The position numbers and the translations under genes are program-made. The notes beneath the pieces were generated by a model. That model did no database searches and was not told the origin of the DNA. It saw nothing but the letters and a program-made list of their open reading frames with translations. DNA of 64,000 nt, taken from assembly GCF_023746535.1 (NCBI RefSeq), contig NZ_CP098747.1:2812501-2876500 (forward strand), in the 5' to 3' direction. The DNA is from Sneathiella marina (lineage in GTDB: Bacteria; Pseudomonadota; Alphaproteobacteria; Sneathiellales; Sneathiellaceae). Shown piece by piece: positions 1-64,000 of the stretch (positions are counted from its first letter, which is position 1; every line of letters starts with the position of its first letter).

Positions 1-932
1 CAGGAGAAAAAGTTGACAAGATTATCCGCGAGACAAATCCAAAAGCTCAGTTTGATGTTGTTTCTAACCCCGAATTTTTACGTGAAGGTGCAGCGATAGA
101 GGATTTTATGCGGCCGGACCGGGTTATTGTTGGTGTAACCGCCGACGAAGCAAAGGATGTAATGGCATCTATTTACAGACCGCTATCCTTGTTTCAAACG
201 CCGATTGTATTTACCAGTCGCGAAAGTGCCGAGCTCACCAAATATGCCGGAAATGCGTTTCTCGCCATGAAGATCACCTTTATCAACGAAATGGCAGATT
301 TATGCGAACGGGTTGGCGCAAATGTTCATGACGTTGCGAAGGGAATAGGCCTTGACGGCCGCATTGGTGGAAAATTCCTGCACCCCGGACCCGGCTTTGG
401 TGGATCCTGCTTTCCTAAAGATACCCGAGCCCTTTTTGAAACATCATCCATGGCCGGTGTGCCTCTCAATATTGTCGAAACAGTTATCGATGTTAATGAA
501 AAGCGTAAAAAGGACATGGCGGCCCGGGTTATTGCAGCATGTGGCGGTTCTGTTTCCACTTTGACGATCGCTGTGCTGGGTTTGACGTTCAAACCCAATA
601 CCGACGACATGAGGGAAAGCCCAAGCCTTGATATCATTCCGGAGCTGATTTCTGCCGGTGCTTCGATAAAAGCCTATGACCCTGAAGGTATGAAGGAAGC
701 AAAGGAACTGTTATCAGGCGTGGAATTTTGTGAAAATTCTTATGCAACATTGGAAAACGCAGATGCTTTGGTCCTTATTACAGAATGGAACGAATTTCGA
801 GCGCTCAATATGGATAAGGTAAAATCCCTAATGAAAGCGCCTATCATGATTGACCTACGGAATATTTATGATCCTGCGGAGATGAGAGGGTATGGTTTTA
901 CTTACGAAAGTATCGGCCGCCCGACGACATAA
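1..932 (+). CDS. ugd: UDP-glucose 6-dehydrogenase (5' end outside window)
   Basis: This is the C-terminal two thirds of a UDP-glucose/GDP-mannose dehydrogenase, which oxidises UDP-glucose to UDP-glucuronate with NAD for surface polysaccharide synthesis in the cytoplasm. The reading frame is open from base 3, beginning in the conserved SNPEFLREG region of the N-terminal NAD domain, so the true start lies before the window. An ATG at 108 is internal and should not be used as the start. The catalytic cysteine is in GGSCFPKD (codon 408-410). The central dimerisation helix and the C-terminal UDP-binding domain (GLTFKPNTDDMRESPS) are intact. It lies 31 bases ahead of a phosphohexomutase, a usual pairing in exopolysaccharide or LPS sugar supply. 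The family assignment is very secure; UDP-glucose rather than another UDP-sugar is an inference. Confidence 0.95.
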   Translation, partial: GEKVDKIIRETNPKAQFDVVSNPEFLREGAAIEDFMRPDRVIVGVTADEAKDVMASIYRPLSLFQTPIVFTSRESAELTKYAGNAFLAMKITFINEMADLCERVGANVHDVAKGIGLDGRIGGKFLHPGPGFGGSCFPKDTRALFETSSMAGVPLNIVETVIDVNEKRKKDMAARVIAACGGSVSTLTIAVLGLTFKPNTDDMRESPSLDIIPELISAGASIKAYDPEGMKEAKELLSGVEFCENSYATLENADALVLITEWNEFRALNMDKVKSLMKAPIMIDLRNIYDPAEMRGYGFTYESIGRPTT

Positions 933-963
933 ATTGAGTTATATTTGAGAAAGTGAAACGAAG

Positions 964-2343
964 ATGACGGCACATAACTTTGATCCCAGCATTCTGCGGG
1001 AATATGACATTCGTGGTATAGTCGGGGAAACCTTGTTCGAAGCGGATGCCACAGCGATCGGCCGGGCATTCGGAACTTTTTTGACGCAAATCGGGCAATC
1101 CAATATTGCTGTCGGCTGCGATGGCCGGGAAACATCCCCGCCTATGAAAAAAGCTCTGATTGAAGGGCTTACGTCCACGGGAATTGATGTTTTTGACATC
1201 GGCATGGGCCCGACACCCATGCTGTATTATGCGACATATGAACTTAATGCTGGCGGCGGGATCATGATCACGGGCTCGCATAATCCACCAAGCCATAATG
1301 GATTTAAAATGATGCTTGATGGCAAATCATTTTACGGCTCTCAGATACAGGAATTGGGTGCCCTCTGTGCTAAAGGAGACTTTGCTATCGGATCCGGCAA
1401 GTCAGTCGACAGTCCGTTGATAGCCAAATATGTTCAGCGCCTTCTAAAGGATTTTAACCCCGGACGCGATCTTTCCATCGTTTGGGATTGCGGTAATGGC
1501 GCAACCGGCGAGGTGCTGCGAAAAGTCGTCTCAGAATTGCCCGGCCGACATTTGCTGCTGTATGAGGAAATTGATGGTACTTTTCCCAATCACCACCCCG
1601 ACCCAACGGTCGAGGAAAACCTGCAAGATCTAATCCGAACCGTCAAAGGTGTTGATGCAGATTTAGGAATAGCCTTTGACGGCGACGGTGATCGTATTGG
1701 TGTTGTTGATGGTCTGGGGCGTATTTTATGGGGGGATCAACTCCTCGCAATTCTTGCCCGGGAAGTTCTGGCAACCCGGCCTGGCGCCGCTATTATCGCA
1801 GACGTGAAGGCAAGCCAGATCCTATTCGATGCGGTTGAAAAACTGGGCGGCACGCCCATCATGTGGAAGACCGGGCATTCCTTGATCAAATCCAAGATGC
1901 AGGAAGTAAAGGCACCGCTTGCTGGAGAGATGAGCGGGCATATTTTCTACAACGATCATTATTACGGGTTTGACGACGCGTTATATGTAGCCTTGAGGCT
2001 AATGAACATCCTGGTTGCCACGGATACATCGCTCGAGAATATGCGAGACCAGCTGCCGGAAATGATCAACACACCGGAACTCCGCTTTGATTGTCCGGAT
2101 AGCGAAAAATTCGATGCCGTCACGCGAATAAAAGCGGATCTGGCGGCTGCTGGTGCCAATTTTTCTGATATCGACGGTGTTCGCGTCAATACGGAAGATG
2201 GGTGGTGGCTCCTGCGGGCATCCAACACGCAAGCTGTCCTTGTTGCGCGCTGTGAAGCCGCCGATGAAGCTGGCCTGGCCCGGTTGAAAATACAATTACA
2301 GGCGAGCTTGGAAAAAGCCAATATCTCGGCGCCGGACTTCTAG
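964..2343 (+). CDS. Phosphomannomutase/phosphoglucomutase
   Basis: This 459-residue protein belongs to the alpha-D-phosphohexomutase family, which interconverts hexose 1- and 6-phosphates through an enzyme phosphoserine. The active-site serine is in TGSHNP (residue 105), the metal-binding loop is DGDGDR (239-244) and the sugar-binding loop is GEMSGH (321-326). The C-terminal phosphate-binding segment RASNTQ is also present, so all four domains are complete. The length is normal for the bacterial PMM/PGM (AlgC/ManB) group. It follows the UDP-glucose dehydrogenase on the same strand after 31 bases, and both supply activated sugars for envelope polysaccharide. The preference for mannose or glucose phosphate cannot be read from the sequence. 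Confidence 0.95.
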   Translation: MTAHNFDPSILREYDIRGIVGETLFEADATAIGRAFGTFLTQIGQSNIAVGCDGRETSPPMKKALIEGLTSTGIDVFDIGMGPTPMLYYATYELNAGGGIMITGSHNPPSHNGFKMMLDGKSFYGSQIQELGALCAKGDFAIGSGKSVDSPLIAKYVQRLLKDFNPGRDLSIVWDCGNGATGEVLRKVVSELPGRHLLLYEEIDGTFPNHHPDPTVEENLQDLIRTVKGVDADLGIAFDGDGDRIGVVDGLGRILWGDQLLAILAREVLATRPGAAIIADVKASQILFDAVEKLGGTPIMWKTGHSLIKSKMQEVKAPLAGEMSGHIFYNDHYYGFDDALYVALRLMNILVATDTSLENMRDQLPEMINTPELRFDCPDSEKFDAVTRIKADLAAAGANFSDIDGVRVNTEDGWWLLRASNTQAVLVARCEAADEAGLARLKIQLQASLEKANISAPDF

Positions 2344-2370
2344 ATCTGCAGCATTGTCCGGCCCATAAAA

Positions 2371-2652
2371 CTAACGCATGCGGCGCGGAGGCCGGGACGG
2401 TCGGGATGACGGCCTTGGCGGCGCTTTCGCTGGAAGCGTCGTCGGTCGGTCTGGCTTGATTCCGGGCGGCGGCTTAGGTCGGTCCGGACGATCCGGACGG
2501 TTCACATCAACATCCACGTCGTAATCATAATGCGCGTCATAGATACCATACCGGAATCCATAGTCGTAAGAATACCCACCACCATAATAAACGCCCCAAG
2601 ACGTACAGCCTGAAAGGACCAGAACAACAAAACCGAGAAGTAGCCGTCTCAT
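2371..2652 (-). CDS. Small proline/arginine-rich lipoprotein, unknown function
   Basis: This is a 93-residue predicted outer-membrane or periplasmic lipoprotein. A short hydrophobic signal ends in the lipobox LSGC at residue 16. It is followed by a tyrosine/glycine-rich stretch, an aspartate-valine run (DVDVDV) and a tail of repeated RPDRP units and many Pro, Arg and Ser residues, so the mature part is probably disordered and strongly basic at the end. The start codon overlaps the stop of the upstream gene by 4 bases (ATGA), and an AAGGAG ribosome site lies within that gene, so the two are translationally coupled. I do not recognise a domain. The charged low-complexity tail could bind peptidoglycan or LPS, but that is a guess. 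Confidence 0.75.
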   Translation of the reverse strand: MRRLLLGFVVLVLSGCTSWGVYYGGGYSYDYGFRYGIYDAHYDYDVDVDVNRPDRPDRPKPPPGIKPDRPTTLPAKAPPRPSSRPSRPPRRMR

Positions 2653-3221
2653 TGGGGCTCTCCTTCTGGTTTTATGGAATTCAAAACACCGATCAGTTCT
2701 TTTTCGTGTCGGTCATATGCCTCAGGTTCCCCGATAAATGCGGCAAAGGCAACACGGTTTTCGCTTATCTGGATGGCAACCAGGGCAAAGTCAAATTCGC
2801 GGTCATTGCGTATCCCTGTCCCGCTGACTATCCGCCCTTTGCGACCATTGATCGTTCGGTCATCGCGAAAGGTAATCTGGACTTCAGAAAGTAATCTCGG
2901 TGCGACATCCTGAATATACTCCTTAGCCTCTGAGAGTTGATTGACCCCGGTTGGTGCCCATAACGCAGTCCACATAACCAGTTTTTCTTCTTGCGGAAGC
3001 AGTGAGACAATCCTGGCAACCGGATCTTCATCATCCTCCAAAACCGACGGGTCTACCTCAAAACCGGGCCGAATTTCCCACTCATCCGGCACCTGGAACC
3101 GAAACAGATTTTGGCCCTGTGTTTCATAAATCACCGTGATATCAGCAAGAACGGGATTGGCACCAATCAGAGTACCCGCAACTACAATTGCAGCAACAAC
3201 TTGCGATAAAGTTCTCAGCAA
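2649..3221 (-). CDS. Exported protein of unknown function
   Basis: This 190-residue protein starts at a TTG with AGGAG four bases upstream. A signal peptide of about 26 residues ends at a VLA-D cleavage site. The mature part is a single alpha/beta domain without cysteines. It resembles proteins annotated only as conserved hypothetical exported proteins in Proteobacteria, with an FRFQVPDEWEI segment and a C-terminal ELIGVLNSIKPEG helix similar to PsbP/DcrB-like lipoprotein folds. It is the first gene of a two-gene unit with the small lipoprotein that overlaps its stop codon, so both are likely made and exported together. No enzymatic motif is visible. Confidence 0.75.
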   Translation of the reverse strand: MLRTLSQVVAAIVVAGTLIGANPVLADITVIYETQGQNLFRFQVPDEWEIRPGFEVDPSVLEDDEDPVARIVSLLPQEEKLVMWTALWAPTGVNQLSEAKEYIQDVAPRLLSEVQITFRDDRTINGRKGRIVSGTGIRNDREFDFALVAIQISENRVAFAAFIGEPEAYDRHEKELIGVLNSIKPEGEPQ

Positions 3222-3245
3222 AATGCTCCTCCCCTCGCCTTTCCT

Positions 3246-3617
3246 TTAGGCTCTGCAATAAAATGCAAGCTTGTTTCCTTCCAGGTCACGGCAATAACCA
3301 AAAATCATTTTGCCATCTCCTCGTGGGCCCGGCGCCCCCTCGTCCTGTCCACCTAACGCCAAGGCTTTTGCGTGCAGTTTGGCGACATTCTCTGCTGTGT
3401 CTACTGCAAGGGCGACCATGGTGCCATTCCCGACTGTTGCCGCTTCCCCATTATACGGTTTTATAACCGACAGCATAGCTGCGCCCGGAGCCGTACTCCA
3501 AATCCGGATATGCGCATCTGTCATGATGCGCTTTGCTTCGATCTCGCTCAATAATTCGTCATAAAATGCGGTGGATTTATCAATATCGTTCGTTCCAAGC
3601 GTAACGTAACCAATCAT
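3246..3617 (-). CDS. VOC-family glyoxalase-like protein
   Basis: This 123-residue protein has the vicinal oxygen chelate fold, seen from an N-terminal GYVTLGTNDIDKSTAFYDELL segment and a C-terminal GYCRDLEGNKLAFYC segment typical of glyoxalase/bleomycin-resistance/dioxygenase relatives. Members use a metal site formed by two beta-alpha-beta-beta-beta units, usually as a dimer, for lyase, dioxygenase or drug-binding reactions. An AAGGAAAC ribosome site precedes the ATG. It is a single gene, separated by 24 bases from the next minus-strand gene. The substrate is unknown, and three VOC genes occur in this window, so function cannot be inferred from the family alone. Confidence 0.85.
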   Translation of the reverse strand: MIGYVTLGTNDIDKSTAFYDELLSEIEAKRIMTDAHIRIWSTAPGAAMLSVIKPYNGEAATVGNGTMVALAVDTAENVAKLHAKALALGGQDEGAPGPRGDGKMIFGYCRDLEGNKLAFYCRA

Positions 3618-3731
3618 TTCGTTTCCTTTTTATTGCTGCCGTTCTTGTAGGCGGCATTGATGTATCTGCCTCACTAATATCTATCATTGATCGGCAAAGA
3701 AATAAACCGACCCATGAAAAGAGATTTTGCC

Positions 3732-3764
3732 TTGACAATATGTTATATTGGTACATATATAACA
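3732..3764 (+). promoter_or_regulatory. Sigma-70 promoter with overlapping palindromic operator
   Basis: TTGACA at 3732-3737 is followed after 18 bases by TATATA at 3756-3761. A dyad with 8-base arms, TGTTATAT (3741-3748) and ATATAACA (3757-3764), covers the spacer and the -10 element, with GTAC at its centre. A protein bound there would block RNA polymerase. The transcription start expected 6-7 bases after the -10 box coincides with the ATG at 3767, which has no Shine-Dalgarno sequence, so the mRNA is probably leaderless. The ribbon-helix-helix-like product of the first gene is the natural candidate to bind the dyad. Confidence 0.7.
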
Positions 3765-3766
3765 GT

Positions 3767-4018
3767 ATGAAAAAATCAATTGAACGCGTTCAAACGGGCA
3801 TCCGTATTGAAAAAAAACTGCTGAAGGTACTCAAGGGCCTTGCTGAGCATCTTGATATCACGGTCGGCGATCTTGTCGAAGGAATGGCCTTGCATTGCTT
3901 TGAAGGAAAGCCGCCCTTTTCGAAAGAAACCTGCCGGAAAATCGAGCAGTTAAAAAGCGTTTACGATTTAAAAATCAGTGCTGAAGACAGCCATAAACTA
4001 ACGGAATCAGATTCATGA
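3767..4018 (+). CDS. Probable ribbon-helix-helix protein, putative autoregulator
   Basis: This 83-residue protein starts at MKKSIERV. An upstream in-frame ATG at 3740 lies inside the promoter and is rejected. The N-terminal half has the pattern of a short basic beta strand (RVQTGIRIEKK) followed by two helices (LKVLKGLAEHLD and TVGDLVEGMALHCF), as in MetJ/CopG-type ribbon-helix-helix DNA-binding proteins. The second half is a charged helix. Its stop codon overlaps the start of the next gene by 4 bases (ATGA), so the two are coupled. I recall similar small proteins next to the same partner in other Proteobacteria, annotated only as hypothetical. DNA binding is an inference from the pattern and from the palindrome at its promoter. 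Confidence 0.75.
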   Translation: MKKSIERVQTGIRIEKKLLKVLKGLAEHLDITVGDLVEGMALHCFEGKPPFSKETCRKIEQLKSVYDLKISAEDSHKLTESDS

Positions 4019-4461
4019 CCACGATGCAGAATTATGCGGAAATAACCCGCTTCTTCGAAGCCCACGAACTGGACAACGCAACGTTTCGCCATGCAGATCA
4101 TGTGCGGGTTGCTCACGATTTGCTGTGCAAATACGACTTTACGGATGCGGTGGCAATCTATGCAAAAGGCATCAAGACGCTGGCCGCCAAAGCGGGCGCA
4201 CCCCAGAAATTCAACACGACAATCACCTATGCTTTCATGAGCCTGATTGCGGAGCGAATGGCAACTGCCGGAACATCAGATTTTGACAGCTTCGTTTCTG
4301 AAAATCCGGACTTGATGAGCAAAAATGCGTTAGGCAATTTGTACACATCTGACCGTTTGCAATCGGATTTGGCGCGCAGGATCTTCCTGCTCCCTACCAC
4401 GCAGGGAGACGCTCCCGTTACCGCAAACCAAAAACCTAGCTTGGGGGTTCAGCCAGCGTAA
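4015..4461 (+). CDS. Conserved protein of unknown function, partner of the upstream regulator
   Basis: This 148-residue, mostly helical soluble protein has a conserved-looking FRHADHVRVAHDLL motif near residue 25. Two histidines spaced by two residues, with a third later in the helix, could form a metal or acid-base site. A second block, NTTITYAFMSLIAERM, and a C-terminal SDLARRIFLLP complete the pattern of a family known to me only as hypothetical proteins, often beside a small ribbon-helix-helix gene. It is translationally coupled to that gene. The last 8 codons overlap the 3' end of the convergent DUF1330 gene by 26 bases. I do not assign a function. Confidence 0.75.
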   Translation: MTTMQNYAEITRFFEAHELDNATFRHADHVRVAHDLLCKYDFTDAVAIYAKGIKTLAAKAGAPQKFNTTITYAFMSLIAERMATAGTSDFDSFVSENPDLMSKNALGNLYTSDRLQSDLARRIFLLPTTQGDAPVTANQKPSLGVQPA

Positions 4462-4726
4462 AAAGCACGTCTGCCCCTTCGGTTCTCAGCGGAATCAATG
4501 CCTGATATTCGGGGCTGTTATACCAGTTACGCGCCATCTCAACATCCGGGAACTCGATCACAGCAAACCTGTTATAAGCGGCATCACCGGCAAGGGTTTC
4601 CTGAACCAGCGCACGATGGGTAAAGACACCTCCATGTGAGGCAACAGTCGGCCCTGCTGCCTGGCCATATTCGGCGAATTTCTCTGGATTCTTGACATTT
4701 ACATGAACCGCAACATACGCAACCAT
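4436..4726 (-). CDS. DUF1330 family protein
   Basis: This 96-residue protein has the DUF1330 pattern, a small ferredoxin-like alpha/beta fold related to dimeric alpha-beta barrels. It begins with a YVAVHVNVKNPEKFAEY strand-helix and continues through a gly-rich turn (SHGGVF) and an FAVIEFPDVEMARNWYNSPEYQAL segment, where the conserved W-Y-SPEY lies. The family has no established enzymatic role. It is a lone gene that runs convergent to the unknown two-gene unit and overlaps its end by 26 bases. The length is full for the family. Confidence 0.9.
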   Translation of the reverse strand: MVAYVAVHVNVKNPEKFAEYGQAAGPTVASHGGVFTHRALVQETLAGDAAYNRFAVIEFPDVEMARNWYNSPEYQALIPLRTEGADVLFTLAEPPS

Positions 4727-4765
4727 AACATACTCCTATTTTTATTATTCTGCCCCAAAAGACCG

Positions 4766-5260
4766 CTACTGAGCCGGAAGCGCACCGCGCGTCGTTGCCA
4801 TATCAGTGAATTTATCCAATGCACCGGTCATCATCTTAAACACCTTGTCACGATCAGATATTCCATACCGCTTCGCCAACCACGACGGCTCTGTATAGGC
4901 AAGTTTCACGGTACCATCACCGTCTTTCCAGGCGATTGCCTTCAACGGTAGATCCAGACCAATGGCAGGATTGGACGCCATCAACGGTGTCCCCATTTTC
5001 GGATTACCAAAAATAATCAGGGAGGTTGGCGGCAGTTCCAAACCGACACTTTCGGCACCTTTGGCATGATCGATCCGCGCAAAAACCTTAATACCCTTTC
5101 TTTCTAGCGCCATACCGAGGCGGTCTAGTGTTTTGGTCACTCCAAAGTCACTTTGTTTGATAACCAGCCCCTCTCCTTGAGCATGTGCCTGCATTGCTGG
5201 AAATGAGACCACTACCAGCGTCAACAGGACAATCATCTTGCATGTTATGCGATCCAGCAT
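4766..5260 (-). CDS. DUF302 domain exported protein
   Basis: This 164-residue protein carries a signal peptide and a DUF302 domain. Translation most likely starts at the ATG at 5260 (MLDRITCKM), which has a GGAG six to seven bases upstream. A longer reading frame to 5326 lacks such a site. The signal ends at AHA-Q. The mature part contains the family segments TLDRLGMALERKGIKVFARIDH, LIIFGNPKMGTPLM and the terminal helix. DUF302 proteins occur as periplasmic or fused domains, and their function is not established. It is a monocistronic gene downstream of the transporter on the same strand, after a gap of about 175 bases. Confidence 0.88.
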   Translation of the reverse strand: MLDRITCKMIVLLTLVVVSFPAMQAHAQGEGLVIKQSDFGVTKTLDRLGMALERKGIKVFARIDHAKGAESVGLELPPTSLIIFGNPKMGTPLMASNPAIGLDLPLKAIAWKDGDGTVKLAYTEPSWLAKRYGISDRDKVFKMMTGALDKFTDMATTRGALPAQ

Positions 5261-5435
5261 TTTTATCTCCTTTGGATGAGGTGAGGCCGAAAGAACCCTT
5301 TTTCGACAGACAGACGTTATCGCCATTCTAGCCTATCTTTTTTTATGGCTGCAAGGGCACCTGCCCCTTTGCACGAGAACGTGAATTTTCGACTGGCAAA
5401 TATGCCATCCATAGAAATCCTTCTGATCTCACCCG

Positions 5436-6770
5436 TTAGCCAGGTAACGGTTTACGGGCAGTCTCTGCTATAAAGAAGGTAGCAATAAGCGAAATGACAG
5501 CCGTTGCCATGAGATAATAAACGGGTGAGAAATCGTCTGATGTGCGTTCCAGAAGATAAGTCGCAACCAGTGGCGTCGTTCCGCCAAATATTCCGAGGCA
5601 CAGGTTATAACCGATACCGGAAGCGCTGCAGCGCACACCGGTTGGAAGAATTTCAACCATGACCGCGGATAACCCCGAGTAGCCGGCGCCAAAGAGGAGT
5701 GCGAAGCCCACCTGCCCCATCAGAATAAAGGCAAAACTCTGGTGGTGCATCATCCACCATAACGGCCAGGAAAAGACCAATGACCCAACTGCGACAAAAT
5801 ACAAGAGCGGTTTTCGGCCAATCCGGTCGGACAATATCGCGCTGAACGTAATAACAGGAAGCATGATTATCAGGCTCAATGTGTTGATATCCAGAGCATC
5901 GGTTGTTGACACATGCATCTGTTCGGTCAGGTAGGATATGGCATAAACCCAAAGCAGATAAAACCCGACAGCATTCACCAGCGACAAACAGACAATTTGT
6001 ACGATCGCCCGCCAGTGATCGCGAAGAGCGGCGATAAACGGAAATGTATTCAGCGGTGTGGCATCAGAAAAATAGCTGGGTTCCGTCATATGGCGACGGA
6101 ACAGTATGGCGCAAATGGCAATGAGCGCCCCAAACAAAAAGGGAATACGCCATCCCCAGGCCTGGAATTCAGCAGTTCCCAATATATTGCTAAACAAGGA
6201 ACAAAGGGCAGATCCAAGAAGAAAGCCGACCACACTGCCAAACATCGGCCAGCTGGTGTTAAAGGCGCGATTGTTGTCTGACGAATGTTCCGCAAGAAAA
6301 ACAATGGAACCTGGATATTCACCACCAACCGATAACCCTTGAAGGATACGGAGCAGGATGAGCAAAATAGCTGCTGTGGCGCCGATTTCAGCGTGTGTCG
6401 GCAGAAAACCAATGGCCGTAGATCCAATTCCCATCATGGAAACTGAGAGGATCAATGCTGGCTTGCGACCGATTTTATCTGCCATATGACCCAGCAGAAC
6501 ACCGCCCAAAGGGCGGGCAATATAGCCAATGGCAAAAACACCAAAAGCCGCAAGAAGTGAGGTGAAGGGATCATCATCCGGGAAAAACAGCTTTCCGATA
6601 ATAGGAGCCATTGTCCCATAAACAGCAAAATCATACCATTCAAGGGTATTCCCGATAGCCGCAGAAACAATATTGCGCCGTTTTATGGTCTTGGAAGAAA
6701 TATTAAAAATCCAATGTCGTAAGAGATAATAAGAAAAGCCTACTGATTTTGATTTACAAAATCCAGCCAT
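5436..6770 (-). CDS. MFS transporter, metabolite:H+ symporter (MHS) type
   Basis: This inner-membrane protein has 12 predicted transmembrane segments. It has the signature of MHS/ProP-like transporters for organic acids or betaines: NTLEWYDFAVYG in the first helix, GxxADKIGRKPAL after helix 2, and LQGLSVGGEYPGS in helix 4. The open frame extends to 6797 (TTG), but that codon lies inside a strong terminator hairpin, so the start is probably the ATG at 6770. That ATG has only GGAAG directly adjoining it, so initiation is uncertain. Residues before RRNIVSAAIGN are poorly conserved in the family. The substrate cannot be named; MHS members take citrate, alpha-ketoglutarate, shikimate, proline or betaine. 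Confidence 0.88.
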   Translation of the reverse strand: MAGFCKSKSVGFSYYLLRHWIFNISSKTIKRRNIVSAAIGNTLEWYDFAVYGTMAPIIGKLFFPDDDPFTSLLAAFGVFAIGYIARPLGGVLLGHMADKIGRKPALILSVSMMGIGSTAIGFLPTHAEIGATAAILLILLRILQGLSVGGEYPGSIVFLAEHSSDNNRAFNTSWPMFGSVVGFLLGSALCSLFSNILGTAEFQAWGWRIPFLFGALIAICAILFRRHMTEPSYFSDATPLNTFPFIAALRDHWRAIVQIVCLSLVNAVGFYLLWVYAISYLTEQMHVSTTDALDINTLSLIIMLPVITFSAILSDRIGRKPLLYFVAVGSLVFSWPLWWMMHHQSFAFILMGQVGFALLFGAGYSGLSAVMVEILPTGVRCSASGIGYNLCLGIFGGTTPLVATYLLERTSDDFSPVYYLMATAVISLIATFFIAETARKPLPG

Positions 6771-6777
6771 CTTCCAA

Positions 6778-6809
6778 AATAAAAAGCCGGACCTCAAGGA
6801 GGCCCGGCT
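6778..6809 (-). terminator. Rho-independent terminator
   Basis: On the minus strand a 10-base-pair stem (AGCCGGGCCT / AGGTCCGGCT, one G-T wobble) with a 5-base loop is followed by TTTTTATTTT. It ends transcripts of the minus-strand gene at 6878-7246, before the MFS transporter begins. Confidence 0.85.
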
Positions 6810-6877
6810 CTTTTCCTCATATACACATTTGAAGCCTTACAATACGCTACGCGCTTCAAAAAACGCTGTATATGAAA

Positions 6878-7246
6878 CTAACTGACTTTATCTTTTTTAG
6901 GCTTCTTCATGCCCATCCAGGATTCCCCGGATGCCATGACGCAAGTGGCGCCATTGGGCTGGGTCAGTACAATCGTCCAGGTAACACCGTCAGGGCTTGA
7001 AAATACTTCAAGCACGCTACCATTCGCCGCAAGACCGGCAGCGACGGGCGCTTCCTCAAACTTTCCACTCAAATGTTTCATGAGTGCGGTTCGCTCAAAA
7101 CATGCGCTTTGGGCGGATGCGTCTGTCACTTGGAATGAAACCAACGTGGCTGCGAAGAATAGCAGTGCAATTCCAAAAGAAATGACAGAGCGCATGCCGG
7201 CGTTACGAAGTGCCGATTGGGTAGTATATTCAACAAAGTTTAACAT
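6878..7246 (-). CDS. Small exported protein of unknown function
   Basis: This 122-residue protein has a signal peptide that probably ends at ASA-Q (about residue 46). The long N-terminal region before the hydrophobic core makes the exact start uncertain, although AGGAGGAG lies just ahead of the ATG at 7246. The mature domain of about 75 residues has two cysteines (SACFERT and GATCVM) that could pair. Its core, LMKHLSGKFEEAPVAAGL, is shared with alphaproteobacterial conserved hypothetical proteins I recall. It is a single gene ending in the terminator at 6778-6809. Confidence 0.75.
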   Translation of the reverse strand: MLNFVEYTTQSALRNAGMRSVISFGIALLFFAATLVSFQVTDASAQSACFERTALMKHLSGKFEEAPVAAGLAANGSVLEVFSSPDGVTWTIVLTQPNGATCVMASGESWMGMKKPKKDKVS

Positions 7247-7528
7247 ACGCTCCTCCTTTTCCGCGAAACCATTCCAGATCCTAACCGACGGGAAATTCTC
7301 TGAAACTATCGCTACATTTACTAATATAAAGAGGAAAGGTTAACAATCGATATACAGCATTTATCTAAAATATTATTTAGTTAAAAATTAGATTCAATTA
7401 TGAGGAAATCTTGGTTCAAACTGGCTAAAATCAGCCGTTTTTTATCCTTCTATAATCAGTTTATCACGTCTTCTCAATCCATTGTGATTTGATTTTTCGA
7501 TCATATATATTTGAAATTCATGCTGATT
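7247..7528. other. AT-rich intergenic region
   Basis: This region of 282 bases lies between the start of a minus-strand gene and the end of the permease gene. It is AT-rich, with short T tracts and a weak GGCT/AGCC hairpin near 7420-7440 followed by T residues on the plus strand. I see no convincing gene. It should hold the promoter of the small exported protein and the end of the permease transcript. Confidence 0.4.
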
Positions 7529-8596
7529 TCAGAGAAATTGATAGAGGATTTGAGACATATACTGCCACAGCAGTCCGGTCAGAATCGATCCTGTAAATCC
7601 GAGCACCAGGTAAAGCGCAAATACTTCCCGTTTCACCAGACCGAAAACCGCAACCGCTGCCGGGATGGACGAAACCGCTCCGGCTGTCATGAACGCCATG
7701 GCTGCCCCTTGCGACATCCCCAACTCCAGCAAGCCACTCACCAAGGGAATAGCCGCATAGCCATTTAGATAACTGGGAATACCTATCAACACCGCTAGCG
7801 GAATGGCAAAGAGATTTTCCTGCCCCACCAGGTCTTCAACAAAAGTTGTCGGAATATACGTCACCATTATGGCTTCAAGAAGGAAGGCCAGAACCAGCCA
7901 GCGTCCGATCAACCAACCATTGGAGAGTCCGGATTCAGTAAACACTGTCCGCCGGTCCTGATCAGACCAGATTTGCCAGTGAACATGGACGGGGCCTTTC
8001 AAATCAAGCTTCGGACGGCATCCTCCGGGCATATCAGCGCGTAAAGGGTTCTGAATTGCGCCGCGCTTCTGTAGCAGGAAAATCGCAAATCCTGCGAACA
8101 GGCCCAATGCAATGGCGATAACCGTTTTTCCGCTGGCAAAGCCGACGCCAATGCCGACGGACGTCAGGACAAAGATCTCAGGGTCCATAATCGGTGATGC
8201 GATCCAGAAGGCCATAACCGGGGCCAATGGAACCCCTGCAACCAGCAATGACGCAACCAGCGGGATTACACCGCAGGAGCAAAAGGGCGACAAGGCGCCT
8301 ACCAGCGACGCTGCAAATATAGCCGTAACAGGCGATCCGGAGAAGGCTTTGGCAATATAACCGTCGGCTCCGGATGCTTGAAAATAAGCAGCTAGACCGA
8401 CGGCAATCAGGAAAAACGGTGCCATTGACACAAGCGCGTTGCCCAAAAAGACCAAGCTATCCGGCACCTGTACCGGATCAATGACCAGCTGCAACAGGAT
8501 CACTGCGAAACAGGCGAGAATAACTTTATCCGTCAAAAACGACCAGATGCGGGATCGTGTTTGCAATAAGGACGGCAGGATTTCATTCATAGACAT
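7529..8596 (-). CDS. ArsP/SO_0444-like permease (UPF0718 family)
   Basis: This 355-residue inner-membrane protein has about eight to ten hydrophobic segments in two halves joined by a polar loop near 185-225. The first half carries the CSC pair (C106, C108) in SPFCSCGVIPL and the ASPIMDPE motif, which identify the permease family that includes ArsP (organoarsenical efflux) and SO_0444-like Cu/Zn exporters. The second half repeats the pattern with PSYLNGYAAIPL. It lies downstream of an ArsR repressor on the same strand, with a perfect palindrome in the 129-base gap, so it is very likely metal- or metalloid-inducible. The exported ion is not certain from sequence. Confidence 0.88.
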   Translation of the reverse strand: MSMNEILPSLLQTRSRIWSFLTDKVILACFAVILLQLVIDPVQVPDSLVFLGNALVSMAPFFLIAVGLAAYFQASGADGYIAKAFSGSPVTAIFAASLVGALSPFCSCGVIPLVASLLVAGVPLAPVMAFWIASPIMDPEIFVLTSVGIGVGFASGKTVIAIALGLFAGFAIFLLQKRGAIQNPLRADMPGGCRPKLDLKGPVHVHWQIWSDQDRRTVFTESGLSNGWLIGRWLVLAFLLEAIMVTYIPTTFVEDLVGQENLFAIPLAVLIGIPSYLNGYAAIPLVSGLLELGMSQGAAMAFMTAGAVSSIPAAVAVFGLVKREVFALYLVLGFTGSILTGLLWQYMSQILYQFL

Positions 8597-8663
8597 ATCG
8601 TTATTTCCAGTATATTCGAACTATTATGAGATATTACGCTTTCCCTGAAAATTTTCAAGCCTA

Positions 8664-8685
8664 TATTTCGATAATTATCGAAATA
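8664..8685. promoter_or_regulatory. Perfect 22-base palindrome, probable ArsR operator
   Basis: The sequence from 8664 to 8685 is a perfect palindrome centred on AATT, with arms reading TATTTCGATAA. It sits between arsR and the permease gene in the position of a promoter for the permease. Size and AT-rich symmetry match operators of ArsR/SmtB dimers. A second short palindrome, TGAAAATTTTCA, lies at 8646-8657. Confidence 0.65.
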
Positions 8686-8725
8686 ATATAAAATACTTAT
8701 TAAACAATAAGTTAGATAGGGTAAA

Positions 8726-9070
8726 TTACTTGATGTCGGTTAGATCAACACCGGCGCAGCATTTATCGGTAAGCAGCGCTACCAAACCGTTCATTCTCTC
8801 GAAATTCATAAAGCATCTTAGCACCCGGCTTTGCCGCTCCTGGGTAATCAAGCCGCCAGCCAACAAATGCGAGATATGATGGGACAAGGTTGATCCCGGA
8901 ATTCCCAAAAGAGACTGTATCTCGCCGACGGCCAATCCCTCCTCTCCCGCCTGCACAAGATACTGTACGATACACAGGCGAACGGGATGTCCAAGTTTGC
9001 TTAAAGCAAGCGCAGCTTCCTCAGTTTGTAGAATTTCAGCGTGCCGTTCGTCTACTGGCTCAGATTTCAC
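8726..9070 (-). CDS. ArsR/SmtB-family transcriptional repressor
   Basis: This 114-residue winged-helix repressor has the ArsR helix-turn-helix at about residues 48-70 (VGEIQSLLGIPGSTLSHHISHL). Possible sensor cysteines are a single one in the dimerisation helix (RLCIVQYL), one in RCFMNF, and a vicinal pair near the C-terminus (DKCCAG), as in arsenite-sensing ArsR variants. The start is a GTG whose bases overlap the TGA of the upstream mipZ gene, so it has no separate promoter in the immediate gap. It probably represses the permease at 7529-8596 through the 22-base palindrome between them. The inducing ion is not determined. Confidence 0.9.
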   Translation of the reverse strand: MKSEPVDERHAEILQTEEAALALSKLGHPVRLCIVQYLVQAGEEGLAVGEIQSLLGIPGSTLSHHISHLLAGGLITQERQSRVLRCFMNFERMNGLVALLTDKCCAGVDLTDIK

Positions 9071-9948
9071 AGATTTTCAACTTTATCTTCAAGTCCCGGC
9101 AGTTCCAGCGACTTTATCAAATGTCGCAATTCATGTCGGGCGGCTACATGGCTCATGGACATTCTGATGCCAACGCCTTTCTTATTCAAGTCCAACATGG
9201 TCAGGCCCTTCAGGAAAAGCTCCCTGAAAATGACCCGTTCTCCAAAACCCGGAGCTGCGCGAAACGAAATGCGCGAGGCCAGCTTGGACAGAATTTTTTC
9301 AATATGCCGTTTATTATGGGCATCCGTATGGGACAGCCGGTTACGCATGACAACCCAGTCAATCTTGTGCTTGTCGATAAGAGCCCGCCGCTTGCGTTGT
9401 TCCCAGACCATTTCGCTGTACCAGCTGGGGCGCTGTACTTCCATTGTGGTCTCGTCAATTTTTGCCAACAAATCCAGGTCGATAAAGCTGTCATTCATGG
9501 GAGTCAGAAGCGTATCTGCAAAAGAATGCCCAAGCTTTGAGATAAAGCTGTCCGCACCGGGGCAATCAATGACAACGAAGTTATTTTCATAGACAAGATC
9601 CTGTAGCGCCGCAACAAACCGGGACCGTTCATCGCTTTGCGCCTCGTCCATATTCTTTTTCGGACTTGGTTCAATCACCTTTAAAGACGGCATTGGCAAA
9701 TCAAGATTGTTCTTGGTTACATAGCCCTGCCGGTTCTCAATATATCTGCCCAACGTCTTCTGTTTACCATCAAGATCGACGACGCCGACTTTAAAGCCCA
9801 ATGTCAGGAGCGATACGACCACATGCATGGCGGTTGTTGATTTACCAGAGCCACCCTTTGCATTTCCGACTACGATAATATGCGCGCGTGTCGGCTGGGC
9901 ATCGATCTCAGGTGTTGATTTTTCCACAGTTACTGTCACGTTAGACAC
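9067..9948 (-). CDS. mipZ: MipZ, ParA-like division-site positioning ATPase
   Basis: This protein of about 293 residues belongs to the MipZ branch of ParA/MinD ATPases. In alphaproteobacteria MipZ forms gradients from the poles, binds ParB and inhibits FtsZ assembly. The deviant Walker A, KGGSGKST, is at residues 31-38. VVGNAKGG, the FVVIDCPGAD Walker B region and the MipZ segment WVVMRNRLSHTDAHNK are clear. I chose the GTG at 9948, which has GGGGAG nine bases upstream; the frame stays open to a GTG at 10032 without a ribosome site. The gene overlaps arsR by 4 bases. The family call is very secure, the start moderately so. Confidence 0.92.
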   Translation of the reverse strand: MSNVTVTVEKSTPEIDAQPTRAHIIVVGNAKGGSGKSTTAMHVVVSLLTLGFKVGVVDLDGKQKTLGRYIENRQGYVTKNNLDLPMPSLKVIEPSPKKNMDEAQSDERSRFVAALQDLVYENNFVVIDCPGADSFISKLGHSFADTLLTPMNDSFIDLDLLAKIDETTMEVQRPSWYSEMVWEQRKRRALIDKHKIDWVVMRNRLSHTDAHNKRHIEKILSKLASRISFRAAPGFGERVIFRELFLKGLTMLDLNKKGVGIRMSMSHVAARHELRHLIKSLELPGLEDKVENL

Positions 9949-10100
9949 GTTCTCTCGCTCCCCGCAAATCCCACTATCTAAGATTGAGTTCCGTCGCATT
10001 GATTGGTGCACCTGATTAAGTAAACCAGCCACTGAAACATGACAAGCACCTTAATCCGATGAATTTTAAGAAGTGATTAAAAGATAAAAATACCCGCCAA

Positions 10101-11099
10101 TTATTTGGTAACAATTGGCGTCTCTGGATGAAAGGCGAAATGTGCAAAAGCGAAATCGACAGTGTATAAAACGTCTTCATACCCATCTTTCATTTTGCGT
10201 TGAACCGTCACATTCCCAATATCAACGCCTTCTCCAATGACAGCTGCATCAAGGGCTGAATTCTGCCCTTTTTCCCAAGTTATAACTAAACCATCAGGCG
10301 TCTCTATGCGTTTGACAGACCGCAAATAGTCGAGAGCCCAGGCTTGTTTTTCCGCAACAACAACCCGCGCCAGGGGGGCGACTTCATCGGGCACCGCGCC
10401 TTCATATAAGAACGGATGATGAAGACTGTCATAGCCCTGATATGGGTTCATCCCATAGCGCCGAAAACCATCATCTTCCGGAATGAGAACACTGCCTTGC
10501 GGTGCTCTTTCCTTAAATTTCGCGAAAGATTCGATTCTAACCGGGATCATTTTGAGTTCTAAACCGGTTAAATCACCAACTATGGCACGGCCTAAAAACT
10601 GCTGCCACCAGCTTTCCGTCTGTCGGTCATACATCACTAAATCAGAGTTCCTGAGTTTCCCGGTGGTTCCGAAATCCAGAACCATCTCTCCTCGTTCCGG
10701 ATCATCCACCCGTCGGTCAAAAACCAGCGACGCATTACATAAGGGGCAAAAGGTTACTGAAATGGGAATACCAGCTATCTCATCATTAACAATCTCGTGC
10801 CACATCAGAACCTGCAGCGGATAAGCTTTCGCTTCACCATCTACAATCACGCCAATGACCGGCTCGGTTGCCGTTAGGTGACCGGCCTCTGCCACGGGTA
10901 TAAATTTGGGGCTGTCAATGGCGGGAATGCCATCTTTGGGGACACCGCCAGACAGGATTTCCCGATAATCAATTTCGGTTTTGTCGAAATTTGTGTTGGG
11001 CCATTGTCCGGACCAGAAATCCGGATCAGCCCATGCCAAGGCCGGCGCCAACATCATGACGGCCAAGGGTAACAACAAGATGCATTTCAAAAACTTCAT
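10101..11099 (-). CDS. DUF3179 domain exported protein
   Basis: This 332-residue protein has a signal peptide (MKFLKCILLLPLAVMM, cleavage near ALAWA-D) and a DUF3179 domain covering the rest. The family hallmark CPLCNASLVFDRR is present, together with the MWHEIVND and QTESWWQQFLG segments. The CPLC pair could bind metal or form a disulfide. DUF3179 proteins are common in marine bacteria and have no established role. It is divergent from the flavoprotein gene at 11179 with a short gap, and about 150 bases separate it from mipZ, so it is probably a single-gene unit. Confidence 0.9.
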   Translation of the reverse strand: MKFLKCILLLPLAVMMLAPALAWADPDFWSGQWPNTNFDKTEIDYREILSGGVPKDGIPAIDSPKFIPVAEAGHLTATEPVIGVIVDGEAKAYPLQVLMWHEIVNDEIAGIPISVTFCPLCNASLVFDRRVDDPERGEMVLDFGTTGKLRNSDLVMYDRQTESWWQQFLGRAIVGDLTGLELKMIPVRIESFAKFKERAPQGSVLIPEDDGFRRYGMNPYQGYDSLHHPFLYEGAVPDEVAPLARVVVAEKQAWALDYLRSVKRIETPDGLVITWEKGQNSALDAAVIGEGVDIGNVTVQRKMKDGYEDVLYTVDFAFAHFAFHPETPIVTK

Positions 11100-11178
11100 G
11101 TAAAAAATCTAGAGGGTTATGGAGCTCCTGCAAAATCAAGCCTTTGTGATCCATCTCAAAAACTGCTATCGAAAACAT

Positions 11179-12288
11179 ATGTCATATGATGTCGAAAACA
11201 TAATCATCGGGGCCGGCGTGATCGGCCTGGCCATCGCCCGGTCTTTGAGTGTCCGAGGCAGCGATGTCCTTATCCTGGAAAGAGCGGCGCATTTTGGTAG
11301 CGAAACATCCTCTCGAAACAGTGAGGTCATCCATGCCGGAATTTACTATCCGAAAGGCAGTCTGAAAGCACAGTACTGCGTGGAGGGAAAGGAAATGCTG
11401 TATGAATATTGCCGCCGTCATCACCTGCCCCACCATAAAACCGGCAAACTGATTGTCGCAACCCATGAGGATGAAATCCCGATCCTTGACACAATCATGG
11501 GAAAAGCCGTCGCCAATGGCGTGATGGATCTCGAAATGCTTGGGCGGGATCAGGTTCAAGCGATGGAACCGGCCTTACAATCGGTTGCCGCCCTCCTGTC
11601 TCCTTCCACCGGAACAATTGATAGCCATCAGTTGATGCTGGCCTATGTCGGCGAGATAGAGGATCATGGCGGGTCAATTGCCTACAACGCCGCTTTCGAG
11701 AGCGCGAAGAGATATAAAGAGGGTTTCCTGGTCACCAGCGGCGACACGGACATCATTTGCCATAATCTGATCAATTCTGCAGGTCTTTACGCACAGGAGG
11801 TAGCGGCGGCGATCAAGGATTTGCCCGCTGAGCACATACCGACGCGTTATTTGACCAAGGGTAGCTATTTCACCATGAATGCCCCGTCCCCTTTTTCACG
11901 GCTCATATACCCGGTTCCCAATTCAGCCAGTCTGGGCATACACGTGACCCTGGATCAAGCAGGGCAAATCCGTTTCGGCCCCGATCAGGAATGGATCGAC
12001 CATATTGATTATGAAGTGGACCCTGCGCGAGCCGACGGGTTCTACGACGCCATCCGGCGATATTGGCCGGCGCTTCCTGACAATAGTCTTATTCCCGCCT
12101 ATGCCGGCATCCGGCCAAAAATCCAGTCACCGACAGACATAATGAAAGATTTTCAAATCGACGACGCGCATATTCATGGCTTAGCAGGTCTCGTTAATTT
12201 ATTCGGAATGGAAAGTCCCGGCCTGACCTCCAGTTTGAAAATAGGGGACGTCGTTGCTGATTTATTGGACAAATCAAACCGCCTGTGA
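11179..12288 (+). CDS. FAD-dependent oxidoreductase, L-2-hydroxyglutarate-oxidase-like
   Basis: This 369-residue protein is of the DAO/GlpD flavoprotein superfamily. A dinucleotide-binding motif GAGVIGLAIAR lies near the N-terminus, followed by SSRNSEVIHAGIYYP, a segment typical of the LhgO/L2HGDH group, and a C-terminal AGIRPKIQ and FGMESPGLTSS. Such enzymes oxidise L-2-hydroxyglutarate or related hydroxy acids and pass electrons to quinone. The frame also opens at 11119 with AGAGGG just upstream and would add 20 residues. I prefer 11179 because the family starts close to the FAD motif. It stands alone on the plus strand; the substrate is inferred from the family. Confidence 0.85.
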   Translation: MSYDVENIIIGAGVIGLAIARSLSVRGSDVLILERAAHFGSETSSRNSEVIHAGIYYPKGSLKAQYCVEGKEMLYEYCRRHHLPHHKTGKLIVATHEDEIPILDTIMGKAVANGVMDLEMLGRDQVQAMEPALQSVAALLSPSTGTIDSHQLMLAYVGEIEDHGGSIAYNAAFESAKRYKEGFLVTSGDTDIICHNLINSAGLYAQEVAAAIKDLPAEHIPTRYLTKGSYFTMNAPSPFSRLIYPVPNSASLGIHVTLDQAGQIRFGPDQEWIDHIDYEVDPARADGFYDAIRRYWPALPDNSLIPAYAGIRPKIQSPTDIMKDFQIDDAHIHGLAGLVNLFGMESPGLTSSLKIGDVVADLLDKSNRL

Positions 12289-12510
12289 ATCGCCGAAATG
12301 TGAATAATTCCGCTCCGGTCCTAAATTCAGCCGGAATTTTTGTTGCGTGAACTGACCCCTATTCGACGTATATTTTCCATCTAATCAAGGTTCCACGCAA
12401 GTATACTGCGAATTTCAAAATCCCATCAAATTTGAATTGCTTTTTCTCGTATTTAGGAAAAATTCATTATTAACGGTCTATTATACAGCTGAAAATTATG
12501 GGAAATTGAT

Positions 12511-13578
12511 ATGGCAATTTTTACTCCTAATGAGTTCGACGATCATGAAAGCGTCCTGTTTTTTCATGACAAAAAATCAAATTTAAAAGCTATCATAGCC
12601 GTTCACGACACGACGTTGGGTCCAGCCCTTGGCGGCACCCGGATGTGGGAATATGCCAGTGAAGAAGACGCTATTGATGATGTTTTACGTCTCTCTCGTG
12701 GCATGACATATAAATCCTCGCTGGCCGGCTTGAATCTTGGCGGCGGAAAATCTGTCATTATCGGCAATGCCCGGGAACATAAAACCGAGGAATTGTTCGC
12801 GGCCTTTGGCCGGGCTGTTCACCAACTTAATGGCAGTTACATTGCTGCCGAAGATGTGGGGACGACGGTTGAAGATCTTGAAATCGCCCGGCAGGAAACA
12901 CCGCATATCGCCGGTATCGGTGAAGGAAATGTCGGCAACCCCTCCCCGGCAACAGCATGGGGTGTTTTTAACGGCCTGAAAGCTGCTGCTCATTTCAGAT
13001 ACAAGAAAGATACCCTTCATGGCTTAAAAGTTGCGGTGCAAGGTTTGGGTAATGTCGGATACGGATTATGCGAGCATCTTGCCAAAGCCGGTGCTGACCT
13101 TGTCGTTACCGATATCCACAGCCCCTCGGTCGAGAAAGCCGTCCAGAAACTTGGCGCAAAAGCAGTCTATAGTGATGACATCTTTCATCAAGACGTTGAT
13201 ATATTCGCGCCATGTGCCTTAGGGGCTGTCCTCAATGACCAGACAATCCCAAGGTTAAAGGCGAAGGTTGTGGCCGGTGCTGCCAACAACCAGCTTGCCG
13301 AAGCCCGCCACGCTACGGATTTGATGAACAGGGGTATTTTATATGCGCCCGATTATGCGATCAACGCCGGCGGAATCATTGTCATCAGCCATGAGGGCCC
13401 CAACTATGATAAGAAGAAAGCAATGAAAGACATCGCGGGCATCTATGACACGTCCATAAAAATCTTTACACGTGCGGAACAGGAAAATATCCCGACGGCA
13501 GACGTCGCCGACCGCATCGCCATTGAACGCATTGAAAAAGTGAAAGTCGAAAATAGTCAACTGGCCATGGCAGGGTAA
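12511..13578 (+). CDS. ldh: Leucine dehydrogenase
   Basis: This 355-residue protein is a Glu/Leu/Phe/Val dehydrogenase of the leucine dehydrogenase branch, catalysing NAD-dependent oxidative deamination of leucine, valine and isoleucine to 2-oxo acids. It shows GGTRMW (41-46), K68 and the catalytic K80 in LNLGGGKS, and the NAD-binding GLGNVG (178-183). A GGGAA ribosome site precedes the ATG. The 222-base upstream gap is AT-rich, with TATTAT at 12479-12484 as a possible -10. A terminator begins within its last codons. In context it can feed the leucine/isovalerate degradation block that begins about 7 kb downstream. Confidence 0.92.
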   Translation: MAIFTPNEFDDHESVLFFHDKKSNLKAIIAVHDTTLGPALGGTRMWEYASEEDAIDDVLRLSRGMTYKSSLAGLNLGGGKSVIIGNAREHKTEELFAAFGRAVHQLNGSYIAAEDVGTTVEDLEIARQETPHIAGIGEGNVGNPSPATAWGVFNGLKAAAHFRYKKDTLHGLKVAVQGLGNVGYGLCEHLAKAGADLVVTDIHSPSVEKAVQKLGAKAVYSDDIFHQDVDIFAPCALGAVLNDQTIPRLKAKVVAGAANNQLAEARHATDLMNRGILYAPDYAINAGGIIVISHEGPNYDKKKAMKDIAGIYDTSIKIFTRAEQENIPTADVADRIAIERIEKVKVENSQLAMAG

Positions 13579-13596
13579 CGCCCCTGCCGCCTTTTT
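13569..13596 (+). terminator. Rho-independent terminator overlapping the ldh stop codon
   Basis: GGCAGGG (13569-13575) pairs with CCCTGCC (13582-13588), followed by GCCTTTTT. The loop TAACGC contains the TAA stop of leucine dehydrogenase, so the left arm of the stem is coding sequence. It lies between convergent genes. Confidence 0.85.
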
Positions 13597-13601
13597 GGGT
13601 C

Positions 13602-14471
13602 TCATGGCCAGCGATTATGAACCCAGAACCAGTGATCCGGGCGTTCTGTTATCCAGTCTTCATAGACTTCGTTGATCCTTTTCAAGATTTCATAGATATC
13701 AGCATCCCGGTCCTCGGATCTCGGTAGATCCAAAGCCGGAGATACGGTCGCCCTGAAGCGGCCATTTTCCAACCGCTCAACCTTCATCGGGTAGATTGGG
13801 ATCTCCATTTTGCGCGCAATCTCGGCGATCGCCGGCGCTGTCATCGCCTCTCGCCCGAAAAAAGGAACCGAGATACCCCCGTTTAGTTTCTGGTCATTCA
13901 GCAAACCAATAGCCCGCCCGTCCCTGACGGCTCGTAACATCGCCTTGGCGCCTTCTCGGCCTTTTGAATAAAACTGATTATCCGGATCCAGCCGCATCGC
14001 CTGAAAATAGGCTTCCACCAGCGGATTGTTTGCCGCTCTATACAGGACGACAGAATGGTTCTTGATGTATTTTCCAACCACTTGAACCAGCTCCCAGGGT
14101 CCATAATGCGCCGTTACAAAAAACGCCGATTTACCACTGGCAACTTGTGTGTCCATATATTCCGCACCGACAAGCTCAACTGCCTCAGGATTATCCAGAA
14201 GGGATTGCAAAAACGGTATTTCTGCAATATTACGCCCCAGATTATCCCACATTTTCAGCAAGGCTGCTTGCATTTCGGCTTCACTGAGGCCTGGCAGTGC
14301 CCGCTTCATGTTATCATGGGCGAGCCGATGCACCGACAGGCGTATGCCGATCTTGCGGGCAAGCCATCCACCGAAAGCCGAGGCTTTTTCGCGCCCTAAC
14401 CGTTCGAAAATCCAGAATATAGATCGAAGCGCCGCATATTCAGCTCGATACCGAAAGGATATTTTTTCCAT
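13602..14471 (-). CDS. LpxL/HtrB-type lipid A acyltransferase
   Basis: This 289-residue inner-membrane-associated acyltransferase of the LpxL/LpxM family adds secondary acyl chains to Kdo2-lipid IVA using acyl-ACP. The HX4E catalytic motif is HYGPWE (H122-E127). KGREGAKAMLRAVRDGRAIGLLNDQ and GREAMTAPAIAEIA follow, as in the family. It is the last gene of a minus-strand run whose order of transcription is DUF374 acyltransferase, waaA, lpxK and this gene. Only 3 bases separate it from lpxK. Whether it is the LpxL or a late acyltransferase cannot be told from sequence alone. Confidence 0.9.
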   Translation of the reverse strand: MEKISFRYRAEYAALRSIFWIFERLGREKASAFGGWLARKIGIRLSVHRLAHDNMKRALPGLSEAEMQAALLKMWDNLGRNIAEIPFLQSLLDNPEAVELVGAEYMDTQVASGKSAFFVTAHYGPWELVQVVGKYIKNHSVVLYRAANNPLVEAYFQAMRLDPDNQFYSKGREGAKAMLRAVRDGRAIGLLNDQKLNGGISVPFFGREAMTAPAIAEIARKMEIPIYPMKVERLENGRFRATVSPALDLPRSEDRDADIYEILKRINEVYEDWITERPDHWFWVHNRWP

Positions 14472-14474
14472 GAA

Positions 14475-15464
14475 CTAGGGCGCCTTTGGGAGAACAGACA
14501 ATAAAAACTCCTGAAACGCATCGGGCGCCTCAACATTCAATTCAATGTCGAATACAGTGACCATCAATTTCGCCTCGCCGGACAGCCGGACATAATCTTT
14601 TCTTGTTGTAACAAGAGCGGCATCCAGCTTGTTTGCCCGCTCAACCATTTTCATCAGCTCGTCCGCAGTATAAACGTGATGATCGGCAAAGCTGAAACTT
14701 TCTATCAACTCACAGCCTGAGCCCCGTAAACTGTCGTAGAACTTCTCCGGCCTTCCAATACCCGCAAAGGCGACGACGCGTTCGGAAGAAATGACCTTCG
14801 CCGTTGGATCCGGTACTAGAAAGGTTCTAAAAAAAGGCATATCTTTTTTGATGCCGAGCGCAGCAAGTGATCCTTTGGAGCCGCCAACCTGAACCACGGC
14901 CTGAGCCCGTGCAAGAGCACTTTCAACGGGCTCCCGCAACGGTCCCGCCGGGAGTAAATTTCCATTCCCAACCCCGAAATCCCCATCAAAGACAAGCAAC
15001 GACATATCTTTGTGCAGGCTTGGGTTTTGAAATCCGTCATCCATGATAATGATATCAGCCCCTGCGGCTTGCGCAGCTTCTGCGCCTTGTACTCTATCGC
15101 GGGAAATCCAAGCCGGGGCAATCTCAGCGAGAAGCAGTGGCTCGTCGCCCACCTCTGCATACGTATGAACATCCAGCACGACGCGCACCGGCCCGCTCAA
15201 TGTTCCACCATACCCCCGGGAGAGGAAATGGGGTTTTAGCCCCTTACTCAGGTAAAATTTTGCTATGGCCATGGCAACCGGCGTTTTACCTGCTCCGCCG
15301 GCGACGACATTCCCCACGCAGACAACGGGAATTCCCACCTGTCTGGTCGCCTGAAAGCGGCGGTTCAATCGATCAGCTCCGCGATATATCCAGCTTACGG
15401 GTTTGAGCAAGGTGGGTAACAGGCTTGAGTTCCTGTCACTTCGCCAGAATTTCGGGGCTTTCAC
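14475..15464 (-). CDS. lpxK: Tetraacyldisaccharide 4'-kinase
   Basis: This 329-residue kinase phosphorylates the 4' position of the lipid A disaccharide precursor at the inner membrane. The Walker A motif GGAGKT is at 56-61, preceded by the family signature VVCVGNVVAG. RGYGG, DEPLLLA and IIMDDGFQN are the other conserved LpxK segments. The start codon overlaps the stop of waaA by 4 bases, so expression is coupled within the lipid A/Kdo operon. The length is normal and no key residue seems missing. Confidence 0.95.
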   Translation of the reverse strand: MKAPKFWRSDRNSSLLPTLLKPVSWIYRGADRLNRRFQATRQVGIPVVCVGNVVAGGAGKTPVAMAIAKFYLSKGLKPHFLSRGYGGTLSGPVRVVLDVHTYAEVGDEPLLLAEIAPAWISRDRVQGAEAAQAAGADIIIMDDGFQNPSLHKDMSLLVFDGDFGVGNGNLLPAGPLREPVESALARAQAVVQVGGSKGSLAALGIKKDMPFFRTFLVPDPTAKVISSERVVAFAGIGRPEKFYDSLRGSGCELIESFSFADHHVYTADELMKMVERANKLDAALVTTRKDYVRLSGEAKLMVTVFDIELNVEAPDAFQEFLLSVLPKAP

Positions 15465-16735
15465 GATCTTCTCTCTTTTAGTTTGTGATCAACCTTGGCG
15501 ACTATGGTGGCGCAAATCTCGGTCCCTTTGGATGCTACATTCTTGGCATTTCCCGCAATTTTTTCACGCTTTGCCTGATTGGTAAGATATGTGGCCACAG
15601 CTTTTGACAATTCCGGGGCGTTTCTTATCTCGACCTCACCGGATCCCGCTTTAAACTCCGCAGTGACTTCCGAAAAATTCTCCATATGCGGCCCATGGAG
15701 AATGGCGCAATCAAGCCGCGCGGCTTCCATCGGATTCTGCCCTCCTTTTTCCACAAGGGATCCGCCAATGAACACGACATCAGCCAATCGATAAAAAAGC
15801 CCAAGCTCTCCAATGGTGTCGGCCACATAAATATCAGTAGACACCGTTATCTTTTCATCACGGGATCGTTGCACAGTATTAAAACCGAGCCGAGATGCCA
15901 TTTCCACAATCTCATCTCCCCGCTCGGGGTGACGCGGCACAATAACGGTTAAAAGATCTGACATCACCTGAGAGAGTATTTTATGGACCTCGACGATTTG
16001 CTCGTCCTCGCCCGGATGAGTACTGGCCGCGAGCCAAAGTTGGTGATCCCGGGTCGATTCAGACAACGCGGCCAACGCCTCTTCGTCAACAGGCAGCGGG
16101 TCCGCCGCAAATTTCAGGTTTCCCAAATACTCAACATCACGCGCCCCCAACCTACGCAAGCGATCGGCGGAAATCTCCGACTGAGCCGTACAGCTCTCAA
16201 AACTACTGAACAACAATCTGGAAAAACCGCTAAATCGTCGCCATTTCCTGAATGATTTATCTGTAATCCGCGCATTCACGAGCATGGTCGGTATCTGACG
16301 CGATGCTGTTTCACGAATAAGATTAGGCCATATTTCTGATTCCATCCACAAACCGGCGTCCGGTCGCCAATATTCCAGGAACCGAGCTACATACTCTTTT
16401 TTGTCAATCGGCACATATTGGTGAAATGCGCGGGTCGGTAATCGTTCGCACATAATCTCAGCTGAAGTCCGTGTTCCCGTCGTAACCAATATATGCCGGT
16501 CAGGCGTCGATTCCAGCAAGCCGTCAACCAGTGAAAGCGCGGATATGGCTTCACCCACAGATGCCGCGTGGATCCAGACCAGCTCCCCTTCCGGTCGCGC
16601 TACAGAAGGCGTCCCGAGGCGTTCACTATAACGTGCTACATCTTCCTTACCCGAGCGCAGTCTTCTGCTCATATGCTGCGAAATCAAAGGGCTGGCAAGA
16701 CACAGCACGCCATTGTAAAGCGCCATATACATCAA
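15461..16735 (-). CDS. waaA: 3-deoxy-D-manno-octulosonic acid (Kdo) transferase
   Basis: This 424-residue GT-B glycosyltransferase transfers Kdo from CMP-Kdo to lipid IVA. An N-terminal hydrophobic anchor (about residues 3-20) is followed by ERLG and the IHAASVGE motif with the conserved catalytic glutamate (E62). The C-terminal CMP-Kdo binding half shows IVPRHPERGDEI and GGSLVEKGGQNPMEAA. It overlaps lpxK downstream and the DUF374 acyltransferase upstream by 4 bases each. One or two Kdo units may be added; sequence does not decide this. Confidence 0.95.
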   Translation of the reverse strand: MMYMALYNGVLCLASPLISQHMSRRLRSGKEDVARYSERLGTPSVARPEGELVWIHAASVGEAISALSLVDGLLESTPDRHILVTTGTRTSAEIMCERLPTRAFHQYVPIDKKEYVARFLEYWRPDAGLWMESEIWPNLIRETASRQIPTMLVNARITDKSFRKWRRFSGFSRLLFSSFESCTAQSEISADRLRRLGARDVEYLGNLKFAADPLPVDEEALAALSESTRDHQLWLAASTHPGEDEQIVEVHKILSQVMSDLLTVIVPRHPERGDEIVEMASRLGFNTVQRSRDEKITVSTDIYVADTIGELGLFYRLADVVFIGGSLVEKGGQNPMEAARLDCAILHGPHMENFSEVTAEFKAGSGEVEIRNAPELSKAVATYLTNQAKREKIAGNAKNVASKGTEICATIVAKVDHKLKERRS

Positions 16736-17496
16736 GCTTCTACCTGTTTCTTATGCGGTTTTACGGGCTTGTCTCGGCTTTCCGGCTGTACCGTTTCCCG
16801 GCCGCAAAGCTCATCGGCATTTTGGGTAATGGCAATTAGACTATTCTCTATTTCCATCAGACTCTTTTCGAACGCCCCGCCCTCGTCGCGCTTCGGCACA
16901 AAAATACCGTCGCCCCAGGTTACAACTCCCCGGCTAAATGGTCCGGCCACAAAAAACCGGTCCCAGCTTCCGAGCAGTTTCCCCCGTGTCGTGGAAAAGC
17001 TAACCGGAAAGACTGGCATACCCGACATCGCAGCCAGCCTGACGACGCCTTCTTGCGCCCGCATTCGCGGGCCACGCGGCCCGTCTGGTGTGATTACCGC
17101 AACCTCACCCGCCCTGAGGACCTTCATCATCTGCTTAAAAGCCGCTGCGGCACCTTTTGTTGCAGATCCACGCACACTATTCTGTCCCCAGTGTTTAATG
17201 GTCCGGGCGATAATTTCACCGTCACCATGATATGAGATCATGACATGAACTTTAGTCGATTTCTTTACAGAAATGGGCATCATTAACAAACGGCCATGCC
17301 AGAAAGCCAAAATAAAGGGCTTCTTCTCGGCCATCAGGCGATGGGGCGCATCGCCGTTAATCACCTGCCAGCGACTGGTTCGGTAAACAAGCCAGATATA
17401 ACCTGCCGCCACGAAACTAATAACCGCTTTCGCTCCGTCACTTTTCAATATTTTTTTAACTGCCGACAACCCATCAAAACCTAACTGCAACCGCAT
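16732..17496 (-). CDS. DUF374 lysophospholipid acyltransferase family protein
   Basis: This protein has the DUF374 pattern, a membrane-associated acyltransferase relative found beside waaA in many alphaproteobacteria. Its segments are FWHGRLLMMPI, SYHGDGEIIA, RGSATKGAAAA and ITPDGPRGPRMRA. A hydrophobic segment lies near the N-terminus (AVISFVAAGYIWLVY). The frame opens at 17547, but I prefer the ATG at 17496 (MRLQLGFDG), which clears the divergent oxidoreductase gene. That gives 254 residues, and the choice is not certain. It is the first gene of the lipid A/Kdo operon and overlaps waaA by 4 bases. It probably acylates a lipid A intermediate or phospholipid, though the substrate is not established. 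Confidence 0.88.
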   Translation of the reverse strand: MRLQLGFDGLSAVKKILKSDGAKAVISFVAAGYIWLVYRTSRWQVINGDAPHRLMAEKKPFILAFWHGRLLMMPISVKKSTKVHVMISYHGDGEIIARTIKHWGQNSVRGSATKGAAAAFKQMMKVLRAGEVAVITPDGPRGPRMRAQEGVVRLAAMSGMPVFPVSFSTTRGKLLGSWDRFFVAGPFSRGVVTWGDGIFVPKRDEGGAFEKSLMEIENSLIAITQNADELCGRETVQPESRDKPVKPHKKQVEA

Positions 17497-17696
17497 GTAT
17501 GACCCGATATATCTTGCCCTTGATGTCAATTCCAGCGTAATTGCCAAAAATCCGAAATCACTATCGCCTAATTGGCTTAAAACTGCGCTTTCTTCTATTT
17601 TTTGAATTGCGAAAATTGCAATATTTTATTACGCTGCATCAAAAATATCGTTGCGCGCCCCACCTCTTCTATGTTCAGCAAAGAAATAGTGAGCCA

Positions 17697-19769
17697 ATGT
17701 CTACAGCACCTGAGATCGAAATCAAAGCCTCCGCCTGCCCCCATGACTGCCCCTCAACCTGTTCGCTCGAAATCGAAAAACTCGGCCCGCAGCAAATTGG
17801 GCGCGTCCGAGGAGCAGAAGGCAATTCCTATACTGCCGGCGTCATTTGCGCGAAAGTCGCCCGTTATGCAGAACGGACGCATCATCCGGATCGGCTTATG
17901 TTTCCACAAAGGCGCATTGGACCCAAAGGCTCGGGACAATGGGAGCGCATCTCCTGGGAGGAAGCGCTTGATCAAGTCGCTGCAGAAATTTTGAAACGCG
18001 AAAAGGAATATGGCCCTGAAACCATCTGGCCTTATTACTATGCCGGTACCATGGGTCTCCTCCAGCGGGATTCGATTGAATGCCTGCGCCATGTAAAAAA
18101 ATACTCTGGCCAGCATTCAACCATTTGCACCACATTGGCCCGGACGGGGTGGATGGTTGGGGCCGGCGCACTTCACGGAACAGACCCGCGAGAAATGGCG
18201 AAATCTGACTTGGTTGTTATCTGGGGTACGAATGCTGTTCATACCCAAGTCAATGTCATGACCCATGCCACTAAAGCGCGCAAGGAACGCGGCGCAAAAA
18301 TTGTCGTTATTGATGCGTATAAGAATGCCACGGCGATGTCCGCGGACATGCATTTGACAGTGAAACCTGGCACAGACGGGGCGCTGGCCTGCGCTGTGAT
18401 GCATGTTTTATTCGCCGAAGGCATGGCCGACCGTGACTATATGGCAAAATACACGAATGATTTCGAAGAATTGGAAGCTCACCTGCAAACCCGGACGCCG
18501 GAATGGGCATCGGATATAACAGGGTTGAGCGTCGAAGAAATTTATGCCTTCGCCAGGTTATACGGCCAGACGAAGAAATCCTATTTGCGTTTGGGCTATG
18601 GTTTCGCCAGAGGCCGCAATGGCTCGGTGAATATGCATGCCGCCAGCTGCCTTGCGGCGGTTACCGGTGCCTGGCAATATGAAGGGGGCGGTGCATTTCA
18701 TACCAATGGCGGTATTTTTCACTGGAATAAGTCTCTGATCGAAGGATTGGATGCGCGGGATCATTCTGTCCGGATGTTGGATCAGTCACGCATTGGGCCT
18801 GTTCTGATGGGCGACAAGCATGAGTTAGGCGACGGCCCCCCGGTAACGGCCCTGTTTATCCAAAATACCAACCCCATGGATGTCGCTCCCGACCTTGGAA
18901 AAGTGCATCAGGGATTTGCCCGCGAAGATCTGTTCGTGTGCGTACATGAGCAATTTATGACGGAAACCGCCAAGATGGCGGACATCGTTCTTCCCGCAAC
19001 AACCTTCGTCGAACATGATGATTTTTATCAGGCTGGTGGTCAAAACCATATCAATATGGGTCCAAAGATTATTGAACCGCTGGGAGAATGCCGCTCCAAC
19101 CATGATGTCATATCGGCACTGGCAGAGCGTCTTGGCGTATCACATCCCTCTTTCAAGATGTCCGCCAGAGAGCTAATAGATCACGAACTAACAGATTCCG
19201 GATGGCCCGGAATTGATAGCCTGACACAAAGTAAATGGCATGATTGCCAGATCCCGTTTGAAGACGCTCATTTCCTAAAAGGGTTTGGCCATAGTGACGG
19301 AAAATTCCATTTCTCGCCGGATTGGGCAAAGGCAGGGAAAAACCATCACGGAATGCCGAAATTTCCCGATCACTGGGAGGTCATTGACAAGGCAGACGAA
19401 CAGCATCCCTATCGGCTGGTCACTGCCCCGGCGCGAAATTTCCTCAATAGCTCTTTCACCGCAACACCTTCATCACTGAAGCGCGAGAAGCGACCGACAA
19501 TTATGCTCCGCAACGATCAGGCAGCAGATATTGGTACTGAGGAAGGTGCCATTGTCCGTATTGGGAACGAACTTGGATCCCTGCTTATCCATGTACAGAT
19601 TTTTGACGGATTGCAGCCCGGAACTGTAATCGTGGAAGGCATATGGCCCAACAAGTTCTTTATTGAAAAAATTGGGATCAATCTTCTTGTAAGCTCCGAA
19701 TCCGGCAAACCGGCCGGCGGCGCTGTATTCCATGATACGGCAATTTGGATTAAACCAGAAAACGGCTAG
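17697..19769 (+). CDS. Molybdopterin oxidoreductase with 4Fe-4S site
   Basis: This 690-residue enzyme of the DMSO reductase family binds a bis-molybdopterin guanine dinucleotide cofactor. Four N-terminal cysteines (C14, C18, C22 and C51, in CPHDCPSTC and GVICAK) ligate a 4Fe-4S cluster. Then come the molybdopterin domains (VIWGTNAVHTQVN, VVIDAYKNATA, LPATTFVEHDD) and the C-terminal dinucleotide-binding beta barrel (RNDQAADIG, VEGIWPNKF). There is no twin-arginine signal, so the enzyme is cytoplasmic. The start is the ATG at 17697; the frame is open upstream to 17541 but that part is not family-like. The substrate is unknown and no partner subunit is adjacent. Confidence 0.9.
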   Translation: MSTAPEIEIKASACPHDCPSTCSLEIEKLGPQQIGRVRGAEGNSYTAGVICAKVARYAERTHHPDRLMFPQRRIGPKGSGQWERISWEEALDQVAAEILKREKEYGPETIWPYYYAGTMGLLQRDSIECLRHVKKYSGQHSTICTTLARTGWMVGAGALHGTDPREMAKSDLVVIWGTNAVHTQVNVMTHATKARKERGAKIVVIDAYKNATAMSADMHLTVKPGTDGALACAVMHVLFAEGMADRDYMAKYTNDFEELEAHLQTRTPEWASDITGLSVEEIYAFARLYGQTKKSYLRLGYGFARGRNGSVNMHAASCLAAVTGAWQYEGGGAFHTNGGIFHWNKSLIEGLDARDHSVRMLDQSRIGPVLMGDKHELGDGPPVTALFIQNTNPMDVAPDLGKVHQGFAREDLFVCVHEQFMTETAKMADIVLPATTFVEHDDFYQAGGQNHINMGPKIIEPLGECRSNHDVISALAERLGVSHPSFKMSARELIDHELTDSGWPGIDSLTQSKWHDCQIPFEDAHFLKGFGHSDGKFHFSPDWAKAGKNHHGMPKFPDHWEVIDKADEQHPYRLVTAPARNFLNSSFTATPSSLKREKRPTIMLRNDQAADIGTEEGAIVRIGNELGSLLIHVQIFDGLQPGTVIVEGIWPNKFFIEKIGINLLVSSESGKPAGGAVFHDTAIWIKPENG

Positions 19770-19772
19770 GCG

Positions 19773-20207
19773 TTAGAGAAGCCCCAGCGATTTAAGCTCA
19801 GCGGCCATCTCTTCGGAGAGTTCGCCTTCTGTGTCATCGTCATTTTCGGCCTCTTCAACCAGGTCCCGCAGATCACGCGGCGAGTCTTCTTCTTCAAGAT
19901 ATCGCCAGCCCTGATGCGGGCCGCGGGAAAACAGCTCTGTTTCGATCAACTCGGAATCCAGAATAACACCGCATTTTTCGCCTTCATGATCGAACAATCG
20001 CTCAAGTTCGACAACTTTCTGACGGGCCGCGATGTGACCTTTAATTATCCAGTAGACAGATCCACCGTCCAATAACTCCGCCTCTCGTTGCGGGCGCTGC
20101 TTGGTCACATGACAAAGGGGACCGGCGATAAGTCGACGGGATTGGTTCGACCGTAGTTGGTCGACGGTAGTGATACCGACGCTTACAATGAGTAAATTTA
20201 CTGACAT
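19773..20207 (-). CDS. DUF1489 family protein
   Basis: This 144-residue acidic protein has the DUF1489 pattern, a family essentially limited to alphaproteobacteria. It begins with a strand LLIVSVGITTVDQLR and continues with HVTKQRPQREAELLDGGSVYWIIKGHI, followed by a very acidic C-terminal tail rich in Glu and Asp. No function has been assigned to the family. It ends 3 bases from the end of the convergent oxidoreductase gene and lies 50 bases downstream of HMG-CoA lyase on the same strand, so it may be the last gene of that operon. Confidence 0.88.
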   Translation of the reverse strand: MSVNLLIVSVGITTVDQLRSNQSRRLIAGPLCHVTKQRPQREAELLDGGSVYWIIKGHIAARQKVVELERLFDHEGEKCGVILDSELIETELFSRGPHQGWRYLEEEDSPRDLRDLVEEAENDDDTEGELSEEMAAELKSLGLL

Positions 20208-20257
20208 GGGGTTCTAATACCCTGTTATGCCCCTATTTGTCCAGTAATGGCTGAAAT

Positions 20258-21163
20258 CTAGTGAATTTTGCCCTTCATGGCCCGGGCAACACTGGAGACC
20301 GGTGGCCGCCCCAAATAGTCTGATATGAACCAGGCTGTTTTCACCAATGAAGGCAAGTCAATTCCGCTTTCAATACCCATTCCATCCAACATATAGACAA
20401 CATCTTCTGTCGCCACATTCCCTGTAGCCCCGGGTGCATAAGGGCAGCCGCCAAGACCCGCGACAGAGCTATCGAGACGGGAAATACCCATTTCTAATGC
20501 CGCATGATAATTGGCCAATGCTTGCCCATATGTATCATGAAAATGAACCCCAATGACGTCCAATGGAATAACCTCCGCCACAGCTTCCAGAACTTTTTTG
20601 GTTTTGATCGGTGTGCCGACACCAATTGTGTCAGCGATTGAGATTTCATATGCGCCCATGTCATAAAGCTTTTTGGAGACATCTGCGACCGCCTGTGGCG
20701 TAATTTCCTCACCAAACGGGCTACCAAGAGCGCAGGAAACACTTGCTCTATAAGGGATATTCTGAGACGTCGCCGCCTCTGTAACAGGTGCAAAACGTTC
20801 CAGACTCTCGGCAATCGAGCAATTGATATTCTTCTGATTGAAGATTTCGGATGCCGCACTAAAAATCTCTATTTCATCGGCATTTGAGGCCAGAGCCCCC
20901 TCATATCCTTTCATATTTGGGGTAAGCACCGCGTAAGTCACTCCGTCTCGACGGGTAAGTTTTGACATGACGTCCGCCGTATCTGCCATTTGCGGCACCC
21001 ATTTCGGGGATACGTAGCTACCGGTTTCTATGGCTGAAACACCAGCATCGACCAGCCGTTCAATCAATTCCACCTTAATATCTGCCGGAACAATCTGCTT
21101 TTCATTTTGAAGGCCGTCTCGGGCCCCCACTTCAAAAATCCGGGCTTTGCGGGGATAGGTCAT
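20258..21163 (-). CDS. mvaB: Hydroxymethylglutaryl-CoA lyase
   Basis: This 301-residue TIM-barrel lyase cleaves HMG-CoA to acetyl-CoA and acetoacetate, the last step of leucine degradation. It shows the HMGL-like start EVGARDGLQNE (residues 11-21, with metal/acid residues R15 and D16). The divalent metal histidines are in HFH (207-209), and the signature GLGGCPYAPGA contains the catalytic cysteine C240. The start overlaps the stop of the biotin carboxylase subunit of methylcrotonyl-CoA carboxylase by 4 bases, so it belongs to the liu-type operon. Length and key residues are complete. Confidence 0.95.
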   Translation of the reverse strand: MTYPRKARIFEVGARDGLQNEKQIVPADIKVELIERLVDAGVSAIETGSYVSPKWVPQMADTADVMSKLTRRDGVTYAVLTPNMKGYEGALASNADEIEIFSAASEIFNQKNINCSIAESLERFAPVTEAATSQNIPYRASVSCALGSPFGEEITPQAVADVSKKLYDMGAYEISIADTIGVGTPIKTKKVLEAVAEVIPLDVIGVHFHDTYGQALANYHAALEMGISRLDSSVAGLGGCPYAPGATGNVATEDVVYMLDGMGIESGIDLPSLVKTAWFISDYLGRPPVSSVARAMKGKIH

Positions 21164-23181
21164 TCTTCACTCCCGACATCGATATTGATCAAGAGAGCAC
21201 CTTCATCAACCTGGTCACCGATTTCATGAAATATATCCGAAATAACCCCGTCCGCTGCCGCGACAAGTGTATGTTCCATTTTCATCGCTTCCATGACGAT
21301 CAACGGATCGCCCTTCGCAACAGCCGCACCGGGTTCCGTAAACAACTGAATGACTTTCCCCGGCATTGGCGCAGAGACAACGCCTGCCCCGCTTTCCGAG
21401 CCAGTATTTTCGAAGTCATCAATGACCTGCTGGATCTCAACCTGCCGACCTGCGTTCATGACAACGAGCTTCGATCCAATCGTAGCAACTGCAGCGCTGA
21501 ATTTCCGATCGCCAAGTGTCACTGAAAGAGTGCCATCTGGTAGCAAAGATCCAAAGGCCTGAACATCGCCCGTGGGCAATGCCAACCTGAAGCCGGATTT
21601 TTCGTAGTAAGCTATGATCGTTACGTCTTCATCGCCAACACTAAACACAAAATCATCATGTCCCGTGTCATTGAGCCGCCAACCATGTAAGTCGTTCCAC
21701 GGCGAGTACGGATCGGTACTATCAACAAGTTCTTTCGACGCTGTGGCATCCCGGGTCAATAATATATGCAGGATAGCCAGCGCGAAATCTTCATCTGTCG
21801 GCACCGGAGAAGCCGGGACCAGATCATTTTTAAAGCGCTCAATAAATCCTGTATCAAGATCCTTGGCACCGAAAGCCGGATGGCCGGCAATTTTTGACAG
21901 AAAATCGAGGTTGGTCGCGACCCCCGCCACCTGGTATTCCGCCAATGCCGTTCTCAACTTACGTAAGGCACCGTCCCGATTTTCATCCCATACGATCAAT
22001 TTCGCAATCATTGGATCATAAAACGGACTAATCACATCCCCTTGCCGGACGCCCGTATCGATACGGATTGTCTTACTGGCCTGAGGCTCTTGCAACCGAG
22101 CCAATGTACCCGTCGCCGGCAAAAAGTCGTTGGCTGGATCCTCTGCATATAGCCGAACTTCAAACGAGTGACCGGAAATGCTCAGATCCTCCTGTCCGCA
22201 GGGTAGCTTCTGCCCCGCTGCGACCAGCAACTGCCACTGCACCAGATCCTGCCCAGTAATCATTTCGGTAACTGGATGTTCCACTTGAAGGCGCGTATTC
22301 ATCTCCATGAAATAAAAGGCATCTTCTTTTAAACCATCGGAAACGTCGGCGATAAATTCGATGGTTCCTGCACCAACATATCCAATCGCTTTTGTCGCTG
22401 CGACAGCGGCAGCTCCCATGGCATCACGCATCGCCAACGGCATATCCGGCGCCGGCGCCTCCTCGATGACTTTTTGGTGTCGCCTTTGTAATGAACAATC
22501 TCTTTCAAACAAATGTACGGCATTGCCGTGGCTATCGGCAAATACCTGAATTTCAATATGGCGCGGCTTGGTAAGATATTTTTCGATCAATACCCGGGCG
22601 TCGCCAAATGCAGACTGCCCTTCACGCATAGCCGATGCCAAAGCCGCGGCAAAGTCTTCCGCCCGGTCAACCTGACGCATACCCTTCCCGCCGCCGCCAG
22701 CAACGGCTTTAATCAGGACGGGATAGCCAATTTTATCTGCTTCAGCAGCAAGTAGATCAGGATCCTGGCTTTCTTCATGATAGCCCGGCACGACAGGAAC
22801 CCCGGCGTCGACCATCATTGCCTTTGCTGCGTCTTTTAAACCCATGGCGCGAATAGCGGATGCTGGCGGCCCGATAAAGGCAATGTCCGCAGCTGCGCAT
22901 TTTTCGGCGAAATCAGCATTTTCTGACAGGAACCCATATCCCGGATGGACAGCCTGTGCGCCCGTTTTTCGAGCTACTTCCAGGATAGTATCAGCTTTAA
23001 GATAGCTTTGAGAAACTTCCGCCGGACCAATAAGCACGGCTTCGTCTGCCATTTGCACATGACGGGCGGTCGCATCAGCTTCGGAATAAACCGCCACTGT
23101 CTTAACGCCGAGAATACGCGCTGTTTCCATGATCCGACAGGCTATTTCGCCACGATTTGCTATAAGAATTTTTTCAAACAC
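21160..23181 (-). CDS. mccA: Methylcrotonyl-CoA carboxylase, biotin-carrying alpha subunit
   Basis: This 673-residue protein joins biotin carboxylase, a BT-like linker and biotin carboxyl carrier domains. With the beta subunit it carboxylates 3-methylcrotonyl-CoA to 3-methylglutaconyl-CoA. It starts FEKILIANRGEIACR, has the ATP-grasp GGGGKGMR loop, and carries the biotinyl lysine K634 in EAMKMEH. I chose the GTG at 23181, because the frame extending to 23322 would run into the hydratase gene whose stop is at 23201. The neighbours (beta subunit, methylglutaconyl-CoA hydratase and HMG-CoA lyase) identify it as MCC rather than PCC. A separate PCC pair occurs at 42621-46144. Confidence 0.94.
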   Translation of the reverse strand: MFEKILIANRGEIACRIMETARILGVKTVAVYSEADATARHVQMADEAVLIGPAEVSQSYLKADTILEVARKTGAQAVHPGYGFLSENADFAEKCAAADIAFIGPPASAIRAMGLKDAAKAMMVDAGVPVVPGYHEESQDPDLLAAEADKIGYPVLIKAVAGGGGKGMRQVDRAEDFAAALASAMREGQSAFGDARVLIEKYLTKPRHIEIQVFADSHGNAVHLFERDCSLQRRHQKVIEEAPAPDMPLAMRDAMGAAAVAATKAIGYVGAGTIEFIADVSDGLKEDAFYFMEMNTRLQVEHPVTEMITGQDLVQWQLLVAAGQKLPCGQEDLSISGHSFEVRLYAEDPANDFLPATGTLARLQEPQASKTIRIDTGVRQGDVISPFYDPMIAKLIVWDENRDGALRKLRTALAEYQVAGVATNLDFLSKIAGHPAFGAKDLDTGFIERFKNDLVPASPVPTDEDFALAILHILLTRDATASKELVDSTDPYSPWNDLHGWRLNDTGHDDFVFSVGDEDVTIIAYYEKSGFRLALPTGDVQAFGSLLPDGTLSVTLGDRKFSAAVATIGSKLVVMNAGRQVEIQQVIDDFENTGSESGAGVVSAPMPGKVIQLFTEPGAAVAKGDPLIVMEAMKMEHTLVAAADGVISDIFHEIGDQVDEGALLINIDVGSEE

Positions 23182-23200
23182 GATGCAGTTACTCGCTTCT

Positions 23201-23995
23201 TCAGGATAGTTTCCAGGAGGGTTTGCGTTTTTCAAGAAAAGCTTCAATGCCTTCCCGCGCTTCGTCCGTTTTCCGGCGTGCCGCGATACGGTGCGCGGTT
23301 TCATTAATGACATCCTGTTCAATAGGCCTGCCCGCTACCGTATAAATCAGATCTTTTGAATCGGCCATGGCGCCCGGCGCGTTACTGCCTATCTGGGACA
23401 GAAATATGTCCCGTGCTTCTGCCAGATTATGCACATCATCAACCAGCATGTGCAGCAATCCCAAACGATATGCTTCCTCGGCGTCGAACACTTCCGCCGT
23501 CAGGAAGTACCGCCGGCAGGCGCGAATGCCAATCGCTTCAACCACATAAGGAGAAATCACCGCTGGCAACAGGCCCAGCTTGACCTCCGAAAGACAGAAT
23601 TTCGCGGACCTGACACCAATTGCAATATCACAGGCGGCAACAAGACCAAGACCGCCGCCATAGGCTGGCCCTTGAATAAGAGCAATGGTTGGCTTGGGAA
23701 TAGCATGCAGGTTTTTCAACATTCTCCCCAACGCCAAACTGTCTTCGCGGTTATCTTCTTCCGTAAAGCCCGCTGCGCGTTTCATCCAGTTCAAGTCGGC
23801 GCCGGCGCAATAGCTCTTTCCGGCAGCGGCAACAACGACGGCACGAACGCCGTCTTGTTTGCCAACATCTTCAAACATGTCCCCGAGACGCTCAATCAGC
23901 TCCTCGTTAAAAGCATTGTGAACATCGGGGCGGTTCAAGGTTATAGTCGCTATTCCATCTGTTGAAAAATGGAGGACTGCTGATTCTTCGCTCAT
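23201..23995 (-). CDS. liuC: Enoyl-CoA hydratase, probable methylglutaconyl-CoA hydratase
   Basis: This 264-residue crotonase-fold protein lies between the two subunits of methylcrotonyl-CoA carboxylase, the usual place of methylglutaconyl-CoA hydratase, which forms HMG-CoA. The CoA-binding and oxyanion-hole segments are AGKSYCAGADLNWMKR and GPAYGGGLGLVAACDIAIG. The AEVFDAEEAYRLGLLH segment and the C-terminal FLEKRKPSW are typical of the superfamily. Gaps to its neighbours are 9 and 19 bases. Assignment of the exact substrate rests on context, but the family is certain. Confidence 0.92.
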   Translation of the reverse strand: MSEESAVLHFSTDGIATITLNRPDVHNAFNEELIERLGDMFEDVGKQDGVRAVVVAAAGKSYCAGADLNWMKRAAGFTEEDNREDSLALGRMLKNLHAIPKPTIALIQGPAYGGGLGLVAACDIAIGVRSAKFCLSEVKLGLLPAVISPYVVEAIGIRACRRYFLTAEVFDAEEAYRLGLLHMLVDDVHNLAEARDIFLSQIGSNAPGAMADSKDLIYTVAGRPIEQDVINETAHRIAARRKTDEAREGIEAFLEKRKPSWKLS

Positions 23996-24004
23996 AAATT
24001 TCTC

Positions 24005-25612
24005 CTACATCCGGAACATGCCGAACTTAGTCGGCTCTATTGGTGCGTTAAGGGAGGCGGACAAGCCAAGTCCAAACATTCTTCGGCTTTGGGCAGGATC
24101 GACGATACCATCGTCCCAGATACGGGCACTGGCAAAATACGGGTGCCCTTCTTTTTCATACTGCTCTTCGACGGGTGCTTTAAATGCCGCTTCCTCTTCG
24201 GCGCTCCAGGTCTCTCCTCGCGCTTCCATACTGTCCCGCTTGACAGTTGCAAGGACGGAGGCCGCTTGCGGACCTCCCATAACGGAGATCCGGGCGTTGG
24301 GCCACATCCATAATAGTCTGGGGCTATACGCACGGCCACACATGCCATAGTTTCCAGCGCCGAAGGATCCCCCAAAAATCATGGTGAATTTTGGCACTTT
24401 GGCCGTTGCTACCGCCGTCACCAATTTCGCACCATCTTTGGCAATGCCGCCTGATTCATATTTTTGTCCGACCATAAACCCGGTGATGTTCTGCAAGAAC
24501 AGAAGCGGGATGTTCCGTTGGCAACAAAGCTCTATGAAATGAGCCCCTTTCAGGGACGATTCCGAGAAAAGAATTCCGTTATTGGCGATGATACCGACGG
24601 GATACCCGTGCAGATGCGCGAAACCGGTGACCAATGTTGCCCCGTAGTTCTTTTTGAACTCGTCAAACTCAGAGCCATCAACCAGACGGGCGATTATTTC
24701 CCGTACGTCAAAAGGCGTCCGCATATCCTGCGGAATGAGCCCATATATCTCCTTGGGATCATATAGCGGATCTTTCGGGGTTCTGAGTTCGAGCGGCATT
24801 GGTTTCGGCCGATTAAAATTAGCGACCGCATTTCTCGCAATCTCCAATGCATGCGTATCATTTTCAGCCAGATGGTCGGTTACACCGGACGTTCGGGAAT
24901 GCATTTCGCCGCCGCCAAGATCTTCTGCGGAGACAACTTCCCCGGTCGCCGCTTTCACCAGTGGCGGACCCGCAAGGAAAATCGTGCCCTGATTTCGAAC
25001 AATGATGCTTTCATCACACATGGCTGGAACATAGGCACCGCCTGCCGTACAGGATCCCATCACCACAGCGATCTGCGGTATACCCATGGCCGACATATTC
25101 GCCTGATTATAGAAGCTCCGGCCGAAATGCTCCCGATCCGGAAATACATCCTGTTGATTTGGGAGATTTGCTCCGCCGGAATCCACCAGATAAATACAGG
25201 GCAAATGATTTTGTTGGGCAATTTCCTGGGCTCGCAGCTGTTTCTTGACTGTGAGGGGGTAATAAGTTCCGCCTTTTACCGTTGCATCATTACAAATAAC
25301 GACGCATTCACGGCCTGAAACCCGTCCAATGCCGGTAATCAGCCCGGCCGAATGAATATCTCCGCCATACATGTCCCATGCCGCCATCTGACTGAATTCC
25401 ATAAAGGGCGAGCCCGGATCCAGAAGCTTACGGACCCGCTCTCGCGGCAGCAATTTACCGCGCGACAAATGCTTTTCGCGCGCCCGCTCGCCACCTCCTT
25501 GCTTGATGACATTTACTTTATCGCTCAAATCATCGACAAGTGACTGCATATGGGCGGCATTGCTCTTGAAGTCATCGCTTCGCGTATTCAGATTACTTTT
25601 TAAAACAGGCAT
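24005..25612 (-). CDS. mccB: Methylcrotonyl-CoA carboxylase, carboxyltransferase beta subunit
   Basis: This 535-residue carboxyltransferase is of the acyl-CoA carboxylase beta family with tandem crotonase-like domains. It shows [16 protein letters not shown] and the acyl-CoA oxyanion region [19 protein letters not shown], a segment typical of MCC beta. [24 protein letters not shown] is also characteristic of MCC, as opposed to the PCC beta pattern at 44612-46144. It is the first gene of the operon MCC beta, hydratase, MCC alpha, HMG-CoA lyase. It is divergent from an SDR gene, so a 145-base region carries both promoters. AGAGGG lies rather far upstream of the ATG. Confidence 0.95.
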
Positions 25613-25757
25613 CTACTTGTGTTTCCCTCTTTCAAGTAAAAATCAGTGTCGGTGGGTTTTGCTCATGCAGCCCAACTTTTGCAATCGATCCCTTGGAGAT
25701 TGAATTACAGTATGTTACGGATCTGGTTCCGATCAAAAAATTAAAAAGGAGCCAGGA

Positions 25758-26540
25758 ATGGCCTATAACGCATTTGACCTGACCGGCAAGGTCGCTCTCA
25801 TCACAGGTGGTAACGGAGGTATTGGCCTCGGCATGGCAGATGCCATTGCGCAAGCTGGCGGCGATGTTTGCATCTGGGGTACCAATGAGACCAAAAACGC
25901 CGCGGCGGTTGAACAGCTCAAAGCCCATGGCACGAAGGTATCGTCCCTGTCGTGTAATGTCGCCGATGAAAAAGAAGTCAAGGACTGCTTTGCGGAAACC
26001 CTGTCCCAATATGGACGGGTTGACGGATGCTTCGCCAATGCAGGCGTCAGTTCCGGCAAAAAATCCTTTCTGGATATTGATGACGAAGAATGGCATCGCG
26101 TTCTGGGCGTTAATCTTGATGGTGTCTATTACACACTTCAGGCGGCCACGCGCCATATGGTCGAGCGTGCCGAAAATGGCGACGCGGGCGGACGGCTTGT
26201 TGCGACGGCAAGTCTTGCGGCGATTTCCGGCGCGGCACGAAACGAGCATTACGCGGCGACCAAGGGCGGTGTCATTTCCATGATCCGCGCCCTGTCTGTT
26301 GAGTTCGCGGGAAAAGGGATTACGGCTAATGCCATTCTGCCCGGCTGGATCGAAACGGCGATGACGGAAAACGCCATTGGCTGGCAAAAGTTTTCTGACG
26401 CCGTGAAACCTCGTATTCCGGCAAAACGGTGGGGACAACCTGAAGATTTCGGCGCTATTGCTGTTTATATCATGTCCAACGCCAGCTCCTATCATACCGG
26501 CGACAGCTTCCTGATTGATGGCGGCTACTTCCTGTTCTAG
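25758..26540 (+). CDS. SDR-family oxidoreductase
   Basis: This 260-residue short-chain dehydrogenase/reductase has a Rossmann motif TGGNGGIG (16-23), NAG in CFANAGVS, and the catalytic S152, Y165 and K169 (YAATK). A typical PGWIETAMT follows. An AAAGGAG ribosome site lies close to the ATG. The gene is divergent from methylcrotonyl-CoA carboxylase beta and lies inside the acyl-CoA region, so it could be a 3-hydroxyacyl-CoA or related alcohol dehydrogenase. The substrate cannot be read from the sequence. A strong hairpin terminator follows. Confidence 0.9.
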   Translation: MAYNAFDLTGKVALITGGNGGIGLGMADAIAQAGGDVCIWGTNETKNAAAVEQLKAHGTKVSSLSCNVADEKEVKDCFAETLSQYGRVDGCFANAGVSSGKKSFLDIDDEEWHRVLGVNLDGVYYTLQAATRHMVERAENGDAGGRLVATASLAAISGAARNEHYAATKGGVISMIRALSVEFAGKGITANAILPGWIETAMTENAIGWQKFSDAVKPRIPAKRWGQPEDFGAIAVYIMSNASSYHTGDSFLIDGGYFLF

Positions 26541-26552
26541 GGCACGACCTGC

Positions 26553-26588
26553 TTCCAGCTTCGGAGGGCCGGAGCTGGAAATCCTTTT
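26553..26588 (+). terminator. Hairpin terminator between convergent genes
   Basis: A 12-base-pair stem, TTCCAGCTTCGG (26553-26564) with CCGGAGCTGGAA (26569-26580) and one T-G pair, has an AGGG loop and is followed by ATCCTTTT. It separates the SDR gene from the convergent isomerase gene and could act in both directions, though the T tract favours the plus strand. Confidence 0.8.
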
Positions 26589-26605
26589 GCAATTGAGACA
26601 GTGCA

Positions 26606-27211
26606 TTACCATCCCCCCTCCGTTAACCAGTCGTCCAGCTGACCGACCCGGTCCGCACCCCAAAAAGCTTCGCCATCGACGACAAAATAAGGTGCACCAA
26701 AAACCTTCTTGCCGGACACAATCTCCTCTACCGACGCCTTGAAGGCCTCTTTCACCGTGGGGCTTTGAATAGCCTCCAGAAAAGCCGATTTGTCGATGCC
26801 GACCTCTTCGGCGATACCTGCCACCAATTCCGGATCGGAAATATCCCGGTTGTCCACAAAATAGGCTTGAAAGATTTTCTGCGCGAAGGCAATCGCCGTT
26901 GGCTGATCATTGACCGCGATCCACAAAAACCCGCGGGAGGCGGCTAACGTGACCTTTGGAAAATCGACGGGCATATTGAACGGAATATTGTGCCGCCGCG
27001 CCGTTCGGTCGAAATCCATCCGCGAATAATCACCTTTCAGGGGATATTGTGTCAGCGGAAAGGTTTTCTCACCTTTCATGGCCACGCCCAGCATAAACGG
27101 ATGCCAGCGCACCTCCCGGCCGTGTTTTTTCGCAACCGGGCCAATTAACCGGCTGCCCAGATATGCATAAGGCGAGGAAAAATCAAAATAGAAGTCGATG
27201 GGCAAGGGCAT
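26606..27211 (-). CDS. 2-hydroxychromene-2-carboxylate isomerase-like DsbA-fold protein
   Basis: This 201-residue protein of the DsbA-like thioredoxin fold belongs to the HCCA isomerase/kappa-class GST group. DFYFDFSSPYAYLGS at the N-terminus contains the catalytic-type serine before proline (S13) in place of a CXXC pair. GAPYFVVDGEAFWGADRVGQLDDWL closes the fold, with the cis-proline in APYF. HCCA isomerase acts in naphthalene degradation with glutathione, but many homologues have unknown substrates. Here it ends a beta-oxidation-like operon, 11 bases after an acyl-CoA dehydrogenase, so an aromatic or thiol-adduct role is only possible. Confidence 0.88.
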   Translation of the reverse strand: MPLPIDFYFDFSSPYAYLGSRLIGPVAKKHGREVRWHPFMLGVAMKGEKTFPLTQYPLKGDYSRMDFDRTARRHNIPFNMPVDFPKVTLAASRGFLWIAVNDQPTAIAFAQKIFQAYFVDNRDISDPELVAGIAEEVGIDKSAFLEAIQSPTVKEAFKASVEEIVSGKKVFGAPYFVVDGEAFWGADRVGQLDDWLTEGGW

Positions 27212-27222
27212 GATTATCCGCC

Positions 27223-28359
27223 TTACGCCGCGGCCAGATTGCGGACAATCACCAGTTTCTGGATATCGGAAGTGCCTTCGTAAATCTGACAGACACGTAC
27301 ATCCCGATAAATCTTTTCCACCAGATATTCTGCAATATAACCATTACCGCCCAAGGTCTGGATCGCACCAGAGCACACCTCTTCAGCCATTTCGGAGGCA
27401 AATAGCTTGGCCATACTGGCTTCGGTCAGACAGGGGAGGCCTGCATCTTTCAGGCTTGCAGCATGCAAAACCATTTGCCGTCCCGCCTCCAGCTTTGTTG
27501 CCATATCTGCAAGTCGAAACCCGACGGCCTGGTGATTGATAATTGCCTGGTCAAAGGTCTGCCGATCTTTGGAATAGTCGATAGCAGCAGCAAGCGCAGC
27601 CCCCGCCATACCGACACTCTGTGCGCCAATGCCAATACGGCCGGTTTCCAGATTTGCCAGCGCTATCCGATAGCCGGCACCTTCATCTCCCAGCATGTTT
27701 TCTGCAGGGATACGCATGTCGTCAAAGGCGATTTGGCAAGTATCAGACGCCTTTTGCCCCAGTTTCTTTTCAACAGAGACAACCCGATATCCGTCGGTCG
27801 ATGTGGGAACAATAAAGCAGCTAATGCCTTTCTTGCCGGCCGCCGGATCCGTCACCGCAAAAACAAGGGCCAAACCACCAATTTTGCCGGAGGTGATAAA
27901 TTGTTTAGTGCCATTGATGACATAATGATCGCCATCCTTGCGGGCCTTGGTTTTCAGGGCGGACGCATCGGAACCGGCTTGCGGTTCCGTCAGACAGAAC
28001 GCGCCGATCATCTCCCCTTTGGCAAGCGGCACGAGAAATTCCTGCTTCTGCGCTTCCGTACCGTCTTTCAGGATTGCCGCACAACAAGGAGAATTATTGA
28101 CACTCATAACGGTTGAGATGGCCCCATCCCCACCGGCAATTTCCATCAGTGCCAAGGCATAGGAAATAAAGTCGGTTTCCGCCCCGCCAAAACTTTCCGG
28201 CACGGTCATGCCCATCAGGCCAAGACTGCCCATTTCCTGAAACACGTCCTTGGGAACTGACTGGGCCTCTTCCCAGTCAAGAGAATTCGGGGCCAGACGA
28301 TTGGCAGCAAAATCCCGCGCCATATCGCGGATCATTGTCTGTTCTTCTGTTAAAATCAT
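27223..28359 (-). CDS. Acyl-CoA dehydrogenase
   Basis: This 378-residue FAD enzyme oxidises acyl-CoA to enoyl-CoA. It has FCLTEPQAGSDASAL, which packs on the flavin, ITSGKIGGLALVFA, and the C-terminal QIYEGTSDIQ, in which E361 is the catalytic base at the position used by short/branched-chain dehydrogenases. This separates it from the isovaleryl-CoA dehydrogenase at 29622-30794, whose base lies elsewhere. Isobutyryl- or 2-methylbutyryl-CoA is a likely substrate from context. It sits between a thiolase and the HCCA-type isomerase on the same strand with short gaps. Confidence 0.92.
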   Translation of the reverse strand: MILTEEQTMIRDMARDFAANRLAPNSLDWEEAQSVPKDVFQEMGSLGLMGMTVPESFGGAETDFISYALALMEIAGGDGAISTVMSVNNSPCCAAILKDGTEAQKQEFLVPLAKGEMIGAFCLTEPQAGSDASALKTKARKDGDHYVINGTKQFITSGKIGGLALVFAVTDPAAGKKGISCFIVPTSTDGYRVVSVEKKLGQKASDTCQIAFDDMRIPAENMLGDEGAGYRIALANLETGRIGIGAQSVGMAGAALAAAIDYSKDRQTFDQAIINHQAVGFRLADMATKLEAGRQMVLHAASLKDAGLPCLTEASMAKLFASEMAEEVCSGAIQTLGGNGYIAEYLVEKIYRDVRVCQIYEGTSDIQKLVIVRNLAAA

Positions 28360-28396
28360 ATCACATCATCCTCGTCTGGCATCCCCTGTCGGTTTC

Positions 28397-29584
28397 TCAG
28401 CTCGCCAATTCCAGGGCCATGGCCGTTGCTTCGCCACCGCCAATACAAAGCGCAGCTACGCCCCGCTTCTTGCCATATTTCTGCAACGCTGACAGCAGCG
28501 TGACAACAATCCGCGCACCGGACGCCCCAACAGGATGGCCCAGCGCACAAGCCCCACCATGGACGTTGACTTTATCATGATCGAGACCCAGATCCTTCAT
28601 GGCGGCCATGGTGACAACGGCGAACGCTTCGTTGATTTCGAACAGGTCCACGTCGTCCTTGGTCCAGTTGACCTTGTCCATCACCTTCTGAATGGCATCA
28701 ATGGGCGCCATGGTAAATTCCGACGGTTTGCGGGCATGGGTTGAATGGGCGAGGAATTTGGCAATCGGCTTCAATCCACGCTTTTCAGCTTCACTCTGTT
28801 TCATCATAACCAGCGCTGCGCCACCATCCGAAATGGAGGAGGAATTAGCAGCAGTAACCGTACCATCCTTGGCAAAGGCCGGCCGCAATGTCGGGATCTT
28901 ATCCGGATTGCCTTTTAGAGGTTGCTCGTCTTTATCAATCGTGACATCGCCTTTACGTGTCTTGACTGTTACCGGCGTGATTTCAGCGTTAAAACTACCA
29001 TCCTCGGTCGCTTTTTTAGAGCGAGCCAGGGATTCAATGGCATAGGCATCCTGTGCTTCACGCGTAAACTGGTACAGACCAGCGGTTTCTTCGGCAAAGC
29101 TGCCCATCAGTCGGCCTTCTTCATAGGCATCTTCCAGCCCGTCAAGGAACATGTGATCCTTTACAGCCCCGTGTCCAAGCCGCAATCCGTCCCGCACTTT
29201 CGGCAGAATATATGGTGCGTTGGTCATGCTTTCAAAACCACCGGCAACCATCACGTCACTGCTTTCCGCCTTGATGGCATCATAAGCATACATGGCCGCC
29301 CGCATCCCTGATCCACACATCTTATTAACGGTCGTACAGCCAACGCTGTCGGGAATATCGGCCCCGAACGACGCTTGCCGGGCGGGCGCCTGGCCCAAAC
29401 CTGCGGGTAAAACGCAGCCCATGATAACTTCATCGATATCGCTTCCCGTCACGCCGGCGCGGTCCATGGCGGCCTTAATGGCAACAGAGCCCAGCTCAGG
29501 TGCTTTAACATCGGACAAGTCACCCTGAAAACCGCCCATGGGTGTTCTGGCCATACCGACGATGACAATAGAATCTTCACTCAT
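28397..29584 (-). CDS. Acetyl-CoA C-acyltransferase (thiolase)
   Basis: This 395-residue thiolase catalyses thiolytic cleavage of 3-oxoacyl-CoA or the reverse condensation. All catalytic residues are visible: C90 in NKMCGSGM, H350 in GGACALGHPVG, and C380 in LCIGGGEA. NEAFAVV is also intact. It lies between isovaleryl-CoA dehydrogenase and an acyl-CoA dehydrogenase. It may cleave acetoacetyl-CoA formed from the acetoacetate released by HMG-CoA lyase, or 2-methylacetoacetyl-CoA from isoleucine. The length is typical for a biosynthetic or degradative thiolase. Confidence 0.93.
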   Translation of the reverse strand: MSEDSIVIVGMARTPMGGFQGDLSDVKAPELGSVAIKAAMDRAGVTGSDIDEVIMGCVLPAGLGQAPARQASFGADIPDSVGCTTVNKMCGSGMRAAMYAYDAIKAESSDVMVAGGFESMTNAPYILPKVRDGLRLGHGAVKDHMFLDGLEDAYEEGRLMGSFAEETAGLYQFTREAQDAYAIESLARSKKATEDGSFNAEITPVTVKTRKGDVTIDKDEQPLKGNPDKIPTLRPAFAKDGTVTAANSSSISDGGAALVMMKQSEAEKRGLKPIAKFLAHSTHARKPSEFTMAPIDAIQKVMDKVNWTKDDVDLFEINEAFAVVTMAAMKDLGLDHDKVNVHGGACALGHPVGASGARIVVTLLSALQKYGKKRGVAALCIGGGEATAMALELAS

Positions 29585-29621
29585 AATTAATCTCCATTTT
29601 TCAGTATCTTGTTATTCTTTA

Positions 29622-30794
29622 TTAAGAAGTTTCATTAAAAAGTTCACGGCCAATAAGCATCCGTCGAACTTCACTGGTACCGGCCCCAATTTCGTAGAGT
29701 TTCGCGTCCCGCAACAACCGCCCCGTGGGATATTCATTGATATATCCATTACCACCGAGGGCCTGAATTGCTTCCAGTGCCATCAACGTCGCCTTCTCCG
29801 ACGCATAGAGGATGACGCCGGCGGCATCTTTGCGCGTGGTCTCCCCCCGGTCGCAGGCTTTCGCAACTGCATAGACATAGGCCCGGCAAGCGTTCATCGT
29901 TGAATACATATCGGCAACTTTACCCTGCATTAACTGAAAAGTTCCGATGGGCTGACCGAACTGTTCCCGATCATGAATATAAGGGATCACATTGTCCAGA
30001 CATGCCTGCATGATCCCAAGCGGGCCGCCAGATAAAACAACCCGTTCATAATCCAGCCCGCTCATCAGCACGCGGACGCCTTCGTTCAGCGGCCCCATCA
30101 CATTCTCAACCGGCACTTCGCAGTCTTCGAACACCAATTCGCAGGTGTTCGATCCGCGCATCCCCAATTTGTCGAGCTTCTGAGCTGTTGAGAAACCCTT
30201 AAACCCCTTCTCTATGATAAAAGCCGTAATACCGCGCGGACCCGCATCCGGCACTGTCTTGGCATAGACAACAAGAACATCGGCATCTGGCCCATTGGTT
30301 ATCCAGAACTTGTTCCCATTGAGAACATAGTGATCGCCTTTTTTATCCGCCCGAAGCCGCATGGAAACAACGTCAGACCCGGCACCCGGCTCGCTCATGG
30401 CGAGCGCCCCCACATGCTCACCTGAAATCAGCTTGGGAAGATATTTGGATTTCTGTTCCTCGCTACCATTGCGATGAATCTGATTAACGCAAAGGTTTGA
30501 ATGCGCCCCGTAGGACAACGCGACAGAAGCGGAAGCGCGACCAAGTTCCTCAACCGCGACGACATGCTCCAGATAGCCGAGGCCAGCACCGCCATATTCT
30601 TCATTCACTGTGATACCAAGCAAACCGAGAGATCCCATTTTTTCCCACATATCCATAGGGAATTCATTGGTCTCATCAATTTCCGCCGCGCGCGGCGCCA
30701 GCTCCGTTTCAGCGAATCCAGCGACTGTATCGCGGATCATGTCGGCGGTCTCCCCGAGACCGAAGTTCAGATTGGGAAAATGAATTGCTGACAT
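29622..30794 (-). CDS. liuA: Isovaleryl-CoA dehydrogenase
   Basis: This 390-residue acyl-CoA dehydrogenase oxidises isovaleryl-CoA to 3-methylcrotonyl-CoA, passing electrons to ETF. The diagnostic catalytic glutamate is E250 in [12 protein letters not shown], the helix-G position used by isovaleryl-CoA dehydrogenases. The usual C-terminal site reads YEIGAGTSE, with glycine instead of glutamate. [15 protein letters not shown] and [18 protein letters not shown] complete the flavin pocket. It is followed by a thiolase 38 bases downstream. AAGGACG precedes the ATG. The assignment is strong because the active-site position and the MCC genes nearby agree. Confidence 0.95.
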
Positions 30795-30857
30795 ATTACG
30801 TCCTTCGTGATCTGGTTAGCTCGCGCCGATTAAGAGTACTGATATTAATATGGTACT

Positions 30858-31352
30858 TCATGTCATTTCCGTCGACATCTTATGGGGTTCCCGTCCGAGA
30901 TTTTGTGCATCGGGCTTACCCATCAAGCACATCATGGTGAACAGTCCCGTCAGACAATGACGCTCCGCCCCGGCATCCTTCACAAAGACGTCGGCTTTAA
31001 CGACATATAAAGTGCGTCCTGGTTTCACCACTTCTGCACAGGCTCGTATAGTACTGCCGTTAGCTGGACGCAGAAACTTTACATTGTAATCCACAGTCAG
31101 CACGGTGCTGTCGACAGGAAAGAGGGAAAAAGCCGCATATCCGGCGGCAGAATCGGCAACAGCCGCCACAAGCCCTCCGTGAAAGAACCCATGTTGCTGT
31201 GTCAAGCTCTCGTCTCTATCCACACTGACTTCACAGATTCCTGGCTCCAGAGTGCTTAATGTCGCACCGATGGTATGCATAAAGGGCTGACGAGAAAAAC
31301 TATCGACAACCACTTTGTCAAATTCCGGATTCTGGGCCTGTGCAATGGTCAT
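30858..31352 (-). CDS. PaaI-type hotdog-fold thioesterase
   Basis: This 164-residue hotdog thioesterase has the PaaI pattern QQHGFFHGGLVAAVADSAAGYAA, where the HGG region forms the active site, and the C-terminal GRTLYVVKADVFVKDAG. Such enzymes hydrolyse acyl- or phenylacetyl-CoA intermediates and relieve CoA sequestration. The start is taken at the ATG at 31352, 4 bases after the end of the upstream hydratase gene, instead of the longer frame to 31418 that would overlap it. It sits in the acyl-CoA operon; the substrate is undetermined. Confidence 0.85.
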   Translation of the reverse strand: MTIAQAQNPEFDKVVVDSFSRQPFMHTIGATLSTLEPGICEVSVDRDESLTQQHGFFHGGLVAAVADSAAGYAAFSLFPVDSTVLTVDYNVKFLRPANGSTIRACAEVVKPGRTLYVVKADVFVKDAGAERHCLTGLFTMMCLMGKPDAQNLGREPHKMSTEMT

Positions 31353-31356
31353 CCGT

Positions 31357-32145
31357 CTACTTTCCCTTGAACACTGGCGCGCGTTTTTCAAGGAAGGCAG
31401 TGATGCCTTCACGACCATCTTCCGTCAAGCTCGCCGCGCCAATTCCCCTGGCTTCTTTTTCCATTTGCGTCTCAAGGCTGTCGCTGAAGGTATTCAGCAA
31501 CAGATCCTTGACCAGCCCAAATGTTTTTGTCGGCCCGTTCGCAAGTTCTGTTGCCAGGCTCATGGCTTCATCCATAACCTTGTCGGCCGGAACAATCCTA
31601 TTAATCAGCCCCCAGTCGAGGGCTTCCTGGGCCGTGAGGACGCGGTTGGTAAACATCAGTTCCTGTGTACGGCGCAATCCAATATGGCGCGCCACATAAT
31701 ATGTTGAGCTGCCGTCCGGCACCAATCCACCTTTTGTATAAGCCATGGTGAATTTTGCATCTTCCGAGGCTATTCCCAGATCACCGCAGGCGGACATACT
31801 GAAACCAGCACCCGCCGCCATGCCATTGATAGCCGTGATCAGGGGTGCATCCATCCTCGCAAACCGTGACAAAGCCGCATGTATATAAACTGTCAGCTCT
31901 TTCAGGACCTTGGACATGTTGTCACCGGCATCGGAAAAGCCCGCCAAATCACCCCCCGCAGAGAAAAACCGGCCCGCTCCCGTCAGTATTACAGCCCGGA
32001 TTTGCGGATTTTCATCACATTCGATCGACAATTCCATCAGCTCTTTCCCCATGGTCATATCCAAAGCATTGGCGCTTTGCGGCCGGTTCATTGTGATAAC
32101 GGCAACATTCCCAATGAGGTCAAAATCTACGGCTTCATATGGCAT
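31357..32145 (-). CDS. Enoyl-CoA hydratase/isomerase family protein
   Basis: This 262-residue crotonase-fold protein has oxyanion-hole and CoA-binding segments GAGRFFSAGGDLAGF and AINGMAAGAGFSMSACGDLGIAS, and a C-terminal FLEKRAPVF. It is the first gene of the second acyl-CoA block and is divergent from a LysR-type regulator, with a perfect LysR-like dyad in the gap. Probable roles are hydration or isomerisation of an unsaturated acyl-CoA; a paaG-like or long-chain role is possible. It is distinct from the hydratase inside the methylcrotonyl-CoA carboxylase operon. Confidence 0.9.
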   Translation of the reverse strand: MPYEAVDFDLIGNVAVITMNRPQSANALDMTMGKELMELSIECDENPQIRAVILTGAGRFFSAGGDLAGFSDAGDNMSKVLKELTVYIHAALSRFARMDAPLITAINGMAAGAGFSMSACGDLGIASEDAKFTMAYTKGGLVPDGSSTYYVARHIGLRRTQELMFTNRVLTAQEALDWGLINRIVPADKVMDEAMSLATELANGPTKTFGLVKDLLLNTFSDSLETQMEKEARGIGAASLTEDGREGITAFLEKRAPVFKGK

Positions 32146-32217
32146 CAGCTTCTCCTTTTAGTTTTATAAAATATACGGCCTAAAAATTGATAGACAAAAT
32201 GATTTGTTTCGATCGTA

Positions 32218-32238
32218 ACTATTGATACAATCAATAGT
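32218..32238. promoter_or_regulatory. Perfect inverted repeat, LysR-type operator abutting the lysR start
   Basis: ACTATTGAT (32218-32226) and ATCAATAGT (32230-32238) form a perfect 9-base dyad with a 3-base spacer, and contain the T-N11-A form of LysR sites. The repeat touches the ATG of the regulator at 32239. TACAAT at 32226-32231 could be the regulator's -10, with TTGTTT at 32204-32209 as -35. The same region should carry the promoter of the divergent acyl-CoA operon. Confidence 0.7.
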
Positions 32239-33138
32239 ATGGATATTTATCAGCTTCGATATTTTCTCGCCCTCGTCGAGACCAATAACTTTTCGCGGGC
32301 TGCGGAAAGGGCTTTCGTTAGTCAGCCGACCTTGTCGACGGGCATCAAAAAACTTGAAACAGAACTTGGACTGCAACTTTTTAGCCGGGAATCCCGAACA
32401 ATTTCCCTGACGGAAGCCGGGCATCGATTTCTGCCGAGGGCGAGAACCATCATTTATGAAGTAAATGCGGCAAAGCAGGAAGTGACCCGCAAAACACCGG
32501 TTCTTCGATTGCAAATCGGTATTTTAAGGGGGATTCCCACAAACAGGCTTGCCACCCTCTTGCGCGACTTCAATCAGTCGCACCCTGACGTGCAGGCATC
32601 CCTCAAGGAAGGGACGCAGGCCCAATTGCAATCATGGCTTTACGAGCAGCGCATCGACATAGCCTTTTCAACACCGCCGGAAGAAGGATACAGGGGAGAG
32701 TTTGAGCGCCTGTACAGCTGGAAATTTCTGCTATCTGTACCGGCAGAGCATGGCTTCGCCAGCCGCAGTTCCATCCCCCTCAAACGGCTGGACAGGCTGG
32801 ATTTCATTCATCGTACCCACTGTGAAAGCGGGACTGACTTAACCCGGACTTTTGCCAACGCCGGCGTCAACCCCCATATCGTTTTCCGAACAGATCAGGA
32901 TAACAAAGCCTTAGCCTTGATTGGGGCCGGACTTGGGCTGTGCATGATGCCGGATATTCACGTAGCGCCGGAAGTAGTTCAGATCCCGGTTGACGGAATT
33001 AATATTGGGCGGACAATTGGCCTTATCTGGCGCGGTACAGATGATAACGAGTTGATCCAGTCTTTCCGTCTCTTTGCAGCAAGCAACGAATGGCGCCCCA
33101 ACCGGACGAAGACGAAAAATCTGGACTGGGCCCGCTAA
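32239..33138 (+). CDS. LysR-family transcriptional regulator
   Basis: This 299-residue LysR-type regulator has an N-terminal winged helix-turn-helix (residues 1-60; LRYFLALVETNNFSRAAERAF, QPTLSTGIKKLETELG), a linker helix and a substrate-binding domain with two alpha/beta lobes. It is divergent from the enoyl-CoA hydratase that heads an acyl-CoA operon, which it probably controls. The ATG lies immediately after a perfect dyad and has no Shine-Dalgarno sequence, suggesting a leaderless message and autoregulation. Its stop codon overlaps that of the convergent mgtE gene. The effector is unknown; an acyl-CoA or branched-chain intermediate is likely. Confidence 0.92.
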   Translation: MDIYQLRYFLALVETNNFSRAAERAFVSQPTLSTGIKKLETELGLQLFSRESRTISLTEAGHRFLPRARTIIYEVNAAKQEVTRKTPVLRLQIGILRGIPTNRLATLLRDFNQSHPDVQASLKEGTQAQLQSWLYEQRIDIAFSTPPEEGYRGEFERLYSWKFLLSVPAEHGFASRSSIPLKRLDRLDFIHRTHCESGTDLTRTFANAGVNPHIVFRTDQDNKALALIGAGLGLCMMPDIHVAPEVVQIPVDGINIGRTIGLIWRGTDDNELIQSFRLFAASNEWRPNRTKTKNLDWAR

Positions 33139-34538
33139 AGCAGGACAAAGGTCGCCAGACCCAGAAAGGCAACAAAACCGATAATATCCGTCGTCGTTGT
33201 CACAAACACACTGGACGCAACCGCCGGATCGATCTTGAGTTTATCCAAGGTAACAGGCACCAGCATTCCGGCTGTTCCCGCCACCAGGATATTCGTGACC
33301 ATGGCGATGGCGATGACCATGCCGATAAGGGGATTTCCAAACCAGGCCCAGGCGATCAACCCAATCGTGATGGCGAAAAACGATCCGTTCAAGGCAGCAA
33401 CAAACATCTCCTTTCCGAGAATTCGCCACATATTTGCCGATGTCAGTTCCTTGGTGGCAAGGGCACGGACGGCAACCGTCAGGGTTTGGGTGCCGGCATT
33501 GCCGCCCATACTGGCAACGATAGGCATCAATACCGCCAGCGCAATGATCGCTTCCATGGTGGCGTCGAACATACTAATGGCCACCGAGGCAGATGTGGCC
33601 GTAAACAAATTGACGAGTAGCCAGGGAAACCGGGTACGGGCTGTCGACAGGATATTCTCGAAAAGGTCATCTTCGGACACACCCGCCAAAAGCAACAGGT
33701 CCTCTTCCGCCTCTTCGCTGATGACATCAACGATATCGTCAACCGTAATCACACCAATGAGCATGCCGCTGGGGTTGATCACGGCCGCTGAGGTGAGGCG
33801 ATATTGCTGAAACAGGTAAGCCACCTCTTCCTGGTCCATATCAACGGGAATCAGTTTTTGTTCCGTATCCATGATATCGCGCACAAAGACATCTCGCTTG
33901 CTGCGCATAGCCCGGTCCAGCGGAATAGTGCCGATAGGAAAATGCCGCGGATCAACAACAAAAATTTCATAGAATTCGTTGGGCAGATCATCCGTATCGC
34001 GCAAATAGTCAATTGTCTGGCCAATTGTCCAATATTCCGGAACAGCGATTAGATCGCGCTGCATCAGGCGACCGGCACTATCCTCTTCGTACCCTAGTCC
34101 CTCTTCCAGCGCCGCCCGATCTTCCATCGGGATTTCATTTAGGACTTCTCGCTGTTCCTCTTCCTCCAGGTCTTCCAGAACATCTACCGCGTCATCAACT
34201 TCAAGCTCAGTGATGAAAGCCGCAATCTCTGCCGGCTCCATTTCCTCAACAAGGTCGTCACGCACATTTTCATCGAGATCGGAATAGACATCCGCGTCCA
34301 ACTCTCCGTCCATCATTACCAAAAATGTTGAACGATCCTTCGATTTGAGCTGTTCGATAAGATCGGCGATATCTGCCGGGTGCCAGTCCGCGACCAGCTC
34401 CCGTATATGATCAGCGCGATTTTCATCGATGGCCGTCTGGATTTCCTCTACCAGCTCGTCGTTGAGACCATATTGGCCAACGACGTCTTCCATGTCCTCA
34501 GAGTGAGACTGTAGTTTTTCTACTGGCTCGTCTTTCAT
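33135..34538 (-). CDS. mgtE: Magnesium transporter MgtE
   Basis: This 467-residue transporter has the MgtE architecture: an acidic N-terminal superhelical domain (to about 135), a pair of CBS domains (about 140-265) and a C-terminal five-helix membrane domain. The signature GGNAGTQTLTV is present in the membrane part, and FATSASV-like and NPLIGMVIAIAM segments form the pore. Mg2+ binding to the N and CBS domains gates the channel. It follows maeB by 5 bases, so the two are probably cotranscribed. No Mg riboswitch space exists directly upstream. Confidence 0.95.
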   Translation of the reverse strand: MKDEPVEKLQSHSEDMEDVVGQYGLNDELVEEIQTAIDENRADHIRELVADWHPADIADLIEQLKSKDRSTFLVMMDGELDADVYSDLDENVRDDLVEEMEPAEIAAFITELEVDDAVDVLEDLEEEEQREVLNEIPMEDRAALEEGLGYEEDSAGRLMQRDLIAVPEYWTIGQTIDYLRDTDDLPNEFYEIFVVDPRHFPIGTIPLDRAMRSKRDVFVRDIMDTEQKLIPVDMDQEEVAYLFQQYRLTSAAVINPSGMLIGVITVDDIVDVISEEAEEDLLLLAGVSEDDLFENILSTARTRFPWLLVNLFTATSASVAISMFDATMEAIIALAVLMPIVASMGGNAGTQTLTVAVRALATKELTSANMWRILGKEMFVAALNGSFFAITIGLIAWAWFGNPLIGMVIAIAMVTNILVAGTAGMLVPVTLDKLKIDPAVASSVFVTTTTDIIGFVAFLGLATFVLL

Positions 34539-34543
34539 GATTT

Positions 34544-36871
34544 TCAGCTTTCATCAATGAGACGCTGTTTTCGAGCAACAGGGCCAGGCATCATTTTCCC
34601 GGCAAGGTGATCTTGCGCATCCACTGCAGCGATGGCAGTCATATTGACAAGGCCTCGCACAGTGATCGAAGCGGCCGCCACATGAACTGATTTTGACATG
34701 CCAATGAGAATAGGTCCAACGGCAATTCCCTTGCCAATGCTTTTGGCAATGTTATAGCTGATATTGGCTGAATCAAGATTGGGCATAATCAACAGATTTG
34801 CGGGTCCTTGTAATCTTGAGTTGGGAAAAATTGTTTCGCGGATTGCCGGGATCAATGCTGTATCGGCTTTCATTTCCCCTTCGATTTCGAGTTCAGGCGC
34901 CAGCGTTTCAATGATGGAAAGTGCTTTGCGGGCGCGGCGGGCAGACGGCATGTCCGTGGACCCAAAGTTTGAGTAGGATAGCAGCGCGGCTTTTGGCTCT
35001 ATGCCGAAGCGGCGCACTTCATCCGCAGACAGAATAGCCAGTTCGGCAAGTTCTTCGGGTGTATGCTCGTGACTGATTTGCGTATCAGTGAAGAACAAGG
35101 TCCGATCTGCCAAAATGAGAAGATGCAGCGCGGAGGCATCCCGCACGCCCTCTCGGAACGGAATGATATCGGAGACCCGCCGGTAATGTTGGTCATATTT
35201 GCCGAAGGTGCCGCAAATCATGGCGTCCGCGTGCCCTAGATGCACCATCATCGCCCCGATAATCGTTGTATTGGTGCGGATACGGGCCTTGGCGGATTCA
35301 ACATCCACGCCAAAGCGTTCCCGCAACTTGTGATACGCCTGCCAATATTCACGATAGCGCGGGTCATTCTCGGGATCGACAATTTCAAAATCCGCCCCTT
35401 CACGGATACGAAGTCCCAGCTTTTTGATGCGATATTCGATGACTTTCTGGCGGCCAATCAGGATCGGTGCAGCCAGCCCTTCATCGACAACTGTTTGCGC
35501 CGCCGAGAGAACCCTCTCTTCCTCCCCTTCCGCATAAGCCACCCGCATCAGATCCTGACGCGCCCGATCAAATAGCGGCTTCATGACGAAACCGGTACGA
35601 TAGACGAAATTTGACAGATCCTGGTAATATTGACCGAGATTTTCCAACGGTCGGCTGGCGACACCGCTGTCCATAGCAGCCTTGGCGACTGCGTAGGAAA
35701 CTTCAAGATAAAGCCGCGGATCAAAGGGCGTCGGGATCAAATATTCCGGACCAAAACTCGCCTGCTCTCCACCGTAAGCTTTGGCGACGATATCCGACTG
35801 TTCGGCCTGTGCAAGGTCGGCAATGGCCTTGACTGCGGCAATCTTCATTTCTTCATTAATTTCAGTAGCACCCACATCAAGGGCGCCCCGGAACAGGTAT
35901 GGAAAACATAGTACATTATTCACCTGGTTCGGATAATCCGAACGCCCTGTTGCGATAATAGCATCGGGCCGCACCGCTTTTACTTCTTCAGGCAGAATTT
36001 CCGGTGTCGGATTAGCAAGCGCCAAAATGATCGGCTGCTCGGCCATGGTCGCCACCATTTCAGCTTTCAATGCGCCAGGTCCCGAACAGCCCAGGAAAAT
36101 ATCGGCATCAGCAATTGCATCTGACAATGTCCGTTTATCCGTATCAAGGGCAAAAACCGATTTATACGGATCCATTTCCACCTCTCGCCCGGCATAGACG
36201 ACTCCATGGATATCGCAAACGGTAATATTCTCCTTTGGCAGACCTAAACTTACCAACAAATTCAAACAGGCAAGTGCGGCAGCCCCAGCCCCACACGCCG
36301 TCAGCCGGACCTCACCAATATCCTTTTCAACAATCTTCAGAGCGCTATAAACGGCCGCGGCAACGCATATGGCAGTTCCGTGCTGATCGTCATGAAAGAC
36401 CGGGATATTCATGCGCTCACGGCACAGCTTTTCCACGATAAAGCATTCCGGTGCCTTGATGTCTTCTAGATTTATGCCGCCAAACGTTGGCTCCATTGCG
36501 GCAATAATATCAACAAGTTTTTCCGGATCCGTTTGCGCCAGCTCAATATCAAACACATCGATGCCGGCGAATTTTTTGAACAGGACCGCTTTTCCCTCCA
36601 TAACCGGTTTCGAGGCCAGGGGACCGATCGCACCGAGACCAAGCACCGCAGTTCCGTTGGTCACCACACCCACCAGGTTACCCCGTGCTGTCAGCTCTGC
36701 CGCCTTATTTGGATCCTTGTCAATCGCCAGGCAAGGATGAGCGACACCGGGCGAATAGGCCATGGCCAGATCTGTTTGCGTGTCCATGGGCTTGGTTGGG
36801 GTAATCGTCAGTTTTCCCGGCCTAGGAAACCGGTGATAATCCATTGCCTTTTGAGAAATATCCTTCGCCAT
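34544..36871 (-). CDS. maeB: NADP-dependent malic enzyme with phosphotransacetylase-like domain
   Basis: This 775-residue two-domain enzyme decarboxylates malate to pyruvate, forming NADPH. The N-terminal malic enzyme half contains [36 protein letters not shown] and the metal-binding region FHDDQHGTA. The C-terminal half (from about 430) resembles phosphate acetyltransferase and is typically regulatory, with [20 protein letters not shown] and [16 protein letters not shown]. The ATG at 36871 has AGGGG six bases upstream; a TTG at 36877 is less likely. It is followed by mgtE. The upstream 228 bases contain no gene. Confidence 0.95.
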
Positions 36872-37099
36872 AACCAACCCCTTCGACCGTATCGACAGAC
36901 TAAGGGTTTAGCGAAGAAGCACGCCATTTGCTATTAAAAAACAGTCTTATATGGAAATAACTGGCGCTGCAGACCATCTGTTTCACATTTATGGAAATTG
37001 ATAATTTGTCAGTTTTAGATAACTTGCAAGATGCGGTCCTCTCGCAAGTAAATACCCTGAGTAATTTCGCGCAACCAAGGCTGCATGGCGTGTCATTGG
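36872..37099. other. Intergenic region upstream of maeB
   Basis: This region of 228 bases lies between maeB and the end of the LysR gene. It contains a hairpin with arms ACTTGC and GCAAGT (about 37021-37050) without a T tract. A 44-codon open frame from 36991 lacks a ribosome site, and I do not call it. It should hold the maeB promoter. Confidence 0.35.
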
Positions 37100-37957
37100 C
37101 TAGTCGCGTACTGCGCCTTTAAATGCGACCGATAATTCGCTTAGCGCTGTATGGGACCTGCCATCCCTAACCCTTGTATGCAGAAGAATTGGCAGGCTTG
37201 GGAGTTCGGGAAGTCCAAGCCTAATGCCGACGTCGTTTGCGCCTAGCGGTAGCATCCGGCGCGCTAACGCAGCAACTCCGAGCTTGGCCATAACAGCTGC
37301 GGAAACAGCCATCACTCCACCGCCCACAAATACTTCCGTCCAGGGAATGCCCGCCTCGTCGAGGTATTTTTCTGCCAGTCGGCGCACTCCGCATGGCTCG
37401 GGCATTGTGGCAACAGGAAGCGGATCTCCAGTCCTATGTTGCCAACCTTCCGCTGCGAACCAGCCGAATTTTTCAGTGGCGATTATTTTTCCGTCATCTC
37501 GGCCTGCATCGAAGCGGGCAATCACAGCATCAAGTTCCCTGCGGTCGAAGCTTCGAAGAAGATCACTGGAAGATCCGATCCGGACCTCGATCAATAACTG
37601 GCGATCCTGTTGGTTCATACGTGCAATGAGTGCGGGAAGTTCAGGTCCAGCAACATGATCACTGATACCAATGACCAAGCGTTCCTGCTGCTCGGTAAAA
37701 ACGGAAAATGCTCGATCATGTACTTTCAATAGCTCACGGGCATGCTCCAGGAAGGCAGCCCCTTGTGCAGAAAGCTGTACATGACGCGGCGTTCGCTCGA
37801 CCAGACGGCAGTCCAAGCGCTCCTCAAGCCTTTTCAGTTTCAAGCTGACCGCAGCCTGCGTTGTCTCTGTGGCTTCCGCTGCAAGCGTAAAACTACCCAG
37901 CTCAACAATTAAGATAAATGCACGTACTGCATCAAGATCCAAAGGCCGATCAATCAT
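37100..37957 (-). CDS. LysR-family transcriptional regulator
   Basis: This 285-residue LysR regulator has an N-terminal winged helix (residues 8-65; LDAVRAFILIVELGSFTLAAEATETTQAAVSLKLKRLEERL) and an effector domain. I took the ATG at 37957 rather than the TTG at 37963. It is divergent from a tautomerase gene. The gap of about 95 bases holds a near-perfect inverted repeat (12-base arms, 37965-37976 and 37995-38006), so it very likely controls that gene and itself. The effector is unknown. Confidence 0.92.
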   Translation of the reverse strand: MIDRPLDLDAVRAFILIVELGSFTLAAEATETTQAAVSLKLKRLEERLDCRLVERTPRHVQLSAQGAAFLEHARELLKVHDRAFSVFTEQQERLVIGISDHVAGPELPALIARMNQQDRQLLIEVRIGSSSDLLRSFDRRELDAVIARFDAGRDDGKIIATEKFGWFAAEGWQHRTGDPLPVATMPEPCGVRRLAEKYLDEAGIPWTEVFVGGGVMAVSAAVMAKLGVAALARRMLPLGANDVGIRLGLPELPSLPILLHTRVRDGRSHTALSELSVAFKGAVRD

Positions 37958-37964
37958 TACCAAA

Positions 37965-38006
37965 TATTATTACAAATATAAAAAGACATTTCATTTTGTA
38001 ATGATA
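37965..38006. promoter_or_regulatory. Inverted repeat in the LysR-tautomerase intergenic region
   Basis: TATTATTACAAA (37965-37976) and TTTGTAATGATA (37995-38006) are inverted copies matching at 11 of 12 positions with an 18-base spacer. A third similar half-site, TCATTACCAAAT, overlaps the regulator's start. The layout fits LysR recognition and activation sites. Confidence 0.6.
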
Positions 38007-38052
38007 CTTTATTTCTCAACCGTAAGCCAACACCTAACTTGAAAGGATTGCC

Positions 38053-38433
38053 ATGCCAATCGCCCAAATCCAGCTGCGTAAAGGAAAACCGGAGACCTAT
38101 CGGAAAGCAGTTTTCGACAGTCTCTATCAAGCATTACGTACAGCACTTGATGTGCCTGAAGACGACCAGTTCATGACTATCACCGAGCATGATGCCGCCA
38201 ATTTTCGCTACGGCGGCGCCTTTGATGTCACAAGAAGTGATGACCTCCTTTACATCCAGATTACTGTGTTTGACACACGCAGCGTAGATCAAAAGAAGGT
38301 GCTTTTCGCAAAAATTGTGGAATTACTTGGCAAGAAACCCGGCATTCGCCCCGAGGATGTCTTTATAAACATATATGATTTGCCGAAGGAGAACTGGTCA
38401 GTGGGAAACGGCATCGCACAGTTTGCGAGATGA
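38053..38433 (+). CDS. Tautomerase family protein
   Basis: This 126-residue protein of the 4-oxalocrotonate tautomerase/MIF superfamily has the essential proline after the initiator methionine (MPIAQIQLRKGK), where the free Pro amine acts as a general base. The length indicates a two-module, MIF-like or cis-CaaD-like subunit. A GAAAGGA ribosome site precedes the ATG. It is divergent from a LysR regulator that probably controls it. Tautomerases act on dicarbonyl, oxalocrotonate or haloacrylate compounds; the substrate here is not known. Confidence 0.88.
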   Translation: MPIAQIQLRKGKPETYRKAVFDSLYQALRTALDVPEDDQFMTITEHDAANFRYGGAFDVTRSDDLLYIQITVFDTRSVDQKKVLFAKIVELLGKKPGIRPEDVFINIYDLPKENWSVGNGIAQFAR

Positions 38434-38460
38434 AATCAAACGGGCCGGGTTTTAACAGAC

Positions 38461-39075
38461 TCATGTATCAGATGCGCCGGGAAGGATGCCTTTCAACACC
38501 ATACTGATCACGTCGTCTACCAGATCTTCCCCCAACTCGGTATGAGCGATAAGGAGCCGCAAGACAATCATGCCCAAAATCATATCGAGACAAAGTCCAA
38601 CATCAACATCGGAACGAATCTCACCGCGTATTTTTGCGCTTTCAAGAATGAGCGTACCTTTCTCCCGGGTATCCAAGATCATCCTGTTTCTGAATGCCTT
38701 AAACAATTCACTATCCGTTTCGGCGCCTGCTAGCATAAAAGCCATCTGGCGGCCCTGCTTTGAGTTGAGGCGTTGAACGGTTTGCTGAATTAGATTTCGT
38801 AAATCCGAGATACCGGGGTTGGTGGACGTTTCCGGTAGATTGGATACTTCCGGATTCATAAATGTTGCTATGGCAAGTTCCTGAGCATTTGACCAATATC
38901 GATATATGGTCGGCTTTCCAACCCCTGCCCGGCGGGCAACGCCCTCAATCGTTAATCGATGCGTTCCGGCCTCTTCAATTATCTCCCGCGCGGCTTTCAA
39001 AATGGCAAGATACGCTTTTTTGCTTCGCGGACGGCCAACTTTAGCTCCAGCCAAGTGTGATTTACCTTTACTCAT
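38461..39075 (-). CDS. TetR-family transcriptional regulator
   Basis: This 204-residue repressor has an N-terminal TetR helix-turn-helix (about residues 20-60 of the chosen start; HRLTIEGVARRAGVGKPTIYRYW) and a helical ligand-binding domain. I chose the ATG at 39075 (MSKGKSHL), since the frame to 39141 runs over the divergent VOC gene. It shares a 46-base intergenic region with that gene, so it probably represses it and itself. The TetR domain is clear. The ligand is unknown and no perfect palindrome is seen in the gap. Confidence 0.92.
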   Translation of the reverse strand: MSKGKSHLAGAKVGRPRSKKAYLAILKAAREIIEEAGTHRLTIEGVARRAGVGKPTIYRYWSNAQELAIATFMNPEVSNLPETSTNPGISDLRNLIQQTVQRLNSKQGRQMAFMLAGAETDSELFKAFRNRMILDTREKGTLILESAKIRGEIRSDVDVGLCLDMILGMIVLRLLIAHTELGEDLVDDVISMVLKGILPGASDT

Positions 39076-39121
39076 TATAAAACGATACGTAATGTAATTA
39101 ATAATAGCAAGGAGGAAAAGC

Positions 39122-39577
39122 ATGTCCCAGTCGAACAACACACTTAGTTTATCTCCCTACATGACCGTAAAGGGCGCAAGAGAGGCCATAGATTTCTATG
39201 TTAAAGCCTTCTCTGCAAAGGAAGTATTTTCGCTTGTCGATCCGATGGATGGTCGAATCGGGCATGCCGAACTGGTCATTGGCGGTGTGACATTGATGAT
39301 GTCAGATGAATATGCTGACTTCGGCGCCATTAGCCCGGAAACACTTGGCGGCTCTCCCATAAAATTCCAAATCTATGTCGAAGATGCAGATCCCCTGTTT
39401 GCACAAGCCATCGAACAGGGATGCACAGAACTGCGTCCGATGAAAGATCAATTCTTCGGTGATCGGAGCGGCACGCTGGTTGATCCTTTTGGACATACCT
39501 GGATAATCTCGATGAAAAAGACCGAGGTGTCGCCAAAAGAGATGCAAGACCGCTGGACTGCGGCCTTGCAGGGGTAA
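39122..39577 (+). CDS. VOC-family protein, PhnB-like
   Basis: This 151-residue protein has a PhnB/glyoxalase-like VOC fold. Its segments are LSPYMTVKGAREAIDFYVKAFSAKEVF, GHAELVIGGVTLMMSDE, and RSGTLVDPFGHTWIIS, a pattern common in PhnB-like proteins of unknown function. AAGGAGG lies just ahead of the ATG. It is divergent from a TetR regulator with a short gap, indicating inducible expression. A hairpin (CGGATTC and GAATCCG, 39616-39633) follows the stop. No substrate can be named. Confidence 0.88.
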   Translation: MSQSNNTLSLSPYMTVKGAREAIDFYVKAFSAKEVFSLVDPMDGRIGHAELVIGGVTLMMSDEYADFGAISPETLGGSPIKFQIYVEDADPLFAQAIEQGCTELRPMKDQFFGDRSGTLVDPFGHTWIISMKKTEVSPKEMQDRWTAALQG

Positions 39578-39615
39578 AGTTGCAGTCTATTTGCAAGATT
39601 TCAGTCAGTATAAAG

Positions 39616-39633
39616 CGGATTCGGCTGAATCCG
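39616..39633. other. Hairpin between convergent VOC genes
   Basis: CGGATTC and GAATCCG form a 7-base-pair stem with a GGCT loop between two convergent VOC genes. There is no T tract on either side, so it is a weak or factor-dependent terminator at best. Confidence 0.4.
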
Positions 39634-39679
39634 TAGTCAATTGCACCCTACCTGCGGGTTCAACATAGGAAACGACCCC

Positions 39680-40057
39680 TTACCCATCTTGGGACAAGTC
39701 TTGTGCAAGCATCAATGCATTGCCGTCAGGATCGTAAAAGGTCGCAATGCTAACCATGCCCTCGACAGTTTCCGTATCACCGTCAAATTTCACACCTGCC
39801 GTTTCAAGGTCCCTACGCGCGGTGTCGATATCTAAAACCCCAAAGACAGGAACCGAATTGCCCGGTGTGGGTTCCGCCTGCTCACCGAGCCCTAAAGTCA
39901 CGCCGGCTGTCTTGGTTTGCAGTTCGCTCCATCCTGCATCATCTATGTGATGAAGGAGAGTAAAGCCGAGCATATCACAATACCAATTGGCACTAAGATG
40001 ACGATCTCGAACGGACATAGCAATAGTGATTGTATTCTCCAACGAGACAATAGGCAT
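39680..40057 (-). CDS. VOC-family glyoxalase/dioxygenase-like protein
   Basis: This 125-residue VOC-fold protein starts at the ATG at 40057, with AAAGGAAAG upstream; the longer frame to 40210 overlaps the divergent regulator and is rejected. It has TIAMSVRDRHLSANWYCDMLGFTLL and a C-terminal FYDPDGNALMLAQ, as in glyoxalase/bleomycin-resistance relatives. It is divergent from a winged-helix regulator over a 40-base gap carrying a short palindrome. The function is unknown, and it is the third VOC gene in the window. Confidence 0.87.
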   Translation of the reverse strand: MPIVSLENTITIAMSVRDRHLSANWYCDMLGFTLLHHIDDAGWSELQTKTAGVTLGLGEQAEPTPGNSVPVFGVLDIDTARRDLETAGVKFDGDTETVEGMVSIATFYDPDGNALMLAQDLSQDG

Positions 40058-40080
40058 AAAACTTTCCTTTCGCGTAAAAA

Positions 40081-40093
40081 TATAGTAACTATA
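40081..40093. promoter_or_regulatory. Short palindrome between VOC gene and winged-helix regulator
   Basis: TATAGT (40081-40086) and ACTATA (40088-40093) are inverted repeats around one A, located 4 bases before the regulator's ATG. TATAGT resembles a -10 box for either strand, so a bound protein would block the divergent promoters. Confidence 0.55.
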
Positions 40094-40097
40094 CTTT

Positions 40098-40634
40098 ATG
40101 GACATAAATACTCTTGTCAAGATAACTTCACGTGCCTGGTCGCTGAACATATTGGCTCTGATGGATGCGGGAGTGCCGGGTCGACAGGCTCCGCTCCTTT
40201 CAGCCTCCAACGCCAGCCGGACTGCCTTTACCGCCAGTCTCGACCATTTGACCCAGTTGAAGCTGCTGGAACGAAATCCTGGTCATGGGCACCCTCTCCG
40301 TCCGGAATATCGTTTGACGTTAAAGGGGATAGAGGTCGCAAAGATCGCCAGAAGAATTGTAGAGGCCGACCCTGACTGCGCTGACTCTGATATAATTCGA
40401 AAATCATGGACTGTTCCTGTTCTTGCGGTGACTGGAAAGCCGCAATACTTCACTGAAATAAAATCAAAGCTTTTTCCGATTACGGACAGAGCATTATCCC
40501 AATCTTTATTTCAGCTTCACGGGCGGGATTGGCTTCTGCGTGATGTTGACTCAACAAAACGGCCATTAAGACCAACATATCAAGTGTCCAGCGTCGGCGT
40601 CAGAATAAACAGGGCCATTAATTTCGGCCGATAG
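40098..40634 (+). CDS. HxlR-like winged-helix transcriptional regulator with two domains
   Basis: This 178-residue protein appears to contain two HxlR/MarR-like winged-helix modules. The first (about residues 8-90) reads SRAWSLNILALMDAGVPGR, LDHLTQLKLLERNPGHGHPLRPEYRLTLKG. The second (about 105-175) reads WTVPVLAVTGKPQYFTEIKSKLFPITDRALSQSLFQLHGRDWLL, RPTYQVSSVGVRI. The wing sequences end in LRPEYRLT and LRPTYQVS, so they look like an internal duplication. It is divergent from a VOC gene. The ATG has no Shine-Dalgarno and lies 4 bases after a palindrome. HxlR proteins respond to aldehydes or reactive electrophiles in known cases. Confidence 0.8.
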   Translation: MDINTLVKITSRAWSLNILALMDAGVPGRQAPLLSASNASRTAFTASLDHLTQLKLLERNPGHGHPLRPEYRLTLKGIEVAKIARRIVEADPDCADSDIIRKSWTVPVLAVTGKPQYFTEIKSKLFPITDRALSQSLFQLHGRDWLLRDVDSTKRPLRPTYQVSSVGVRINRAINFGR

Positions 40635-40690
40635 CCGTAATTCTTGATTACAATGAGGTCACCGTTCCATATCGCCGGCGTAAATACAAC

Positions 40691-40834
40691 GAAACTTGGC
40701 ATGACCGAAGGACGATCATGCTTGCCTCATCGTAGCAATCTGATCAATTGAATGAGCTTAATCTGTAGTTTGCTGTATTCAAATAACAAATGCTTGCTCG
40801 ATATACTGTAAATCGACACAATTGAATTGGTATT
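40691..40834. repeat. Imperfect copy of the tRNA-Leu flanks lacking the tRNA
   Basis: Sequence upstream of the SnoaL-like gene matches both flanks of the tRNA-Leu locus at 41327-41556. Shared blocks are TAGCAATCTG (here 40733-40742), TCAATTGAA, a TGTAG-TTG segment and AATAACAAATG (about 40782-40792), in the same order. The tRNA body itself is missing in this copy. The two copies bracket the SnoaL-like gene as direct repeats. Confidence 0.6.
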
Positions 40835-40857
40835 ACTGCATCAGGGAGGAGCTCAAT

Positions 40858-41286
40858 TTGACTGAAGAAGATCTTATACTGGATACTTTGGAAGAATATG
40901 CCAAAGCATATTGCGCAAAAGACCTTAACAGACTGATGGCCATATTCGTTGAGGGGCAAGGCATCTCGCTTATAGGAACTGGTTCTGATGAGCTTTGTTC
41001 TGGTAGAGAAGCTGTCGCAGCTGTCTTCGAGCGAAATTTCCGTGATGCGACAGCCTCACGATTCGAATGGGCCTGGAAAGACATTGCAATTCACGGCAAT
41101 GCTGCAATCGTAGCCATTGCACTAAACATACATCTAAAAATCAACGACGGTACTGCCATAGTACCGCTTCGTTGGACGGTTTCACTTATCGCGACGAATG
41201 CAGGCTGGAAGTGGGTTCATCGTCACGCTTCCGCGGCTGCAAATTCGCAAGAAGAAGGCTCCGCTTATCCATCTTTGAAAAACTGA
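40858..41286 (+). CDS. SnoaL/NTF2-like domain protein
   Basis: This 142-residue protein has a SnoaL-like (NTF2 fold) pattern: an N-terminal helix TLEEYAKAYCAKDLNRLMAIF, then GREAVAAVFERNF, and beta strands ending in GWKWVHRHAS. The family includes small-molecule isomerases and many stress-associated proteins of unknown role. The start is the TTG at 40858, which has AGGGAGGAG seven bases upstream; an ATG at 40822 has no such site. The gene is bracketed by imperfect direct repeats of the tRNA-Leu flanks (40691-40834 and 41327-41556) and does not belong to an evident operon. Confidence 0.8.
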   Translation: MTEEDLILDTLEEYAKAYCAKDLNRLMAIFVEGQGISLIGTGSDELCSGREAVAAVFERNFRDATASRFEWAWKDIAIHGNAAIVAIALNIHLKINDGTAIVPLRWTVSLIATNAGWKWVHRHASAAANSQEEGSAYPSLKN

Positions 41287-41326
41287 ACCGGTACGCGGAA
41301 ATTCCAAAGCACTAGCTTTGGTACAA

Positions 41327-41556
41327 GAAAGCTTGGCTTGACCAAAACACAACCAGACCCGCCCCAGATAGCAATCTGAGCAGAGTCAATTGAAACTGAT
41401 TTGTAGGTTGGTGCGGCCGAGAAGACTCGAACTTCCACCCGTGTTACCGGACAGCGACCTCAACGCTGCGCGTCTACCAATTCCGCCACGGCCGCACAAT
41501 GGTGCACGGGAATAACAAATGTTTGCCCGACGTGCAACAACTGAATTCGTTATTTG
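41327..41556. repeat. tRNA-Leu locus flanks, second member of the imperfect repeat
   Basis: The 3' flank (41327-41408) and 5' flank (41496-41556) of tRNA-Leu match the region 40691-40834 in order: a CTTGGCTTGACC block, TAGCAATCTG, TCAATTGAA, TGTAGGTTG, and AATAACAAATG followed by a similar run ending in CTGAATT. The matched 5' flank includes the presumed tRNA promoter area. Confidence 0.6.
41409..41495 (-). tRNA. tRNA-Leu (anticodon GAG), CCA encoded
   Basis: On the minus strand the acceptor arm GCGGCCG pairs with CGGCCGC. D-arm sequence TGGTAGACGC, anticodon stem CAGCG/CGCTG with loop TTGAGGT (anticodon GAG), a class II long variable arm around TCCGGTAACACGG, and a T-loop TTCGAGT are all visible. 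A discriminator A and genomically encoded CCA complete the 3' end. It lies 67 bases downstream of the FliN-like gene on the same strand. A TTGCAC/TATTCC pair upstream could be its own promoter. Confidence 0.95.
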
Positions 41557-41562
41557 GTCGAA

Positions 41563-41811
41563 TTAAAATTCCTGGGTATTGTTTTTCACATTATCAGTGA
41601 TCGAAATCCCGATATTGTCATCGACAATAATGATTTCGCCATAAGCGATAGGCTTATTATTTGCGAGAACGACCGCATCGTCATCTGCGCCGGCATCCAG
41701 TTCGATGACGGCTCCGCGCCCCATTTTCAGAAGCTGATGAATAGGCATAACAGCTTTTCCCAGTACCACTGAGATTTCCACATCCACGCCCTCAATTGCT
41801 TTGTCGTCCAT
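41563..41811 (-). CDS. FliN-like SpoA-domain protein, orphan
   Basis: This 82-residue protein is nearly only a SpoA (FliN/FliM C-terminal) domain: EGVDVEISVVLGKAVMPIHQLLKMGRGAVIELDAG followed by PIAYGEIIIVDDNIGISITD. FliN forms the flagellar C-ring with FliM and FliG; related SpoA proteins serve type III secretion. No other flagellar gene is in the window. The ATG at 41811 has GGA eight bases upstream; an upstream in-frame ATG at 41859 is less likely. It is shorter than typical FliN because the N-terminal part is absent. The next feature on the same strand is tRNA-Leu. Confidence 0.88.
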   Translation of the reverse strand: MDDKAIEGVDVEISVVLGKAVMPIHQLLKMGRGAVIELDAGADDDAVVLANNKPIAYGEIIIVDDNIGISITDNVKNNTQEF

Positions 41812-41952
41812 CACGTTTCCACATACCGGTTGGTTACTTATGACGCATAGTATGCGCAATCAGGGTTAACAAGCCCTTAAGAAAGGCCTGCGATTCCGTA
41901 TTTCGATATGCACCGATGTTGTTGTTTTGAATGTATCTGCTATAACTCAGCC

Positions 41953-42609
41953 ATGCATGATATCGAATGGACAATAGCGGATAAGGCCGTGCCCTATGAA
42001 GAAGCAATCCGATTTATGGAACAAAGGGTTAAAGATATTCGTGAAGGTAATGCAAAAGAACTTATCTGGCTTGTTGAACATCCGCCGCTATATACAGCCG
42101 GCACCAGCGCCGATAGTGCCGACTTGATCATGCCGGATCGATTTCCCGTCTATAGCGCGGGTCGCGGCGGGCAATATACTTACCATGGACCAGGCCAGCG
42201 CGTTGTCTATGTAATGCTGGATTTGAAAAAGCGAAATGCAGATGTGCGGGCGTTCGTCCAGGATATGGAAGACTGGATTGTCGATGTTCTGGCTCAATAT
42301 CAAATTAAGGGCGAGAAAAGAGACGGCCGGGTTGGTGTCTGGGTCGACCGTGGTTTTCGCGAAGACAAGATTGCCGCCATTGGCGTTCGTGTTCGGCGCT
42401 GGGTCAGTTTTCACGGAATTTCCGTCAATGTTGACCCTGATCTCACCCATTACAGTGGGATCGTCCCTTGCGGTATTTCGGAGCACGGCGTAACGTCCCT
42501 TGTCGATCTTGGAATACCGGTTAGCATGCCGGAGTTCGACATTGAGCTTCGCAATAGTTTTGAGAATATTTTTCTTGAAGCCGGGGCAAAGGGAACAATT
42601 GCCCCTTAA
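41953..42609 (+). CDS. lipB: Octanoyltransferase LipB
   Basis: This 218-residue LipB transfers octanoyl from octanoyl-ACP to lipoyl domains, the first step of lipoate synthesis. The thioester cysteine is C173 in SGIVPCGI and the conserved lysine is K139 in [11 protein letters not shown], matching the known Cys-Lys pair. [12 protein letters not shown] and FHGISVNV are conserved segments. The ATG at 41953 is preferred over the frame start at 41908, since the family begins near this point. It is convergent with pccA and separated from it by 11 bases. Confidence 0.95.
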
Positions 42610-42620
42610 ACCCCTGCTAT

Positions 42621-44588
42621 CTATTCAAATTCAAGAATAATGTCATCCACGGCCAATGTATCACCAGCGCTGGCAGATACCTTCGAGACCACGCCATCGT
42701 TCTCTGCCCTAAGGATATTTTCCATTTTCATGGCTTCTACAACGGCCAGCGTTTGACCTGCTTTGATTTCCTCTCCTTCATCCACATGCACGGAGACAAT
42801 CATGCCTGGCATGGGACACAGCAGATATTTGGACATATCCGGCGCGACTTTAACTGGCATTAGCTTCGCAAGCTCGGCGATGGCAGGCCGCTGGACTGAA
42901 AAATCCAGAATGGCTCCCCCATGTGTCAGCTGCACTATCCCGCGGGATAGTTCAAGCTGGGCAATTATCTTGCGGCCGTTAATCTCGGCCTTAACAAATC
43001 GCTTACCCGGTTTCCATTTACTGCGAACGGCAATGACGGTGCCGTCAATTTCGACATCAATGCCACCTTTTATATCCTCGACATGAACTGCCAGCGATTT
43101 TTCTTTGCCTTCACTGACGATCCAGTCCTCACCGGCGCGCTCCGCCAGCTTTTTCTTCTTTCTACTCGCATGACGCAGCTGCACCAGAACAGCCAGTGCT
43201 GCCAGCTTCTCATACGTTTCCGTATCCAGTTCTACGCCTACAAATCCCTCGGGATATTCTTCGGCAATAAATCCAGTAGTCAGGTTACCGGCTTTAAAAC
43301 GCGGGTGATTACAAACGGCGTTCAGGAAATTGACATTATGCGCGATTCCCTTGACCTCATAGGCATCCAGGGCACGCCCCATTTCTTCAATGGCGTCTTC
43401 CCGATTAGCACCATATGTCACCAACTTGGCAATCATCGGGTCATAGAACATGGTGATTTCGGAGCCTTCCGTTACCCCCGTATCTACCCGGACATTTTCT
43501 CCTTTGGGTATGGTATAGCGGCGCAAGCGACCGATTGAAGGCAGGAATCCCCGATACGGGTCCTCTGCATAGAGCCGGCTTTCGACAGCCCACCCTGTCA
43601 GGGTCACGTCATCTTGCTGTAGATCCAATTTTTCCCCATAGGCTATGCGGATCATTTGCTCGACCAGATCGACGCCGGTGATTAGCTCGGTTACCGGATG
43701 TTCAACCTGCAGCCGCGTATTCATTTCCAGGAAATAGAAACTCCGGTCTGCTCCAACGATAAACTCCACCGTTCCAGCAGAATGATAATCCACCTCACGG
43801 GCCAGTGCGACAGCCTGCTCGCCCATGGCTTTGCGCAGATCCTCATCCAGAAATGGGCTCGGGGCTTCTTCGATAACCTTTTGATGGCGCCGCTGGATCG
43901 AGCATTCACGCTCTCCCAAATAGATGCAATTGCCATGCTTGTCCGCAAGAACCTGAATTTCAATATGACGCGGATCTACAACAAATTTCTCGATAAAGAT
44001 CCGGTCGTCGCCAAAGCTGCTTATGGCTTCATTTTTTGCCGATTGGAATCCTTCTCGGGCTTCATCGTCATCATAGGCAACGCGCATGCCCTTACCACCA
44101 CCGCCGGCGGACGCCTTGATCATCACAGGGTATCCGATTTCACCTGAAATCTTGACTGCGTGATCGGCATCTTCAATCAGATCCATATGACCCGGGACCG
44201 TGCTGACACCGGCTTCCAGTGCGAGCTTCTTGGAAGCTATCTTGTCACCCATGGAAGCGATGGCCTTCTGGCCTGGTCCGATAAAGGCAATTCCTGCTTC
44301 ATCCAGCGCATCGGCAAACGCCTGATTTTCAGACAAAAACCCATAGCCTGGATGGACAGCTTCCGCCCCCGTCTGCTTACAGGCATCAATGATCTTGTCG
44401 ATAATCAGATAACTTTCGGCCGCCGCGGCCGGCCCGATATGCACTGCTTCATCGGCATTTCGCATATGAACCGCCCCGTCATCTGCTTCTGAATAGACAG
44501 CAACGGTTTTAATACCCATTTCCTGCGCCGAACGTATAACCCGGCAAGCGATTTCACCGCGATTGGCGATAAGGATTTTTTTGAACAT
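42621..44588 (-). CDS. pccA: Propionyl-CoA carboxylase alpha (biotin carboxylase/BCCP) subunit
   Basis: This 655-residue protein combines biotin carboxylase (ATP-grasp, GGGGKGMRV, RLQVEHPVTE), the BT linker and a biotin carrier domain with the biotinyl lysine K621 in EAMKMEN. It pairs with pccB, encoded 23 bases upstream, to carboxylate propionyl-CoA to methylmalonyl-CoA. The HMHR-like segment of MCC is absent and the RDCSIQRRHQK (here ECSIQRRHQK) loop is present. The gene context with pccB supports PCC over MCC, whose own alpha subunit is at 21160. The length is typical for alphaproteobacterial PccA. Confidence 0.94.
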   Translation of the reverse strand: MFKKILIANRGEIACRVIRSAQEMGIKTVAVYSEADDGAVHMRNADEAVHIGPAAAAESYLIIDKIIDACKQTGAEAVHPGYGFLSENQAFADALDEAGIAFIGPGQKAIASMGDKIASKKLALEAGVSTVPGHMDLIEDADHAVKISGEIGYPVMIKASAGGGGKGMRVAYDDDEAREGFQSAKNEAISSFGDDRIFIEKFVVDPRHIEIQVLADKHGNCIYLGERECSIQRRHQKVIEEAPSPFLDEDLRKAMGEQAVALAREVDYHSAGTVEFIVGADRSFYFLEMNTRLQVEHPVTELITGVDLVEQMIRIAYGEKLDLQQDDVTLTGWAVESRLYAEDPYRGFLPSIGRLRRYTIPKGENVRVDTGVTEGSEITMFYDPMIAKLVTYGANREDAIEEMGRALDAYEVKGIAHNVNFLNAVCNHPRFKAGNLTTGFIAEEYPEGFVGVELDTETYEKLAALAVLVQLRHASRKKKKLAERAGEDWIVSEGKEKSLAVHVEDIKGGIDVEIDGTVIAVRSKWKPGKRFVKAEINGRKIIAQLELSRGIVQLTHGGAILDFSVQRPAIAELAKLMPVKVAPDMSKYLLCPMPGMIVSVHVDEGEEIKAGQTLAVVEAMKMENILRAENDGVVSKVSASAGDTLAVDDIILEFE

Positions 44589-44611
44589 TTTTTTTCCTTT
44601 TCCTTACAGAC

Positions 44612-46144
44612 CTAAAGCGGAATGTTGCCGTGTTTTTTCCACGGATTTTCAAGTTGTTTGTTTTTCAGCATTCTAAGCGACGAGGCAACACGATGCCGTG
44701 TGTTATTGGGCATGATCACATCATCAATAAATCCGCGGTTACCTGCGATAAAAGGATTGGCGAAGCGTTCCTGATATTCGTCGGTACGTTTCTGGATTTT
44801 TTCCTCATCCCCTATCTCGGAGCGAAAAATAATCTCAACAGCACCTTTCGAACCCATCACCGCAATTTCAGCTGATGGCCAGGCGTAATTGACATCGCCA
44901 CGCAAATGCTTTGATGACATCACGTCATAAGCACCGCCATAGGCTTTTCGGGTAATCACGGTAACTTTCGGTACCGTTGCCTCGGCGTAGGCATAAAGCA
45001 ATTTTGCCCCATGTTTGATAATGCCACCATATTCCTGCGATGTTCCGGGAAGAAAGCCGGGAACATCAACCAACGTGACGATGGGAATGTTGAAACAGTC
45101 ACAAAAGCGGACAAATCGAGCAGCTTTGCGCGAGCTGTCAATATCGAGGCAGCCCGCAAGAACCATGGGCTGGTTAGCGACGATACCAACAGTTTGTCCT
45201 TCCATACGCCCAAAACCAGTGATGATATTTTTAGCGAAATCAGGCTGGATTTCGAAGAAATCACCTTCATCTACCAGTTTTTCGACCAATTCCATCATGT
45301 CGTAGGGCTTATTGGCATTGCTGGGGATCAGGGTATCCAATGAGGCTTCACGGCGATCCGGATCGTCGAAACTTTTGCGAACCGGTGACGTTTCCAGATT
45401 ACTGGAAGGGAGAAAATCCACCAGCCGGCGGACTTCATTGAGAACTTCAACATCATTGTCATAGGCATTATCTGCAACCGACGATTTGCTGGTATGGGTC
45501 CCTGCTCCGCCCAATTCCTCGGCCGTGACCGTTTCGTTCGTCACCGTTTTCACCACGTCCGGGCCTGTCACGAACATGTAGGAACTATCCCGAACCATAA
45601 AGATAAAATCAGTCATCGCTGGCGAGTACACAGCACCACCGGCACAGGGGCCCATGATAACCGAGATCTGCGGGACCACACCCGACGCCATAACGTTGCG
45701 CTGGAAAACCTCGGCATATCCCGCCAGACTGTCGATCCCTTCCTGGATCCGGGCTCCGCCGGAATCATTGATCCCGATCACCGGGGCTCCGACTTGAACC
45801 GCCTTGTCCATGACCTTGCAGATTTTCTTGGCATGATATTCGGAAAGTGAGCCGCCAAACACCGTGAAGTCCTGACTGAACACAAACACAAGCTTACCAT
45901 TAACGGTGCCATGGCCGGTAACGACGCCGTCACCAATAACCGCTTCATTTTCCATTCCAAACTCGGTACAGCGATGCTCGACGAACATATCCCATTCTTC
46001 AAAGGAATTTTCATCAAGAAGGAGCAGGATCCGCTCTCTGGCTGTCAGTTTACCTTTGCTATGCTGCGATTCTATTCGATGCTGCCCGCCACCCAGCCGG
46101 GCTTTCGCGCGCTTTTCCTCCAGCTGCTGAATAATGTCCTGCAT
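44612..46144 (-). CDS. pccB: Propionyl-CoA carboxylase beta (carboxyltransferase) subunit
   Basis: This 510-residue carboxyltransferase beta subunit is of the PccB type. It begins [28 protein letters not shown], a PccB pattern. It has [53 protein letters not shown] and [26 protein letters not shown], and ends ...KKHGNIPL as in PccB. The acyl-CoA oxyanion and carboxybiotin pockets are intact. It is cotranscribed with pccA downstream and with the ATP12-like gene upstream after a 9-base gap. Confidence 0.96.
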
Positions 46145-46153
46145 AATCCCTCC

Positions 46154-46855
46154 TTAGACTAAAATACCGCTTAACGCCAAAAAGCGCGTGCTTGCCATTA
46201 GGCTTTTTTTATTATTTTTACGGCGGATTAACGCCTCTTCATCTGCACCCCAATTTTCCATGGTATGCGTTTCGTCCAACTCGCTTATGTCAAACGCTTC
46301 ACTAGCTGACAAATGACCATCCAGTACCGCCAAACTAATAACCAAGGATCCGCAAAGCGCTGTAATATTATAGAGTGGCGCAAGCGTCATGTCTTCTTGT
46401 GCATTTACGACCGCCGCCAGCTTTGCCAATTGGCTTTCATCTTGCGCGATATGGGCGATCGAGTTCGTCGTATTCAACTGTGCCCCATGTCGCGATTTTA
46501 CCCAGACAAGCAACGGATCCCAAGCTGCGGATTGCTTTACAATCAGGCTTTCCGGATAGGCTGCACGATAACAAATCAGATCCGTTCCGCCATAAGCGAC
46601 AATATCTTCAATGACTTTTTGCCGCTGCGTTGTCACTCGGTCAATTGCTGTCGCGGCCGCTTGCATCAACGGCATGGATGCCGGTTCTACTGTTTCTTTC
46701 TGGGCGAGCCATTCCTCGGCAATGGCCTCGGCCAATGCCTTTGTTGGCAAAGATACAAGGGATTTTGCCGGTGTTTTTATTGGCCGCTCATCAAGGAGAA
46801 CCGAGTATCCCGCCTCCTCCTTACCCACGGTCACATTTTCATAAAAACGTTTCAT
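46154..46855 (-). CDS. ATP12 family F1-ATPase assembly chaperone
   Basis: This 233-residue protein matches the ATP12 family, which in mitochondria binds the F1 alpha subunit before assembly. Alphaproteobacterial homologues are common and are thought to act similarly. It starts MKRFYENVTVGKEEAGYSVLLDERPIKTPAK and has EWLAQKETVEPASMPLMQAAATAIDRV, a strong family signature. It lies between pccB, 9 bases downstream, and the HAD phosphatase upstream. A 9-base perfect inverted repeat lies just ahead of its start at 46877-46898. F1 assembly as the role is inferred from the family. Confidence 0.92.
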   Translation of the reverse strand: MKRFYENVTVGKEEAGYSVLLDERPIKTPAKSLVSLPTKALAEAIAEEWLAQKETVEPASMPLMQAAATAIDRVTTQRQKVIEDIVAYGGTDLICYRAAYPESLIVKQSAAWDPLLVWVKSRHGAQLNTTNSIAHIAQDESQLAKLAAVVNAQEDMTLAPLYNITALCGSLVISLAVLDGHLSASEAFDISELDETHTMENWGADEEALIRRKNNKKSLMASTRFLALSGILV

Positions 46856-46876
46856 TTTTCAGTCTGCACTCAATCC

Positions 46877-46898
46877 AAACCTAACAGTCGTTAGGTTT
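46877..46898. repeat. Perfect 9-base inverted repeat upstream of ATP12
   Basis: AAACCTAAC (46877-46885) and GTTAGGTTT (46890-46898) form a perfect stem with an AGTC loop. It lies between the HAD phosphatase stop and the ATP12 start. It lacks a clear T tract on the minus strand, so it may be a weak terminator or an operator. Confidence 0.55.
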
Positions 46899-46938
46899 TA
46901 TAACGGCTCTCTCGAAAAATGCAAGCAATCACTGAGCT

Positions 46939-47613
46939 TTACAACGGCAAAACAAGGTTGATCAATTCTTCAAAATCATGGATCAAATATTTGGCACCAC
47001 TTTCCTGAAGCTCCTGATCGTTGTGATACCCCCAGGAAACACCTACTGCGATACATCCTGCATTCCGGGCCAGCATCATATCGTAGCTGGTATCGCCAAC
47101 CATAAAGGTGTTTGCCGGCTCTGCCCCCGCATCCCGCATTGCTTTTTCCAGCATCTGCGGATGTGGCTTGCCTGGATTTTGATCAGGTGTCTGCAGCGAC
47201 ACGAAGAAACCTTCAAGACCATGCTGATGAACAACTGCCTTCAGGCCGCGCATGGATTTTCCGGTGGCCACCGCCATCTTGACGCCACGTCGATGCAACG
47301 CCCTTAGGGTTTCCACAGTGCCGCGAAACAGCGGCTCGTCATGATCGGGGAGTTGGCGGCGTCTGAAATAAGCTGCTTTATAGGCATCGACCAACACAGC
47401 CAGCAGTTTGGTATCCGAAGGGTCTGGCAGATACTGAAGAACGGCTTCATCGAGGTTCAAGCCAATGCAGTTACGGATAGATTGCTCGTCCGGTGACGAC
47501 AATCCCTGAGTCTGGAATGCCTCCCTCATGCTCGCGACTACATTATGCTGACTATCGACGAGGGTTCCGTCACAATCAAAGACCACAAGTGTTTCGGAAG
47601 ATTTTTCCGCCAT
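46939..47613 (-). CDS. HAD-superfamily hydrolase, phosphoglycolate phosphatase-like
   Basis: This 224-residue HAD-IA phosphatase has the catalytic DCDGT motif (FDCDGTLVDS, residues 12-21), motif II TG in VATGKS, the motif III lysine in GKPHPQM, and motif IV GDTSYDMMLA. It is close in shape to Gph/PgpP-type phosphatases, with 2-phosphoglycolate or another small phosphate ester as a probable substrate. The start is the ATG at 47613. The frame extends to 47646, but that point lies inside the leuA terminator. It precedes the ATP12 gene on the same strand. Confidence 0.9.
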   Translation of the reverse strand: MAEKSSETLVVFDCDGTLVDSQHNVVASMREAFQTQGLSSPDEQSIRNCIGLNLDEAVLQYLPDPSDTKLLAVLVDAYKAAYFRRRQLPDHDEPLFRGTVETLRALHRRGVKMAVATGKSMRGLKAVVHQHGLEGFFVSLQTPDQNPGKPHPQMLEKAMRDAGAEPANTFMVGDTSYDMMLARNAGCIAVGVSWGYHNDQELQESGAKYLIHDFEELINLVLPL

Positions 47614-47626
47614 CAGTAAATTCCAG

Positions 47627-47657
47627 AAAAAAAGTCGGCGATACAAGACCGCCGACT
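47627..47657 (-). terminator. Rho-independent terminator after leuA
   Basis: On the minus strand AGTCGGCG pairs with CGCCGACT across a 9-base loop, followed by TTTTTTT. It begins 7 bases after the leuA stop and separates leuA from the HAD gene. Confidence 0.92.
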
Positions 47658-47663
47658 ATAGAT

Positions 47664-49334
47664 TTAAGTCGCTGCGCGATTAACCGCACTGGTGATCGCC
47701 CTGAGAGAAGCGGTAACAATATTGGCATGGCGCCCCACGCCAAAAACCGGCTCACCATCACCTCCACGCATTTCTACATAGGCAACAGCAACGGCATCCG
47801 CACCGAACCCCGTGGTATGCTCACGATAATCGTTGACCTTAAGATCCAGGTTATATTTATCAGTCAATGCTGACATATAAGCATCTATCGGGCCTGTTCC
47901 CACTCCCTCGACCACCGTTTCGGCTCCCGCATGCTTGATTGTCGCCGTCAATTTACGTCGTTCCGGTGCTTTTGGATCAATAGTCGTCTGATGATCAACA
48001 AACTCCACATCACCCGCTGCATTGAGATACTCACTTTCAAAGACTTCAAAAATTGACGCCGAGGATAATTCCTTTCCTGTAGCGTCTGCTATACCTTGAA
48101 CGACTTTGCTCAATTCTACCTGCAAAAGCTTCGGCAACTCGATGCCATAATCCTCTTCCAGAAGATACGCAACACCGCCCTTTCCTGATTGGCTATTCAC
48201 CCGGATAACCGCATCATAGTTCCGTCCCAGATCTGCAGGATCAATGGGCAGATAAGGAATTTCCCAAAGCTCACTATTGGATTTCTTAAGAGCAGAAAAT
48301 CCTTTCTTAATAGCATCCTGATGGGATCCGGAAAAAGCGGTGAAGACCAGATCACCCCCATAAGGGTGACGTGGATGAACCGGCAGCTGGTTACAATATT
48401 CAACTGTTCGGACAACTTCATTGATATTGCTGAAATCCAGTTTTGGGTCAACACCTTGTGTATACATATTCATGGCAATATTGACCACGTCTACGTTTCC
48501 GGTCCGCTCACCATTCCCAAACAATGTGCCTTCAACACGGTCAGCGCCCGCCATGATACCAAATTCTGCAGCCGCAACACCGGTACCGCGGTCATTATGA
48601 GGATGTAAGCTCAATAAAATCAGATGCCGATCTGGTAAGTTCCGATGCATCCATTCAATCTGATCCGCATAAATATTGGCACTGGCCACTTCCACCGTCG
48701 CAGGGAGGTTGAAGATTATCTTATTATCTTCCGTCGGCTTCCAGATATTCATCACGGCTGTACAGACCTCACAGGCATAATCCATCTCGGTCTGTGTAAA
48801 ACTTTCGGGAGAATATTCCATCTGCACATGGGTTTCCGGCATTTCATCTGCAAGCTGACGCACTAATTTCGTGCCTTCAATGGCAATTTGCTTGATACCA
48901 ACTTTATCCAGATCGAAAACCACTCGTCGCTGCAAGGTTGATGTCGAATTATACAGATGGACAATCGCTTGTTTTGACCCTCGAATACTATCGAAAGTAC
49001 GGCGAATTAACTCTTCACGTGCTTGTGTCAAAACCTGAATTTTGACGTCCTCAGGGATTTCCCCTTCGTCAATCAGGAATCGTACAAAATCAAAGTCGGT
49101 TTGCGATGCGGAGGGAAACCCAACTTCGATTTCCTTAAAGCCAAGCTCCACCAAATGGCGGAACATGCGCAGTTTTCTTTCGTGCCCCATGGGTTCGATC
49201 AGCGCCTGATTGCCGTCGCGTAAGTCTACGCTGCACCAGATGGGCGCTTTGTCGATCACCACAGAAGGCCATTGCCGGTCTGGCAGGTCGATTGGGGCGA
49301 ACGTTTTATATTTATCGCCAGGTGTAAATGTCAT
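47664..49334 (-). CDS. leuA: 2-isopropylmalate synthase
   Basis: This 556-residue alpha-isopropylmalate synthase of the long LeuA2 type condenses acetyl-CoA and 2-oxoisovalerate, the committed step of leucine synthesis. The HMGL-like catalytic domain starts CSVDLRDGNQALIEPM and has LHPHNDRGTGVAAAE, with the metal-binding HxH-type residues. The C-terminal regulatory domain for leucine feedback inhibition is present (from about residue 430). It is preceded by a 317-base leader with hairpins and followed by a strong terminator. The 382-base gap upstream of its start codon, back to the end of rluC, contains no other gene. Confidence 0.96.
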   Translation of the reverse strand: MTFTPGDKYKTFAPIDLPDRQWPSVVIDKAPIWCSVDLRDGNQALIEPMGHERKLRMFRHLVELGFKEIEVGFPSASQTDFDFVRFLIDEGEIPEDVKIQVLTQAREELIRRTFDSIRGSKQAIVHLYNSTSTLQRRVVFDLDKVGIKQIAIEGTKLVRQLADEMPETHVQMEYSPESFTQTEMDYACEVCTAVMNIWKPTEDNKIIFNLPATVEVASANIYADQIEWMHRNLPDRHLILLSLHPHNDRGTGVAAAEFGIMAGADRVEGTLFGNGERTGNVDVVNIAMNMYTQGVDPKLDFSNINEVVRTVEYCNQLPVHPRHPYGGDLVFTAFSGSHQDAIKKGFSALKKSNSELWEIPYLPIDPADLGRNYDAVIRVNSQSGKGGVAYLLEEDYGIELPKLLQVELSKVVQGIADATGKELSSASIFEVFESEYLNAAGDVEFVDHQTTIDPKAPERRKLTATIKHAGAETVVEGVGTGPIDAYMSALTDKYNLDLKVNDYREHTTGFGADAVAVAYVEMRGGDGEPVFGVGRHANIVTASLRAITSAVNRAAT

Positions 49335-49657
49335 TTCAATTTCCTTTTGTCTCTTACAGGCACTGCAAGCGCCTAATTCTTCATTTGTTGTTTCATGCAG
49401 CTCAATTACGGTCGCAGGAGGCTACTCAAATTCTGCGACCGCCTGGAAGTCGAGAGAGCCTCCCGGAAGTACGGCACAAATCTTCCTGCGTTACGCTGCT
49501 AAAATTTCTTGAAATGATCGACCCGAAGATCTTGGTTAAATACATAAAACTGCCTGACAAATTAGGGAATAGGACTTCGTTCGCCCCGGCACCATTTTAG
49601 AGTGCCGGGCCAATAAGTCGCAGGCCAATAAGTCGTCTTGTATTTATCATGGGTGAA
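49335..49657 (-). promoter_or_regulatory. Long structured 5' leader of leuA
   Basis: This is the region between the probable promoter at 49658-49685 and the leuA start. On the minus strand it contains two 13-base direct repeats (CGACTTATTGGCC, 49608-49620 and 49623-49635), a hairpin CCCGGCAC/GTGCCGGG (49585-49609), a hairpin GGTCGCAG/CTGCGACC (49410-49440) and a small hairpin near the ribosome site (49358-49374). A 23-codon open frame from GTG 49477 to a stop at 49406 carries Leu codons inside the second hairpin. No other gene is seen in the 382-base gap. Confidence 0.55.
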
Positions 49658-49685
49658 AATTTATCCATTACACTCTATTAGTCAA
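49658..49685 (-). promoter_or_regulatory. Probable sigma-70 promoter of leuA
   Basis: On the minus strand TTGACT (49685-49680) is followed after 16 bases by TAAATT (49663-49658). Transcription from about 49651 would give a leader of roughly 317 bases before leuA. Confidence 0.55.
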
Positions 49686-49716
49686 GCTTAAAGCATGTTT
49701 TCCGCTAGTTTTGTTT

Positions 49717-50715
49717 TTACAGACCATGCGCCAGAAAAGGATCTTCATAATCATTCTCATGGAAATCGAGAAGCTTCCAGGTTTCCGCCATATGCTGACT
49801 AAGGGGGGCCGTTATGCTCAACTCTCCCCCGTCCGGATGGCTTATTGTGATTTCACGCGCATGAAGGTGCATTTTCTTACTCACCGCCCCGTCCAGAAAC
49901 GCCTCAGAGCCGCCATACTTGCCGTCACCAACGATCGGGGTCTCAATGGCCACACAATGCACCCGCAGCTGATGTGTACGGCCTGTGACCGGCTTTAGCG
50001 CCAGCCATGAGGCCGTCTGTCCGGCAACAGCGATGACGGAATAATCCGTCACGGCTTTCTGACCCTCCCGGTCTACGACAACCTTTTCGCCATTCGCCGT
50101 GACGATTTTTCGCAAATTGAAGGAAATTGTCGCTTCATGTGGCCGCGGCACGCCGGCTACCAACGCCCAGTAAATTTTCCGGGTTGAACGGTTCCTGAAA
50201 GCTTCCGTTAAAAATTTCGCCGCCAAGCGTGTCCGGCCAATAACCAGAACACCTGATGTATCCTTGTCCAATCGGTGAACGAGCCGTGGTTTCTCCTCGT
50301 AGTCATACTGCAACCCGGCGAGTAATCCATCAATATGCCGGTTTTGCCCGCTGCCGCCCTGCACCGGAATACCTGCGGGTTTATTGAGGACAATGACTTT
50401 ATCATCCATATGCAATACCATCTTACGGATATCCGCAATATCCCGATCAGACAATGTTGTATCGCGGGACCTGGAGGCCGAGCTCCCCGTCATTGGCTTA
50501 TAGACACTGTCATCCAGCGGGGGGATGCGGACCGTTTGCCCCTCTTCGAGCCGCTGATTTGCCTTGGCGCGCTTTTTATCGACGCGGATGTCGCCTTTGC
50601 GTAAATGCTTTTCAAGCTGACCATGTGTCATACCAGGGAAATGGGCCTTGAACCATCGGTCAACCCGCAAATTCGCTTCGCCTTGAGATACGATTAAATG
50701 CTGTACGCGGCTCAT
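49717..50715 (-). CDS. rluC: RluC/RluD-family 23S rRNA pseudouridine synthase
   Basis: This 332-residue pseudouridine synthase has an N-terminal S4 RNA-binding domain (VDRWFKAHFPGMTHGQLEKHLRKGDIRVD) and a catalytic domain with HRLDKDTSGVL, where D150 is the nucleophilic aspartate. NKPAGIPVQGG and VTGRTHQLRVHC are also conserved. RluC modifies 23S rRNA positions 955, 2504 and 2580 in E. coli. Position specificity cannot be proven here, but the RluC-like length and order fit. Its start overlaps the crcB stop by 4 bases. Confidence 0.9.
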   Translation of the reverse strand: MSRVQHLIVSQGEANLRVDRWFKAHFPGMTHGQLEKHLRKGDIRVDKKRAKANQRLEEGQTVRIPPLDDSVYKPMTGSSASRSRDTTLSDRDIADIRKMVLHMDDKVIVLNKPAGIPVQGGSGQNRHIDGLLAGLQYDYEEKPRLVHRLDKDTSGVLVIGRTRLAAKFLTEAFRNRSTRKIYWALVAGVPRPHEATISFNLRKIVTANGEKVVVDREGQKAVTDYSVIAVAGQTASWLALKPVTGRTHQLRVHCVAIETPIVGDGKYGGSEAFLDGAVSKKMHLHAREITISHPDGGELSITAPLSQHMAETWKLLDFHENDYEDPFLAHGL

Positions 50716-51092
50716 GAAACAACCAACCTGACTAAATGAAGGCCGGCAAATAAGCCCGCAACAGATAAAATGACTGACAACAGAATATATCCAGCCGCCG
50801 ACAGGGTGGCGCCCTTTTCTATCAGGAGCGCGACGTCCAGGGAAAAAGCTGAAAAAGTGGTAAAGGCTCCCAATAGGCCCGTGATCAGGAATACTCGAAG
50901 TTCCGGTGATGGCGACCAGCGCAAAACCATAAGCTCAATCAGTATCCCCATCAGTAACGATCCGAATACATTGACAAACAATGTGCCATAAGGATATCCC
51001 GGACCCAGATATCGCAGCATGATTTGCGCAACGCCGTAACGGGCACATGCCCCGAGTGCCCCACCAAGAGCGACTGATAAAAACATATTCAT
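50712..51092 (-). CDS. crcB: Fluoride ion channel CrcB/Fluc
   Basis: This 126-residue protein with four transmembrane helices belongs to the CrcB/Fluc family, which exports fluoride as a dual-topology dimer. It shows GGALGACARYGVAQ, GTLFVNVFGSLLMG, LLGAFTTFSAFSLDV and a C-terminal helix. The Na+-site and polar-track residues of Fluc (N in FVNVFGS, TFST-like TTFSAF) are visible. It lies between rarA and rluC with overlap on the rluC side. There is no room for a crcB fluoride riboswitch before it. Confidence 0.95.
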   Translation of the reverse strand: MNMFLSVALGGALGACARYGVAQIMLRYLGPGYPYGTLFVNVFGSLLMGILIELMVLRWSPSPELRVFLITGLLGAFTTFSAFSLDVALLIEKGATLSAAGYILLSVILSVAGLFAGLHLVRLVVS

Positions 51093-51100
51093 ACTATTGT

Positions 51101-52405
51101 CTACTTCGCCTGCTTTTTGGCCCGAAGACGCGACCAGTATTCCAAGCGCTTTTGAATTTCACGTTCGAATCCACGCTCCACCGGCACATAATAGTTTTCC
51201 CGAGCCATTTCTTCTGGAAAATAATTCTGGCCGGAAAATCCGTCTTCGGAATTATGGTCATAGGCGTAATCTGCGCCATATCCCATATCCTTCATCATAC
51301 CTGTCGGTGCATTTAATATATGCTTTGGCGGCATATGTGAACCATATTTGCGCGCAGCAGCTCTTGATAGCTTATAAGCCGCATATCCCGCATTGGATTT
51401 CGGTGCCGTCGCCAGATAGATAACGGATTGCGCTATGGCCAACTCTCCTTCCGGCGATCCCAAAAACTGAAAGGCCTCTTTTGCGGCATTTGCCTGAACT
51501 AACGCGTTGGGATCGGCCATACCGATATCTTCAACCGCAAACCGTACGAGTCGGCGCGCCAGATACAGAGGGTCTTCCCCGCCGTCCAGCATCCGTGAGA
51601 ACCAGTAAAGGGCCGCATCGACATCCGAACCACGCAGGGACTTATGCAAGGCACTGATCAGATTATAGTGCCCATCCCGGTCTTTGTCATAAGCAGGTGC
51701 ACGTTTTGAAATTACTTTGGACAGACCGTCAACATCCAGCACCGCCTCCCCTGAACGAAACACAGCCTCAACCATGTTCAAAAAGAAGCGTCCATCCCCG
51801 TCGGCAAGATGAACCAACGCTTCCTTCGCGTCATCCGTTAAGGGAGCCGATTTACCTTCCAACTCTTCAGCCCGCATTAGTAATGCAGTTAGCGAATCCG
51901 TGTCATGCCGCTCCAATACCAGAACCTGACAGCGCGATAGAAGCGCACCGTTCAGCTCGAAGGAAGGATTTTCGGTTGTCGCGCCAACCAGCGTAATCGT
52001 GCCATCTTCAACATACGGGAGAAAGCCATCCTGTTGAGCCCGGTTAAATCTGTGAATTTCATCGACAAATAACAAAGTTCGCTTGCCATCCTGGCGTCGA
52101 ATTTTTGCGGCTTCAAATGCCTTTCGAAGATCGGCTACACCAGAGAAAACGGCAGAGATCTGCTCGAAATGCAAATCAACTTCCTGAGCCAAAAGCCGAG
52201 CAATGGTAGTTTTCCCACAGCCCGGCGGCCCCCAGAATATAATGGACGCCAGCCAGTCAGCTTCAAGCATACGGCGAAGGGGTGCCTCCCCTTTAAGCAG
52301 ATGATCCTGGCCAACAACCTCATTGAGGCTTGCTGGCCGCAGTCGATCGGCCAGCGGACGACCCACGTCCTTGTTATCGCCGCTCTGATCAAACAATGAA
52401 CTCAC
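51101..52405 (-). CDS. rarA: Replication-associated recombination protein RarA (MgsA)
   Basis: This 434-residue AAA+ ATPase of the RarA/WRNIP1 family acts at stalled forks and on single-stranded DNA gaps. It shows [15 protein letters not shown], Walker [10 protein letters not shown] (59-67), Walker [12 protein letters not shown] and the sensor motif [11 protein letters not shown]. The C-terminal region contains [30 protein letters not shown] and the MgsA domain YLPEEM-like YFPEEMA. It overlaps degP by 4 bases. Order degP, rarA, crcB, rluC after rplQ is common in alphaproteobacteria. Confidence 0.95.
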
Positions 52406-53820
52406 GAACTGACCCGAAAGGATAATGTTCGGCCTCTCCGGCGGATTTGTATTTCCCAGGTATTTTTCTCAGATAAAAGAACCGACTGCGCTTGCATTAC
52501 CTCGGTGACCTTTTGCCCATTTACCGTGAGGAGGATATCCCGCGGTCTTAATCCATAGCGTTCTGCAATGCTGCCACGGGCAACCGATGTCACCACCACC
52601 CCACTCGCAAAAGCCGGCATACCCAGCTCAATCGCATGGGCTGGTGATAAATTACCGACTGTCGCACCGGCAAGCGGCTGAGGTCCGTTGAGCGTCATGA
52701 GATTTTTCAGCGGCTGCTCCGGCGCCGGCTTCAATAGCATGGTCACGTCCATAAGCTTACCGCTGCGGTAAATATCCAATACCGTGGGTTTGCCAAGCTC
52801 GCCTGAGGATATCCTGAAGATTAGGGCATCGAGGTTGTAAACAGGCTTTGCATCGATGGCGATGATAACATCCCCTACCCGTAAACCGGCAGCATGTGCT
52901 GCACTCAGCGGATGGACACGATTAACAAGGACACCGCCCGGTTTTTCCAGCCCTAACCCATCCGCAACATCACTGGTTACCGCCTGACCAATTGCTCCAA
53001 GCCACGGCCGGGTAACTTTACCTGTCGCCAAGCCATTTTTGAGAACGGCTCTGACAAGGTTGGAGGGAATGGCGAAGCCAATTCCCAAGGATCCCCCGTT
53101 TTTACTGAAAATCGCTGAATTAATACCAGCTAGCTTACCGTCCATTGTCAACAAGGCTCCACCGGAATTTCCAGGGTTAATTGCCGCGTCTGTTTGAATA
53201 AAAGACTGGATATCGTTACTGACGCCGGCACTTCGATCAAGCGCCGATACAATACCACTGGTCACCGTTTGTCCAACCCCGAATGGGTTACCGATTGCGA
53301 TGACAAGATCGCCCACTTCCAGTGTATCTGAATCCGTAAATTCCAGAAATGGAAAAGGAGTTTCTTCCGGCTCAATCTTCAATATTGCAAGATCCGTCCG
53401 TTCGTCTTCGACAACAAGCCTGGCGTCAAATTCCCGTCGATCCTGAAGCGCCACAGTAATTTCATCAGCACCAGCAACCACATGATAGTTTGTAACGATA
53501 ATGCCATTATCATCAACTATGACACCAGAACCCAAGGAATTCTGAACCTGCTCCCGGTCTTTTTTTGGTCCGAAATTCCGGCCGAAAAACCTCTTGAAAA
53601 ACGGATCATCAAAAATTGTCGGATGGGATTGGGTGGCGTGCTTTTTGGTAAATATATTGACCACTGCCGGCGCCGCCTTTTTAACCAAAGGTGCAAAGGA
53701 CAGCATAACTTCAGCCTGGCTTGTCGGCACCACATCTTCAGCAATACTCGACCCACCCCCGAAAGTCATCAGTGACAGGGCAAGGCATAGTCCCGTGGCG
53801 TTAATCGTGATCTTTTTCAT
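52402..53820 (-). CDS. degP: Periplasmic serine protease of the DegP/HtrA (Do) family
   Basis: This 472-residue protein has a signal peptide (cleavage near SIA-E), a trypsin-like domain and two PDZ domains. The catalytic triad is H113 (NYHVVAG), D143 (RTDLAIL) and S219 (GNSGGALL). The PDZ domains start near residue 255 and near 385. HtrA proteases degrade or refold damaged envelope proteins. The ATG at 53820 (MKKITINATG) is preferred because GGAG precedes it; the frame start at 53862 has no ribosome site. It lies 161 bases downstream of rplQ, after a terminator, so it has its own promoter. Confidence 0.94.
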   Translation of the reverse strand: MKKITINATGLCLALSLMTFGGGSSIAEDVVPTSQAEVMLSFAPLVKKAAPAVVNIFTKKHATQSHPTIFDDPFFKRFFGRNFGPKKDREQVQNSLGSGVIVDDNGIIVTNYHVVAGADEITVALQDRREFDARLVVEDERTDLAILKIEPEETPFPFLEFTDSDTLEVGDLVIAIGNPFGVGQTVTSGIVSALDRSAGVSNDIQSFIQTDAAINPGNSGGALLTMDGKLAGINSAIFSKNGGSLGIGFAIPSNLVRAVLKNGLATGKVTRPWLGAIGQAVTSDVADGLGLEKPGGVLVNRVHPLSAAHAAGLRVGDVIIAIDAKPVYNLDALIFRISSGELGKPTVLDIYRSGKLMDVTMLLKPAPEQPLKNLMTLNGPQPLAGATVGNLSPAHAIELGMPAFASGVVVTSVARGSIAERYGLRPRDILLTVNGQKVTEVMQAQSVLLSEKNTWEIQIRRRGRTLSFRVSS

Positions 53821-53931
53821 GGTCTCCAGCTTATCCGGCAAATAATAAATACCTATCTCCATTAAGGTGAATATTTTAGCGCAGTTTTCAAGTTCCCGCT
53901 AACTCATTGCGCCTCTTCACCAAAATTTGCG

Positions 53932-53957
53932 AAAAAAAAGGCAGCCATTCGGCTGCC
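53932..53957 (-). terminator. Rho-independent terminator of the ribosomal operon
   Basis: On the minus strand GGCAGCC pairs with GGCTGCC over a GAAT loop, followed by eight T residues. It ends the rplQ transcript 24 bases after the stop codon and separates the operon from degP. Confidence 0.95.
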
Positions 53958-53981
53958 CTTTTAATTCTATGTGCGGAATGC

Positions 53982-54419
53982 TTAAGCGACGGCTTCAGCT
54001 TCCAAAACTTCTTCTTCGTCAGCATTCTGGTCTGGACCGGAATCCTGCCCTTTCGCATCCACGTCACGGTCAACAAGCTCAATCACACCCATTGGTGCAG
54101 CGTCACCCGTTCTAAAACCCGCTTTCAAGACCCGTGTATATCCACCGTCCCGATCAGCATAGCGTTCGCTAAGTGTTGTAAACAGTTTATCAACAGCTGA
54201 CTTTTCGTTCAGCTCTGCCAATGCCTGCCGACGCGCATGCAAACCGCCGCGTTTACCCAAGGTAATCAGTTTTTCGACAATTGGACGCAGATCCTTTGCT
54301 TTTGGCAAAGTTGTCTGGATTTGCTCATGCTTGATCAGAGACGCTGCCATATTGGCAAACATCGCTTTACGATGAGAAGATGTCCGGCCGAGCTTCCGCC
54401 CAGATTTACGATGACGCAT
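53982..54419 (-). CDS. rplQ: Ribosomal protein L17
   Basis: This 145-residue 50S subunit protein has the L17 pattern [36 protein letters not shown] and a C-terminal tail rich in Asp and Glu that is longer than in E. coli (127 residues). It is the last gene of the large ribosomal operon, 30 bases downstream of rpoA, and a strong terminator follows. The acidic tail ([19 protein letters not shown]) is frequent in alphaproteobacterial L17. Confidence 0.97.
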
Positions 54420-54449
54420 TTTTCTTACTCCACAGCAAAGGGTGCTGTT

Positions 54450-55463
54450 CTAAAAAGGTTCTTCCAGGCGTTTCGCCATGTCTTCAATATTCTCAGGCGG
54501 CCAATTTGGCACATCCATTCCAAGATGCAGACCCATCTGGGCCAATACTTCCTTGATTTCGTTCAAGCTCTTACGGCCGAAATTCGGTGTCCGCAGCATT
54601 TCTGCTTCTGTTTTCTGAATGAGATCGCCAATATAAACAATATTGTCGTTCTTCAAGCAGTTTGCAGACCGAACAGAAAGCTCGAGTTCGTCAACCTTAC
54701 GAAGAAGATTCCGGTTAAATTCCGGCTCTTCTCGCTCTTCCTTGACGACAACCTCTTCAGGCTCGTCAAAATTGACGAACAGCTGGAATTGCTCCTGCAA
54801 AATGCGCGCGGCAAATGCGACCGAATCTTCCGGTGTAACAGTTCCGTTCGTTTCGACTTTCAATGTCAACTTATCATAGTCCAGAACCTGGCCTTCACGG
54901 GCAGCTTCAACCTTGTAGGAAACTTTCCGGACGGGGCTGTATAAGCTATCCATTGGAATAAGACCGATGGGCGCATCTTCAGGACGGTTTGCCGCACCGG
55001 CAACATATCCCTTACCCGTCTCAACATTCATTTCCATTGAGATCGTTGCACCATCGTCCAGGGTCATAAGAACCTGATCAGGATCCATTATTTCAATATC
55101 GGCACCCGTATCAATCATGCCGGCTGTAACTTCACAGGGGCCGGATGCTTTCAGAACCATCCGTTGCGGTCCTTCTGCATGGCTACGAATGGCAAGGGTT
55201 TTCAAATTCAAAACAATGTCCGTTACGTCTTCACGGACGCCGGCAATTGATGAAAACTCGTGCAATACATTATCGATTTGGATCGAGGTAATTGCAGCGC
55301 CCTGCAGACTTGATAATAATACGCGGCGCAGTGCATTACCCAATGTTAAACCGAACCCTCTTTCCAAAGGCTCGGCAACTATTGTAGCTTCCCGATCGCT
55401 CTGCTCTCCTTGCTCGACGGAGAGGTTGGCCTGGATTAGGTCTTTCCAGTTTTGCTGAATCAC
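54450..55463 (-). CDS. rpoA: RNA polymerase alpha subunit
   Basis: This 337-residue alpha subunit has the N-terminal assembly domain ([22 protein letters not shown]) and the C-terminal DNA/activator-binding domain ([43 protein letters not shown]). I chose the GTG at 55463 ([10 protein letters not shown]), with GAGGT seven bases upstream, since alpha subunits begin at this point; the frame to 55496 adds 11 non-conserved residues. It lies between rpsK and rplQ. The absence of rpsD in this stretch is typical of alphaproteobacteria. Confidence 0.97.
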
Positions 55464-55561
55464 GGCATTGACCTCATAGCTTTGCAGGCCCACCATGGAC
55501 CTGCGATTTCTTCATAACAACATAACGGATCGAATAATCCGTTTTCACAACAGGATAGCTC

Positions 55562-55951
55562 TCAGACGCGACGGCGTTTTGGAGGGCGGCACCCATTGTG
55601 AGGAATTGGTGATACATCCCGAATGGATGTAATATTGAACCCAACGGCCTGAAGTGCCCGTAACGCTGATTCGCGCCCAGAGCCAGGCCCCTTGACTTCA
55701 ACTTCAAGTGTTTTCATCCCGTGATCCATGGCTTTTTTGCCGGCATCCTCTGCAGCAATCTGTGCTGCAAATGGTGTGGATTTACGAGAGCCTTTAAACC
55801 CTTGTGATCCGGCAGATGACCAGGCGATAGCGTTGCCCTGTGCATCCGTGATCATGATCTTTGTATTATTAAAGGTCGCACTAACATGAGCGACACCAGA
55901 AATAATATTTTTACGTTCGCGACGTTTAACGCGTGTTTTATCCCGAGCCAT
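55562..55951 (-). CDS. rpsK: Ribosomal protein S11
   Basis: This 129-residue 30S platform protein has [42 protein letters not shown] and the C-terminal [18 protein letters not shown]. The start is the ATG at 55951 (MARDKTRVK), two bases after the rpsM stop, rather than the frame start at 56005, which lies inside rpsM. The C-terminal NGCRP and KRRRV motifs are complete. Confidence 0.97.
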
Positions 55952-55952
55952 A

Positions 55953-56321
55953 TTACTTCTTCTTCCCAGCAATTGCTTTCGCCGGACCCTTACGGGTACG
56001 GGCATTTGTATGCGTACGCTGTCCGCGAACGGGCAAACCGCGACGATGACGCAATCCGCGGTAACAACCGAGATCCATCAAACGTTTAATATTCATCGAC
56101 GTCTGTCGACGCAGATCACCTTCAACAAGATGATCGCTATCGATAGTTTCGCGAATTTTCACTACTTCAGCATCACTCAATGCGTTTACACGCAATTCAG
56201 ATGCCAATCCAACTGTGTCACAGATTTCCTTGGCCTTTGCAGGTCCAATTCCATGAATATAAGTTAGTGCAATCACAACCCGTTTATTCGTCGGGATATT
56301 TACACCAGCAATACGAGCCAC
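55953..56321 (-). CDS. rpsM: Ribosomal protein S13
   Basis: This 122-residue 30S head protein starts at a GTG ([25 protein letters not shown]) with AGGAG upstream. It ends in [21 protein letters not shown]. It is the first gene of the segment rpsM-rpsK-rpoA-rplQ, which has its own promoter 70-100 bases upstream and a leader with two hairpins. The conserved [16 protein letters not shown] is intact. Confidence 0.97.
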
Positions 56322-56392
56322 GCTAGTCTCTCCTCATCACCAAAATCGGGTCGTCCTGACCCGTCGTCTCCAGCGCTTGCGGGAAGCGCGCG
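56322..56392 (-). promoter_or_regulatory. Hairpin-containing leader before rpsM
   Basis: Between the promoter at 56393-56420 and rpsM, the minus strand carries two small hairpins: GCGCTT/AAGCGC and CGGGTC/GACCCG, the second followed by ATTTTGG. They may act in autoregulation or as a weak attenuator. No gene fits here. Confidence 0.45.
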
Positions 56393-56420
56393 ATTATATA
56401 ATTTTGTATTACCTAGTCAA
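56393..56420 (-). promoter_or_regulatory. Promoter within the ribosomal operon, upstream of rpsM
   Basis: On the minus strand TTGACT (56420-56415) is followed after 16 bases by a consensus TATAAT (56398-56393). It lies in the 103-base gap between adk and rpsM and would drive rpsM, rpsK, rpoA and rplQ. Confidence 0.75.
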
Positions 56421-56424
56421 CACT

Positions 56425-57075
56425 TTAGATTGCTTGTAACGCAGCTTCCATTTGCTGTGTCACTTCGTCAATACCGGCCATGCCATCGACTTGTTTCAAA
56501 ATACCTTTACCCCGATAATAAGGAAGTAGAGGCGCCGTCTGATCGTGGTAGGCTTTAAGCCTTGAAATTACTGTCTCTGCGTTATCGTCATTGCGCCGTG
56601 TAAACTCACTGCCACCGCACTTATCGCAGATACCTTCTTTTGCCGGTTTCAAGAAACTGTCATGATAACCGGCCCCACATTTCGCACATGTATAGCGACC
56701 CGTAATACGCTCTACAAGTATGTTGTCGTCTGTTTTCATCTCAATTACGGCATTTAGCTCAAGTCCCTTGGATTTCAGCATTTCATCCAAAGCGACAGCC
56801 TGCGCATCCGTCCGCGGAAAACCGTCCAGGATGACACCGTTTTCACAGTCCGGCTCGTCCAGCCGATCTGAAATAATTCGGGTCATGATATCGTCAGATA
56901 CCAGTCCGCCGCTTTCCATGACTGACTTGGCTTTAAGGCCAACCTCAGATCCCGCAGCTACAGCTGCCCGCAACATGTCCCCTGTCGAAAGCTGTACAAG
57001 ACCATGTTTGTCCTGAAGTCTTTGTGCCTGTGTCCCCTTACCAGCTCCGGGAGGCCCCAAAAGTATGAGAATCAT
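56425..57075 (-). CDS. adk: Adenylate kinase
   Basis: This 216-residue long-type adenylate kinase converts ATP and AMP to two ADP. The P-loop is GPPGAGKGT (residues 7-15), DGFPRTDAQA is the AMP-binding part, and the lid carries four cysteines (CAKCG and CDKCG) that bind zinc, a feature of many non-enteric adenylate kinases. Its start overlaps the secY stop by 4 bases, so it is coupled to secY, as is common in bacteria. Confidence 0.97.
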   Translation of the reverse strand: MILILLGPPGAGKGTQAQRLQDKHGLVQLSTGDMLRAAVAAGSEVGLKAKSVMESGGLVSDDIMTRIISDRLDEPDCENGVILDGFPRTDAQAVALDEMLKSKGLELNAVIEMKTDDNILVERITGRYTCAKCGAGYHDSFLKPAKEGICDKCGGSEFTRRNDDNAETVISRLKAYHDQTAPLLPYYRGKGILKQVDGMAGIDEVTQQMEAALQAI

Positions 57076-58418
57076 TTCCGTCGACCCCCAAGTTTTGATT
57101 TCTTCACCAGGCCTTCATATTGATGGGCAACCAGATGGCTTTGGATTTGTGCAACCGTATCCATGGTTACAGAAACAACGATCAACAAGGATGTGCCACC
57201 AAAGTAAAAAGGAACGGCCCACTGAGCGACAAGAATTTCTGGAAGAATACAAACCAGAGACAAATAAGCGGCACCAACAACGGTCAAACGGGTCAGCACA
57301 TAATCAAGATATTCAGACGTCCGCTTACCTGGCCGTATGCCGGGCACAAAACCACCATGCTTTTTCAGGTTGTCAGCAGTATCATCGGGGTTGAAAACAA
57401 CCGCTGTGTAGAAAAAACAGAAAAACACGATACCGGCAATATACAACATCATATAAAGCGGCTGGCCATGCCCTACCATCGCTGTCAGGGTATTCAACCA
57501 TTCCGGCCCAGAACCTGCGCTGAAACTAGCCACAGTCGTCGGCATCAACAATAGTGATGAGGCAAAAATCGGCGGGATAACACCAGCGGTGTTCAACTTC
57601 AATGGTAGATGTGAGTTCTGTCCACCATACGTCTTGTTGCCCCGTTGCCGCTTCGGATATTGAATAAGAACACGTCGCTGTGCCCGTTCCATAAAGACGA
57701 TAAAGGCAATCACCGCGACCGACATTATCAGCAAGACCAATATGACGATTGAGGAAAGCGCGCCTGTCCGGCCTAGTTCAAGCGTTCCAACCAAGGCACT
57801 TGGCAGTTCCGCAACAATACCGGCGAAAATAATCAATGAAATTCCGTTACCAACACCGCGTGCCGTAATCTGTTCACCAAGCCACATCAAAAAGACCGTG
57901 CCGCTGACCAGCGTAATAACCGTAATAATCCGGAAATGCATGCCCGGGTCAATCACGGCTGATTGTCCGGTTGACAAAGACATTCCTTCCAGGCCAGCTG
58001 AGATACCATATCCTTGCAGTGCCGCTAAAAACACAGTTCCGTAGCGGGTATATTGATTTATCTTCTTACGCCCCTGCTCGCCTTCTTTCTTCAATTGCGC
58101 CATTTGCGGCGAAATCGACGTCATCAATTGCATGATGATAGAAGCCGAGATATACGGCATAATATTGAGGGCAAAGATAGTCATCCGACCAAGTGCGCCC
58201 CCCGCAAACACGTCGAACATCCCCAGAATACCACCGGAATTCTGGGAAAAAACATCTGCCAAAATTGTCGGATCGACACCTGGAATAGGGATATATGTCC
58301 CGATCCGGTACACAACCAGAGCAAAGAGCGTGAACCATAACCGCTTCTTAAGTTCCGTTGCCTTTGAAAAGGCACCGAAACTCATGGTAGAAGCCATTTG
58401 TTCTGCTGCAGACGCCAT
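57072..58418 (-). CDS. secY: Protein translocase subunit SecY
   Basis: This 448-residue ten-helix inner-membrane channel of the Sec translocon shows LWFTLFALVVYRIGTYIPIPGVD at the first helix, the plug region FDVFAGGALGRMTIFALNIMPYISASI, the RRVLIQYPKRQ cytosolic loop, KLNTAGVIPPIFASS, and GIRPGKRTSEYLDYVLTRLT near the end. It lies between rplO and adk. The rpmJ gene that follows secY in enterobacteria is absent here, as usual in alphaproteobacteria. Confidence 0.97.
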   Translation of the reverse strand: MASAAEQMASTMSFGAFSKATELKKRLWFTLFALVVYRIGTYIPIPGVDPTILADVFSQNSGGILGMFDVFAGGALGRMTIFALNIMPYISASIIMQLMTSISPQMAQLKKEGEQGRKKINQYTRYGTVFLAALQGYGISAGLEGMSLSTGQSAVIDPGMHFRIITVITLVSGTVFLMWLGEQITARGVGNGISLIIFAGIVAELPSALVGTLELGRTGALSSIVILVLLIMSVAVIAFIVFMERAQRRVLIQYPKRQRGNKTYGGQNSHLPLKLNTAGVIPPIFASSLLLMPTTVASFSAGSGPEWLNTLTAMVGHGQPLYMMLYIAGIVFFCFFYTAVVFNPDDTADNLKKHGGFVPGIRPGKRTSEYLDYVLTRLTVVGAAYLSLVCILPEILVAQWAVPFYFGGTSLLIVVSVTMDTVAQIQSHLVAHQYEGLVKKSKLGGRRK

Positions 58419-58470
58419 TTAGAAATACTCCGGATAAAACAAAACTGAATTGCTATCCTGTTTGTGTTTG

Positions 58471-58950
58471 TTATTCGCTTTTTGCGGTTTCGGTAGCTGT
58501 TAAAGTAACTGTTCCGCCAGCTTTTTCAACTGCCTCGATTGCTGACTTGGACGCACCAGACACTTCAAAAGAGACTTTCGAAGTAAGCTCGCCTTTCGCC
58601 AATAACCGAACGCCATCAACGACTTTGCCTACCACACCCGCTTCTTGAAGCATTGCAATAGTGATGGTTTCTTTAGTGTTCAATTTTTTGGCATCAATCG
58701 CTTGCTGCACGCGACCAAGATTGGCAACAGCAAATTCCTTGCGGAAGATATTGTTGAAACCGCGCTTTGGCAAACGGCGATGAATGGGCATCTGGCCGCC
58801 TTCAAAACCCTTGATGGCAACACCTGACCGAGATTTTTGACCTTTTTGACCCGCGCCGGAAGTCTTACCTTTTCCGGAACCGATACCCCGACCAACCCGC
58901 ATCCGATTTTTCGTCGATCCTTGGTTGTCGGCAATTTGATTTAAACGCAT
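58471..58950 (-). CDS. rplO: Ribosomal protein L15
   Basis: This 159-residue 50S protein begins [34 protein letters not shown], the conserved glycine-rich N-terminus of L15, and has [19 protein letters not shown] take the ATG at 58950 and not the TTG at 58956. It follows rpmD by 37 bases and precedes secY by 52 bases. Confidence 0.96.
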
Positions 58951-58987
58951 GTTCAATATTCCTTAAACGAAACAAGAAGAGGCAGCT

Positions 58988-59173
58988 TTACGCTTCCTCA
59001 ACCTGTACCAGATGACTGACTTTACGGACCATGCCACGAATTGACGGTGTATCCTCAAGTACGACGGTGCGATGCATCTTGTTCAGACCCATGCCAACCA
59101 ATGTTGCCCGCTGTGACTTGTGTCGTCCAATTGGGCTTCCGGTTTGAGTAACCTTGATTGTTGCCTTAGCCAT
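58988..59173 (-). CDS. rpmD: Ribosomal protein L30
   Basis: This 61-residue protein has the L30 pattern [57 protein letters not shown]. The ATG at 59173 has GGAAAGG upstream and overlaps the rpsE end by 8 bases; the frame start at 59215 is inside rpsE. It lies between rpsE and rplO. Confidence 0.95.
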
Positions 59174-59729
59174 CAACCTTTTCCTTTCCAGCGTCTGCAC
59201 CGGCGTCAGAAGCACGGCGGCCTACAACATCAGAGACTTTTTTGCCGCGTTTTGCAGCAACCATCCGTGGAGAGTTCATTTCTTTCAAGGCTTCAAAAGT
59301 TGCCTTGACCATGTTGTACGGGTTGGATGTTCCGATGGATTTCGTCACAACATCCTGTACACCAAGAGTTTCGAAAACCGCACGCATCGGACCACCGGCG
59401 ATAATTCCGGTACCGGCAGGTGCCGACCGAAGGACAACACGTCCCGCACCAAAACGTCCCTTTACGTCATGATGAAGTGTCCGGCCCTCCCGAAGGGGAA
59501 CACGGATCATGTTGCGCTTCGCAGCTTCCGTGGCTTTACGAATGGCTTCAGGCACTTCACGTGCTTTACCATGGCCGTAGCCAACGCGGCCTTTTTGATC
59601 TCCGGCAACCACCAGGGCTGCGAAGCCAAACCGACGGCCACCTTTAACAACTTTAGCCACACGGTTAATGTGAACCAGCTTATCGACGAACTCTGAATCG
59701 CCTTTATCATTTTGGTCAGGTCTCAACAT
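59166..59729 (-). CDS. rpsE: Ribosomal protein S5
   Basis: This 187-residue 30S protein has the S5 double-stranded RNA-binding domain [27 protein letters not shown] and the C-terminal [20 protein letters not shown]-like segment ([23 protein letters not shown]). I take the ATG at 59729 (MLRPDQND). Its 3' end overlaps rpmD by 8 bases. The C-terminal tail beyond VSDVVGR is lineage-specific. Confidence 0.96.
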
Positions 59730-59740
59730 TGTCAATTCCC

Positions 59741-60103
59741 CTAGAAGGACAGCCCGCCCTCGCGGGCGGCTTCGGCAAGGGCTTTGACCCGGCCATGAAA
59801 TTTGTATCCGCCGCGATCAAACGCGACTTCTTTAACGCCGGCTTTAAGCGCCCGTTCTGCAATCAGTTTACCAACTGCAGCCGCGGCATCTTTATTACCA
59901 CCGCTTTTCAGCGACCCACGAAGGTCTTTTTCAAGACTAGAGGCTGACGCAAGTGTTTTACCCGCGGCATCATCGATAACCTGTACATAGATCTGTTGCA
60001 AAGTACGATGAACAGACAAGCGAAGGCTGCCATTAGATACCTTGCGAAGTCGGGTCCGGTTTCTCTGCCGACGGCGTTCGAACAATTTTTTTGTGCTAGA
60101 CAT
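59741..60103 (-). CDS. rplR: Ribosomal protein L18
   Basis: This 120-residue 50S protein binds 5S rRNA. It has [39 protein letters not shown] and the C-terminal [25 protein letters not shown], which is the L18 signature. It lies 9 bases downstream of rplF and 11 bases upstream of the rpsE start. Confidence 0.97.
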
Positions 60104-60112
60104 GATCCGTTC

Positions 60113-60646
60113 CTACTTCTTCTTGCCTTCTTTACGGAAGATAAACTCGTCCGCATATTTGACACCCTTGCCTTTGTACGGCTCTGGTTTCCGATATGAC
60201 CGGATAACAGCAGCCACTTGACCGACCTTCTGCTTATCCGCACCGGAAACTTCGATGCTTGTTTGCGTCGGGCACTTGATTTCAATTCCATCCGGAATAG
60301 CAAAATCCACATCATGGCTGTACCCGAGGTTCAGCTTGAGGTTTTTACCCTGAACAGCCGCACGATATCCAACGCCGACAATTTCAAGTTTCTTCGTGAA
60401 GCCCTCTGAAACACCTTCAACCAGGTTATTCAGCAATGTCCGCTGCATCCCCCACATCTGACGGCTTCGAGTGCCTTCATTCCGTGGTTTGACCCAGATT
60501 TTGTCATCTTCACGTGAAACCAAGACATCATCAACAAATGTCATCGACAAAACGCCTTTGCTGCCTTTAACCGTGATATCCTGTTCTGCGAGTTGCACAT
60601 CAACACCAGAAGGGATCGTCACAGGATGCTTACCAATACGAGACAT
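60113..60646 (-). CDS. rplF: Ribosomal protein L6
   Basis: This 177-residue 50S protein has two L6 repeats. It starts [31 protein letters not shown] and ends with the signature [24 protein letters not shown]. It lies 9 bases downstream of rpsH. Length and termini are normal. Confidence 0.97.
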
Positions 60647-60655
60647 ACTTCCCTC

Positions 60656-61054
60656 CTAGTACAACTGACAGAGAATTTCGCCGCCAACATTGGCTTCGCG
60701 AGCTTCATTATCAGAAAGAACACCATTAGGTGTGGACAAAATCGCGACACCAAGACCGTTCCGGATTGTCGGCAGGTCTTTAACGCCTGAATAAACACGA
60801 CGACCTGGTTTTGACACCCGGCTGACATATTCGATAACGCCTTTACCCTGGTAATATTTCAATTCGATTGAAAGTTCAGGCTTCCCTTTTTCAGGCTCTG
60901 ATACTTCGTAACCACGAATGTAACCTTCCCGTTTCAGCGCTTCCAAAACGTTCATACGCAGTTTGGAAGACGGGCTCTTTACGGAAGATTTCTGGGCTTG
61001 CTGACCGTTACGAATACGGGTCAGCATATCGCCGATAGGATCACTCATTGACAT
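60656..61054 (-). CDS. rpsH: Ribosomal protein S8
   Basis: This 132-residue 30S assembly protein starts [15 protein letters not shown] and ends with the S8 signature [33 protein letters not shown]. Of two in-frame ATGs, the first (61054) has GGAG eight bases upstream. S8 in other bacteria also represses this operon by binding mRNA; nothing in the sequence proves that here. Confidence 0.97.
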
Positions 61055-61066
61055 ATCTGTATCTCC

Positions 61067-61372
61067 CTACCAGCTCGATTTAACCATGCCCGGTATCTGG
61101 CCATTGGAAGCCATGTCACGAAGACCGATACGGGATAGTTTCAATTTACGATAAACACCACGTGGGCGACCTGTAAGCTCACAACGATTGCGAGCCCGGG
61201 TTGCCGAAGAATTACGCGGTAGGGCAGCCAGTTTCAGACGCGCCGCAAAGCGCTCTTCACCTGGTAGATTTTCGTCTTTGCTGATGGCCTTAAGCTCTGC
61301 CCGTTTCGCGGCATATTTGTCGATCAAACGACGACGCTTAAGATCTCTTTCAACAGCACTTTTCTTAGCCAT
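61067..61372 (-). CDS. rpsN: Ribosomal protein S14 (zinc-free long form)
   Basis: This 101-residue S14 of the long form without a CXXC zinc ribbon has [48 protein letters not shown], the family signature. It lies between rplE and rpsH with gaps of 18 and 12 bases. Confidence 0.97.
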
Positions 61373-61390
61373 TTCAATTAACTCCTAGGA

Positions 61391-61939
61391 TCAATTAATC
61401 TTGAACGGCACGCTGAAACCAGACAGAAGCTCGCGGGCTTCTTCATCTGTTCTCGCAGTGGTACAGATCACGATATCCATTCCCCGTACATCCGTAACAT
61501 CATCATAATGGATTTCCGGGAAGACAATTTGCTCTTTCAGGCCCATGGCGTAGTTGCCGCGACCGTCAAAGCTTTTGGGTGAAACACCGCGGAAGTCCCG
61601 AACCCGGGGCAAGGCGATATTTACGAGCCGATCAAGAAATTCATACATTTGATTCTTGCGCAGCGTAACCTTCGCGCCGATAGGCATACCTTCACGAAGT
61701 TTAAAAGTTGCAATGGATTGCTTGGCAACTGTAACAACTGGTTTCTGACCAGAAATTTTTGCAAGCTCAGATTCAACAGATTTGATTTTCTTAGAATCAG
61801 CCACCGCTTCACCACAGCCAACATTGATGACGATTTTATCCAGTTTTGGAATCTCCATCACATTGCTGTAGCTGAATTTTTCCTGAAGCTTCGACCGAAG
61901 CTCCTCGTTATATAATGTTTTAAGTCTTGGCGCTGTCAT
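61391..61939 (-). CDS. rplE: Ribosomal protein L5
   Basis: This 182-residue 50S protein binds 5S rRNA and contacts the P-site tRNA. It shows [50 protein letters not shown] and [18 protein letters not shown]. It lies 11 bases after rplX. It is full length. Confidence 0.97.
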
Positions 61940-61950
61940 CGACTTTTCCT

Positions 61951-62274
61951 TTAACTATCAATAACTTCGCCGGAGCGCTTAGCAAAGCGAACCTTCCGAC
62001 CGTCATCTAGTTGTTTATAGCCAACACGAGTTGCCTTGCCGTCTTTTGGATCAAGCAGAGCAATGTTTGAAAGATGAATTGAGGCTTCTTTTTCCACAAT
62101 TCCACCAGCTTCGGTCTGGCTCTGTTTCGTATGGCGCTTGACCATATTCACACCAGAGACAAAAGCGCGGCGATCTTCGCGTACAATACGAACAATCTCG
62201 CCTTGCTTGCCTTTATCCTTACCGGCAAGAACAACTACTTTGTCGCCCTTTTTCACAGCAAATTTTTCAGCCAT
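61951..62274 (-). CDS. rplX: Ribosomal protein L24
   Basis: This 107-residue 50S assembly-initiator protein has a KOW motif, [22 protein letters not shown], and [13 protein letters not shown]. Its start base is shared with the last base of rplN, giving a 1-base overlap. No anomalies. Confidence 0.97.
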
Positions 62275-62642
62275 TAGAGGACCTCCGGCGCAAGAGAAAT
62301 GATTTTCATGTAATTTTTGCCACGAAGTTCACGTGTAACCGGGCCAAAAATACGGGTTCCGACGGGCTCGCCCTGCTTGTTCACTAGAACAGCCGCGTTG
62401 CTATCGAACCGGATCGCAGTGCCATCAGCACGGCGGATTTCTTTCTTAGTGCGCACGATGACAGCCCGCTGGACATCACCTTTTTTGACGCGGCCCCGCG
62501 GAATAGCTTCTTTCACAGAAACGACGATAACGTCGCCCACAGAAGCTGTCTTGCGTTTGGAGCCACCCAAAACTTTAATGCACTGCACCCGTCTCGCACC
62601 GGAATTATCGGCAACATCCAGGTTGGTTTGCATTTGAATCAT
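62274..62642 (-). CDS. rplN: Ribosomal protein L14
   Basis: This 122-residue 50S protein begins [31 protein letters not shown] and ends [24 protein letters not shown], both L14 signatures. It lies 35 bases after rpsQ and meets rplX with a 1-base overlap. Confidence 0.98.
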
Positions 62643-62677
62643 AGTCGTTTACCTTTGTTTGGTACAAACTCGCTAAA

Positions 62678-62914
62678 TTAGGCGACGTCGTATAAGACTT
62701 CCCATCGTTTCAGCTTGGAATAAGGTCGGCATTCCTGAATGCGGACAACATCCCCTTGCTTAAACTGATTTTTCTCATCATGGGCGTGGTACTTTTTAGA
62801 CTGGCCTATGTATTTTTTGTAAAGCCGATGCATCACTTGACGATCAACTTTAACAACAACAGTCTGACTGTTCTTGTCGCTTACAACTGTTCCTTGCAGG
62901 ATACGCTTTGGCAT
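62678..62914 (-). CDS. rpsQ: Ribosomal protein S17
   Basis: This 78-residue 30S protein of the OB fold begins [36 protein letters not shown] and has [20 protein letters not shown], the S17 signature. It lies 12 bases after rpmC. Confidence 0.97.
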
Positions 62915-62926
62915 CGCTTTCTTCTC

Positions 62927-63118
62927 CTATGACGCCGCGTTCGCGGACATAACCGTTTTGATACGGGCTATGTCGCGACGGACCTGGCGTTGACGCGTCG
63001 TATTTTCCAATTGCCCGCTGGCAGCTTGGAACCGCAAATTGAACTGTTCTTTCTTGAGCTGTAACAGCTCGTCTTTCAGTTCATCGGCGCTTTTACCGAG
63101 TAATTCCTGTGCTTTCAC
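62927..63118 (-). CDS. rpmC: Ribosomal protein L29
   Basis: This 63-residue helical 50S protein at the exit tunnel has [53 protein letters not shown], the L29 pattern. It lies 2 bases after the rplP stop and 12 bases before rpsQ. Confidence 0.97.
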
Positions 63119-63120
63119 AG

Positions 63121-63540
63121 CTAATCCCCTTCACCAAGACGGGTAACAAATTTCGTTTTGATCGGCAATTTTGCCGCCCCTCTTTCGAAGGCCTCTTTGG
63201 CGAGCTCTAACGGCACACCATCGAGTTCAAACATTACTTTTCCGGGCTGAATACGGACCATCCAGTACTCTGGAGACCCCTTACCTTTACCCATCCGAAC
63301 TTCTGTCGGTTTCTTCGATACTGGCACATCCGGAAAAATCCGAATCCAGACGCGACCGGCACGTTTAATATGACGTGTAACTGCCCGACGAGTCGCTTCG
63401 ATTTGCCGTGCCGTAATACGTCCAGGCTCAACAGCTTTCAGACCATACGCGCCGAAGTTCAGCGTTGTACCTGAAGTTGCTATTCCCTTCAAGCGCCCTT
63501 TATGCGCTTTACGAAATTTTGTGCGCTTCGGTTGAAGCAT
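63121..63540 (-). CDS. rplP: Ribosomal protein L16
   Basis: This 139-residue 50S protein near the A-site begins [19 protein letters not shown] and has [29 protein letters not shown], including the conserved arginine (R in [11 protein letters not shown]). It follows rpsC by 17 bases. Confidence 0.98.
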
Positions 63541-63557
63541 GAGATCACCCCTTTACC

Positions 63558-64000
63558 TTAATTCCGACGACCACCGGGACGTCCGGCAGGACGATTGCCC
63601 GCTGGGCGGCCACCGGCCTGTTGTTTTTCTTGCAGCTTATCTTGGGCCATTGGATCATGTTCCATGATTTCGCCCTTGTAGATCCACACCTTGATTCCGA
63701 TGATCCCATATGTGGTCAACGCACGCGCTGTTCCATAATCAATGTTGGCACGCAATGTGTGCAACGGCACCCGACCTTCACGATACCATTCTGTTCGGGC
63801 AATTTCAGCACCGCCCAGACGACCTGCACAGTTGATCCGGATACCTTCCGCACCAAGCCGCAACGCAGACTGAACCGCCCGCTTCATTGCCCGCCGATAA
63901 GAAACACGCCGCGTCAACTGCTGACCGATATTCTCGGCAACCAGTTTTGCATCAATTTCAGGCTTGCGGATCTCAACGATATTCAAATGAACATCAGATG
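63558..64000 (-). CDS. rpsC: Ribosomal protein S3 (5' end outside window)
   Basis: This is the C-terminal part of the 30S protein S3. The frame runs off the window end, reading [16 protein letters not shown] before [20 protein letters not shown], so the KH domain at the N-terminus is mostly outside. The apparent start at 63986 is a TTG inside the gene and not a true start. [36 protein letters not shown] is the S3 C-terminal signature. The tail ends in a Gly/Arg/Pro-rich extension ([18 protein letters not shown]). Confidence 0.97.

Follow-up and report, generated by a model that had tools for sequence, protein, structure and literature searches.

In the 64,000-nucleotide stretch of the Sneathiella marina genome analysed here (the window), a segment of about 120 bp to the left of a SnoaL-like gene (40685–40801, perhaps to 40840; copy 1) was found to repeat the sequence on either side of the tRNA-Leu(GAG) gene, collinear and in the same orientation but without the tRNA itself. 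Copy 1 was located about 0.6–0.7 kb to the left of the tRNA-Leu(GAG) unit (copy 2). We consider copy 1 to be probably what is left of another tRNA-Leu(GAG) locus. On this view, the unit would have been doubled, with the SnoaL-like gene between the copies, and one redundant tRNA then deleted. The features of the locus were as follows.

40098–40634, plus strand: HxlR-type regulator to the left of copy 1 (PF01638, E 1.3e-11)
40685–40768, minus strand: downstream (3′) tRNA flank of copy 1, D1, aligning to 41322–41406 with a score of 44
40769–40781, minus strand: joint of copy 1 at the tRNA's expected place, 13 nt without residual tRNA similarity
40782–40801, minus strand: upstream (promoter-side) flank of copy 1, U1, 18/20 identical to 41511–41530, with a possible continuation to about 40840
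40858–41286, plus strand: SnoaL-like gene, Pfam SnoaL_3 (PF13474, E 4.8e-20), with a TTG start after GGAGGAG
41322–41408, minus strand: downstream (3′) tRNA flank of copy 2, D2, from the flank alignment
41409–41495, minus strand: tRNA-Leu(GAG), the sole copy found in the genome (ARAGORN, own-genome search, Rfam RF00005)
41496–41555, minus strand: upstream (promoter) flank of copy 2, U2, conserved in congeners
41563–41859, minus strand: FliN-type protein (PF01052, E 2.5e-21), adjoining the tRNA in congeners and its ancestral neighbour on the promoter side

The sequence blocks on which the first-pass annotation had based a direct repeat were all located, with their order kept, at 40733–40792 and 41369–41520. 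The repeat of the tRNA-Leu flanks is real, as confirmed by local alignment of 40640–40900 against the two tRNA flanks joined. The alignment covered 40685–40801 against 41322–41408 plus 41496–41530 with a score of 58, whereas 2000 dinucleotide shuffles averaged 18.9 (sd 2.6) and peaked at 32, and the next-best place in the window for the joined-flank query scored 27. The downstream and upstream flanks by themselves scored 44 and 30, respectively, and 0/2000 shuffles scored as high in either case. Continuation of the similarity to about 40840/41555 was only suggestive, since 73/2000 shuffles equalled it. No similarity was detected outside both ends of the repeat in the stretches tested; the HxlR and SnoaL-like genes were not reached. 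Both flanks were thus present in two copies in the same order, the pattern of a duplicated tRNA locus. The single blocks are short (11–20 nt), as might be expected if tRNA promoter and terminator regions resembled each other by chance or convergence, but the probability of this explanation is negligible given the score of the ordered match, and the U-block pattern had two matches in the genome, both at this locus.

The repeat was not dispersed: the 4.07-Mb genome (one contig) held one extra copy and no third copy of the unit, and none was found in 23 congeners. The 15-mer AATANCAAATGNTTG occurred twice in the genome, at copy 1 and copy 2. Searched against the 23 congeners, copy 1 yielded no match better than E 0.02, and no second tRNA unit was present beside the tRNA in the 17 fetched congener loci. 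No other species yielded the downstream flank D, so the duplication is not datable. The ancestral spacer between maeB and the tRNA was rejected as the source of the D flank, because the best score of D1/D2 in nine congeners was 21, within the shuffle range. Phage and plasmid records were matched via the tRNA part of the query only (for plasmids, among the 20 of 37 records listed), and the U pattern was unmatched in viral contigs. One apparent parallel, in the congener locus L091, was also rejected: a second 3′-flank match scored 39, exceeding the maxima for the downstream flank in other congeners (20–29), but consisted of a 32-nt stretch without a promoter flank or tRNA near it. In L091, this stretch of the tRNA 3′ flank was present at 1851–1882 and 7572–7603, 5.7 kb apart, with 84% identity.

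The tRNA-bearing state of the locus is ancestral. A full-length tRNA-Leu(GAG) was detected in 19/23 congeners, and one more had a partial gene at a contig end. In the remaining three (G008, G016 and G017) it was undetected, and there lipB was either undetected as well (two genomes) or cut by a contig end (one genome); the apparent absence was uninformative, and these genomes were not taken as evidence for a tRNA-less allele. In all 17 fetched congener loci, the tRNA had the fliN–lipB pair on its promoter side; fliN was the immediate neighbour in 15 (tRNA–fliN distance 155–204 bp) and was separated by an insert in two (1.5 or 2.9 kb). The promoter flank of the tRNA was conserved across many congeners. 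Because of this constant fliN–lipB neighbourhood, we regard copy 1, which lacks the tRNA, as derived and the tRNA with its promoter flank as ancestral. No tRNA was predicted in copy 1 by ARAGORN, and tRNA (RF00005) was the only Rfam family matched. A duplication followed by loss of the tRNA had been suggested in the first-pass annotation. Its outline and its polarity were right; the intact duplicate it presupposes is deduced from the scar and has never been observed, and none of the congeners, with one genome per species, carried two tandem tRNA-Leu(GAG) genes.

The tRNA had also been described as missing cleanly from copy 1, which was nearly so. A gap-free comparison corresponded to a deletion of 91 bp (the 87-bp tRNA plus 4 bp), and the 13-nt joint has since diverged; no residual tRNA similarity was found in the 19 bases at the joint. 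A short direct repeat was identified around the tRNA of copy 2.

41409–41414, no strand: TGGTGC, left member of a 6-bp direct repeat, at the tRNA 3′ end (hexamer search)
41500–41505, no strand: TGGTGC, right member, in the promoter flank, 91 bp from the left member

A deletion from TGGTGC to TGGTGC takes out 91 bp, and the predicted joint is exactly of copy 1's length and 29/38 identical to it without gaps. Alternative breakpoints at offset 91 also gave 29/38, so that the hexamer is not distinguished from them by the joint itself. A run of at least 6 at offset 91 was observed in 0.13% of shuffles and at 0.33% of window positions (30/9058). In a scan of 46 offsets, runs of at least 5 were found at 91 and 75 only, the latter carrying the 6-mer CGGCCG, the acceptor-stem palindrome. 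The retained hexamer position in copy 1 reads TGCTGT, compared with TGGTGC at offset 91 in copy 2. The promoter-side hexamer was also seen by eye in two congeners, G002 and G021. Since the hexamer run occurs at exactly the offset set by the flanking blocks, and the hexamer-to-hexamer joint has the length of copy 1, the arrangement suggests that the tRNA may have been lost from copy 1 by slipped-strand deletion. In such deletions, a structured segment flanked by direct repeats of a few bases is lost along with one of the repeats; slippage of this kind is well established in bacteria generally. The present locus is similar in that short direct repeats lie on either side of a structured segment; it differs in that this segment is a tRNA gene and that the putative event is reconstructed from one scar. 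A related passage on slipped-strand deletion between short direct repeats is found in PMC3519483.

The gene between the two copies is foreign to the genus. Its match to the SnoaL_3 profile reached 72.5 bits, above the curated cut-off of 22. The first-pass annotation had proposed to look for relatives without this gene, and of the 40 genomes examined only the window's own carried it, the other 39 lacking it. Ten SnoaL-like relatives with 65–77% identity were found elsewhere, mostly in Rhodobacteraceae by record title and one in an unclassified alphaproteobacterial MAG. Given its occurrence in 1/40 genomes and the relatives elsewhere, the gene was most likely horizontally acquired, with no donor flanks visible. 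Import together with its own flanks was rejected, since the ten homologous loci showed no flank similarity to the window. None of the ten was beside a tRNA-Leu (0/10), and one had a tRNA-Asp.

For the preferred reading of copy 1 as a relic, the following steps are proposed. A short unit comprising the tRNA with its downstream and promoter flanks would have become present twice, and the horizontally acquired SnoaL-like gene would have come to stand between the two copies, although the order of duplication and gene gain is provisional. One redundant tRNA would then have been deleted, most likely by slipped-strand mispairing of the TGGTGC hexamers bracketing the cloverleaf, and single tRNA dosage would thereby have been restored. 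Alternatively, copy 1 could be a diverged allele of this locus that arrived together with the SnoaL-like gene, through homologous recombination at the tRNA flanks with DNA of a related species; the tRNA would have been lost before or after. We regard this as possible but rather doubtful. The two copies differ about as much as the flanks do between species (by eye), inserts occur on the tRNA promoter side in 2/17 congeners, as the SnoaL-like gene does relative to copy 1, and PMC5635113 describes integrase-poor hotspots in which recombination takes place at the flanking core genes. However, neither the D flank nor a tRNA-less allele was found in any of the 23 congeners, and the donor is hypothetical. 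On the best reading, the tRNA-Leu locus was duplicated or a second allele was imported, the SnoaL-like gene was gained and one of the tRNAs was lost.

On the relic interpretation, the locus would be a readable scar of a tRNA gene set changing and returning: a second locus arises, a tRNA is lost between hexamer repeats and dosage is restored, while the foreign gene stays. Strains with an intact pair, if found, would make the route and the deletion joint directly checkable; otherwise the locus is a piece of local genome history. In Pseudomonas fluorescens SBW25, tRNA gene gain by tandem duplications of 45–290 kb, raising the tRNA dose, is reported in PMC7661048. As would be the case here, a tRNA locus was doubled within one chromosome by tandem duplication. 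Unlike the large, dose-raising duplications of that account, the present unit measures only about 0.2 kb and has lost one of its tRNAs.

A retained function of copy 1 was given little weight. It might have been kept as a promoter reading rightwards into the SnoaL-like gene, or as a small RNA reading leftwards and ending in a hairpin, but this is very unlikely.

40685–40734, minus strand: strong stem-loop (20-bp) inside D1, between the HxlR and SnoaL-like genes (−25.0 kcal/mol, z −7.05)

The z-score of this hairpin is consistent with such a role, as are a weak promoter-like TTCAAA-18-TATACT on the plus strand within copy 1 (40778–40807), directed towards the SnoaL-like gene, and, read by eye, TTTACA-18-TGTTAT on the minus strand. 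Against it, the promoter scan showed no clear excess over shuffles (2 vs. a mean of 1.7), and the hairpin has no U-tract after it (by eye) and no homologues that would allow covariation analysis. The hairpin was not conserved in copy 2, in which 41296–41370, the stretch covering the corresponding part, had a z-score of −0.49. It is very improbable that the tRNA-stripped promoter region was co-opted as a divergent control for both the SnoaL-like gene rightwards and a short structured RNA leftwards.

The surroundings of copy 1 belong to a stretch that varied strongly among congeners.

36878–41408, no strand: variable stretch between maeB (malic enzyme gene, identified by eye) and the 3′ end of the tRNA, with a length of about 200 bp in 5/17 congeners

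The distance from the malic enzyme gene to the tRNA 3′ side was 2.4–12.8 kb in another 5/17 congener loci, and in 7/17 the malic enzyme gene was outside the fetched stretch. In the window, this gap was 4.5 kb and contained, by Pfam, a TetR, two glyoxalase-family proteins, an HxlR and the SnoaL-like protein, and by eye a LysR and a short tautomerase-like ORF. The 3′ side of tRNA-Leu is a gene-turnover hotspot within the genus. Turnover on this side is usual for integrase targets, which raises the idea that the two copies represent the attL and attR sites of an element integrated here. Such a site-specific integration scar is extremely improbable, and the att-site reading was rejected. Repeats of this kind at tRNA genes are usually within the tRNA itself, whereas here the flanks are repeated and the tRNA is the one part that is not; no repeat of the tRNA end was found. 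No integrase was recognised by eye among the window ORFs that were read or among those listed for six maeB–tRNA-type intervals in congeners, and the genome's three tyrosine-recombinase matches were far off, at 0.11, 0.32 and 0.81 Mb, with the window at 2.81–2.88 Mb. The statement in the first-pass annotation that this is not a usual integrase att site was thus borne out.

Hotspots of horizontal transfer without recognisable integrases are treated in PMC5635113. The present locus resembles those described there in its rapid accessory-gene turnover between fixed core genes with no recognised integrase, and differs in that a single inserted gene is bracketed by copies of tRNA flanks. The locus is ordinary in kind, a scar of duplication and deletion where neighbouring genes turn over fast.

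In two congener loci, the spacing on the promoter side was unusual. Locus L087 (G021) had 1.3 kb between tRNA-Leu and fliN, and its tRNA unit was flanked by ORFs. Judged by eye, those on the 3′ side include a HupE-like membrane protein and those on the promoter side a His-rich outer-membrane-like protein, as though the tRNA were embedded in a single gene block. Locus L093 (G013) had 2.7 kb between tRNA-Leu and fliN, with a large sensor-like ORF (866 aa) on the promoter side. Similar ORFs (816 and 818 aa) were located on the tRNA 3′ side in L078 and L085, so that the side of the tRNA on which apparently the same gene is found differs between species.
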